Source: Thalassocella blandensis (GTDB lineage: Bacteria > Pseudomonadota > Gammaproteobacteria > Pseudomonadales > Cellvibrionaceae). Taken from it: DNA of 38,980 bases. The stretch spans positions 1 through 38,980 of the forward strand of contig CAMCXE010000009.1 in NCBI GenBank assembly GCA_945882995.1, in the 5' to 3' direction. Under the pieces are notes generated by a model. That model saw only the letters and a program-made list of their open reading frames with translations. It was not told the DNA's origin and did not search any database. Of the stretch, positions 1 to 38,980 are shown piece by piece. Position 1 is the stretch's first letter. Every line of letters starts with the position of its first letter. The position numbers and the translations under genes are program-made.

Positions 1-42
1 GGGTGACGACGTAAAAAAATGCGGCATGCCTCTAACGCAAGA

Positions 43-60
43 CGGGGACCTTGGTCCCCG
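43..60 (-). terminator. hairpin downstream of rpmF
   Basis: A perfect 7-bp inverted repeat (CGGGGAC / GTCCCCG) closes on the tetraloop CTTG, 40 nt after the rpmF stop on the minus strand. There is no clear T-run after it, so it is either a weak terminator or an RNA-processing hairpin between rpmF and the next gene to the left. In Pseudomonas and E. coli that gene is plsX, but its start is not visible in this window. Confidence 0.35.
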
Positions 61-100
61 CCCATACCATCAACCGCTATACAACTAGCGGGTGACAATT

Positions 101-283
101 TTACTCGTCGTCTTTAGATGCAGTAATTTTGCGACCTTTAAAAAAGCCATCTGGCGTCATATGGTGACGCAGATGTTTTTCGCCAGTAGTCGAATCTACT
201 GACAGGGTTTTTGCGGTCAAGGCATCATGCGAACGACGCATACCGCGTTTTGAGCGAGATTTTTTATCCTGTTGGACGGCCAT
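101..283 (-). CDS. rpmF: 50S ribosomal protein L32
   Basis: This is the small basic zinc-ribbon-type protein L32 of the large ribosomal subunit. The 60-residue product begins [20 protein letters not shown], which is the diagnostic L32 N-terminus, and carries the [12 protein letters not shown] stretch of the C-terminal half. The full length is normal for the family. The ATG is preceded by AGGAGT about 6 nt upstream. It lies 39 nt downstream of yceD on the same strand, the standard yceD-rpmF pair that is normally followed by plsX and fab genes for phospholipid and fatty-acid synthesis. Co-transcription with yceD is inferred from spacing. Confidence 0.97.
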
Positions 284-322
284 GGTAGTACTCCTACAAC
301 TTTATTGAACGCAACAACTGCG

Positions 323-835
323 TCAGATTTTGCTGGATCCTTTCAAGGTGGCAAGCACCCGAAAGGGATTGTTCTGCTTTGTTTCTACTGGCGGGGATTT
401 TTCACCAGTAGCAAACAGAGATTTATCTACACACTCATAATCATGAAAAGCCACTACCGGCAGCGCTAGCAGGAGCTCCTCTTCGACAATTTCATATAAA
501 TCGGCTTGGTCCGCCGCAACCACCCATGGTTCGTAAATAGTAGGCAATTGCTTCGCTTCCTCTTCGGCCCAAATCATAGCCAAAGACACCTCGCTAGACA
601 GCTTCAAGCCTAGAGCCTCTAAACAGCGCTGGCAAACCAGCTCAACATTTGCAGCTACCAGCCCGGTAACCACTCGATGCTTTGATTCCGATATGCCAAA
701 CCGCAAATTAACGTCTACTGCACTCAACGCCAATACTGCACTGCTCAGCCTATCCAACTCTTGCACCGGAAGGCTCCCGCTTACACTAAGCCCTTGCTGG
801 GCAAACTTGCGGGGCTCGATGAGTCGAGGAATCAT
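323..835 (-). CDS. yceD: YceD/DUF177 family protein, putative 23S rRNA accumulation protein
   Basis: The 170-residue protein matches the YceD (DUF177) family in length (E. coli 173) and context. E. coli YceD is linked to 23S rRNA accumulation, but the mechanism is not well known. A Cys pair in CQRCLEAL (C68, C71), followed by an acidic central region (IWAEEEAKQ, YEIVEEELLLALP), is the family hallmark. I chose the ATG at 835, giving MIPRLIEPRKF, because it matches the family N-terminus. The reading frame stays open upstream to 1135, but that part looks non-homologous. It sits directly upstream of rpmF and divergent from yceF, as in enterics and pseudomonads. No strong ribosome-binding site is visible. 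Confidence 0.93.
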   Translation of the reverse strand: MIPRLIEPRKFAQQGLSVSGSLPVQELDRLSSAVLALSAVDVNLRFGISESKHRVVTGLVAANVELVCQRCLEALGLKLSSEVSLAMIWAEEEAKQLPTIYEPWVVAADQADLYEIVEEELLLALPVVAFHDYECVDKSLFATGEKSPPVETKQNNPFRVLATLKGSSKI

Positions 836-1129
836 GGCGCTGTAACCGCTAGCTGAAATAAGCGCGGCATGATATTGGCTAGGGTAACAACTGTCAAAGA
901 AAACCCTCCGGGAACACGAATTTAGTCCAAGCATCGCCGCTGAAATCACAGCGAACACGCCAAAGGTACTGAAGATGCATGGCTTTGTCAGCATTTGGCT
1001 TGCACTCACCCTAGATGACCAACACCCGGACACGGGAGATTGGTACATACCCCTGCGCCACTTGGAAATACCGGCCAGAAACACGCTGCCTATGCTATTT
1101 TCGCTGCCCAGCCCAAGGACACCCAGCCC

Positions 1130-1708
1130 ATGCAACCACTGATTCTAGCCTCAAGCTCAGCATACCGCCGCGAACTCTTGGCGCGACTAAAACTAGACTT
1201 CACCTGCCATGCGCCCGATATCGATGAAAGCGCCCTCGCGGGAGAACCTCCCGCGACACTTGTAGAGCGGTTAGCCTGCAATAAAGCACGCGCCATTTTG
1301 CAAGCGCACCCTGATGCGGTGGTTATCGGTTCCGATCAGGTGGCGGCACTCGACGATCAGCTGCTAACAAAACCCATGAGTGTGCCGGTCGCCCACCAAC
1401 AATTGCAAAGCTGCTCAGGTCGTGAAGTCATCTTTTACACAGGACTGTGCATCACCAGTAACCAACAAACCCTTTACCGACTAAGCACCACCCGCGTTAA
1501 GTTTCGCGAGCTTACCGAGAAGCAAATCCACAACTACATCTCCGCAGAAATGCCGCTCGATTGCGCCGGCAGCTTCAAATGCGAAGGGCTGGGCATAGCG
1601 CTATTCGAACGCGTAAGCAGCGACGACCCCACTGCACTCATCGGCCTGCCGCTCATTGCTCTCACCGATCTACTGGCAAGTTTTGGAATTGCACCATTGG
1701 GCGCCTAG
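1130..1708 (+). CDS. yceF: Maf-like nucleotide pyrophosphatase (m7GTP type, YceF)
   Basis: This is a house-cleaning pyrophosphatase of the Maf/Ham1 fold. The YceF branch is known to hydrolyse 7-methyl-GTP to its monophosphate. The 192-residue product starts MQPLILASSSAYRRELL, the Maf nucleotide-binding motif, and continues with VIGSDQVAALD, containing the catalytic Asp. It ends with the subfamily signature CAGSFKCEGLGIALFER and GLPLIALTDLL. E. coli YceF is 194 residues. I chose the ATG at 1130; the open frame runs 30 codons further upstream without homology. It is divergent from yceD, and its stop overlaps the stop of the convergent sppA by 3 nt. Confidence 0.95.
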   Translation: MQPLILASSSAYRRELLARLKLDFTCHAPDIDESALAGEPPATLVERLACNKARAILQAHPDAVVIGSDQVAALDDQLLTKPMSVPVAHQQLQSCSGREVIFYTGLCITSNQQTLYRLSTTRVKFRELTEKQIHNYISAEMPLDCAGSFKCEGLGIALFERVSSDDPTALIGLPLIALTDLLASFGIAPLGA

Positions 1709-2691
1709 CGCATTTCCACGGCCATGCCAGCCTCTAAAAAACTGGATACCAATCCTTGCCCCACTGCCACGCCCAATTTATTCATCAGCTTAGCGAGCGG
1801 CGAACCTTCAGGCGTGTAATCAACCAGCTCCTCTTCTTTTACTATCTCGCGAGCTACAGAACGCACACTGCCTAGGCCATCAATCAAACCCAAGGCTTGA
1901 GCCTGCTCACCATTCCAAATCAATCCACTGGTCAATTCTTCGGTAATTTTAACGCGCTCGCCGCGGCCGGCTTTCACTGCTGCGATAAACTGCTGATGGG
2001 TGGCTGCCAATACCTGGTTCCAAAACTGAACCTCCTCACCTTTTAGAGGGGAAAACGGATCCAAAAACGCTTTGTGTTCGCCGGCAGTGAAATGTCGACG
2101 CTCGACACCCACCTTTTGCATGATGTCAACAAAACCAAAACTCGACGCCGTAACCCCAATTGACCCCACCAAGCTGGCTTTGTCGGCATAAATCTGATCC
2201 GCTGCGGCGGCAATGTAATAGCCGCCAGAAGCGCCAATATCGGCGATCACGGCGTAGAGCGGTTTTTCGGGGTGCAGGGTGCGCAAGCGCCGTATTTCGT
2301 CATATATGTACCCCGCCTGCACCGGCGCACCGCCCGGACTGTTTATGGCCACGATTACGGCCTTGGCATTTTTGTTGTCAAAAGCGTCGCGCAAAGCTTG
2401 GCCGATACGCGGGCCGCTCGCCGGTTTGTCAGACGCTATAACGCCATCAACGCGCACAACCGCCGTGTGGGATTTTGAAAAATGCACGGCGCCACCGGTG
2501 CGCGCGCCCCAAAAAACGCCGGCCAACAAAGTAAACAAATAAATAAACGTGAGTGACTTGAACACCACCCCCCAACGTCGAGCCTTTTTTTGCTCACTGA
2601 ACGCGTCGGCAACAATCGACTCCATGAGTTTCCAGTCACGATTCGGGTCTTCTGCGTTAACAGTGGGCGGATTTTTATGCCAAATAGCCAT
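1705..2691 (-). CDS. sppA: S49 family signal peptide peptidase (short SppA/SohB type)
   Basis: This is a membrane-anchored serine protease that degrades cleaved signal peptides. The 328-residue protein has a cytoplasmic N-terminus, one transmembrane segment (about residues 43-62) and then a single S49 domain. The nucleophile is Ser155 in GASGGYY. The general base is predicted to be Lys207 in GEHKAFLDPF, 52 residues later, the same spacing as the Ser/Lys dyad of Bacillus SppA. INSPGG near residue 118 matches the S49 oxyanion region. The ATG follows AAGGAG, which lies at the end of the upstream phosphatase gene only 3 nt away, so the two are probably translationally linked. The order rluC-HAD-sppA is the same as in Pseudomonas. 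Confidence 0.94.
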   Translation of the reverse strand: MAIWHKNPPTVNAEDPNRDWKLMESIVADAFSEQKKARRWGVVFKSLTFIYLFTLLAGVFWGARTGGAVHFSKSHTAVVRVDGVIASDKPASGPRIGQALRDAFDNKNAKAVIVAINSPGGAPVQAGYIYDEIRRLRTLHPEKPLYAVIADIGASGGYYIAAAADQIYADKASLVGSIGVTASSFGFVDIMQKVGVERRHFTAGEHKAFLDPFSPLKGEEVQFWNQVLAATHQQFIAAVKAGRGERVKITEELTSGLIWNGEQAQALGLIDGLGSVRSVAREIVKEEELVDYTPEGSPLAKLMNKLGVAVGQGLVSSFLEAGMAVEMR

Positions 2692-2694
2692 GAA

Positions 2695-3363
2695 TTAACT
2701 CCTTAATAATGGTCTCGCAGTGAGGTTCTGCAAAATCCAGTGGGTAACATCAGAAAAATGGCCCGCGCAAAGCACCGGCTCATAGGGTTTTAGTCGATCG
2801 ATGTGATGGGCGCCATAATCCACCGCTATGCGCGGCATAGCTATGGCTTTGGCCATTGCCATATCGTACTCCGTGTCCCCCACCATCACCGCCCGTTCCA
2901 CCCCCATAGCCGTGACCGCTAGCAATTCCTGCAACATCTTAGGGTTTGGTTTGGACGCGGTTTCGTCCGCGCAGCGTGTGACGTCGAATAGGTGTTGCAG
3001 GTCCAGCATACCCAGGATCCTATCCAGCCCCTTGCGACTTTTGCCAGTGGCCACGGCTAAACGAACACCTTGCGTGCGCAACGCCTGGAGCCCCTCTACC
3101 ACACCATCAAATAAGGGCATGGGCGTGCGATCTAGATTGACGAAATATTCAGCATAGCGCACACGCAAATGGTCCGCCTTCGCCGCCGGGAGACCCGGAT
3201 AAAGACTCTCAATCGCCTCCGGCAGTCCGAGACCTATGATATTTTCTATAACGGGATCATCCAGCGCAGGCAAACCGCCATCTTTCGCCGCCCTTTGCAT
3301 GCACACCACAATTTTGCGGGTGGAATCCATCAAGGTGCCATCCCAATCAAAGACAGCCAACAT
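2695..3363 (-). CDS. HAD-superfamily hydrolase, Gph-like (subfamily IA phosphatase)
   Basis: This is a 222-residue haloacid-dehalogenase phosphatase. Motif I is FDWDGTLMDS (nucleophile D6, acid D8), motif II is the Thr of AVATGKS, motif III is the Lys of SKPNPKM, and motif IV is MVGDTEYDM. The helical cap between motifs I and II is of the phosphoglycolate-phosphatase type. The true substrate is unknown; the Pseudomonas gene in this position is also annotated only by fold. I prefer the ATG at 3363. A TTG two codons earlier overlaps the rluC stop and is possible. It is packed between rluC and sppA with almost no spacer, indicating one operon. Confidence 0.9.
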   Translation of the reverse strand: MLAVFDWDGTLMDSTRKIVVCMQRAAKDGGLPALDDPVIENIIGLGLPEAIESLYPGLPAAKADHLRVRYAEYFVNLDRTPMPLFDGVVEGLQALRTQGVRLAVATGKSRKGLDRILGMLDLQHLFDVTRCADETASKPNPKMLQELLAVTAMGVERAVMVGDTEYDMAMAKAIAMPRIAVDYGAHHIDRLKPYEPVLCAGHFSDVTHWILQNLTARPLLRS

Positions 3364-3365
3364 TC

Positions 3366-4313
3366 TCAACCCCTCGCCAATGGCGCGAGCTGCTGCAGCG
3401 CCTTGGTTAAATCAGCCGGCAACGGGGCCTCTACGCGAATAACCTCACCACTGGGAAGCGGCACTTCCAACGACCTCGCATGTAAAAATAAACGCTTAAA
3501 ACCAAAGGCGCGCATCGACTGGTTAAAACTATCGTCCCCGTATTTTTCGTCGCCAACCAAGGCGTGCCCCACATGCTTCGCATGTACGCGAATTTGATGG
3601 GTGCGCCCAGTGACGGGCTTCGCCTCCATGAGAGTGCCCTCCGCGTAGCGTTCCAGCACAGTAAATTCTGTTAGCGAGGGCTTCCCCTCGCTATGCGGTC
3701 GCACATAACGTTCGCCGCCCACTGCCTCGTTGCGCAACAAAGGCACATCCACGGACCGCAAATGTTTTGGCCAAGCGCCCCGCACCAAGGCGCAATAGGA
3801 CTTCTGAATAACCCCACGCTGCCGCAGCCCGTCCTGCAAAAACTTCAGCACACTGCGCTTGCGCGCAACCATCACGCAACCAGACGTCTCACGATCCAAA
3901 CGATGCACCAACTCTAGGAACCCATGGTTACCCGGCAGCTGTCGGAGCGACTCGATCAAACCTAAATTAATGCCGCTTCCCCCGTGTACGGCCAAACCAC
4001 TGGGTTTATTCACTATGAGCAATCCGTCTTGATCATAGAGGATGGCATTTTCCAAAGTGGCAACCAGTTGCGCGCTGGGCGCATGTAAGACTTTAGGCTC
4101 ACTCAGGCGCATGGGCGGCACGCGAATCACATCCCCCGCCACAACACGCCGATCAGCCTTCGCGCGCCCCTTGTTAACTCGCACCTCGCCTTTCCGAATC
4201 ACCCGATAAATAAGCGTTTTCGGGGCTCCCTTCAAGCGCGCCATTAAAAAATTGTCTAAGCGTTGACCGGCCTGATCCTCGCTCACTTCAAAAAATTGCA
4301 CACCACCCGACAT
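3366..4313 (-). CDS. rluC: 23S rRNA pseudouridine synthase RluC
   Basis: RluC isomerises uridines 955, 2504 and 2580 of 23S rRNA in E. coli. The 315-residue protein has an N-terminal S4 RNA-binding domain (about residues 17-75, with GQRLDNFL and IRKGEVRVN) followed by the RsuA/RluA catalytic domain. The catalytic aspartate is D140 in HRLDRETSG. RTHQIRVHAKHVGHALVGD near the C-terminus is the conserved uridine-pocket segment. I chose the only ATG near the family start (4313); the open frame extends to a TTG at 4364. It is divergent from rne, as in E. coli and Pseudomonas. RluC rather than RluD is supported by the S4 domain and this context. Confidence 0.95.
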   Translation of the reverse strand: MSGGVQFFEVSEDQAGQRLDNFLMARLKGAPKTLIYRVIRKGEVRVNKGRAKADRRVVAGDVIRVPPMRLSEPKVLHAPSAQLVATLENAILYDQDGLLIVNKPSGLAVHGGSGINLGLIESLRQLPGNHGFLELVHRLDRETSGCVMVARKRSVLKFLQDGLRQRGVIQKSYCALVRGAWPKHLRSVDVPLLRNEAVGGERYVRPHSEGKPSLTEFTVLERYAEGTLMEAKPVTGRTHQIRVHAKHVGHALVGDEKYGDDSFNQSMRAFGFKRLFLHARSLEVPLPSGEVIRVEAPLPADLTKALQQLAPLARG

Positions 4314-4387
4314 CCCGTATACCCGACTTAAAATTTGCCGAAGCAGTGTAGCAAGAATCGGCAATTGCCATGGAACCCATTACCGGT

Positions 4388-4416
4388 TTGATGGGTCACT
4401 GCTTAAGTGCTATATT
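4388..4416 (+). promoter_or_regulatory. sigma70-type promoter for rne
   Basis: TTGATG (4388-4393) and TATATT (4411-4416) are separated by exactly 17 nt, a strong match to the -35/-10 consensus. Transcription would start near 4423, giving rne a leader of about 540 nt. No competing promoter of similar quality was seen closer to the gene. Confidence 0.6.
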
Positions 4417-4422
4417 CAGCTG

Positions 4423-4963
4423 CCTGTCCACTGGGCTCGACGCTTTGCATCGGCGAGCAAAATACTAAAACGACACCTGGACATAGCTCAACAGTGGTAA
4501 GCCACTGCCGATTAAACCGGGCCTCAGCCAATTTAGTCTGAGGCTCACCCATTGTGTGCTACTTACTTGGCGCGCAATCGTAAGATCAAGAACCTAGAAA
4601 AACCCAAAATATTAAGACCCGACCTAGCGGACCTGTTGTGCGCTCGGCGGGAATAGCAAATTTTCAGTTAAGACCTCGGTTTTACCGATTCCAGTTAAAC
4701 CATCGCCGCAGTCGCGCTGGATTCTTAACTAACCGTGACACGCTTTTCTTAATATTTTCTGGCTGAGAACCGAACCGCTTGCGCAGTACATAGGCGCCAG
4801 CCTGTTTGGCCAGTCTCACCCAGCGCCCCGAGCGCACCCCATCCGGTGCTTTACGGAAGCAAGTATTGGTTACAACCAAACTCGCCAAGCAGGTTATTTT
4901 CTGCGTTTATTGCGCTGCGAAAGCGCGCTCAGTGTGCACACAAATACCTGAGAGCAAAAACAC
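4423..4963 (+). promoter_or_regulatory. long structured rne 5' untranslated leader
   Basis: This non-coding stretch lies between the predicted start site and the rne ATG. It contains a GCCTCAG/CTGAGGC hairpin (4521-4527 with 4538-4544) and a GCGCT/AGCGC hairpin (4912-4926) about 40 nt before the start codon. In E. coli the 361-nt rne leader folds into hairpins through which RNase E limits its own mRNA. A similar feedback role here is inferred from position and structure only. The one open frame in the region (minus strand 4682-4888, TTG start) has no features of a real gene. Confidence 0.45.
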
Positions 4964-7852
4964 ATGAAAAGAATGTTAGTCAATGCAACACAGCCTGAAG
5001 AAATTCGAGTAGCACTGGTCGACGGGCAACGCCTTTACGATCTCGACATCGAAAACCGTCAGCGCGAACAAAAAAAAGCCAATATCTATAAAGGCAAAAT
5101 CACCCGTGTCGAGCCCAGTCTTGAAGCAGCCTTTGTAGACTACGGCGCGGACCGCCACGGCTTCCTCCCGCTTAAAGAAATCGCTCGCGAGTACTTCAGC
5201 CGCCCAGACCGCGAGGGTGACGGGCGCGCGCGCATCAAAGACTTGGTTAAAGAAGGCACCGAAGTCATTATTCAGGTGGACAAAGAGGAGCGCGGCAACA
5301 AAGGCGCGGCCTTGACCACATTCATCAGCCTCGCCGGTCGCTATCTCGTTTTGATGCCCAACAACCCCCGAGCCGGCGGCATCTCACGCCGCATCGACGG
5401 CGACGAACGCGCCGACCTTAAAGATGCGCTGGGCAAAATTGAAGTCCCAAATGGTATGGGTGTTATTGTGCGCACCGCCGGCGTGGGGCGCAGCGCCGAA
5501 GAACTGCAGCTGGATTTGGTAAACCTGATTCAACTCTGGGACTCCATCAAAACCGAAGCCGACCAAAGTTCGGCGCCTAAATTCCTGTTTCAAGAAAGCA
5601 ACGTTATCATCCGCGCAATCCGCGACTATCTGCGTCCAGACATTGGCGAAATCATCCTCGATCAACGCGAATCCTATGAACTGGCGTTGGGCTATGTACA
5701 ACGTGTTATGCCTCAGTACCAGACTCGCGTTAAGTTCTATGACGAAAGCCTGCCACTGTTCAACCGCTATCAAATAGAAGGACAAATCGAAACCGCGTTT
5801 GATCGGGAAGTGAAACTACCCTCGGGCGGCTCAATTGTTATCGACATCACTGAGGCGTTAGTGAGCGTGGACATCAACTCCTCACGCGCCACAAAAGGCG
5901 GTGACATCGAAGAAACAGCCACCGCTACCAATTTGGAAGCGGCTGACGAAATCGCCCGCCAAATGCGGCTGCGCGATATCGGCGGCCTAGTGGTCATCGA
6001 CTTTATTGACATGCAGGCCCCCCGCAATCAGCGCGAAGTCGAAAATCGCATGCGTGATGCCTTGGCAATCGACCGCGCTCGAGTACAAATTGGTCGAATT
6101 TCTCGCTTTGGCCTACTCGAAATGTCGCGCCAGCGTTTGCGTCCATCCCTTGAAGAAACCACATCCAAAACCTGCCCGCGCTGCAGCGGCCAAGGCACAA
6201 TTCGCGATACCAAATCACTCGCGCTGTCCATTTTGCGCCTCGTCGAAGAGGAAGCAAAAAAAGAACGTAGCGCTGAAATCCGCGCCATCGTTCCGGTTTC
6301 GGTTGGCACCTTTCTGCTCAATGAAAAGCGCACGACCATTAGCGGCATTGAATCACGCCATCGCACTCGTATTCTCATATTGCCCAATGCCGATATGGTG
6401 ACACCGCATTTCCACGTTACACGCCTGCGCGATGACGAGCTCGAGCACCAGGAACTGAGCTACAACATCCGCCTCATCGACGAAGATGCATTAGAAGAAG
6501 CCCAAGAAGCCAAATCGGCCCAAGTGACTCACGCGAAACCGGCAGTCACTCAGGTCACTCCGGCCCAACCTTTGGCAGTGGCCGCCGACGAAGCCCCATC
6601 CATAGCCCCCAGCGCTCCAAGTGTTTTAACTAAAATAGCGGGGTTTTTAGGCGGATTGTTTAAGAGTGCTGAGCCAGTCCCCGCACCCGTAGTGGCCGCA
6701 CCAGAGCGCACTCGACAACGCACTCATGAGTCGCGCAATCGGGGCGGTCAACGTCGCGACCACCGAGACACCCGCGACACCCGTAATCGTAAAAGTGAAA
6801 TAACTGACAACCTGACAGACAACCGTTCAACCGAAGTGCGCGCCGAACGCCCTGCCCGTCCACCTCGCCAAGATAGCCGCCCGGAAACTCGTCCAGTGGA
6901 AGATGCATCGGCACGATCCGAAGGACGCACCGCGGAAGCTCGTAGCGACAATCGCCCAGCAGAAGGACGCAACAACGGCCGACAAAACAATCGCGGCGAA
7001 CGCGGAGGGGAAAACCGCAACGAAGGCCGCAACGATAAACGCGGGAATAGCCGTCGTCGCCCCGAATCAGAATCCACTGAAGTGCCGACTCAAACCCCAC
7101 TGGCTCTGACTGAACCCGAAGCCATGCCCAGTGCGGAGGGTAGTGAGCAACGTCCACCCAAACGACCCAGCAACCGGAAACCGCGCCCCCAAGAGAGACA
7201 ACGTGCTCCGCGTAGTGAAGATTTAACCGAATTGGAAGAGCAATTATCAGCGGCAATCGCCGCCGACGTGCGCGTTCGCCAGCTAGAGGAGGTGCCAACC
7301 CAAGCCGTTGCAGTGCCGCCCGAAGCAACCACGGCGCCGGTGACTCCCGACGAAATCATCGCCAAATTGGAGCAGGCCTTAACCTCCCAGGAAGTCTCAC
7401 CTGCGGCTTCAGCGGTCAGTGATACCACTCCAGCGGCGCCTGTATTGCCTCCTGAATCGGCCGCAGCCAACACAACGCAAGAGGTTTTAGCACTCGTAGA
7501 ATCCGCAGTGACTGCCAAGGAGCCAGCAGCCATCACAGCGGTGGCTGAGATTGCTGCGCCTGAAAAAATTAGCGCACCAGTGCTGGAGGCTGCGGAACCA
7601 GCACCCGAAATCGCCTCCAAACACGAGGACGCTCCCCAGCCGCTGCCCACCGAAGAAGCTTCGCCTGCACGCGCTTCTAATGATCCACGCTCCAACCCAA
7701 AACCCAAAACCACCACAGCGGTAATTGATGTGAAAGTTGAACGTTTGGAGAGCGCGCCCCTGGACACTGCAGCTCCCGCCGCCATAGAACGCGCCCCGCG
7801 CGATCTGAAACGGCCGAGCAATGATCCACGCAAGAGCCAAATCGTCGAATGA
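4964..7852 (+). CDS. rne: Ribonuclease E
   Basis: RNase E is the endonuclease core of the RNA degradosome and acts in mRNA decay and rRNA/tRNA maturation at the inner membrane. The 962-residue protein has an S1 domain (about 35-125), then the catalytic half with metal-binding D303 (in SVDINSS) and D346 (in VIDFIDM), then the zinc link CPRC (C404, C407). These numbers are identical to E. coli. A membrane-targeting amphipathic helix follows ([15 protein letters not shown], about 555-570), then a disordered Arg-rich tract (about 580-750) and an Ala/Pro/Glu-rich tail. The motif SNDPR occurs twice near the C-terminus (about residues 906 and 953), as in Pseudomonas RNase E. A classical E. coli enolase site is not recognisable. 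Weak ribosome-binding site (GAGAG). Confidence 0.97.
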
Positions 7853-7942
7853 CAAATGCGGGTCTCAAGGACAGAGGCCGCCGCTTAGCCATACACAAAT
7901 TTGTTTAATAAAAACAAAATCATAAGAAATACGATTTTTAGC

Positions 7943-7970
7943 TTGTAGGCAAAATAAAGCTATGTATAAT
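7943..7970 (+). promoter_or_regulatory. promoter for tRNA-Ser
   Basis: TTGTAG (7943-7948) and a perfect TATAAT (7965-7970) are separated by 16 nt. The expected start near 7977 leaves a short 5' leader before the tRNA at 7985, as is usual for tRNA genes. Confidence 0.65.
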
Positions 7971-7984
7971 TTGCCTCCGTTCCG

Positions 7985-8072
7985 GAGGGGTGGCTGAGTG
8001 GCCTAAAGCGGCGGTCTTGAAAACCGTTGAGTGTTAAAGCTCCCAGGGTTCGAATCCCTGCCCCTCCGCCAT
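7985..8072 (+). tRNA. tRNA-Ser (anticodon UGA)
   Basis: This is an 88-nt class II tRNA. The 7-bp acceptor stem pairs GGAGGGG (7985-7991) with CCCCTCC (8062-8068), followed by discriminator G and an encoded CCA (8070-8072). The anticodon TGA is at 8019-8021 in the loop CTTGAAA. The variable arm is long, as required for tRNA-Ser, and the T-loop GGTTCGAATCC is standard. It decodes UCA and other UCN codons. Its position upstream of yccA is the same as E. coli serT, where the tRNA also neighbours yccA. It is followed at once by a strong terminator. Confidence 0.98.
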
Positions 8073-8090
8073 ATTGTGGCGTTAGTTAAA

Positions 8091-8115
8091 GCCTCGCTTA
8101 GCGAGGCTTTTTTTT
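8091..8115 (+). terminator. intrinsic terminator after tRNA-Ser
   Basis: An 8-bp stem AGCCTCGC / GCGAGGCT with the loop TTA is followed directly by a run of T. It lies 18 nt after the CCA end, so the tRNA is probably a single-gene transcript. Confidence 0.9.
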
Positions 8116-8226
8116 GCCTTGAGGTTTCTCGCAACCTACTGCCTTTTCTAGACTCAAACGGAACTATTGCTTTTCATGCTAGCCTTAGTATCATTCCTTA
8201 CGACCACCCCACCCTTGGAGATTGTT

Positions 8227-8910
8227 ATGCAGCAGGTTTATTTAGCTAATACCGGTATTCGCTTCCAAACCGAAACCCACCAAGTACTTCGCAATACCTA
8301 TAGCCTTCTGGCGTGCACACTTGGCTTTAGTGCCGCTACAGCAGGATTTTCTGTCATGGCTGGGCTAGGCCATGGATTGTCTCTTGCATGCTTTATAGCT
8401 GCATTGGCATTAGTTTGGTTTGTACTGCCCCGCACTGCCAATTCCGCAAAAGGGGTGGGTGTGGTGTTCGCCATTACCGGTCTCTTGGGCGCCAGCATTG
8501 GTCCAATGCTTTCACATTATTTAGCTATGGCTAATGGCGGGGCGCTTGTAATGCAAGCGCTTGCAGGCACTGCTTTTGTATTTTTTGCCTTATCAGCCTA
8601 CGTGCTTACCACTGGAAAAGACTTCAGCTTCATGGGTGGTTTTTTGATGGTGGGATTGGTGACAGTCTTAGTTACCATTATCGGCTCTCTGATTTTAGGC
8701 ATGTTCGGCGTGCACATTTCAGGGCTTTCCATGGCTATCAATGGCGTAATTGTATTGTTGATGTCTGGATTCATCCTCTTTGATACCAGCCGTATCATTC
8801 ACGGCGGGGAAACAAATTACGTTATGGCCACAGTCAGCCTGTATTTGAACATTTTCAATTTATTCTCCAGCCTGCTACAGATTCTCGGCTTCACTAGCCG
8901 CGAAGACTAA
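8227..8910 (+). CDS. yccA: Bax inhibitor-1/YccA family membrane protein, FtsH modulator
   Basis: This is a 227-residue inner-membrane protein with about seven hydrophobic segments and the BI-1/YccA (UPF0005) fold. In E. coli YccA is a substrate and inhibitor of the FtsH protease and protects SecY when translocons jam. The N-terminal motif (NTGIRFQTETHQVLRNTYSL) and the C-terminal LYLNIFNLFSSLLQILG are the family signatures. I chose the ATG at 8227 because TTGGAG lies about 9 nt upstream and the length fits E. coli (219). The frame opens 20 codons earlier without family similarity. The tRNA-Ser / yccA / tus order matches Pseudomonas. Confidence 0.95.
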   Translation: MQQVYLANTGIRFQTETHQVLRNTYSLLACTLGFSAATAGFSVMAGLGHGLSLACFIAALALVWFVLPRTANSAKGVGVVFAITGLLGASIGPMLSHYLAMANGGALVMQALAGTAFVFFALSAYVLTTGKDFSFMGGFLMVGLVTVLVTIIGSLILGMFGVHISGLSMAINGVIVLLMSGFILFDTSRIIHGGETNYVMATVSLYLNIFNLFSSLLQILGFTSRED

Positions 8911-8922
8911 TAAGCCAAGCGA

Positions 8923-8947
8923 AGGCCTCGATCATCGGGGCCTTTTT
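8923..8947 (+). terminator. intrinsic terminator between yccA and tusD
   Basis: The stem AGGCCTCG / CGGGGCCT (one G-T pair) closes on the loop ATCAT and is followed by TTTTT. It ends only 3 nt before the tusD start codon, so the hairpin and T-run occupy the tusD translation-initiation region. Confidence 0.85.
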
Positions 8948-8950
8948 CCC

Positions 8951-9340
8951 ATGACCAGTTTTGTACTGCTTATTCAAAGCCCGCCTAGTACCCCCGCTAA
9001 TCTGCACGCCCTAAATTTTGCTAAAACCCTGCTAGCCCAAGGGCACGAGCTTCAGCGGCTGTTTTTTTACGGCCAAGGCGTTTACACCGCGTTTAGCGCT
9101 GCGGTAACTCCACACGGGGAATTCGACGCGGGCGACGCATGGCAGCAGCTAGTCGAAGCGCATCATCTCGACGCTGTGGTGTGTATCGCTGCAGCCTTGC
9201 GGCGAGGCGTGCTGGATGAGCCCGAGGCGTTACGCCATGGCAAAGCAGCTAACCTGCTGCGCAAGGGATTTGAACTCGCTGGCCTTGGCATGCTGGTGGA
9301 AAGCATTTTGACCGCCGATCGCTGCATGACCTTTGGTTAA
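8951..9340 (+). CDS. tusD: Sulfurtransferase complex subunit TusD
   Basis: TusD is the persulfide-carrying subunit of the TusBCD complex, which passes sulfur from TusA to TusE for 2-thiolation of the wobble uridine of tRNA Glu, Gln and Lys. The 129-residue DsrE-fold protein has its catalytic cysteine at C78 in VVCIAAALRRGV, exactly the position and motif of E. coli TusD. It is the first of four tus genes (D, C, B, E) with gaps of 6 nt or less. No Shine-Dalgarno sequence is visible. The start codon lies right after a terminator hairpin whose 3' arm contains the only purine run nearby. Confidence 0.96.
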   Translation: MTSFVLLIQSPPSTPANLHALNFAKTLLAQGHELQRLFFYGQGVYTAFSAAVTPHGEFDAGDAWQQLVEAHHLDAVVCIAAALRRGVLDEPEALRHGKAANLLRKGFELAGLGMLVESILTADRCMTFG

Positions 9341-9345
9341 CCTGT

Positions 9346-9699
9346 ATGACAATCAAGTGCTTGGTCATTTTTCGCGAAAGCCCCTATAGCGGCCTGCGCG
9401 CCCGCGAGGGCCTTGAGGCCGTGATGGCAATGGCTGCCTACGACCAACAACCTCAACTGGTGTTTATGGCTGAAGGGGTGTGGCAATTGATGGCTCAACA
9501 GGATGAGCTAGAACGTAAAAATCACAGCAAAATGCTAGCCGCCTTAAGCCTTTATGGTGTTGACCAGTTGTTCGTCCACACGCCGTCGCTAATAGCTCGC
9601 GGATTAAGTCATGCTGCGCTGTTGTTACCCTGCGAGCCACTCGACAACACAACATTGTCTGCGTTAATCGCCCAGTCCCACAAAGTCTTGAGCTTTTAG
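9346..9699 (+). CDS. tusC: Sulfurtransferase complex subunit TusC
   Basis: TusC is the DsrF-like structural subunit of the TusBCD hexamer. It is 117 residues long (E. coli 119). The N-terminus KCLVIFRESPYSGLRAREGL and the central FMAEGVWQLM match the TusC/DsrF pattern. The conserved role is scaffold rather than catalysis, and no strictly placed catalytic cysteine is seen. The gene begins 5 nt after tusD and ends 1 nt before the tusB start, so translation is probably coupled. A shadow frame on the other strand was dismissed. Confidence 0.95.
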   Translation: MTIKCLVIFRESPYSGLRAREGLEAVMAMAAYDQQPQLVFMAEGVWQLMAQQDELERKNHSKMLAALSLYGVDQLFVHTPSLIARGLSHAALLLPCEPLDNTTLSALIAQSHKVLSF

Positions 9700-9700
9700 C

Positions 9701-9979
9701 ATGTGCCTACACTTAGTTTACCGATCATCTGGGCAATCCAATGCGTTAGCGCAATGCTTGGCGGTTTATGCGCCTGGCGATGCGCTTTTGCTGCTTGGCG
9801 ACGCGGTTTACAGCCTCCTCGACACCACTCTCAACCTACCACAAACCGTGCTGGCGCTTGGAAATGACTGGGAACCGCGACTTAAGGGCCTGCAGCCACC
9901 CAAGAATGCCAAACTAATCGACTATGCCACATGGCTAGACTTGGCCATTGCACATCCACAATCGGTAACCTGGGCGTGA
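9701..9979 (+). CDS. tusB: Sulfurtransferase complex subunit TusB
   Basis: TusB is the smallest TusBCD subunit, DsrH-like, at 92 residues (E. coli 95). The N-terminus MCLHLVYRSS and the segment PGDALLLLGDAVYSLLD are characteristic. The ATG begins one base after the tusC stop. Downstream, the sequence TGAGATGCCGTGA contains the tusB stop and a decoy ATG that hits a stop after two codons, so the next gene must use GTG. Confidence 0.93.
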   Translation: MCLHLVYRSSGQSNALAQCLAVYAPGDALLLLGDAVYSLLDTTLNLPQTVLALGNDWEPRLKGLQPPKNAKLIDYATWLDLAIAHPQSVTWA

Positions 9980-9985
9980 GATGCC

Positions 9986-10303
9986 GTGAATCCTAGCCCG
10001 GCACGCGACCAAGAGGGTTTTTTACTGGACTTACAAGCCTGGAACGAAGACCTAGCCGCAGTCATCGCGCAGGAAGTGGGCGTGCCTTTAGATGCAGGCC
10101 ACTGGGAATTGGTATACCTCATCCGCTCGTTTTATGCGGAATTTGACCTTTCTCCGTCGATGCGCCCGCTCATTAAATACGCCGGGCAAAAATTAGGACC
10201 TGACAAGGGTAAAAGCCTGTATTTTTTGTCGTTATTTCCTGGCAGTCCGGCCAAGTTGCTGGCCAAAATTGCTGGCCTGCCAAAACCGGAAAATTGCCTT
10301 TAG
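9986..10303 (+). CDS. tusE: TusE/DsrC family sulfurtransferase
   Basis: TusE accepts persulfide sulfur from TusD and delivers it to MnmA for tRNA 2-thiouridine synthesis. The 105-residue protein carries the DsrC-fold segment HWELVYLIRSFYAEFD and ends in PENCL, with the single essential cysteine at the penultimate position, as in E. coli TusE. It lacks the second C-terminal Cys of dissimilatory DsrC, so the tRNA role is favoured over sulfur oxidation. The start is GTG at 9986, because the nearby ATG at 9981 is followed by a stop two codons later. It is the last gene of the tus set. Confidence 0.95.
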   Translation: MNPSPARDQEGFLLDLQAWNEDLAAVIAQEVGVPLDAGHWELVYLIRSFYAEFDLSPSMRPLIKYAGQKLGPDKGKSLYFLSLFPGSPAKLLAKIAGLPKPENCL

Positions 10304-10428
10304 CATCGGCCAATCCATGGCTTTTTGACCCTGCCCGCACGTAGCTGACCAGTTATGTGAATGGAGTCATGTCGCCAAGGGTGCAAGCGCATTACACTCT
10401 AACGTTTAACCATTCAGCGGCTGTCGTT

Positions 10429-11628
10429 ATGCGCAACTCAATTTCTAGGGCCCTTCTCATCGTGTTTTGCCTAACCTGCGCTAATCAGGTGAACGCGCAC
10501 GCACGCTGGGCATTAGATGGGCTGGTGAAACCACGCAACAACTCCACGGGCCTGAAAACCGGCCCCTGCGGCGGCATCGCCCGCACCAATACACCCGTGC
10601 AACTGCAAAGCGGGTCTGTGGTGGACGTAAAATTCGAGACGGTTATTTACCACCAAGGCGTGTTCAAAATTTATTTTTCGCCGAGCAACGACCAAAATTT
10701 TGTATTGTTAGCGGATAACATTCCCGATTACGCCGACAAACCTTTTCAAACCTATAAACTTACGCTGCCAAACCAAGAGTGCAACGGCTGCACCCTCCAA
10801 CTCATTCAAACCATGCCCGACCATGGACCCAATAGCCTGTACTACTCCTGTGCGGATATCCAATTGGTGAAGCCTACGATGACGGACATAGTGCCGCCGG
10901 CGGCTGTAACCAACTTAAGCGCTCAACAACAGGATAAGCATTTAAGTTTGAGCTGGGCCAACCCTAGCGCGGACTATTTTAAAACGCTGGTATTACAGGC
11001 CTCTCAACCTGTTCAGGCCACCCCCAATTCAGGCACGGCGTATCAAGTGGGGGATGGCATTGGCAATGCCAAAGTGGTGGCTAATGCCGCAAGTAATCAA
11101 TTTGCATCGACGGATCTGCCCCTTCAACAAACTACGTACTTTGCCGTGATCGCGTACGACGGCGCGCACAACTACGCCACGCCTAAACTTGCCAGCGGAC
11201 AAGTATTGCCAGCGCCGAATATCGCACCACAAATTAGCCTGAGCGCCGAACAAAGCACCGTTATTACTTCGCAAATAAATACCGCAGACGGTCCGGTCGT
11301 AGTTCAAGCCCGCATGACGGATGCCAATACCACAGACACTCACTCTTATGATTGGTCTGCTAAGGATTACCGCCTTGTGGATACAGACAATAACCCATCA
11401 ACCTTCACCTTCAACCCCGAAAATTTGCCGGCGGACACCTACAAAATTGTGGCAACGGTGAAAGATTCGGGTATGCCGCCATTGAGCACGAAGGCCACAC
11501 TCGAGCTGCAATTTAACGAGCCTTTTATACGCGGCGGCGCACTCGACGCATTCTATTGCGCGTTGCTGGCACTGGCGTTGATTTTGGGTGGAGCCAAGAT
11601 GGATCGATATTGCAAAGACTCAAAATAA
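10429..11628 (+). CDS. Secreted polysaccharide monooxygenase-like protein (SCE4755-type) with C-terminal sorting-like tail
   Basis: The 399-residue precursor has a signal peptide (residues 1-23) predicted to be cut at VNA|HARW, leaving His24 as the new N-terminus. An N-terminal His together with a second buried His (H75 in VIYHQGVF) is the copper histidine brace of lytic polysaccharide monooxygenases. GLKTGPCGG (C47), CNGC (C118, C121) and LYYSCADI (C141) fit the SCE4755 family as I know it. A fibronectin-III-like domain (about 155-260) and a PKD/cadherin-like domain (about 265-365) follow. The tail RGGALD, a hydrophobic helix and a short basic end resembles GlyGly-CTERM-type sorting signals. 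I chose the ATG at 10429 for the signal peptide; an upstream ATG at 10357 is in frame. Oxidase activity is inferred, not shown. Confidence 0.75.
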   Translation: MRNSISRALLIVFCLTCANQVNAHARWALDGLVKPRNNSTGLKTGPCGGIARTNTPVQLQSGSVVDVKFETVIYHQGVFKIYFSPSNDQNFVLLADNIPDYADKPFQTYKLTLPNQECNGCTLQLIQTMPDHGPNSLYYSCADIQLVKPTMTDIVPPAAVTNLSAQQQDKHLSLSWANPSADYFKTLVLQASQPVQATPNSGTAYQVGDGIGNAKVVANAASNQFASTDLPLQQTTYFAVIAYDGAHNYATPKLASGQVLPAPNIAPQISLSAEQSTVITSQINTADGPVVVQARMTDANTTDTHSYDWSAKDYRLVDTDNNPSTFTFNPENLPADTYKIVATVKDSGMPPLSTKATLELQFNEPFIRGGALDAFYCALLALALILGGAKMDRYCKDSK

Positions 11629-11746
11629 CCACTGATAAGCGGGGCTAGGCAGCCCTCAACCCTGCCCTGAGCAGCCGCAGAATCTCGCCAGAGCAAACAA
11701 CGGTGGCGGTTGGCGACAATGATTTCGCCTAACTTATATGCCTAGG

Positions 11747-11920
11747 TTCAACCTAGACACCTCAGTTGGGCGCCAAAAAGCTGTGCAATCCATTGGTGTG
11801 ATTAGTGAAAGTTAAATTTGGCGGGCAACCTGGTTGGTTGTTCGCCAAATTTAACTTTTGCTAGGCGCTGCCCGGGGGTTGCGCAGACTTTGGTGATCCA
11901 ACTGAGGTTTCTAGGTTCAA
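11747..11920 (+). repeat. palindromic intergenic element, copy A
   Basis: Terminal inverted repeats of 23 bp with two mismatches (11747-11769 and 11898-11920; core AACCTAG...CCTCAGTTGG) enclose a perfect 16-bp inner stem (11808-11823 with 11843-11858) and a 19-nt loop, GGCAACCTGGTTGGTTGTT. It has no coding capacity. It lies between the convergent ends of the secreted protein and the OmpA-like lipoprotein; the rest of this 332-bp gap holds only the hairpin at 11921-11954. Copy B has the same loop and ends but a different inner stem. Confidence 0.9.
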
Positions 11921-11954
11921 CCCCCATAACAGATGGCTTCGCCTGTTATGGGGG
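11921..11954 (-). terminator. 12-bp hairpin after the OmpA-like gene
   Basis: CCCCCATAACAG (11921-11932) pairs perfectly with CTGTTATGGGGG (11943-11954), and GGCTTCGCC forms a small extra helix in the loop. It begins 6 nt beyond the stop of the minus-strand lipoprotein gene and abuts repeat copy A. The T-run is short, so termination may be partial. Confidence 0.5.
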
Positions 11955-11960
11955 CGCAAT

Positions 11961-12611
11961 CTACTCTAAAGACTCTAGCTCCAGCTCCACTCGGCGATTT
12001 TGCTGACGGCCGGCGTCCGAATCATTGCTGGCAATTGGATAGCGCTCGCCAAACCCTTCCGCGCTGACGCGCCCAGCTGGCACACGCTGATCCACAAGAA
12101 AATATTTCACAGCGCTGGCTCGCTCCTCGCTAAGCCGCTGATTGGTTGCGTCGCTGCCCACTGAGTCAGTGTGGCCTGCAACGTGAACGCGCGTGTCTTT
12201 GAATTCTTTTATGACATCCACCACCGAATCCAACACGCTAAAAAAATCCGCACGAATGTTGGCACTGCCGGTGGCGAAGGTGATGTTGCCCGGCATGATT
12301 AGTTTGATATTTTTACCGTCGCGCTGCACCCGCACACCACTGCCCTGCAACTTCTCACGCAAGACTTTTTCCTGGCGATCCATGTAATAACCCGTGCTGC
12401 CGCCCACAGCGGCGCCAACCGCCGCACCGCGCAGCAAGCCCTTGGAGCGATCCTGTTTACTGGATGTCAAACCACCCAGCACAGCACCAGCCACAGCACC
12501 AATGCCGGCTCCCTTTGCTGTATTACTGGTTTTGCGCTCACCGGTATAAGGGTCGTTGGTGGCGCAAGCTGTCAGTGCTAAGGTCATTAGGGTCACGTAA
12601 ATTATTTTCAT
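11961..12611 (-). CDS. OmpA-family outer-membrane lipoprotein with glycine zipper
   Basis: This 216-residue lipoprotein has a signal sequence with the lipobox LTAC (Cys16 lipidated). Next comes a glycine-zipper segment (GAGIGAVAGAVLGGL, about 34-48, then GAAVGAAVGGSTGYYMD), and then an OmpA C-terminal peptidoglycan-binding domain (about 105-216). Its signatures are VHVAGHTDSVG, NQRLSEERASAV and QQNRRVELEL. It resembles YiaD and should tether the outer membrane to the cell wall by binding diaminopimelate. In Pseudomonas a glycine-zipper lipoprotein gene also lies in the suhB-secF neighbourhood. The cat codon at 12609-12611 encodes ATG, with AGGAC just upstream. It has its own hairpin downstream. 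Confidence 0.9.
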   Translation of the reverse strand: MKIIYVTLMTLALTACATNDPYTGERKTSNTAKGAGIGAVAGAVLGGLTSSKQDRSKGLLRGAAVGAAVGGSTGYYMDRQEKVLREKLQGSGVRVQRDGKNIKLIMPGNITFATGSANIRADFFSVLDSVVDVIKEFKDTRVHVAGHTDSVGSDATNQRLSEERASAVKYFLVDQRVPAGRVSAEGFGERYPIASNDSDAGRQQNRRVELELESLE

Positions 12612-12722
12612 AAAAAGTCCTCGTGGGTTGTAGGTTAATAGGCCACCAGCTCTTTGTAGAACTCGAGACAGTTTGCGCCTCCAGATTCGAATTGCAAATG
12701 CATTTCCCCAAAGCCAGCTGGC

Positions 12723-12888
12723 TTAAACCTAGAAGCCTCAGTTGGGCGCCAAAAAGCTGTGTACTCCACGGGTGTGATTAGTGAAAGTTAAAAATCACGG
12801 GCAACCTGGTTGGTTGTTCGTGATTTTTACTTTTGCTAGGCGCAGCCTGGCGCAGACTTTGGTGATCCAACTGAGGTTTCTAGGTTAA
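12723..12888 (+). repeat. palindromic intergenic element, copy B
   Basis: It has the same ends as copy A (20-bp terminal inverted repeats with one mismatch: 12726-12745 and 12867-12886) and the identical 19-nt loop (12800-12818). The inner stem (12784-12799 with 12819-12833) differs from copy A at five consecutive positions, and all five changes are compensated in the opposite arm; one bulge is present. It occupies most of the 366-bp gap between the divergent OmpA-like gene and queA, ending 90 bp before queA. Nothing else recognisable is in this gap. Confidence 0.9.
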
Positions 12889-12977
12889 ATGCCGTAGGCC
12901 GTCTCGTTGGCCAGAGGAACATGGCACCGCGCCGCCGTTTCCAGTAACCTTGCGCGCCTGTTTTTAAGGGTTGTTCC

Positions 12978-15166
<2,189 letters not shown>

Positions 15167-15264
15167 TCGATCACTCATCCGCATTAAAAGCTGGTTATAA
15201 TCGCCGCCCTTTGACACTACCCTAATGCCCACGGGCAAACTCTTACAGTGATTTGGATTTTTAC

Positions 15265-17145
15265 ATGAAACCCTATCCGTTTTGGAAGTACCTCATTCTC
15301 ATAGTAGCCACCCTATTAGGCGGCGTTTACTCACTACCGAATATTTACCTGCCCGACCCCGCCGTACAGGTTTCCGGTTATTCCTCCCAATACAAGGTTA
15401 ATCAAGCCATATTGGAAAAGGCAGAAGCGGCGCTTAAAGCCGGCCAAGTGCAGATTCTGCGCAGCGAGCTGACAGCCAACAACATCACCATTCGCCTCAC
15501 CAAAACTGAAGACCAACACACCGCACAGGTGCTACTGGAACAGGCGATTAACGACCAAACTGGCAAGCTAGGGGCCAACTATGTTGTAGCACTCAATAAA
15601 GCCGCTACCACGCCAGAATGGCTAACCAACATTGGCGCCAAGCCATTAAACCTAGGTTTGGATTTGGCCGGTGGTGTGCATTTTGTGCTGGAAGTGGACA
15701 CCCCAAAATCCGTGAATGACCGCATGGTTGACCTCGAAGAAGTGATAAAAAAAGCGGTGCGCGACGCACGAATTTTCAACGTGGACATCAAGCGTAAAAA
15801 CGCGGAATTCACACTAAGCGCCAAAGACCCTGCCAGCCAAGACGCCATAATTAAAGTCGTTACCGACACCCTGCCCGAACTGGCCCGCACCAGCGGCACC
15901 GAAGCCGATGGCTCTGTATGGGTAAAAGCGCAAATAACTGAGCTGGCGATTAAAGAAATCGAAGAACACGCGATTTCACAAACCCTTACTACCCTGCGCA
16001 ACCGCGTGAACGAACTGGGTGTTGCCGAACCCCTAGTACAGCGCCAAGGGCGCAACCGCATCATCGTTGAATTGCCAGGCATGCAAGACCCCGCCAAAGC
16101 CAAAGCCATCATTGGTAAAACTGCAAATTTGGAATTCCGCCTAGAGGCCAACGAAACCTCAACCAGCAAGGAACATTTTGACTTCCGCGATGAAGCAGAA
16201 CAGCGCCGATTTGGCGGCGCTTATTTGGAGCGCCGGCCCATTGTGAAAGGGGAGGACGTAGTGGGCGCTCAGCCAGGTTTTGACCCAGACACCAGCCAAC
16301 CTCAGGTGAACATTTCGCTAAGTGCAGACGGTGGTGCCGATATGCACCGTGCCACTTACAAAAATGTGGGGCGCAAACTCGGCGTGGTATTTATTGAATA
16401 CCGCACCAGCACCCTGATGACCAAAAATGAAGCCGGCGAGCCGGTTGCGCAAACGGTACAGATTCCCGAACGCCGCATTATCAGCCTCGCCACCATTCAA
16501 AGTGCCTTGGGGCGAGAATTCCGCACCACCGGCCTAGGGCAAGAAGAAGCGCGCGAACTAGCCCTATTGTTACGTGCAGGCTCTTTGCCTGCGCCCATGA
16601 AATTTGTTGAGGAACGGGTAATCGGCCCCTCGCTGGGCGCAGAAAACATTGAGAAAGGCTTGAATTCCGCCCTTTATGGCTTTATCGCCGTAGCAGCTTT
16701 TATGCTGTTGGCGTACAAGGTGTTCGGCCTTACCGCCAATATCGCCTTAGTGCTTAACCTATTTTTACTGCTGTCGCTTATGGCCATGTTCGGCGCCACC
16801 ATCACCCTGCCGGGTATAGGGGGTATCGTGTTGACCATGGGTATTGCGGTGGACGCCAACGTACTGATCTTCTCGCGGATTAAGGAAGAGCTACGCGCAG
16901 GGCTATCGCCCCAAAGTGCCATAGTCGCCGGCTTCGACCGCGCCTTCCTCACCATTGTGGACTCGCACTTAACCACCCTGCTAGTAGCTGCCATTTTGTT
17001 TGGCGTAGGTACCGGCCCAGTGAAAGGCTTTGCGGCCACCTTATTTGTAGGGATTTTAACCTCCCTGTTCAGTTCGATTATGGGCTCCAGAGCCCTGATT
17101 TATCTCATCTACGGCAACCGCCACGTAACCAAACTCCATATTTAA
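15265..17145 (+). CDS. secD: Protein translocase subunit SecD
   Basis: SecD is an inner-membrane RND-family subunit that uses the proton gradient to pull preproteins through SecYEG. The 626-residue protein (E. coli 615) has an N-terminal membrane segment (KYLILIVATLLGGVY), large periplasmic P1 domains and the conserved LGLDLAGGVHFVLEV. Five more membrane segments follow from about residue 470, with GIAVDANVLIFSRIKEELR as the RND signature. I chose the ATG at 15265 (MKPYPFWKYL, like MLNRYPLWKYV); a TTG four codons earlier is possible. A TATAAT at 15196-15201 may be part of its own promoter, though no -35 box is clear. Confidence 0.97.
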   Translation: MKPYPFWKYLILIVATLLGGVYSLPNIYLPDPAVQVSGYSSQYKVNQAILEKAEAALKAGQVQILRSELTANNITIRLTKTEDQHTAQVLLEQAINDQTGKLGANYVVALNKAATTPEWLTNIGAKPLNLGLDLAGGVHFVLEVDTPKSVNDRMVDLEEVIKKAVRDARIFNVDIKRKNAEFTLSAKDPASQDAIIKVVTDTLPELARTSGTEADGSVWVKAQITELAIKEIEEHAISQTLTTLRNRVNELGVAEPLVQRQGRNRIIVELPGMQDPAKAKAIIGKTANLEFRLEANETSTSKEHFDFRDEAEQRRFGGAYLERRPIVKGEDVVGAQPGFDPDTSQPQVNISLSADGGADMHRATYKNVGRKLGVVFIEYRTSTLMTKNEAGEPVAQTVQIPERRIISLATIQSALGREFRTTGLGQEEARELALLLRAGSLPAPMKFVEERVIGPSLGAENIEKGLNSALYGFIAVAAFMLLAYKVFGLTANIALVLNLFLLLSLMAMFGATITLPGIGGIVLTMGIAVDANVLIFSRIKEELRAGLSPQSAIVAGFDRAFLTIVDSHLTTLLVAAILFGVGTGPVKGFAATLFVGILTSLFSSIMGSRALIYLIYGNRHVTKLHI

Positions 17146-17163
17146 TCGCCGAGGAATCCGTTC

Positions 17164-18099
17164 ATGAGCGAACAAAAAAGTATTAATTTCATGGGAGAAC
17201 CGCTTCGTCGCAACTTGATGATGCTTTCCCTTGCCTTAACCATCGCCTGTTTTGTCTGTTTTGCAGTAAAGGGTTTTCATTTTGGTTTAGATTTTACCGG
17301 TGGCACCTCCATCGAACTGCATTATGAGCAAGCTCCAGTGCTTGATGAGGTGCGAGAAACCTTGGTCAGCGCAGGCTACCCATCAGCCGTGGTGATCAAC
17401 TTCGGTGGCCCCAACGATATTATGGTGCGGGTGCAAAGTGCTGAAGCCGACGAACATCTAGCCAAAAATCTTACCGAAGTACTACGCAAGGCATCAGCCG
17501 CTAATAAAATAACGGAAAAACAAAGCGGATATGTTGGACCTCATGTGGGGGAGGAACTGCTAAACGCCGGTGGTTTGGGCCTGTTGATGGCGCTTTTTGG
17601 TGTGTTTTTATTGGTTGCCATGCGCTTCCAAATGAAGTTCGCCGCCGGTTCCATTTTGGCGCTGATTCACGACGTAGTGCTCACGCTGGGCGTATTTTCC
17701 CTATTCCAATTGGATTTCGACCTTACCGTACTGGCAGCCATATTAACCATTATCGGTTTTTCCATTAACGACTCCATCGTTGTGGCCGACAGGATCCGGG
17801 AAAACTTGCGTACCATGCGCGATATCCCCGTAAAAGAAGTTATTAATATTTCCATCACTCAAACCCTCGACCGAACCCTAATGACCTCGGGTACCGCGAT
17901 TATCAGCGTGTTGGCAATGTTCTTTTTTGGTGGGGACGTTATTCACAACTTCTCCTTGGCGCTTATTTTCGGCATGACTGTAGGAACCTACTCTTCGGTT
18001 TATGTGGCTTCTGGTCTGTTGGTAACACTCAACGTCACGCGTGAGGACTTGGTCCCTACTGAGCGTGCCCGAGGCGAAGAAGTTGACGAAATGCCATAA
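17164..18099 (+). CDS. secF: Protein translocase subunit SecF
   Basis: SecF partners SecD in the SecDF complex. It is 311 residues long (E. coli 323), with six membrane segments. The N-terminal segment is followed by the SecD/F motif FGLDFTGGTSIELHY, and the C-terminal RND core includes GFSINDSIVVADRIRENL and TLMTSGTAIISVLAMFFFGG. It starts 18 nt after secD with GAGGA upstream, so it is in the same operon. It is followed at once by a strong intrinsic terminator, marking the end of the queA-tgt-secD-secF unit. Confidence 0.97.
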   Translation: MSEQKSINFMGEPLRRNLMMLSLALTIACFVCFAVKGFHFGLDFTGGTSIELHYEQAPVLDEVRETLVSAGYPSAVVINFGGPNDIMVRVQSAEADEHLAKNLTEVLRKASAANKITEKQSGYVGPHVGEELLNAGGLGLLMALFGVFLLVAMRFQMKFAAGSILALIHDVVLTLGVFSLFQLDFDLTVLAAILTIIGFSINDSIVVADRIRENLRTMRDIPVKEVINISITQTLDRTLMTSGTAIISVLAMFFFGGDVIHNFSLALIFGMTVGTYSSVYVASGLLVTLNVTREDLVPTERARGEEVDEMP

Positions 18100-18125
18100 A
18101 AAAAGGGCCGCAAGGCCCTTTTTTT
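18099..18125 (+). terminator. intrinsic terminator after secF
   Basis: GGGCC and GGCCC pair around the tetraloop GCAA, with a run of A on the left and a run of T on the right that extend the stem. It overlaps the secF stop region. Confidence 0.92.
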
Positions 18126-18174
18126 ATCCTGTTTCTAGAATGCGCCGCTGTATAGGCAAGCTAACCACCTACAA

Positions 18175-18282
18175 CTAAAAACCTCAGCGGTATCACCGTC
18201 GCCTGCACCACCCTTGCCTAAGTGAACAATGACGAACAACCCTTACAGTTACGGGTCATTGTCCTAGAACCTCCGTTGGGCG
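18175..18282 (-). repeat. palindromic intergenic element, copy E (rearranged, reverse orientation)
   Basis: AAACCTCAGCGGTATCACC matches the reverse of the right end of copies A and B. The inner stem ACAATGAC (18226-18233) / GTCATTGT (18255-18262) is unrelated in sequence to the other copies, but its loop begins GAACAACC like the reverse complement of the A/B loop. A second end, CCTAGAACCTCCGTTGGGCG (18263-18282), follows directly, so the right half is deleted or rearranged. It lies between the secF terminator and the small ORF at 18295-18465; the rest of this 484-bp gap before the kinase gene holds no other recognisable feature. Confidence 0.7.
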
Positions 18283-18294
18283 ACAACATTTGCA

Positions 18295-18465
18295 CTAATG
18301 CTGCTGCAACCTCGCGACTTCCCACATAGACTCACTAGGCAACACCTGCGGCTGACTCACGTCATGCTCATCCAGTAGCGGCTCAGGCAAGGCCGCCTCG
18401 GCCATGGCAATAAACAGCGTACCAATTTCTTCACTAATATTCCGTCGCAACTCCATCCAAGACAT
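18295..18465 (-). CDS. hypothetical small protein (56 residues)
   Basis: A small open frame begins at an ATG at 18465 and ends with TAG at 18295. AGGGTGG lies about 4 nt upstream of the ATG, a credible ribosome-binding site. The product begins MSWMELRRNISEEIGTLFIA and is acidic in the middle (EPLLDEHDV). It has no cysteine, no obvious signal peptide and no membrane segment; the first 25 residues could form an amphipathic helix. I do not recognise it. It is divergent from the hybrid histidine kinase gene 118 nt away and ends 12 nt from repeat copy E. It may be real, but size alone allows chance. Confidence 0.45.
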   Translation of the reverse strand: MSWMELRRNISEEIGTLFIAMAEAALPEPLLDEHDVSQPQVLPSESMWEVARLQQH

Positions 18466-18583
18466 AAACCACCCTGCTCTTTTGACTCTCGTGAATTGAG
18501 TATAGACTCCACTTTTCGGCGGCCTCAGTCGAAATAACTCTAGCCAACAAGCAAATCATCATTAGCGGTTCTAAGGAATTGGC

Positions 18584-20599
18584 GTGGTCTGGTCATTTAT
18601 AACATCCATGTTTAGGTTGGCGAAACGCGCCACATCCATTCGTGAAATGGAAGCATCGCTGGCCCGGAATGAACGCATTTTTCGCTCCAGTCACGGCTAC
18701 GGCTATTTCGACTGGGACCTCGCCAATAAACGCATTCTGTGGAGTGGTGGCTATTGGCGCTACCTCGGGTATAGCGAGGATGACGCTGAAAAAATTTCAT
18801 TTTCCGCTGGTTATTACGACTATGTGCACCCCGACGATGTCCATCGGCTGCGGGAAATAGTCCATAAATTACTAAAATCCGAAACGCTCATCGGCGAAGC
18901 CATCTATAGAGTCCGGCGCAAAAATGGCGGCTATGTTTGGACCGAAGTGCGCGCCGACACCACGCGTGATGACAAGGGCTGGGTAACGCACATCAATGGT
19001 ATTGCCCTTGATATTTCCAAGCAAAAACAAATTCAACAGGCGCTACTGGTCAGTGAAGAACGCCATGCACGCATCATTGAAGCGTCTAACGACGGCATTT
19101 GGGAATGGGTGGTAGCCGACAAGGGGTTCCAATTTACGCGGCGTTGCTGGGAGCACCTTGGATATAACGACACCAGTGAAATTATGGACCTGAACCAGGC
19201 CCCACTGGAAGCTTGGCGTGAACGCATGCATCCAGACGACCTTAAACGCTTTGATAAAATCCTCGGTGCACACATTCGCCAACAGGGCCCATTTGATGTG
19301 GAATATCGCATTCGCGGTAAAAATGATAAATGGTTTTGGATTCGCGCCAGAGGAAAAATGATTTTTAATGAGCATGGCGAACCGGTGCGCATGTCCGGCT
19401 CAAACATGGATATTACTGAATTAAAACTTGCCGAAGAACGCGTATTAAAAGCCAAAGACCAAGCCGAACACGCCAACCAAACCAAAAGCGAATTTTTGTC
19501 TAGCATGAGCCACGAATTTCGCACACCGTTAAATGCAATTTTGGGCTATTCACAAATTTTGACGTTGGACAAGCAGCTTTCACGCGAACAAAAACTGCAT
19601 GTCCAGGAGATTACTCGAGCCGGCGACACCCTTTCACGATTAATTAAAGATTGCCTGGATTTAGCGCGCATTGAAGCTGGTTACCTTAGCTTTATTTACA
19701 AAAATGTTAAGCCAACACAATTAATAGAATATTGCCTAACGCTCGTAAAAAAGCAGGCTGCCTCCCGCGCCATTAGCCTAAGCTTTGACCCTGTTGAATT
19801 TGCAAATTTCTCACTGAACACCGACCAGACGCGCCTTGAGCAAATACTGTTAAACCTAATCAGTAATAGCGTTAAATATAATCGTGAGCGGGGCCGCGTC
19901 AATATCATCTGCACGATTGTTGATGACAGTTATTTCCGTATAACCGTGCAGGACACAGGCAAAGGCATCCCCCTTCACCGTCAGTCTCATATTTTTCAAG
20001 CGTTCAATCGATTGGGCGAGGAAAACTCTACAATTGAGGGCAGCGGCGTTGGTTTGGTGATTACTCAACGGCTTATTCAACACATGGGAGGGAGAATTGG
20101 ATTTTCCAGTGAAGAGGGCGTAGGCAGCCGTTTTTGGATTGACCTACCGCTACAGTCGTCTCTCAATGATCGGCTAATCGGCTCCCAAGACAGCGCCATT
20201 AACGACGACGCAGTTCCCGAGCTCCTATGTACGTCGCCACGCCGCTTACTTTACGTTGAAGATAGCCTCACCAACCAACGCATGATGCAGCACCTGTTAT
20301 CCCGCTACCCACAAATTCACCTTGAGTTGGCGAATGACGCACTGAAAGGCTTGTTTTACGCACGCACCGAGCGCCCTGACGTCATTATCATGGACATTAA
20401 CTTGCCCAGTATGACCGGCTACGAGGCACTGGAGGTTTTGCAGGCCGACCTAGCCACCGCCCATATCCCCGTGATAGCACTGAGCGCCAACGCCATGAGT
20501 CACGACGTTGAAAAGGGTTTGCAAGCGGGATTTATGCACTATCTGACCAAGCCACTGGAGCTGCGACGATTGATTGAGGTATTGAATCAACATCTTTAA
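18584..20599 (+). CDS. hybrid sensor histidine kinase with two PAS domains and a receiver domain
   Basis: The 671-residue protein has two PAS/PAC modules (about 30-150 and 155-285), each with the PAS-fold-3 features YxxxVHPDD or RMHPDDL. A HisKA dimerisation domain follows with phosphoacceptor H310 (SHEFRTPLN), then an ATPase domain with N428 in LLNLISNSVKYN, DTGKGIP and GSGVGLVI. The C-terminal receiver has D604 (IIMDINLPSMTG) and K656 (YLTKPLEL). No membrane segment is evident, so it is probably a cytosolic sensor. The GTG start at 18584 follows AAGGA; an ATG eight codons later is an alternative. No response-regulator or output gene lies next to it, so its pathway is unknown. Confidence 0.9.
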   Translation: MVWSFITSMFRLAKRATSIREMEASLARNERIFRSSHGYGYFDWDLANKRILWSGGYWRYLGYSEDDAEKISFSAGYYDYVHPDDVHRLREIVHKLLKSETLIGEAIYRVRRKNGGYVWTEVRADTTRDDKGWVTHINGIALDISKQKQIQQALLVSEERHARIIEASNDGIWEWVVADKGFQFTRRCWEHLGYNDTSEIMDLNQAPLEAWRERMHPDDLKRFDKILGAHIRQQGPFDVEYRIRGKNDKWFWIRARGKMIFNEHGEPVRMSGSNMDITELKLAEERVLKAKDQAEHANQTKSEFLSSMSHEFRTPLNAILGYSQILTLDKQLSREQKLHVQEITRAGDTLSRLIKDCLDLARIEAGYLSFIYKNVKPTQLIEYCLTLVKKQAASRAISLSFDPVEFANFSLNTDQTRLEQILLNLISNSVKYNRERGRVNIICTIVDDSYFRITVQDTGKGIPLHRQSHIFQAFNRLGEENSTIEGSGVGLVITQRLIQHMGGRIGFSSEEGVGSRFWIDLPLQSSLNDRLIGSQDSAINDDAVPELLCTSPRRLLYVEDSLTNQRMMQHLLSRYPQIHLELANDALKGLFYARTERPDVIIMDINLPSMTGYEALEVLQADLATAHIPVIALSANAMSHDVEKGLQAGFMHYLTKPLELRRLIEVLNQHL

Positions 20600-20728
20600 G
20601 CAGCTGATTGCAGCCTAACTATTGAGCCTGTGAAGCCTTTTTAAAAAATACAGCGCGCCTAACCGGGCACAGCTGCTACTAGCTAATTTTTCAAAAAACT
20701 GTGCAGCTGCTGCGCTTATTTTTTGGAA

Positions 20729-21529
20729 CTAAAGGTGCCCTAAATGTTTGCCAACTACTTGCAACAGGGGCTTGAAGACTTTGGGATTTGCACAGACGAC
20801 ATGGCCAGACTCCAGATAATCATTGCCGCCCTTAAAATCGCTGACCATACCACCGGCTTCTTTCACCAACAGAATACCGGCGGCTATATCCCATTGTTTT
20901 AAGTTCATTTCCCAAAAGCCGTCGTAACGTCCGGCTGCCACATAAGCCATGTCTAATGCGGCCGAACCCTGGCGGCGAATACCCGCCGTTTGGCCGGCAA
21001 TTTCCTTCAGGCATTTTAAATAGGCGTCAATATTGTCTAGGCCAAAATCATTAAACGGAATGCCCGTGCCCATAAGGGCGCCTTCAAAACTTTTGCGATT
21101 ACTGACGCGAATCCGCCGATCATTCAACGTGGCGCCTTTGCCTCGGGTCGCGCTAAATTCCTCGCGTTTCACGGGATCGTAGACGATGCCGTGTAAAATA
21201 TTGCCCTTGAAAATACAGGCCAAGGAAATAGCAAAATGCGGAATGCCGTGCAAAAAATTGGTGGTGCCGTCCAGTGGGTCAATCACCCATTGGTAATCAC
21301 TGCTTTGATTGCCGGTAGCGCCACTTTCCTCACCTAAAAACCCATGGTCTGGATAGGCTTTTTTGAGGTGGTAAATAATTTCCTGCTCCGATTTTCGGTC
21401 CACTTCGCTCACAAAGTCGTTGCGGCCTTTTTCCTCTATGGGAATCAAGTCAACTCGATCGAGGGCGCGCTCAATAATTTCACCGGCCTTACGTGTGGCT
21501 CTTAAAGCCATTGATAACATTGGTTCCAT
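20729..21529 (-). CDS. suhB: Inositol-1-monophosphatase / Nus factor SuhB
   Basis: SuhB hydrolyses inositol phosphate and, in E. coli, also joins the rRNA antitermination complex with NusA, B, E and G. The 266-residue protein (E. coli 267) has the metal-binding residues E67 in LGEESG and D84/D87 in VIDPLDGTTNFLHG, plus the C-terminal WDIAAGILLVKEAGG. I chose the ATG at 21529 because MEPMLSMALRATRKAG aligns with E. coli MHPMLNIAVRAARKAG. The open frame to 21655 is not homologous. Proximity to secF is the Pseudomonas arrangement. No terminator with a T-run was found downstream (20600-20728), only imperfect GCAGCTGC repeats. Confidence 0.96.
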   Translation of the reverse strand: MEPMLSMALRATRKAGEIIERALDRVDLIPIEEKGRNDFVSEVDRKSEQEIIYHLKKAYPDHGFLGEESGATGNQSSDYQWVIDPLDGTTNFLHGIPHFAISLACIFKGNILHGIVYDPVKREEFSATRGKGATLNDRRIRVSNRKSFEGALMGTGIPFNDFGLDNIDAYLKCLKEIAGQTAGIRRQGSAALDMAYVAAGRYDGFWEMNLKQWDIAAGILLVKEAGGMVSDFKGGNDYLESGHVVCANPKVFKPLLQVVGKHLGHL

Positions 21530-21699
21530 GGGACAACTCAGAAAAGAGGGGGAAAAAGGCCGCGGAGTGTAACATTTGGGCGGGATGCGAGCTAGGGCGC
21601 AGCAGCGAAGGACCCTGGGAGAAAAGCCCAATGGGCATAGGAACCTCGGTAGCAAGCCACGCAGCGGAGCACGCCATTGCTGTGCTCTAGGCGAGAAGC

Positions 21700-21850
21700 T
21701 TCAACCTGGCAACCTCAGTTGGATCACCCAAGTCTGTGCAGCCCCGTGGCAGCGCCTAGTGAAAGCCCCAGCGTTGCGCAACCTGGGGGAGATTCAACGC
21801 CCAGTTCTAGTTTGAACCACAAGCATTTGCCCAACTGAGGTTTCTAGATT
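21700..21850 (-). repeat. palindromic intergenic element, copy C (reverse orientation)
   Basis: The ends are TTCAACCTGGCAACCTCAGTT at the left and CCAACTGAGGTTTCTAG at the right. The segment after the left end (GGATCACCCAAGTCTGTGC) is the reverse complement of the right part of copies A and B, so this copy is inverted relative to them. The inner stem is CCCCA/TGGGG enclosing GTTGCGCAAC, again a private sequence. It lies in the 496-bp gap upstream of suhB, whose remaining left part (21530-21699) shows only a GAGCAC/GTGCTC hairpin at 21667-21687. Confidence 0.8.
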
Positions 21851-21852
21851 GC

Positions 21853-22016
21853 AACTATTCAGCACATTTTTCGTTTTCTTACGTCATCCCCGCGTTGGCT
21901 GGGATCCAGATGGCAACCGCTCTGAAGCGATTACGATCTTCACTTAAATAAAAACCGCCTATTTGCCGCTGGATCCCCGCCTACGCGGGGATGACGGGGA
22001 AAGCTGCTGAATAGTT
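21853..22016. repeat. REP/BIME-like element framed by 12-bp inverted repeats
   Basis: The perfect 12-bp ends AACTATTCAGCA (21853-21864) and TGCTGAATAGTT (22005-22016) frame two opposed REP-type arms, CGTCATCCCCGCG...GGGATCCAG (21882-21909) and CTGGATCCCCGC...GGGGATGACG (21969-21996). The second arm is itself a hairpin. GTCATCCCCGCG-type palindromes are widespread in proteobacteria. No coding capacity. TCTAG occurs on both sides (21843-21847, 22019-22023), suggesting insertion into the end of copy C. Confidence 0.75.
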
Positions 22017-22025
22017 ACTCTAGGT

Positions 22026-22247
22026 TTAAGCCGCGACGTGACGGTAACCCGCTAGAATTTCGGTAAAAGCTGGGTTTTGATGCGAGACATATTCGATGAA
22101 CTCACCTTCGCCTTGAGCGGCATCGGCCCGGGTGTCGAAGGGGCCAATATCAATGCCCTCGCGAGTACGGTAGTACCAATACTCCTCGGCCTGATAAAAA
22201 CGGCTGCGCCTAGCTGGCACAACACCTCGCTCGTCTGATCTGTTCAT
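22026..22247 (-). CDS. small DUF6316-like protein
   Basis: This 73-residue protein has the central motif EYWYYRTREGIDIGPFDTRADA, which resembles the DUF6316 family of small cytosolic proteins found in Pseudomonas and marine gammaproteobacteria; no function is known to me. The ATG at 22247 is preceded by GGGGAGG 5 nt upstream, a strong ribosome-binding site, so the longer frame from 22280 is rejected. The stop codon TAA is immediately followed by ACCTAG, the terminal sequence of the palindromic element family. The family name is given from memory of the motif and is moderately sure. Confidence 0.7.
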   Translation of the reverse strand: MNRSDERGVVPARRSRFYQAEEYWYYRTREGIDIGPFDTRADAAQGEGEFIEYVSHQNPAFTEILAGYRHVAA

Positions 22248-22435
22248 TAGACCTCCCCGATTTCGCACCAGAAAACACAACTGATGACACGGTTAAATGA
22301 GTCTTCTCCAGCACCCTCGTCTGTTGAGTTTAGTCGGCTATTTGCTGCGCCGCATGATAAACCAGCGCTCCGCTGAGAAGACTATTGCCTAACCAGACCC
22401 CGCGGTGATAGCAACATTTAGTCTGAGCAATGTAA

Positions 22436-22547
22436 TTGAGCCTAAACCCATCAATTGGGCGCCCAAAAGCGGTGTGCTCCACTGGCGGCACCATTGATGA
22501 AAGCCGCACGGCTCAAAACAACCGAGGCTTTCTGTTTAACCTAGGCG
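22436..22547 (+). repeat. palindromic intergenic element, copy D (truncated, overlaps fliK stop)
   Basis: TTGAGCCTAAACCCATCAATTGGGCGCCCAAAAGC at the left matches the left end of copies A and B. The inner stem GAAAGCC (22499-22505) / GGCTTTC (22526-22532) is followed by TAACCTAGGCG, the inner right boundary. The outer right half is missing. The CTA at 22541-22543 is the reverse complement of the fliK TAG stop, so the gene ends inside the element. The remainder of the 293-bp gap (22248-22435) shows no feature. Confidence 0.75.
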
Positions 22548-24172
22548 AAGTAGTCGATTTTATAACGCGAGGGGACGTTAACTTTCACTGTAGCAAGTGG
22601 CAGCTCCTCTTCCTCAATATAGCGATTTGCGGGGCCCTTTTCACCTTGCGCAGGATCGCGACGATTCTGCTGCTGGCTTGACACATCAGAATGACTCAGC
22701 GTTATGCCCTGAGCCTGCAGTAACTCTTTAAGGCGCGCCATCGATTGATCCATGGCCTCTTTAACGTTGGCATTCTGAGCGGTAAAAATAATGCTGACTT
22801 GATCGTTTTGCATATGAATACGCACGGCAATGGGCCCCAGCTCGGGCGGGTCCAGTTGAATATCCGCCTTCTCGATTTTGTGATCAACCAACCAGCCGGT
22901 GCGTTCGGCAAGGTTTTGCGTCCACTGAGCGTGCCCAAAGGCCACTCCCATGGGCAGGGTTATTTTTTCGCTGGGCTGATTGCCGGCCGGCGACAAGAAC
23001 TGAGTTAAAACCGGATTAGCAGCCCCTTTTGCCCCATCTACCCCAGGTGAAATTGATGCTGGCCCGGGGTCATCCGTCTTGCTCGCAGCGCTACTGCCTG
23101 CTGTTGTCACCAAACTACCGCCCTCCACAGTGCCCGAGACGACATCGGCCAAATTTAGGCGTGGCTCATGGCCGCCTCCACCCACCGCTCGGCTAGTGGG
23201 TGAGCTCAGGTCTGGCCCTACCTCCATCTTACACATTACAAAATCTGCCTCATCCGTGGTGTTAAGGGCGCCGTCACTCATCAGAGCCTTTGGCTGGTCA
23301 GTGACCTTTTCGGTGTTGCCGCTAACAGCTTTTGCGCCCGGCAAAACTGCCGCGAGATCATTTGCTGGAGCATTCATTAGCACATCGGCGGTACCGGGCT
23401 GAGCATTGGCCGCGCCATCAACTGCGGGCGGTTGACCGATTCCCCGAGGCAGGGGTAAATCAACGCCGGCCACTGGATCAACGTTAAGCGCTGGAGAATC
23501 CATCAATAGCGGCTTTACTGGGTCTATGGCGGAAAGATCCAGAGCCTTCGTAGTGAGGGTGTCAACCCCTTGCTCGGGGTGTGAGGGCATCATGAGTGTT
23601 ACTCCTAATGCCGCATCCACTGGTGCCGCCTTCAGGTTACTTGGCGCGATGGGTACTTGGATCGACGCATCGGTGGGAGTCACCAAGGGTATTTGGCTCC
23701 CTGCAGGATCAGCCGTCCCCAATAGTGAATCGAGTGATGACTCAACTTCCGATTCATTCCGCTCTTGAGCAGCCGATGCGGTGCCGTCACTGGGGGCCGC
23801 ATCAGGCGTGACCGCCGACATAACATCTTGACGAGTTGTCTCACTGACAGGATCAGGATCAGCTTGCTGGGTCGCCACCGGATGGCGTGCCGCGGACATG
23901 GGAGGCGTGGTCGGCTCACGGCTTGCCACAGTGGGTTTGGCCAAATTTTCATCGGCACGATCGCGCGCGGCTCGCTGGTCATCGCGATGCTGACGCGACG
24001 CTTGTTGGAGTTCATGTTGCTTGCGCAGCGCATTGACATGACCAACCGATGCTCGCTGTAACGCTGCTTGGAAGTCGCCGTTCGATTGCGCGGAGGCAAC
24101 GGAGCGCACCGGTGTGCCACCCGGACTAGCCACACAGAGTGTTAACAGCGGTGATACATTGGGGGTTGGCAT
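22541..24172 (-). CDS. fliK: Flagellar hook-length control protein FliK
   Basis: FliK is the secreted ruler that sets hook length and triggers the switch to filament export. The 543-residue protein has a long, low-complexity, Ala/Pro/Asp-rich N-terminal and middle region (about 1-390) and a compact C-terminal Flg_hook domain (about 400-500). The domain contains WTQNLAERTGWLV, IQLDPPELGPIAVRIHMQND and MDQSMARLKELLQAQGI. I chose the ATG at 24172, with AGGA about 7 nt upstream, over a TTG at 24190. Its stop codon falls inside repeat copy D, so the last residues may be element-derived. It lies downstream of flagellin on the same strand but is separated by a terminator; other fli genes are not in the window. 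Confidence 0.9.
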   Translation of the reverse strand: MPTPNVSPLLTLCVASPGGTPVRSVASAQSNGDFQAALQRASVGHVNALRKQHELQQASRQHRDDQRAARDRADENLAKPTVASREPTTPPMSAARHPVATQQADPDPVSETTRQDVMSAVTPDAAPSDGTASAAQERNESEVESSLDSLLGTADPAGSQIPLVTPTDASIQVPIAPSNLKAAPVDAALGVTLMMPSHPEQGVDTLTTKALDLSAIDPVKPLLMDSPALNVDPVAGVDLPLPRGIGQPPAVDGAANAQPGTADVLMNAPANDLAAVLPGAKAVSGNTEKVTDQPKALMSDGALNTTDEADFVMCKMEVGPDLSSPTSRAVGGGGHEPRLNLADVVSGTVEGGSLVTTAGSSAASKTDDPGPASISPGVDGAKGAANPVLTQFLSPAGNQPSEKITLPMGVAFGHAQWTQNLAERTGWLVDHKIEKADIQLDPPELGPIAVRIHMQNDQVSIIFTAQNANVKEAMDQSMARLKELLQAQGITLSHSDVSSQQQNRRDPAQGEKGPANRYIEEEELPLATVKVNVPSRYKIDYFA

Positions 24173-24194
24173 ATCTAAATCCTGTGTCAATACG

Positions 24195-24209
24195 GCAATA
24201 ATTTGCCCT
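24195..24209 (-). promoter_or_regulatory. possible sigma54 promoter for fliK
   Basis: Read on the minus strand, the site is AGGGCAAATTATTGC: GG and GC separated by 10 nt with a perfect TTGC -12 element, but the -24 element deviates from TGGCAC. It would give a leader of only about 12 nt. Suggestive only. Confidence 0.25.
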
Positions 24210-24224
24210 TATTATTCACTCAGC

Positions 24225-24255
24225 AACAAAATACTTCGTCCTGAAGTATTTTGTT
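24225..24255. repeat. 13-bp perfect hairpin upstream of fliK
   Basis: AACAAAATACTTC (24225-24237) pairs perfectly with GAAGTATTTTGTT (24243-24255) around a 5-nt loop. It lies about 50 nt before the fliK start, beside the MITE-like unit, with a smaller GCGGC/GCCGC hairpin (24259-24271) between them. It could act as a bidirectional terminator, but no longer T-run follows. Confidence 0.5.
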
Positions 24256-24271
24256 CGCGCGGCAAAGCCGC

Positions 24272-24419
24272 TTAAGGGCACCTCCGGAAATTCACTTTTC
24301 GCACCCTCGCTGCGTTATTTTCGTGCGCAGTCGGTCATTTATACCGCATAAACTCCCTCCCTCCGCGCGAAAATGGCTTGCGATCATCGCGAAAATTGAA
24401 TTTCCGGAGGTGCCCTTAA
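24272..24419. mobile_element. 148-bp MITE-like element
   Basis: Inverted repeats of 31 bp matching at 30 positions bound the unit (24272-24302 and 24389-24419, outer sequence TTAAGGGCACCTCCGGAAAT). The central 86 bp carry no open frame. The ends begin TTAA, which fits a 4-bp target duplication around GGGCACCTCC; YTAR-type targets are typical of IS5-group transposons, so mobilisation in trans by such a transposase is plausible. No transposase gene is present in the window. Confidence 0.8.
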
Positions 24420-24494
24420 AACTCCTTTTTTGAGCTTACCGCGTCTACGGCGCGATAAAAAACTTCAGGTCGCCCAATTTCTCCAGCAAGGGTA

Positions 24495-24590
24495 GTCAAC
24501 CTAGCAACCTCCCTTGAGCGCGCTAATTGCCAAACCAAAAGGTCGCGACAAAAATAATTGTGCAATTTAACCACGGCTCCTAGGTTCAAG
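24495..24590. repeat. decayed copy F of the palindromic element (probable)
   Basis: GTCAACCTAGCAACCTC at the left and CTCCTAGGTTCAA at the right are inverted terminal sequences of the family. The interior is poorly conserved, with a short AATTG/CAATT palindrome near 24556-24567. It lies between the flagellin terminator and the MITE-like unit in the 548-bp gap between flagellin and fliK. Confidence 0.45.
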
Positions 24591-24674
24591 ACCGCTCCAA
24601 TAACCCAATACGCCCCACGTCTGCCGCGGAAAATACTAGGCAAAAAAACCAAACCCCGACGAAGCCGGTTGAAA

Positions 24675-24700
24675 CAAAAAAATCCAGGCCAAGGGCCTGG
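24675..24700 (-). terminator. intrinsic terminator after flagellin
   Basis: On the minus strand CCAGGCC and GGCCTGG pair around CTT and are followed by ATTTTTTT. It lies 21 nt after the flagellin stop, so flagellin is probably a single-gene transcript and fliK needs its own promoter. Confidence 0.93.
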
Positions 24701-24720
24701 AATTACTGCCATTATTATTT

Positions 24721-26877
24721 TTATTGTTGTAAAAGTTGCAACACCTGTTTCGACGAGGCGTTGGCCTGCGCCAACATCGCTTGCGAAGCCTGTTGTAAAA
24801 CCTGCGCTCGGCTCAACGAGGAAGTTTCCGCCGCAAAGTCAGCATCCATAATCCGCGATTTTGCTGCCGAGGTATTTTCCGAAACCGATAACAAATTGTT
24901 GATCGTGAAATCCAACCGGTTATTCGCCGCACCCAATTTAGAGCGCACGTTGTTAATCGTCTCCAGCGCCAAATCCACTACCACAATGGCTTTTTGTGCA
25001 TGCTCCGCCGTATCGATACTCACATTAGCAATGGCCACACCGAAACGCCCGCCAGCGGTGGAGTTCGCTTCAATTAAACCCACCGTAGCCGGATTCACAT
25101 TCACCCCTAATTCGATACTAATGGGGTTTTTATTCGTGCTGGTTAATTTAAGACCGGCCTCAATGGTTAGCGCCAATGTCGAGCCTGCAGTAACGCTTGA
25201 ACTGGTCAGCGTATTTTGCGATGAAGCAATATCCGACTGGATAATCGCGCCGAACAAAGCGCTGGTGGAAGCCAAAATACTATTGGCCGCCGTGGAATAG
25301 GCGGCGAGCTGAATAGACCCTTGATCGGACTCGAGAATAATTCGGGTACCCGAAAGGCGCGCTCTTACGCCGGTAAGATCAGTGTTCGCATTGAACCCCT
25401 CCACAACATCAGAAGCGGTATCGCCGCTGGCGAGACCCAAATCAATAGCCACACCATTCACAACGATCATGTCAGCGTCACCAGACGCCAGCGTCAGGTT
25501 TCCGGTACTCATATCAATTGCCGCGGTGGCAAAGGCATTAGCCACCACACCAGTGTCCACACTACTTTTGTTAATCGCGTCTATTTTTCCTTGCAGGCTA
25601 TCGGTATCGGCGTTGTCGATGACAGTGCCATTTAACTTCAGATCGCCCACATTCCACTTGGTAGCGGCCTCCGCTGAACCTATACCTACCCCACCAACCA
25701 CACCTGGCGCCGGGCTTTCTCTAAAACCTAACTGCAGCAAATCATCTACAGTGCCCGTACCGCCTCGGCTTACCGTAATAGGGTCGCCATGTTTGGAGGT
25801 CAAAATAATTTGCCCCTGAGCCGAATCCTGAATACTTTGCAAGCCAGCGCCCAAGGTCGGGTCAAACACGTTCAAACCAGTGGCCTGCTCCACCAATTGA
25901 GCACTAGCGTCCGTGGTGGCACCGGTTGAATCAATAGCATCCACAAGAATGGTCGAGCCCGAATTGTTGTTAAGTATTAAATGGCCAGACTCATCTTTAT
26001 CCGCCGATACAATCCCCCCAGTAACCCTGCCAATTTTTTCTATTAAGTCATCTAGGTCTTTGGTGTCGGTAATATTAAATACGTTGTTACCACTGCCGTC
26101 GGCAGCCTCTACGGTAATCACCAATTTATTGCCATTTTCCAAGACGCCATTGCCCACCAGGTCGCCCTTAAGCGAGGTATAACCCGTGGCCGTAACACCC
26201 AACACATTGTCGTTAATGTTATCCAGTAACGTTTGAAAGGTATCCAGCGAGCCAGTAAAAGAGCCAATGCTTTGCCCGTTGATTAACACATCCGTGTCAT
26301 TGAGCGAAATCGTAGACAAGCTGGCGGTAACCGGTGCACCTAACTGATCAACACTTACCGAGCCCATACCCAAGGTCTTCGCATCCATGGCCTGAATCGA
26401 GAGGTCGATGGTTTGATTGGCCTGCGAGCCCACTTGCAGCTGCACATCACCCAAACTGCCGTCCAGCAACGTCTGACCGTTAAAGGTGGTGGTTTTAGCG
26501 ATACGGTCAAGTTCCGCAATCAACTGCTGAACCTCGGCATCCAAAGTGGAGCGGTTGGAGTCGTCGTAGATTCCGTTGGCTGACTGGATAGCCAATTCCC
26601 GCATACGCTGCAGAATGTTGGTGGTCTCATCCAGCGCGCCTTCCGCGGTCTGAATCAACGAAATACCATCGTTGGCGTTACGCACCGCCTGATTGAGGCC
26701 GCGAATTTGCGAGGTCATACGGTTGGAAATAGCCAAGCCTGCCGCATCATCTGCCGCTGTGTTAATGCGTTTGCCCGAGGACAAGCGCTCCATGGCCATG
26801 GATAATTGATTACCGGTTTGCACCATCTGACGCTGGGCGTTTAGCGACGACACATTGGTATTAATGACTAGAGGCAT
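24721..26877 (-). CDS. fliC: Flagellin, long form with extended variable domain
   Basis: This is the flagellar filament subunit. The N-terminal D0/D1 region (about 1-145) opens [20 protein letters not shown] and contains [20 protein letters not shown] and the Toll-like-receptor-type segment [14 protein letters not shown]. The C-terminal D1/D0 region (about 635-718) ends [16 protein letters not shown]. The 718 residues exceed the common 280-500, because the central surface domain is expanded to about 480 residues and includes several flagellin IN-like motifs (for example [14 protein letters not shown]). The start follows TAGGAGATGAGCT. A sigma54-type promoter lies about 90-115 nt upstream. Cysteine-free, as expected. 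Confidence 0.95.
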
Positions 26878-26977
26878 AGCTCATCTCCTATTACTGTTAA
26901 GCAGCCCAACCCAGACTCAAATGTCATTTGCGGTTACTCAGGTGAACTACGCAAAATGTTGGACTTTCCAGATATAG

Positions 26978-26993
26978 AGCAATGCCTATGCCA
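26978..26993 (-). promoter_or_regulatory. sigma54 promoter for flagellin
   Basis: The minus strand reads TGGCATAGGCATTGCT: a near-perfect TGGCAC-N5-TTGCW site with GG and GC separated by the required 10 nt. The start of transcription would be near 26967, leaving a leader of about 90 nt. No sigma28-type TAAA/GCCGATAA box was found. Confidence 0.65.
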
Positions 26994-27073
26994 ATATTTT
27001 TTTAATTTAATAATCAACAACTTGAATACAACTTTTTGCTCAAACCGAACAAAGCGGCAAAGTTTGGTCTACG

Positions 27074-27127
27074 CCGGCAACCAACCATTGCCGGTGAATT
27101 GCCGCCATCCAGCGGCAATTCACCGGC
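27074..27127 (+). promoter_or_regulatory. two mutually exclusive hairpins upstream of purM
   Basis: A perfect 16-bp stem pairs GCCGGTGAATTGCCGC (27090-27105) with GCGGCAATTCACCGGC (27112-27127) around 6 nt. A second stem CCGGCAA (27074-27080) / TTGCCGG (27088-27094) uses part of the same sequence, so the two cannot form together. There is no T-run after the long stem. The region is 150 nt before purM in the 400-bp gap shared with flagellin; apart from the sigma54 site I see nothing else in this gap. Confidence 0.5.
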
Positions 27128-27277
27128 CTACCGCCCTCCCCGTTGCCAGCCGCCGGTGCGCTTTTACCGCCGTTTTGGCTGCGAGAGGCTGGCCTTTACT
27201 GCTAGAATTCACGCCCAACTTTACCGTCAGCCTGCTGGCCGCCTTTACGCACACACCCATTGAGAAGCCCTTCCCCC

Positions 27278-28321
27278 ATGACGACTCCTTCCCAAACCTC
27301 CCTGAGTTACAAAGATGCAGGCGTTGATATAGACGCAGGCAACCGCCTAGTGGAACGCATTAAAACCGTGGCGCAGCGCACGCGACGCCCTGAGGTAATG
27401 GCAGGATTGGGTGGCTTTGGCGCCATGTTTGAGCTGCCTAAGGGCTATCAAGAGCCGGTTTTAGTGTCTGGCACCGACGGCGTGGGCACCAAATTGCGCC
27501 TCGCCATGCAGCTGCAACAACACGACACCATCGGTATCGATCTTGTAGCCATGTGTGTCAACGACCTCATCGTCGGTGGTGCCGAACCCCTGTTTTTTCT
27601 CGACTACTACGCCACCGGTAAATTGGACGTAGACATTGCCGCCGCCGTGGTCAGCGGCATTGGCGCAGGCTGCCTGCTGGCAGGCTGCGCCTTAGTGGGT
27701 GGTGAAACCGCTGAAATGCCGGGCATGTACGAAGGCGAAGACTACGACCTCGCTGGGTTCTGTGTGGGCATCGTCGAAAAATCCAAAATATTGGACGGCA
27801 GTAAAGTTCAAGCCGGCGACGCCATTCTCGGCCTCGCCTCCAGCGGCCCCCACTCCAACGGCTACTCGCTGATCCGTAAAATTCTTAAGGTGAGCGGTGC
27901 CGACTTGCAACAAGCGATAGGCGACACAACCCTAGCCAGTGCACTCATGGCCCCCACCCGCATCTACGTAAAATCCCTACTGCAATTATTAGCCGCTCAG
28001 CCGGTACACGCCCTAGCCCATATCACCGGCGGTGGCCTGCTGGAAAATATCCCCCGCGTGTTACCCAGCCACACCAAGGCCATTATCCACAGCGAAAGCT
28101 GGACCCTGCCACCCGTGTTCCAGTGGTTACAGCAGGCCGGTAACGTGGCAACGCAGGAAATGCACCGCACCTTTAACTGCGGCATCGGCATGGTGGTGGT
28201 AGTGCCCGCCGAGGCCCAAGCCGGGGTGACTAGCTTATTAGAAAGCTTAGGAGAAACCGTATTTGCACTGGGTACCATCGCCTCCGCCGAAAGCGCAGCA
28301 CCCTATGTAGACGTCCAATAA
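27278..28321 (+). CDS. purM: Phosphoribosylformylglycinamidine cyclo-ligase
   Basis: PurM (AIR synthetase) closes the imidazole ring in step 5 of purine synthesis. The 347-residue protein (E. coli 345) contains [24 protein letters not shown], the metal/ATP segment [23 protein letters not shown] and [14 protein letters not shown], all strongly conserved in AIR synthetases. I chose the ATG at 27278 ([13 protein letters not shown]) over a TTG at 27260 by homology. It precedes purN by 2 nt, the usual purMN operon. Confidence 0.98.
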
Positions 28322-28323
28322 TT

Positions 28324-28956
28324 ATGCGCATTGTGGTGTTAATTTCCGGCAGTGGCAGCAACCTACAAGCACTGCTTGATGCCTGCGCAAAGGGCGAGAT
28401 TCAAGCCGCCATTGTGGGCGTTATCAGTAACAAGCCCAACGTCAAAGGGCTAGCGCGCGCCACTCAAGCAGGTGTTGCCACCCAAGTGCTGCAGCATCAA
28501 GACTATGCGAGCCGCGAGGCATTCGACCAGAAACTGCAACAAGCCATAGATGCGTATGAAGCGGATTTGGTGGTGCTAGCCGGCTTTATGCGCATCCTCA
28601 CCCCCGCATTTGTGGACCATTACGCCGGCCGCCTCATCAATATCCACCCTTCCCTATTACCCAAATTCACCGGCCTGCACACCCATCAGCGCGCCATCGA
28701 TGAAGGCGCTACCGAACACGGCGCCTCGGTGCATTTTGTCACCAGCGAACTGGATGGCGGCCCGGTGATTATTCAAGGCAAAGTGCCCGTCTTACCCGAG
28801 GACACGGCAGAGTCACTCGCCCAGCGTGTGTTGGTGCAAGAACACATCATTTACCCGCGCGCGGTGCAGTGGTTTGTCACCGGAGCACTACAACTTACTG
28901 ATGGGCGCTGCTATTTGAATGGGGCGAAATTGCCGGTGCAGGGTGTGCAGGTTTAA
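28324..28956 (+). CDS. purN: Phosphoribosylglycinamide formyltransferase
   Basis: PurN transfers a formyl group from 10-formyl-tetrahydrofolate to GAR in step 3 of purine synthesis. The 210-residue protein (E. coli 212) has the phosphate loop ISGSGSNLQALL, the catalytic Asn and His in INIHPSLLP, GLHTHQRAID, and the catalytic Asp in SELDGGPVI. The ATG begins 2 nt after the purM stop, so expression is coupled to purM. All active-site residues are present. Confidence 0.98.
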   Translation: MRIVVLISGSGSNLQALLDACAKGEIQAAIVGVISNKPNVKGLARATQAGVATQVLQHQDYASREAFDQKLQQAIDAYEADLVVLAGFMRILTPAFVDHYAGRLINIHPSLLPKFTGLHTHQRAIDEGATEHGASVHFVTSELDGGPVIIQGKVPVLPEDTAESLAQRVLVQEHIIYPRAVQWFVTGALQLTDGRCYLNGAKLPVQGVQV

Positions 28957-29010
28957 ATCGCGCCCCGCGGCAGCCTCCGGATCAGCTCCCGCAATCGAAA
29001 GGTTAAAAAC

Positions 29011-29598
29011 ATGGCGTCTTTAAGCTCGGCCGCAAAATATCTGGCTGAATACGGTCTGCAGGTTGTATTGAACAACGATACGTCGATGAGCTGCGTGCGC
29101 GAAGGTGACCTTTCGCTTGATCTCCAATATATAGGCGACCAATTTCGACTGAGTCATTGGTCCTGCACCCCCGGCCCCGGCGAGAATGATTTCCAAGTTT
29201 GTTACCAATCACTCGACGAAGCGCTTCTTGCCGTTTGGTGTTTCTATTTCGCGCCAACAATCGAAATCAACGGGTGGCATATGCCGCTGCACCGCCGGCC
29301 ATACTGGCAATTACCTCGCGTACTATTTCGAATGACAAATGTTACCCACATTGATGCAGCGCAGTTCGAAAGCATCAGGGCACGACGAGTTTATGATGCT
29401 CAAGGATTTCCAACGATGACAATGAACTTACTCAAAAACCACACGGAGAGTAGATTGGACGCTGCGAACCGTTCACAATTTTTGAGGTGCTGGCAAGCCG
29501 ACGACTCAACATTGACGCTAATGCTACGCCGCGATTTGGACGAGGGTTACATCGTTTCTGATTTGGCAAAGTCAGAAACGACAGGCGCATCAGGATAA
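29011..29598 (+). CDS. hypothetical protein (195 residues)
   Basis: I do not recognise this protein. The frame begins ATG with AAAGG about 8 nt upstream and has codon usage similar to neighbours. The product is a soluble-looking protein with six cysteines, an aromatic-rich centre (WCFYFAP, GWHMPLHRRPYWQLPRVLF) and a charged C-terminus (MLRRDLDEGYIVSDL). There is no signal peptide, membrane helix or familiar motif. It lies 54 nt after purN, but nothing suggests a purine role. The adjacent space to ppa (29599-29868) shows nothing beyond a possible -10 element for ppa. Shadow frames on the opposite strand are shorter and less convincing. Confidence 0.6.
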   Translation: MASLSSAAKYLAEYGLQVVLNNDTSMSCVREGDLSLDLQYIGDQFRLSHWSCTPGPGENDFQVCYQSLDEALLAVWCFYFAPTIEINGWHMPLHRRPYWQLPRVLFRMTNVTHIDAAQFESIRARRVYDAQGFPTMTMNLLKNHTESRLDAANRSQFLRCWQADDSTLTLMLRRDLDEGYIVSDLAKSETTGASG

Positions 29599-29868
29599 TA
29601 AGGCCCGCGTAATATTTTCCTAATAACAGGTTTAAGAAGCGTCTAACTTCAACCAATAAGCGCAACTTCACACTGCCGGACACTTTCTGCATCTAACATA
29701 CTAGACTGGCGCTAACGACTGAATGGGCAAGACTATTGAATCTCAATACGAAGACATGGCCGCTTCAACGGGTGCCCACCTGATCTAAAAGCCACCGCAA
29801 CCACCCTTACCACCCGCACCCCCTATGCTAGAATGCCGCCACTTTTTAACCCGCCACAGGAAACCCTT

Positions 29869-30405
29869 ATGAGCCTAAACCTTGTTCCCACCGGTAAAAA
29901 TCCCCCCGATCATGTCAACGTCATCATTGAGATCCCACAAGGCGGCGAGCCCATCAAGTATGAAGTGGACAAAGATTCAGGGGCGCTATTTGTGGACCGC
30001 GTATTAGGTACCGCCATGCGCTACCCCTGCAACTACGGCTACATTCCCCACACGCTGTGTGGCGACGGTGACCCCGCCGATGTATTGGTCGTACTTGATA
30101 GGTCCCTCGTGCATGGCACCGTAGTGGCCTGTCGGCCAGTGGGAGTATTGAAAATGACCGACGACGGCGGAGAGGATTCTAAAATTCTGGCTGTACCAGT
30201 AAGCAAAATCACATCGATGTATGACCATGTTAAAAATTACACCGACCTACCCGAAATACTCATTAAACAAATTGAGCATTTTTTTCAGCACTACAAAGAT
30301 TTAGAAAAAGGCAAATGGGTAAAAATTGAAGGCTGGGCTGACGTGGATGCGGCTCGCCAAGAAATTTTGGACTCTATTGCCAATTATCAAAAAGCAGAAA
30401 AATAA
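29869..30405 (+). CDS. ppa: Inorganic pyrophosphatase (family I)
   Basis: This cytosolic enzyme hydrolyses pyrophosphate and drives nucleic-acid and other biosyntheses forward. The 178-residue protein (E. coli 176) has the family I motifs [20 protein letters not shown] and [10 protein letters not shown], with the metal-binding Asp cluster, and VPVSKI. I chose the ATG at 29869 because ACAGGAAA lies 7 nt upstream; the frame opens 12 codons earlier. TAGAAT at 29829-29834 may be its -10 element. It appears to be a single-gene unit. Confidence 0.97.
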
Positions 30406-30433
30406 CTCAGTAAATATTTAAGACTATGCACTA

Positions 30434-30460
30434 CGCTAAACCGCCCAGCGCGGTTTAGCG
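30434..30460. terminator. 11-bp hairpin after ppa
   Basis: CGCTAAACCGC (30434-30444) pairs perfectly with GCGGTTTAGCG (30450-30460) around 5 nt. No T-run follows on either strand, so it may stabilise the convergent 3' ends rather than terminate efficiently. Confidence 0.45.
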
Positions 30461-30552
30461 GCAAACCATTCCGCTAAAAAATTCGCGCTTATCCCCTGCA
30501 AACATTTTTTTTGTTGACGCAACCTCTCTCGCCAAAATACTCTTTCCAGCCA

Positions 30553-31341
30553 TTATTTTTGTAAATCAGCCACCGACAAATGCGCAACGTTTGGTGCTAC
30601 AGCGGAGCTGATGCTAGGCTCCGACAGCCGTTCACCCGCCGGCGCCACCCCCCAATTCCCTGGCTGTACACTGGCCGCCACCGGCGCCTTGCGCTCCTCC
30701 GGTTTTAAAACGTCCGCTCCCGCAGGGGCCAAACCAAAATCTTCTACTGCCAGCTCTATTACCGGTAAGCGTGATAATTCGTCGGGGTCCAGCAGAGTAA
30801 CGCCCGCTGGTCGCAGCTCAAAATTGGCGAACTCATCCAAACGAGAAACCTGTTTAACTGTTTCGTTTGGCGCTAGCAAATTTTGTCCAGTTGCGCTTAG
30901 GGCCCAATCCCCAGCGGTAACCGTTGCGGATACCGGTTGTTTTCGATCATTGGGCGCCAGTAAATTTGCGCCGGCCACACCCAACGTCCAAGCAGTCGAA
31001 GGCTCCACCGCCGCTGGCACCTGCTCAGCTTTAACAGGAACTGCCGTGGCAACGGCTACCGGTGGATTAACGGCGACCTTACTGGAGCGTACCAGCACCC
31101 GCGCGCCGGTTTTTTCAATGGCCGCTTTGTAACGCTGCGCTGCATCAAAATCCAAACCCTTTTTTAAGGTCACATTGCCCGCAACAAATAATGCCGCCAC
31201 TTTTTGCTCTGGCATTTTAAAAAGGTCGGCCAAACTTTTTTGCACTTGCAGCATAGGTTTTTGGCCAATAATTTCTCCGCTTAAAATTACTTCAAAGGTT
31301 GGAGCACTAGCAGGTGTTGAGGAAAATGTTGACTCGCTCAC
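30553..31341 (-). CDS. uncharacterised repeat protein with an N-terminal domain common in pseudomonad membrane proteins
   Basis: The 262-residue protein starts with a domain (about 15-85: FEVILSGEIIG, VQKSLADLFKMP, VTLKKGLDFDAAQRYKAAIEKTGA) that I recall at the N-terminus of several uncharacterised Pseudomonas proteins. After an Ala/Val/Pro linker come five imperfect repeats beginning at about residues 118, 146, 174, 202 and 230, spaced 28 residues, with the pattern W/F-x-L-x-x-A-G-x-x-L-L-x-P-x-E (for example FGLAPAGADVLKPEE). There is no signal peptide or membrane helix. The start is GTG at 31341, with GAGGAG 9 nt upstream. It is transcribed alone, convergent with ppa. Function unknown; the repeats suggest a binding surface. 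Confidence 0.75.
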   Translation of the reverse strand: MSESTFSSTPASAPTFEVILSGEIIGQKPMLQVQKSLADLFKMPEQKVAALFVAGNVTLKKGLDFDAAQRYKAAIEKTGARVLVRSSKVAVNPPVAVATAVPVKAEQVPAAVEPSTAWTLGVAGANLLAPNDRKQPVSATVTAGDWALSATGQNLLAPNETVKQVSRLDEFANFELRPAGVTLLDPDELSRLPVIELAVEDFGLAPAGADVLKPEERKAPVAASVQPGNWGVAPAGERLSEPSISSAVAPNVAHLSVADLQK

Positions 31342-31838
31342 AAATTATCACTCCTCTAAAAATTGACGAAAGCCGCAAAGCGAAAAAATCGCTTGGCAAT
31401 CAGATTGTTTAATTCTTAAAACACGCGACGCGGTTGGATATATCGCTCTTGCAAATGACACATTGCAGCAAATTTTAGCGCGATTAAAAATCGATAAAAA
31501 TGCCACAAAAATTCCTAACTCACTAGTTTACAAAGAAAATTTATACAGCTCTCATTTTCAAGTTTAGTGGATTACTCTCACGACCACTGCCAACAATGTT
31601 AACTACTGCTCATTTTTTTCACTGTGCCCGCCTAGACAATTTAAGCGCTAGCCCGCCAACCTTCCGAAACATCTTTTTCTTCACACTGGAAGCCCGGCCT
31701 ATCTATGACCATACTTAGCCTGAGCATGCGGCCCGAAGGGCCGAACTGATTACAGTAGGCTATAGTTTGACGTAACAGGCCTTGGCTAGAATCATAGCCG
31801 CTGGAACCAATACTCCATTACACCCCTGAAGGATAGTC
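31342..31838. other. 497-bp non-coding gap
   Basis: This AT-rich space lies between two divergent genes. It holds a small CGGCCC/GGGCCG hairpin with loop GAA (31729-31743), a TATAGT at about 31761-31766, and a TTGACG just after it that could belong to promoters for the small gene at 31839; spacing is not ideal for either. No repeat copy, RNA gene or convincing small ORF was seen. Confidence 0.5.
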
Positions 31839-32129
31839 ATGACTACACTCACCGATCCCAGCATTCAGGAATCCGAGGCGAAACGCTTTTTGGGCCGCGA
31901 TGCGCAGGAAGCCGACTCATCCGCGTTGGCCTCCAAAGTGCTCGAAGATATTCGCTTCTTACGGGACCGTATAGACCGCATCAAAAAACTCCACAACCCC
32001 AATTCCACCGTACTGAAGACCTACGAGTCCATGTTAGCGAGTCGTGAAGCCGTAATTGCGTGGCTACGCGACAACGGCAAGCTGGACGGTCTCAGCACAG
32101 GCGAAGCGCTAAATTCCGCTGCAGGTTAG
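31839..32129 (+). CDS. hypothetical small protein (96 residues)
   Basis: I do not recognise this family. The 96-residue product is hydrophilic and mostly helical by composition: SEAKRFLGRDAQEAD, then VLEDIRFLRDRIDRIKKLHN, which has coiled-coil-like heptad character, then MLASREAVIAWLRDNGKLDG. There is no signal peptide, Cys or metal motif. The ATG has GAAGGA about 7 nt upstream, which supports translation. It stands alone between two minus-strand genes. Confidence 0.75.
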   Translation: MTTLTDPSIQESEAKRFLGRDAQEADSSALASKVLEDIRFLRDRIDRIKKLHNPNSTVLKTYESMLASREAVIAWLRDNGKLDGLSTGEALNSAAG

Positions 32130-32206
32130 TGACTGCAATCGGTGATGGCGAAATCGCCACTGCAAACTGAACAAACTCCGCAGAACATAGAAGATGCCTC
32201 GAGCCA

Positions 32207-32860
32207 CTAAGGCGTCAACATCACCCCCAACAAGGGCGTCAATGCGCCCATATCTTCAATAACTCGAACCACGGCTGGCGGCTGAAAGTACACATGTCGC
32301 CACATCGGCCGATATAAAATCACTTGCATGCCAGCGGCTAGGGCGGCCGTCATACCCACCTCAGAATCCTCAATCACCACACAAGCATCAGGTGCTACGC
32401 CCATTGACTGTGCCGCTAACAAATAGAGATCCGGTGCTGGCTTGGGGGCGGCCACCATGTCAGCGCTGAACAAATTCCCAGCAAAAAAGTCGGTTAAAGC
32501 CGTGCGCCGCAATGAATTGGTCACTTTTATGGAGGAGCCATTTGTGGCCACACACACCGGTTGACTGCGCGTTTTAATCCATTCGAGCACTTCACGCACC
32601 CCAGGGATGGCCGTCATCTCTTGATCAAACACCACCTCAGCGGCTTCATCGACGAGTGTCATAAAGTTTTTGGGGGTGGTGTTGGGGTACTGCTGCTCCA
32701 GAATGGCCAAACAATCCTGCGTAGTTTTACCCAGAAATAAGGCCTCGCAGGCTTGCGGGGTTAAATGGATTGAATACTTGGCCAATTCCTGAGCATACGC
32801 CTTGGCCGCCAAGGCTTCACTTTCCACCAATACACCATCGCAATCAAAAATCACCAACAT
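32207..32860 (-). CDS. HAD-superfamily phosphatase, YieH-like
   Basis: The 217-residue HAD hydrolase of subfamily IA has motif I IFDCDGVLVESE, a helical cap, motif II CVATNGSS, motif III Lys in APKPAPD and motif IV VIEDSEVGMTAALAAG. The Cys in DCDGVLV and the EDS form of motif IV place it near the beta-phosphoglucomutase / 6-phosphogluconate phosphatase (YieH) branch rather than Gph. The substrate is not determined by sequence. It appears monocistronic. The 245-bp space upstream shows no clear promoter. Confidence 0.88.
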   Translation of the reverse strand: MLVIFDCDGVLVESEALAAKAYAQELAKYSIHLTPQACEALFLGKTTQDCLAILEQQYPNTTPKNFMTLVDEAAEVVFDQEMTAIPGVREVLEWIKTRSQPVCVATNGSSIKVTNSLRRTALTDFFAGNLFSADMVAAPKPAPDLYLLAAQSMGVAPDACVVIEDSEVGMTAALAAGMQVILYRPMWRHVYFQPPAVVRVIEDMGALTPLLGVMLTP

Positions 32861-33105
32861 CTCGTCAACTCACTCTGCAGGTAAAAACGCTATTCGCTAA
32901 TAAATAGCCTAGCAGGCCTGCGGCAATCGAGAAGCCTTAACGCGGAAGTCGAGATAACACCGCAAGCGCCAGTCCAGCCGATTGTGGCGGCCCGATGCTT
33001 CAACTTAGTAACTTCAGCGGCAGGCCAGCACAAACCGACTTAAGCGAAAGCCCTCGCCAAGGCGGTGGGCCAGACAGCTCGGTTTCAACAGCATTGCGCT
33101 AAATG

Positions 33106-33795
33106 TCATGCAGCCGAAGGATACCGCGACCAAGGCACCTGCACATACCGCTCAAATATCTCCGGTAAATTGGCCAGAATGTCTGGCTTAAGCAGAATAT
33201 CCGTACCCTCAAGCAATTCAGCTAGCGCGTCGAGGGTGAGTGCGCCCTGAAACTGCCTTGCCAGAGGCGCATAACTCAAATGCCAAGGCTCCGGAGCCAC
33301 CCCAAACTGCTCGCTGCTATAAGGCCGAAAAAACCCGCACTGGCTAGAAGCCAAATAGCCATCCAACCATCGATGCAAAGGTGCCAGCGGGCCGGAGGAC
33401 TCCTCGCGGGTAAGCTGCAAGCGGCAGCCCGGCGGTAGAAGGCTTGGATCGTAAATATCGATGTCCGAGCCGAAATGGTGCCTTGAGGCGCCGGGCAACG
33501 CCGACCAGCGCAGAATAGCGAACAGCTTCTCCCTGTCTCTCAGCAGACTCCAATCCACCGGCCGCCCAGCTTCGTCCAATACTGGGCGCAACCCCGAGGC
33601 CTTATTGTTCCATATCGTCAATTGTCGCTGAAAACTGCGGTAGCCACTGGCTATACAGAGGTTTAACCCCGCATCCGCTGCTGCCGCTTTAAGGTGGAGC
33701 CATGGCGCGCAAAGCTCGTGATGGATGGGCTGCCCGACGGATTCGAAATCAATATGGGTGGAATCCACCCCTGTGGCCTGCTGGAAGAGAATCAT
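33106..33795 (-). CDS. M15 family D-alanyl-D-alanine carboxypeptidase-like protein
   Basis: This is a zinc peptidase of the VanY/M15B type, expected to trim peptidoglycan stem peptides. The 229-residue protein has the fold signature IASGYRSFQRQL, the zinc ligands His and Asp in GASRHHFGSDIDIYD, and the catalytic Glu and third ligand His in EPWHLSY. I chose the ATG at 33795 because MILFQQATGVDSTHI resembles the start of related pseudomonad proteins. A TTG at 33840 would add a short hydrophobic leader (YRLPLLLMILF) and would imply export, so location is unresolved. No ribosome-binding site is clear for either. Confidence 0.85.
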   Translation of the reverse strand: MILFQQATGVDSTHIDFESVGQPIHHELCAPWLHLKAAAADAGLNLCIASGYRSFQRQLTIWNNKASGLRPVLDEAGRPVDWSLLRDREKLFAILRWSALPGASRHHFGSDIDIYDPSLLPPGCRLQLTREESSGPLAPLHRWLDGYLASSQCGFFRPYSSEQFGVAPEPWHLSYAPLARQFQGALTLDALAELLEGTDILLKPDILANLPEIFERYVQVPWSRYPSAA

Positions 33796-34001
33796 AAGCA
33801 ATAGGGGCAACCGATAAGAAATAGTGACGGGAGGCGCCAACCTACAGCGACCGACGAAAAAATTACAGATGAGAATTTTGCCCTATTAAAAGTTTGTGTC
33901 TACACTCCATTTAGCGTGAATTTAAGACACCACGTCATTCACCAATAAATGGCGGCACCTACCACGCCCGCTCATAATAATAACGCTCAGGAGATATCGA
34001 G

Positions 34002-34274
34002 ATGGCAGCTATTCAAAGTGAGTTATTGGGACTTAAAAATCTCGGCATGGCCTCGGTCAATATCTTGCGTGCCATTGGCGTCAATAACTACCAAGATTTA
34101 TCCGAGATGGGCGCAGTAGAAGCCTACTGCCGCATCAAGGCGCGCGGCATTCATGTGTCCAAAGTTATGCTTTATGCGCTTCAGGGCGCACTGCTGAACG
34201 TGCATTGGAACGATTTGGCCCCCGAAATGAAGCTACAGCTGGTGGAAGAAGCCGAATCCCTAGAACAAGCTTAA
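34002..34274 (+). CDS. stand-alone TfoX C-terminal domain protein
   Basis: The 90-residue protein consists only of the TfoX/Sxy C-terminal domain: LGLKNLGMASVNILRAIGVNNYQDL, then VEAYCRIKARG and LYALQGALLNVHWNDL, a helix-hairpin-helix-like fold. Full TfoX, the competence activator, also has an N-terminal domain that is missing here. Such single-domain proteins are common and their role is unclear; a direct competence role cannot be claimed. The ribosome-binding site AGGAGAT is excellent. It is convergent with sfsA, 45 nt apart. Confidence 0.9.
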   Translation: MAAIQSELLGLKNLGMASVNILRAIGVNNYQDLSEMGAVEAYCRIKARGIHVSKVMLYALQGALLNVHWNDLAPEMKLQLVEEAESLEQA

Positions 34275-34319
34275 GGCCCTAGGCTCGGCAAGCCCGGGCC
34301 GATATTCCACGACCAACCG

Positions 34320-35024
34320 TCACAGCAGCACCGGAATTTCGCGACAGAGTTTTATGCCGTCTGGCGAGAGCGTTGCTTGAAAAGCATAAAATTCAACACC
34401 CGCTTGCCGAGCCTGGCCACAGAGCTTGGCGTAAGCTGCGTCTATGTGCTCCGCCGGTGCAACAGACGTTATACCTTGATGTTGCACGCAAAAAATTAGC
34501 ACGGCACGCTCGCCATTTGATACCACATGGATTAATTCGCGCAGGTGCTTACTGCCCCGGAGACTGATCGCATCGGGGAAATAACCTTGTCCGGCGTCCA
34601 ACAAGGTGACATTTTTGACCTCTACCACACATTTCGCTCGATTCGCCGCCTCCAGCACAAAATCAGCACGACTGTTTTCCAAGCCATATACCACCTCAGC
34701 ACGGCAAGTATCGTACCCTTGTAGCTGAGTTATCAGGCCATTGGATACTCCTTCAGCCACTAATGCGTTGGCGCGCAGCGTATTAATGCCTGCCAAGTGC
34801 CCAGCGAGGGTGGTGACAATCTCCAACGTATGCGGATATTTACGTTTAACGTTAGTGGCCTGTGAATACCAGCAAGGCGTATCCGGCGCTAAGCAATTTT
34901 TCATACTGCCGGTATTGGGGCAGTGCACGGTAATCAGCTCGCCTTGCGCGTTTACCATATCCACCAAAAACCGCTTGTAACGCCGCAGGAAAATCCCCTG
35001 TTGCAAGGCCTGCTCAAATTCCAT
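34320..35024 (-). CDS. sfsA: DNA/RNA nuclease-fold protein SfsA
   Basis: SfsA was first described in E. coli as a sugar-fermentation stimulation protein and has a restriction-nuclease-like fold with DNA binding. With the ATG at 35024 the product is 234 residues, the same as E. coli, and begins MEFEQALQQG; an ATG five codons upstream is possible. Conserved blocks are RYKRFLVDM, HCPNTGSM, KRKYPHTLEIV, SRADFVLEA, VVEVKNVTL and GYFPDAISLRGSKHLREL, with the putative catalytic D and E-x-K. It is divergent from dksA, the conserved sfsA / dksA / gluQRS neighbourhood. Confidence 0.95.
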   Translation of the reverse strand: MEFEQALQQGIFLRRYKRFLVDMVNAQGELITVHCPNTGSMKNCLAPDTPCWYSQATNVKRKYPHTLEIVTTLAGHLAGINTLRANALVAEGVSNGLITQLQGYDTCRAEVVYGLENSRADFVLEAANRAKCVVEVKNVTLLDAGQGYFPDAISLRGSKHLRELIHVVSNGERAVLIFCVQHQGITSVAPAEHIDAAYAKLCGQARQAGVEFYAFQATLSPDGIKLCREIPVLL

Positions 35025-35168
35025 GTCTGCATATCTCATCTATAGTTAACACTTTTCAAGCACCGCGACATTACTAACTTGAGAAGTACTGATACCACCG
35101 GCTAGATTATTAGAGGTGGCGCGAGAGGGGCGGATCTGATAGCGTTTGCGCCTCGCACCAAGACCACC

Positions 35169-35196
35169 TTGAAAAAAAATAACTAACCCTTACATT
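35169..35196 (+). promoter_or_regulatory. promoter for dksA
   Basis: TTGAAA (35169-35174) and TACATT (35191-35196) are separated by 16 nt; the start would be near 35203. The rest of the 246-bp sfsA-dksA gap holds a 10-bp inverted repeat with one mismatch (35051-35087) and a CCACC/GGTGG pair (35095-35119). Confidence 0.45.
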
Positions 35197-35270
35197 GGGC
35201 GGATCTTACAGGGTTGACTCGTCAGCACTGAGGCAGGATCCAGATAAACACACAAGAGGCTCACAACACA

Positions 35271-35708
35271 ATGCCGGACATCCAAAACACTAGCTTCACA
35301 CTCCACGGCTTTACCCCTTATCAGGAAAAAGCCGGCGAAGACTACATGAGCGACGCCCAGAAGAAGCATTTTAAAAGTTTGCTGCTGGCTTGGAAGCGCG
35401 AGTTAATGGAGGAAGTAGACCGTACCGTGTCTCACATGAAAGACGAGGCCGCCAATTTTCCTGACCCAGCCGACCGAGCCAGCCAAGAAGAAGAATTCAG
35501 TTTGGAGCTGCGCACCCGCGACCGCGAACGTAAACTGATTAAAAAGATAGACAAGACCCTCGAGGTTTTGGAATCTGACGACTACGGCTACTGCGACACC
35601 TGTGGTGTGGAAATCGGCATCCGCCGTTTGGAAGCGCGTCCCACAGCAACCCAATGTGTGGACTGTAAAACGCTCGCGGAAATCAAAGAAAAACAAATCG
35701 GCGGCTAA
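35271..35708 (+). CDS. dksA: RNA polymerase-binding transcription factor DksA
   Basis: DksA binds in the secondary channel of RNA polymerase and acts with ppGpp in the stringent response. The 145-residue protein (E. coli 151) has the coiled-coil domain with the tip motif DPADRA, whose two acidic residues are needed for activity, and a four-cysteine zinc finger (CDTCG and CVDC). The Zn-dependent form is therefore intact. The ATG at 35271 has AGAGG about 10 nt upstream; an internal ATG at 35346 (MSDAQKKHF) would remove the N-terminal segment. gluQRS follows 35 nt later, as in enterics. Confidence 0.97.
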   Translation: MPDIQNTSFTLHGFTPYQEKAGEDYMSDAQKKHFKSLLLAWKRELMEEVDRTVSHMKDEAANFPDPADRASQEEEFSLELRTRDRERKLIKKIDKTLEVLESDDYGYCDTCGVEIGIRRLEARPTATQCVDCKTLAEIKEKQIGG

Positions 35709-35743
35709 GCCTTTCTGGGCCGGCTCGTCCGGCCCATCTATCC

Positions 35744-36688
35744 ATGCCTGCACCCCGCCCCTACGTTGGTCGTTTTGCCCCTTCACCTACCGGGTTGCTT
35801 CATCTCGGCTCCTTGACCTGCGCCCTCGCCAGCTACCTAGATGCTCGGCAGCACGGAGGACGCTGGTTGCTGCGCATAGAAGACATAGACCCGCCTCGCG
35901 AGCAGCCAGGCGCTTCAGCAGCGATAATTCGCTGCTTAGCCGCTCATGGGTTGGAATCCGACGGTCCCATTCTGTGGCAAAGTCAGCGTTCTGCGGCCTA
36001 TCACGAAAGCTTAGATTGGCTGGCCGATCGCCAACTTACCTACCCCTGCGATTGCAGCCGCGCCCGCTTGGCAAATCTCCACTCCATTTATGACGGCCAC
36101 TGCCGCCAGCACCCAGCTTCACACCCAGCTGCGCTGCGCTTAAAAACACGGGATTTACCCGCCGCTTTTCAGCACATTAGCAGCAATATTGTGTTTCAAG
36201 ATCGCCACCGAGGCGAACGATTCGAAGATTTAGCCTCCACTGGCGACTTTATTATCCACCGCAAAGACGGCCTTTTTGCCTATCAGCTAGCTGTAGTGGT
36301 AGACGACATCGCCCAAAACATCACCCATGTGGTGCGCGGCAATGACCTTTTGGAGACCACTGCCAGGCAAATCTTTTTGTTCAACCTACTCGGCGCACCC
36401 ACGCCACGATATTGCCACATACCGGTGGTAAGCAATGAACTAGGGCAGAAGCTCAGCAAACAGAACCTGGCCTTACCGCTAAACGAGGCCACGCCTAGCG
36501 CAAACCTCTGGTGTGCTTTGAAAGCTCTGGGGGCGAACCCACCCGCCAACCTACTGAAGGCAAAACCGCGGGCCATACTGGATTGGGGGGAGCAAAATTG
36601 GTCGCCGAGCCAACTGAGTACGGGCAACATGGTGCCAGGTCACACGCTGTCACCGGCTTTAGAAGTATCGGGCGAACAACAATCCTAG
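35744..36688 (+). CDS. gluQRS: Glutamyl-Q tRNA(Asp) synthetase
   Basis: GluQRS attaches glutamate to the queuosine base at position 34 of tRNA-Asp. The 314-residue protein resembles a truncated GluRS: YVGRFAPSPTGLLHLGSL carries the HLGS version of the HIGH motif, the zinc site lies in CDCSRARL and YDGHCR, and KLSKQN is a degenerate KMSKS. It lacks the anticodon-binding domain. It depends on queuosine made by queA and tgt elsewhere in the window. Its TAG stop lies inside the CCTAG terminus of repeat copy G, so the final residues may derive from the element. Confidence 0.95.
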   Translation: MPAPRPYVGRFAPSPTGLLHLGSLTCALASYLDARQHGGRWLLRIEDIDPPREQPGASAAIIRCLAAHGLESDGPILWQSQRSAAYHESLDWLADRQLTYPCDCSRARLANLHSIYDGHCRQHPASHPAALRLKTRDLPAAFQHISSNIVFQDRHRGERFEDLASTGDFIIHRKDGLFAYQLAVVVDDIAQNITHVVRGNDLLETTARQIFLFNLLGAPTPRYCHIPVVSNELGQKLSKQNLALPLNEATPSANLWCALKALGANPPANLLKAKPRAILDWGEQNWSPSQLSTGNMVPGHTLSPALEVSGEQQS

Positions 36689-36747
36689 AAACCGCAGCTG
36701 AATATCCAAAGCCTGCACAATTTGGTGATACTCAACCGAATTTTGGG
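36684..36747 (-). repeat. palindromic intergenic element, copy G (internally deleted, overlaps gluQRS stop)
   Basis: CCTAGAAACCGCAGCTGAAT followed by ATCCAAAGCCTGCAC matches the reverse of the right end of copies A and B at most positions. The opposite end, TTTGGTGATACTCAACC, follows immediately, so the inner hairpin is lost and the unit is a short palindrome. The CCTAG terminus contains the gluQRS stop (36686-36688). It lies between gluQRS and the convergent acyltransferase. Confidence 0.65.
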
Positions 36748-36780
36748 TAAAAACTGCCGTCGACCAAAGGCTTAGACGCA

Positions 36781-38802
36781 TCACAATGCCAGCTGCGCCT
36801 CTACCTGTTTCAATAAGTATCGACTGCCCGCGGCACTCAAGTGACTATAATCCCGACACAGCAGGATGCCGTTTCTTTTTGCGTAACACAGCGACTGGTC
36901 ACACAAGAGATCATCAAGCCGGATAAAGCTGACAGAGGGGAACGCCTGCTGAAGCCGACTGACTATCGGGTGATACTCAACATTGCGCTGCTCAAACAGC
37001 TCCTGGGGGAAACCGCAGGGTATTTTTTACTTGCGCCATGGAAAATACACTGGCCGTATATTTAAGCATTCCTCTGGCTCAAAATTGAGCGCAGGGGTGT
37101 CCACAAAAAATACCACACGCTTTCCCGCTTGCAGCAGACGCTTTAGGGTAAGGTCTAGCGCAGCTTCCAATGCGCGCGAATTAACATCCACCGAGGCGCT
37201 GTCAACATCAACTACCTGATGCTCTTCATTTAAAGGTCGAATTTTATTAACGGCGTAACCACTGAGCATAACCGTACGAATGGCGTTGTTATTGATAACA
37301 TCATTCAGCGCTACGTCCATGAAGCTGTCTTCACAATCAAAAAATTCCCTGCCTAACATCGCCAATTTAAAAACCGGTAGGCACCCATTGCTAGACAGAT
37401 TTATCGCGTTGTGATGAGTGGCAGCACTTACCTCCGCGAGGCCAGCCGCCAAATGAGAGGAGTGACTATCACCGATCAAGGCGATATCCGGCGAATGGGT
37501 GGGGTCCATTATGCGGCAATGCCAGATGTCGGGTCCGCTTGGGCAGGCTGACCAATGCTCAAATTGCAAACCAAAATTCAACTCAGCCACTTGCGCTATC
37601 ATGCCAGCGGTCATTGACGAACTGCGCGCGGCACCCCGAGTCATGGCTAAAGTACCGGCCACAATCAGCCCAAGCATTAACAGAATTAATACCAAAATTT
37701 TGAGCGGCGAGCGCCTCCCAAAGCGTATGGGGCACTCGACACAAACATAGGTGAGCCAAGCCAAAAATACGGCTAAAAAAATTGCCAACAGCCGCAACCA
37801 TGGGTGCGGTGTGTGGACCTCCATAATTGTGGCAAATGAAAGCAAGGGCCAGTGCCAGAGGTAGAGCGGGTAACTAATTAACCCAACCCAAACCATTAAA
37901 CGCGACGACAAGACTACTCGATTAAACAGCGCGAACGGCCCCACGAAAATCAACAAACAGGCACCCAAAGTAAGTAAAAGCGCCCACCATCCGGGGAAGT
38001 GACTGCGGCCAGCAAACAAAAATGCCGAACCAATTAACACCGCACCCACAAGCGACAAACCATCGCGCACCGGAGGAGATTTTGGGTCTAATAAAGCCTG
38101 GATAAAAACGCCAAAAACTCTAAGCCGCATTAATCGGCGTGCCCAAGTATTTTCGGCGTGCTGGCCTATCTGTACGCAGGCCAATGCCCCGCCCAGCAGC
38201 AATTCCCAAACACGTGTAACGGGCAAATAAAACGCAGCTTCTTGGTGCTCACCTACGGCCCAAACATTCAACAAAAATGACAAAAAAATAACCACGAGCG
38301 TTACATTAAGAGCACTGAAGCGTAGCCGAAGCGCCAGCAGCAATACGCTTGGCCACAGGATGTAAAATTGCTCTTCGACACCAAGAGACCATAAATGAAG
38401 CAACGGCTTACTCATCGACGCTGCATCAAAATACCCAGCCTCCCGCCACAAAAGCAGATTAGCCACAAACGCAGAGCCACCGACCATGTGTTTGCCGAGT
38501 CGTTGGAACTCCGCGGGCAACATTATTAGCCAGCCCACCGCATAACAAACACTCATTACCAAGATCAGCGCGGGAAAAATACGTAGTATCCGACGATTAT
38601 AGAATTCCAGAAAACTGAAAGTGCCATCCTTAACACTGCCTAGAACAATGCTACAAATAAGAAACCCGGAAATAACAAAAAAAACATCAACACCAACAAA
38701 ACCGCCCTTGAGCAACTCTGGAAATGCATGAAAAATTACCACCGCCAATACAGCAAGTGCGCGCAAGCCATCGATGTCGGCGCGATATTTTGGATGAGAC
38801 AT
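36781..38802 (-). pseudogene. OafA/YrhL-type O-acyltransferase with SGNH domain, interrupted by an in-frame TAA
   Basis: An acyltransferase-3 domain (about residues 5-345) with roughly ten membrane segments opens HPKYRADIDGLRALAVLAVV and contains VIFHAFPE and GVDVFFVISGFL. An SGNH hydrolase-like domain follows, with its Ser in IGDSHSSHL. Such proteins O-acetylate surface polysaccharides. TAA at 37027-37029 stops the frame after 591 residues (ending PVYFPWRK). The same frame stays open for 81 more codons to TGA at 36781 and encodes the expected family end, LCDQSLCYAKRNG and RDYSHLSAAGSRY with the catalytic Asp and His. The gene is therefore full length except for one nonsense codon. I chose the ATG at 38802; a GTG at 38814 is possible. 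Confidence 0.85.
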
Positions 38803-38849
38803 AGGGTTGTTCACGGAGTCTGTTTACCAAGCAACGGTGTCCGGCCAAA

Positions 38850-38915
38850 TCACAACCATTTCGCAAACAATGGCCTCAGCTCGCGCTCGTAAAGCCTCTG
38901 TGAGGCATTTTTCAT
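38850..38915 (-). CDS. possible 21-residue leader peptide
   Basis: A tiny frame begins at an ATG at 38915 with AAAGGAGTG about 5 nt upstream, a near-perfect ribosome-binding site. It encodes MKNASQRLYERELRPLFAKW plus Leu and ends TGA at 38850, 47 nt before the acyltransferase start. A GCCTC/GAGGC hairpin (38894-38906) lies within its first codons. It may be a leader peptide of the acyltransferase or a remnant of a truncated gene; I do not recognise it. Confidence 0.3.
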   Translation of the reverse strand: MKNASQRLYERELRPLFAKWL

Positions 38916-38980
38916 ATAACACTCCTTTAGGAACCGAATTAGCTGCCGGCTGATTTTCGCTGTTTGGCGATAGATTTCGC

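Follow-up and report, generated by a model that had tools for sequence, protein, structure and literature searches.

The window analysed here, a stretch of 38,980 nucleotides from Thalassocella blandensis (contig CAMCXE010000009.1), contains two long palindromes, copies A and B, whose inner stems differ in sequence while their arms remain largely complementary. The question raised by this locus is what keeps these arms paired. An earlier note on this DNA had argued that neutral drift of a dead repeat would not preserve pairing, so that either the folded form, as an RNA hairpin or a DNA cruciform, is selected or the arms are rewritten together by a copying mechanism such as template switching.

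The palindromic pairing of both copies is real and far beyond chance. Each folds end to end into a single rod, with an RNA minimum free energy of -115.6 kcal/mol for A (z -13.7) and -103.1 kcal/mol for B (z -13.9), and none of 200 shuffles was as good in either case. Seven repeat-end matches with up to three mismatches were found in the window, compared to 0.01 expected. A covariance model built only from elements of other genomes scored A with 119 bits and B with 104 bits, and with 55 and 52 bits on the opposite strand. Several details of the earlier description were refined. The spans given there, 11747-11920 and 12723-12888, take in target duplications, and the elements themselves occupy 11752-11915 and 12728-12884 (Table 1). 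Of five adjacent inner-stem differences described as TTTGG versus AATCA, four are confirmed, the middle T being common to both copies. Each of the four has its counterpart in the 3' arm, but B is not perfectly paired, since its 3' arm is one stem base short (AC versus AAC in A). The identical 19-nt stretch GGCAACCTGGTTGGTTGTT is present in both copies, not as an open loop but as a 7-bp stem, including two G-U pairs, with the 5-nt loop TGGTT. In addition to the three copies listed, a lone end-like match with three mismatches and the G variant lies at 36684-36701 with no listed partner and is possibly a remnant.

Table 1. Element copies in the window and their parts, with positions counted from the first letter of the stretch.
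Feature	Positions	Strand	Basis
Left 5-bp target duplication of copy A, TTCAA	11747..11751	.	sequence
Copy A, full-length foldback element, 164 bp	11752..11915	+	fold and covariance-model match
Left terminal inverted repeat of A, one mismatch to CCTAGAAACCTCAGTTGG	11752..11769	+	end-pattern match
Variable compensated inner block of A, 5' half, GTTAAATTTGGC	11811..11822	+	alignment/fold
Conserved tip hairpin, GGGCAACC-TGGTT-GGTTGTTC	11823..11843	+	alignment/fold
Inner block of A, 3' half	11844..11855	+	alignment/fold
Right terminal inverted repeat of A	11898..11915	-	end-pattern match
Right target duplication of copy A, TTCAA	11916..11920	.	sequence
Left target duplication of copy B, TTAAA	12723..12727	.	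sequence
Copy B, 157 bp, same element with another inner-block type and small deletions	12728..12884	+	fold and covariance model
Inner block of B, 5' half, GTTAAAAATCAC	12787..12798	+	alignment
Inner block of B, 3' half, one base shorter	12820..12830	+	alignment
Right target duplication of copy B, TTAAA	12885..12889	.	sequence
Third copy, degenerate, 144 bp	21705..21848	-	end match; covariance model 29 bits, E 1e-4

A and B are copies of a 163-bp MITE that is present in about 250 copies in the genome. In the 3.96-Mb draft, the right-end pattern with up to three mismatches was matched 253 times compared to 4 control matches, and the 18-bp end with up to one mismatch 371 times compared to none in the control. 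The terminal repeats are 18 bp long and read CCTAGAAACC[T/G]CAGTTGG. From the approximately 250 matches, 160 elements were extracted and about 90 were left unextracted; 119 of the 160 are 163-164 bp long. Identical 5-bp flanks were found in 80 of 157 elements, compared to a mean of 12.6 and a maximum of 20 after shuffling, and flanks agreeing at four or more of the five bases in 117. At flank lengths of 3, 4, 6, 7 and 8, only 0-3 of 157 were identical, and the duplicated target has a length of exactly 5 bp and the consensus NTNAN. This combination of inverted terminal repeats, duplications of fixed length and a short, geneless build in many copies assigns the element to the MITEs. Reading frames of at least 100 codons are spared by 19 of the 20 insertions with enough flank, while random nearby positions would interrupt such frames in 265 of 400 cases. 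Some own-genome copies sit only a few bases from the end of a contig (contigs C16, C49, C175 and others of the own genome, G000). The repeat probably breaks the assembly and may hide a partner insertion sequence (IS). Another own copy (L084:181-379) carries tandem TTTTGCC units in its 3' arm, likely a slippage product in the hairpin.

The ends were also searched for in other genomes. With one mismatch allowed, they were detected in 12 of 390 genomes of the order, the own genome included, compared to 2 of 390 for the reversed control; five of the 12 have a single match, and some of these may be due to chance. Among 84,980 named species, the ends were found in at least 90 stretches, and the carriers among the matches listed include Thiobacillus, Sulfuricella, Rhodoferax, Polaromonas, Pseudothauera, Gallionella and Halochromatium. 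Judged by these sequence matches, MITE-type ends occur in many Beta- and Gammaproteobacteria. In 41 of 80 named loci taken from the matches listed, there is a short element whose ends pair and whose target duplication agrees at four or more of five bases. These elements range from 163 to 349 bp, with three at 163 bp and 24 at 228-240 bp; the latter, from 15 genome records, are referred to as the 234-type. A covariance model of the 163-type, built from eight elements of other genomes, scored the 234-type at no more than 20 bits where it was found at all in 20 chosen loci. Due to these poor scores, the interiors of the two types are regarded as without recognisable kinship despite their common ends. 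A search for plasmid relatives of copy A found none.

The ends also point to a candidate mover. In another genome of the order (G084, locus L168), a 516-aa IS1380-related transposase is bounded by CCTAAAAACCGCAGTTAG and CCTAAATTCAGCAGTTAA, and the pair of ends is flanked by TTCAA. The Polaromonas plasmid CP087967.1 encodes a further IS1380-related transposase; here the ends are CCTATTTTCGGCAGTTAG and CCTAGAAACGGCAGTTAG, and the flanking duplication is TTAAA. Downstream of this IS, the plasmid also has a 234-bp element whose ends are of the same kind. Cultured carriers include Thiobacillus denitrificans and Polaromonas sp. P1-6, the latter with IS and element as neighbours. Both transposases score above the cut-off of PF13701 (53.5 and 86.5 bits versus 34.7), but below that of the NCBIfam IS1380 model NF033539 (113.5 and 155.5 versus 180 bits), and for this reason they are labelled IS1380-related. 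The MITE resembles an IS of the IS1380 type in its ends of the form CCTA...GCAGTTA(G/A) and in its 5-bp duplications TTCAA and TTAAA, which in the IS accompany a PF13701 DDE transposase. It differs in being geneless and in that, compared over 18 positions, the IS ends deviate from the MITE end by two mismatches at one end and six at the other in both IS. Because of these six mismatches, the link between MITE and IS is considered likely but short of proof. An IS1380-related DDE transposase is the probable mover of the MITE, acting in trans. The ends of ISEcp1 presumably belong in the same comparison of IS1380-type ends. In the own genome, a draft of 321 contigs, neither a PF13701 transposase at an E-value of 0.001 nor an IS1634-type transposase was found; PF13701 was detected in four of eight other genomes of the order searched, in three of them above the cut-off.

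IS1634 was considered as a parent and rejected. The IS1634-type loci of G084 have no element ends at up to five mismatches. In a Sterolibacterium MAG, an IS1634-type IS, with its gene between the ends of the repeat, lies within a hairpin element (L219:1957-3649), and this segment has inverted repeats of its own inside the hairpin, which makes it a nested insertion.

For the analysis of stem variation, the 160 own elements were reduced to 140 rows by dropping 18 outside 155-170 bp and two readings of copy L104, and to 139 rows by removing a misoriented one (L308+80); the consensus fold was used as structure. Compensated changes account for 229 cells in the 12-bp inner block (pairs 60-71), compared to 19 in the other 51 Watson-Crick pairs. 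The block occurs in 16 distinct, perfectly paired sequences, found in 73 of the 139 copies and in ten cases in one copy only, while in 66 copies one or more block bases are unpaired or missing. By our reading, the block types form a ladder of single-pair steps leading from A to B, with one step seen only as a one-arm change. There is thus no need to assume that several bases were rewritten together. The ends and the tip are conserved in sequence, which, together with a paired but sequence-free stem of near-fixed length, suggests recognition at the ends and the tip.

The one-sided changes describe how resident copies behave after insertion. Per pair-cell, they amount to 6.4 % in the inner block and 5.9 % in the outer stem. 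For the middle stem (pairs 28-49) the share is 11.4 %; it is 4.9 % for pairs 52-59 and 5.3 % for pairs 72-79. Among these changes, transitions giving G-U and A-C combinations are balanced in the block (21:25) and the outer stem (59:52), and lean towards G-U in pairs 52-59 (17:7) and 72-79 (20:7). The ratio is 83:30 in the middle stem, where about 42 cells come from a single subfamily at pair 42, and this subfamily is also largely responsible for the overall ratio of 200:121. Since a G-U surplus exists outside the outer stem and the block, the case for drift is cleanest for these two regions. There, one-sided changes are equally common and show no preference for G-U, and for this reason we read the resident copies as drifting, with selection on pairing weak or absent. 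Mismatches also recur, with A/G at pair 70 in 11 copies and G/G at pair 69 in seven, which indicates that pairing is not strictly required; they may have arisen by multiplication or by repeated recombination. In view of the similar rates in block and outer stem, the 66 imperfect copies and the recurring mismatches, selection on the individual copies is not supported. The earlier note had named unpaired inner-stem changes as frequent as paired ones as an observation against its reading; this is what is seen when variant types are counted (47 one-sided versus 18 compensated in the block), but not when cells are counted (107 versus 229).

Template switching could keep the arms complementary without any selection, as the nascent strand would fold back, be primed by the loop-proximal stem and copy one arm into the other, a mechanism described in the accessible part of PMC8794818. 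Several observations are in line with it. Outside the block, 19 cells carry private compensated changes, more than in shuffles (5.75, maximum 12), a surplus that selection at the level of source copies does not predict. The wobbles of pairs 55 and 56 were corrected jointly in 22 copies, on the left in 18 and on the right in four, compared to two copies with one change per side and nine single corrections, although inheritance could contribute to these counts. The loop-proximal pairs 72-79 contain only two compensated cells at Watson-Crick pairs, as priming from this region predicts. Furthermore, the outer arms of one own copy (L104:213-375) are mutually complementary, as arm copying would leave them, in place of the unequal sequences GGGCGCC and GGTGATCC of other copies; on its sequence, this copy is a candidate product of arm copying. 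On the other hand, the wobbles of pairs 73 and 74 persist in 128 of 139 copies, and the block has no shortage of one-sided changes.

A comparison between genomes extends the evidence beyond the resident copies. For the 163-type, 26 of 70 pairs in 16 elements changed on both sides, compared to 13.3 after shuffling and with none of 500 shuffles as high, and 90.2 % of the cells pair compared to at most 48.9 % with the partner slid; the structure used was folded from one of the 16 elements tested. For the 234-type, with its 24 elements from 15 genome records, 34 of 66 pairs changed on both sides compared to 22.1 (0 of 500), and 96.4 % of the cells pair compared to at most 39.3 %, with a structure derived from the same alignment; for both types, the shuffles ignore relatedness. 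The statistical test of covariation proposed in the earlier note thus came out positive, as the stems of both types covary between genomes beyond shuffled and slid controls.

The fold is also strand-specific. The same strand is the more stable one in all 139 own copies, with a mean difference of 30 kcal/mol, and the own consensus reaches -113.4 kcal/mol on the plus strand compared to -77.4 kcal/mol on the minus strand. The same is true for all 14 related rows of the 163-type, which represent 13 distinct sequences and include three oriented by alignment, and for 24 of 24 elements of the 234-type, with differences of 1 to 36 kcal/mol across rows; rows within a type have a common ancestry and are not independent. 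Three further elements (L151, L155 and L161) were folded but are unoriented and not counted, as are named elements of other lengths. In 300 simulated stems with 11 random one-sided transitions, none reached the difference of -36 kcal/mol seen in the consensus (lowest -35.2, sd 10.9). A different foldback in the window (24272-24419, TTAAGGGCACCTCCGGAAATT..., 148 bp, with 31-bp arms that are 97 % complementary) was tested as well and is nearly symmetric, with -78.7 versus -85.9 kcal/mol.

The kind of pairs found differs between the types. In the main helix of the 234-type, 107 G-U stand against four A-C over every column, and 63 against nine at Watson-Crick-majority pairs, or 51 against nine when collapsed by genome. 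A one-strand fold in which G-U is tolerated and A-C is rare is thus seen in the 234-type, and is not seen in the own block and outer stem with their balanced ratios. The 163-type cells comprise 839 Watson-Crick, 164 G-U, 28 A-C and 81 other combinations, and 131 of the 164 G-U cells fall on 11 pairs fixed mostly as G-U. At its Watson-Crick-majority pairs the ratio is 32:28, so that continuing selection is not visible there. The concentration of G-U at these 11 fixed pairs indicates that the strand signal is old and common to the type, while the sampled copies appear drift-like, as they do in the own genome.

Strand-blind processes such as selection on a cruciform, template switching or drift should not yield this asymmetry. 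We conclude that pairing of one strand is likely to have been preserved in the proliferating lineage, most simply as RNA. The data fit long-term selection on a one-strand hairpin, of RNA or single-stranded DNA, rather than on a cruciform or template switching alone. Template switching is strand-blind and makes perfect palindromes, yet G-U is common and A-C rare in the 234-type, and both types have one strand that folds more stably. Due to this asymmetry, it was demoted as the main cause and is an unlikely explanation on the whole, even if it may have been a minor contributor to the joint rewriting of arms.

Still less probable is a mutational origin of the asymmetry, by which one strand would be exposed as single-stranded DNA, for example during transposition, and deamination of C to T would convert G-C into G-T. 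No RNA function would be needed for one strand to gain G-U and the other A-C. However, singletons in the own copies are unbiased (C>T 3, G>A 9, A>G 8, T>C 7), the third states, for example at columns 37/120 and 48/109 (C-G, U-G, U-A), need the opposite change as well, and the covariation is left unexplained. Recombination between copies, with whole central hairpins or single arms swapped among subfamilies so that compensated blocks would spread as units and mismatched combinations arise, is very improbable as the cause, because it reshuffles types, as in the existing chimeras L028 and L089 with an A-like left and a B-like right arm, but cannot create 16 paired block sequences, ten of them in single copies. 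Hardly any weight is given to a DNA cruciform or a palindrome kept symmetric for a DNA-binding protein, which would agree with the conserved ends and tip and with a minus strand that still folds well, but not with the preference for one strand in both types or the tolerance of G-U and avoidance of A-C in the 234-type; the cruciform option of the earlier note is therefore disfavoured.

The explanation we favour, and regard as probable with clear reservations, is a MITE moved in trans by an IS1380-related element, whose one-strand hairpin would be preserved in the multiplying lineage while resident copies decay. The element would be non-autonomous, and an IS1380-related DDE transposase would act on its common type of ends, mobilise it and duplicate 5 bp of target of the form NTNAN. 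Between the ends, a long rod hairpin is predicted that is far more stable on one strand, and the multiplying lineage would keep this strand paired by compensatory changes with G-U allowed. The selected molecule would be a single strand, more likely RNA of the plus strand than single-stranded DNA, and the fold would presumably matter at or shortly after transposition. Once inserted, copies would decay, and pairing would be under weak selection or none. The subfamilies of the inner block, which differ by single-pair steps, would have been inherited from different source copies, and A and B would descend from two of them. Inheritance from different sources combined with a block free in sequence would make this the place where subfamilies differ. 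A first guess is that a folded transcript makes the insertion tolerable or aids mobilisation. As a tentative and rather doubtful extension, the spread of the element may depend on a folded, strand-specific hairpin of RNA or single-stranded DNA with a role in mobilisation or insertion tolerance, such an interior having apparently been recruited more than once, as the 163-bp and 234-bp types, between the same IS1380-like ends. Concerning the selection of the folded form proposed in the earlier note, pairing kept across subfamilies and covariation between genomes support foldability maintained at some level, but selection on individual copies is not supported. The favoured explanation is weakened by the six-mismatch ends of the IS and by the missing G-U bias at the Watson-Crick-majority pairs of the 163-type.

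The genomic context adds further points against this explanation, since no promoter-like sites were found at 11600-13000 and the copies show no preferred orientation. Relative to the neighbouring genes, 8 elements are co-directional and 11 opposite among 45 placed, a count that omits 16 elements with distant neighbours, and a cis-acting mRNA hairpin was rejected on this basis; a hint in a smaller first sample of 21 elements (five co-directional, two opposite) was lost in the larger set. An intrinsic terminator was also discarded, as the inner hairpin on the plus strand is terminator-like in A and B, but the region total of three is close to the shuffled mean of 2.2. Placement between convergent genes was observed for 17 of 45 copies compared to 9 of 47 gaps in two small, partly overlapping baselines, one from window gaps with the elements not removed and one from fetched loci. 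In the window, A and B flank the gene of an OmpA/glycine-zipper protein (11961-12611, minus strand), and queA and tgt follow B (12978-15166, plus strand), all assigned with Pfam.

Hairpin MITEs are usually taken as foldback by-products of inverted ends. The natural variants and relatives described here separate two stages, namely the drift of resident copies and the one-strand pairing that the multiplying lineage has kept. If the fold is needed, a DDE-type transposition system would here depend on RNA or single-stranded DNA, a requirement that can be tested directly with the paired, mismatched and chimeric stems occurring in nature.

In line with the earlier note, no named family with these ends was found in what was searched. 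At gathering scores, Rfam 15 reports one tRNA only in the window and no family for the element, and seven loci with elements gave no match at E-values up to 1. The MITE end sequence was absent from the literature searched, and nothing in it, papers on IS1380 MITEs included, was recognised as this element. Judging by the accessible parts of the respective papers, hairpin MITEs and template switching in hairpin evolution are already well known (PMC2229807, PMC3049150, PMC8794818). ERIC, Correia/NEMIS, RUP and YPAL, with about 100-200 bp and transcripts predicted as long stem-loops, resemble the element in size, predicted stem-loop and, in most cases, terminal repeats, as far as the available text of PMC2229807 describes them. 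According to the same text, ERIC, Correia/NEMIS and RUP have 5'TA3' termini, YPAL not being so listed, in contrast to the CCTAG/CTAGG ends and 5-bp NTNAN duplications of the MITE; the absence of 5'TA3' termini places it outside ERIC, Correia/NEMIS and RUP. The pneumococcal BOX and SPRITE repeats are likewise interspersed, with RNA secondary structure and over-representation between convergent genes, but differ in host, ends and build, based on the accessible part of PMC3049150. GTAG/CGTC-tagged REP sequences are given as 20-40 bp in the part of PMC3733652 available, compared to 163 bp for the MITE. Template-switch evolution of RNA hairpins, in the portion of PMC8794818 considered, would explain multi-base compensated changes but, by our reading, does not predict strand asymmetry.

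The hairpin of the 234-type has a feature of its own, as it contains two conserved, mostly non-canonical strands, AAGGCGCGACGACGC and AAGGAGGAGCAACGC, that are opposed to each other (alignment columns 54-69 and 88-103). The GGA repeats in AAGGAGGAGCAACGC presumably resemble a Shine-Dalgarno or CsrA-type site.
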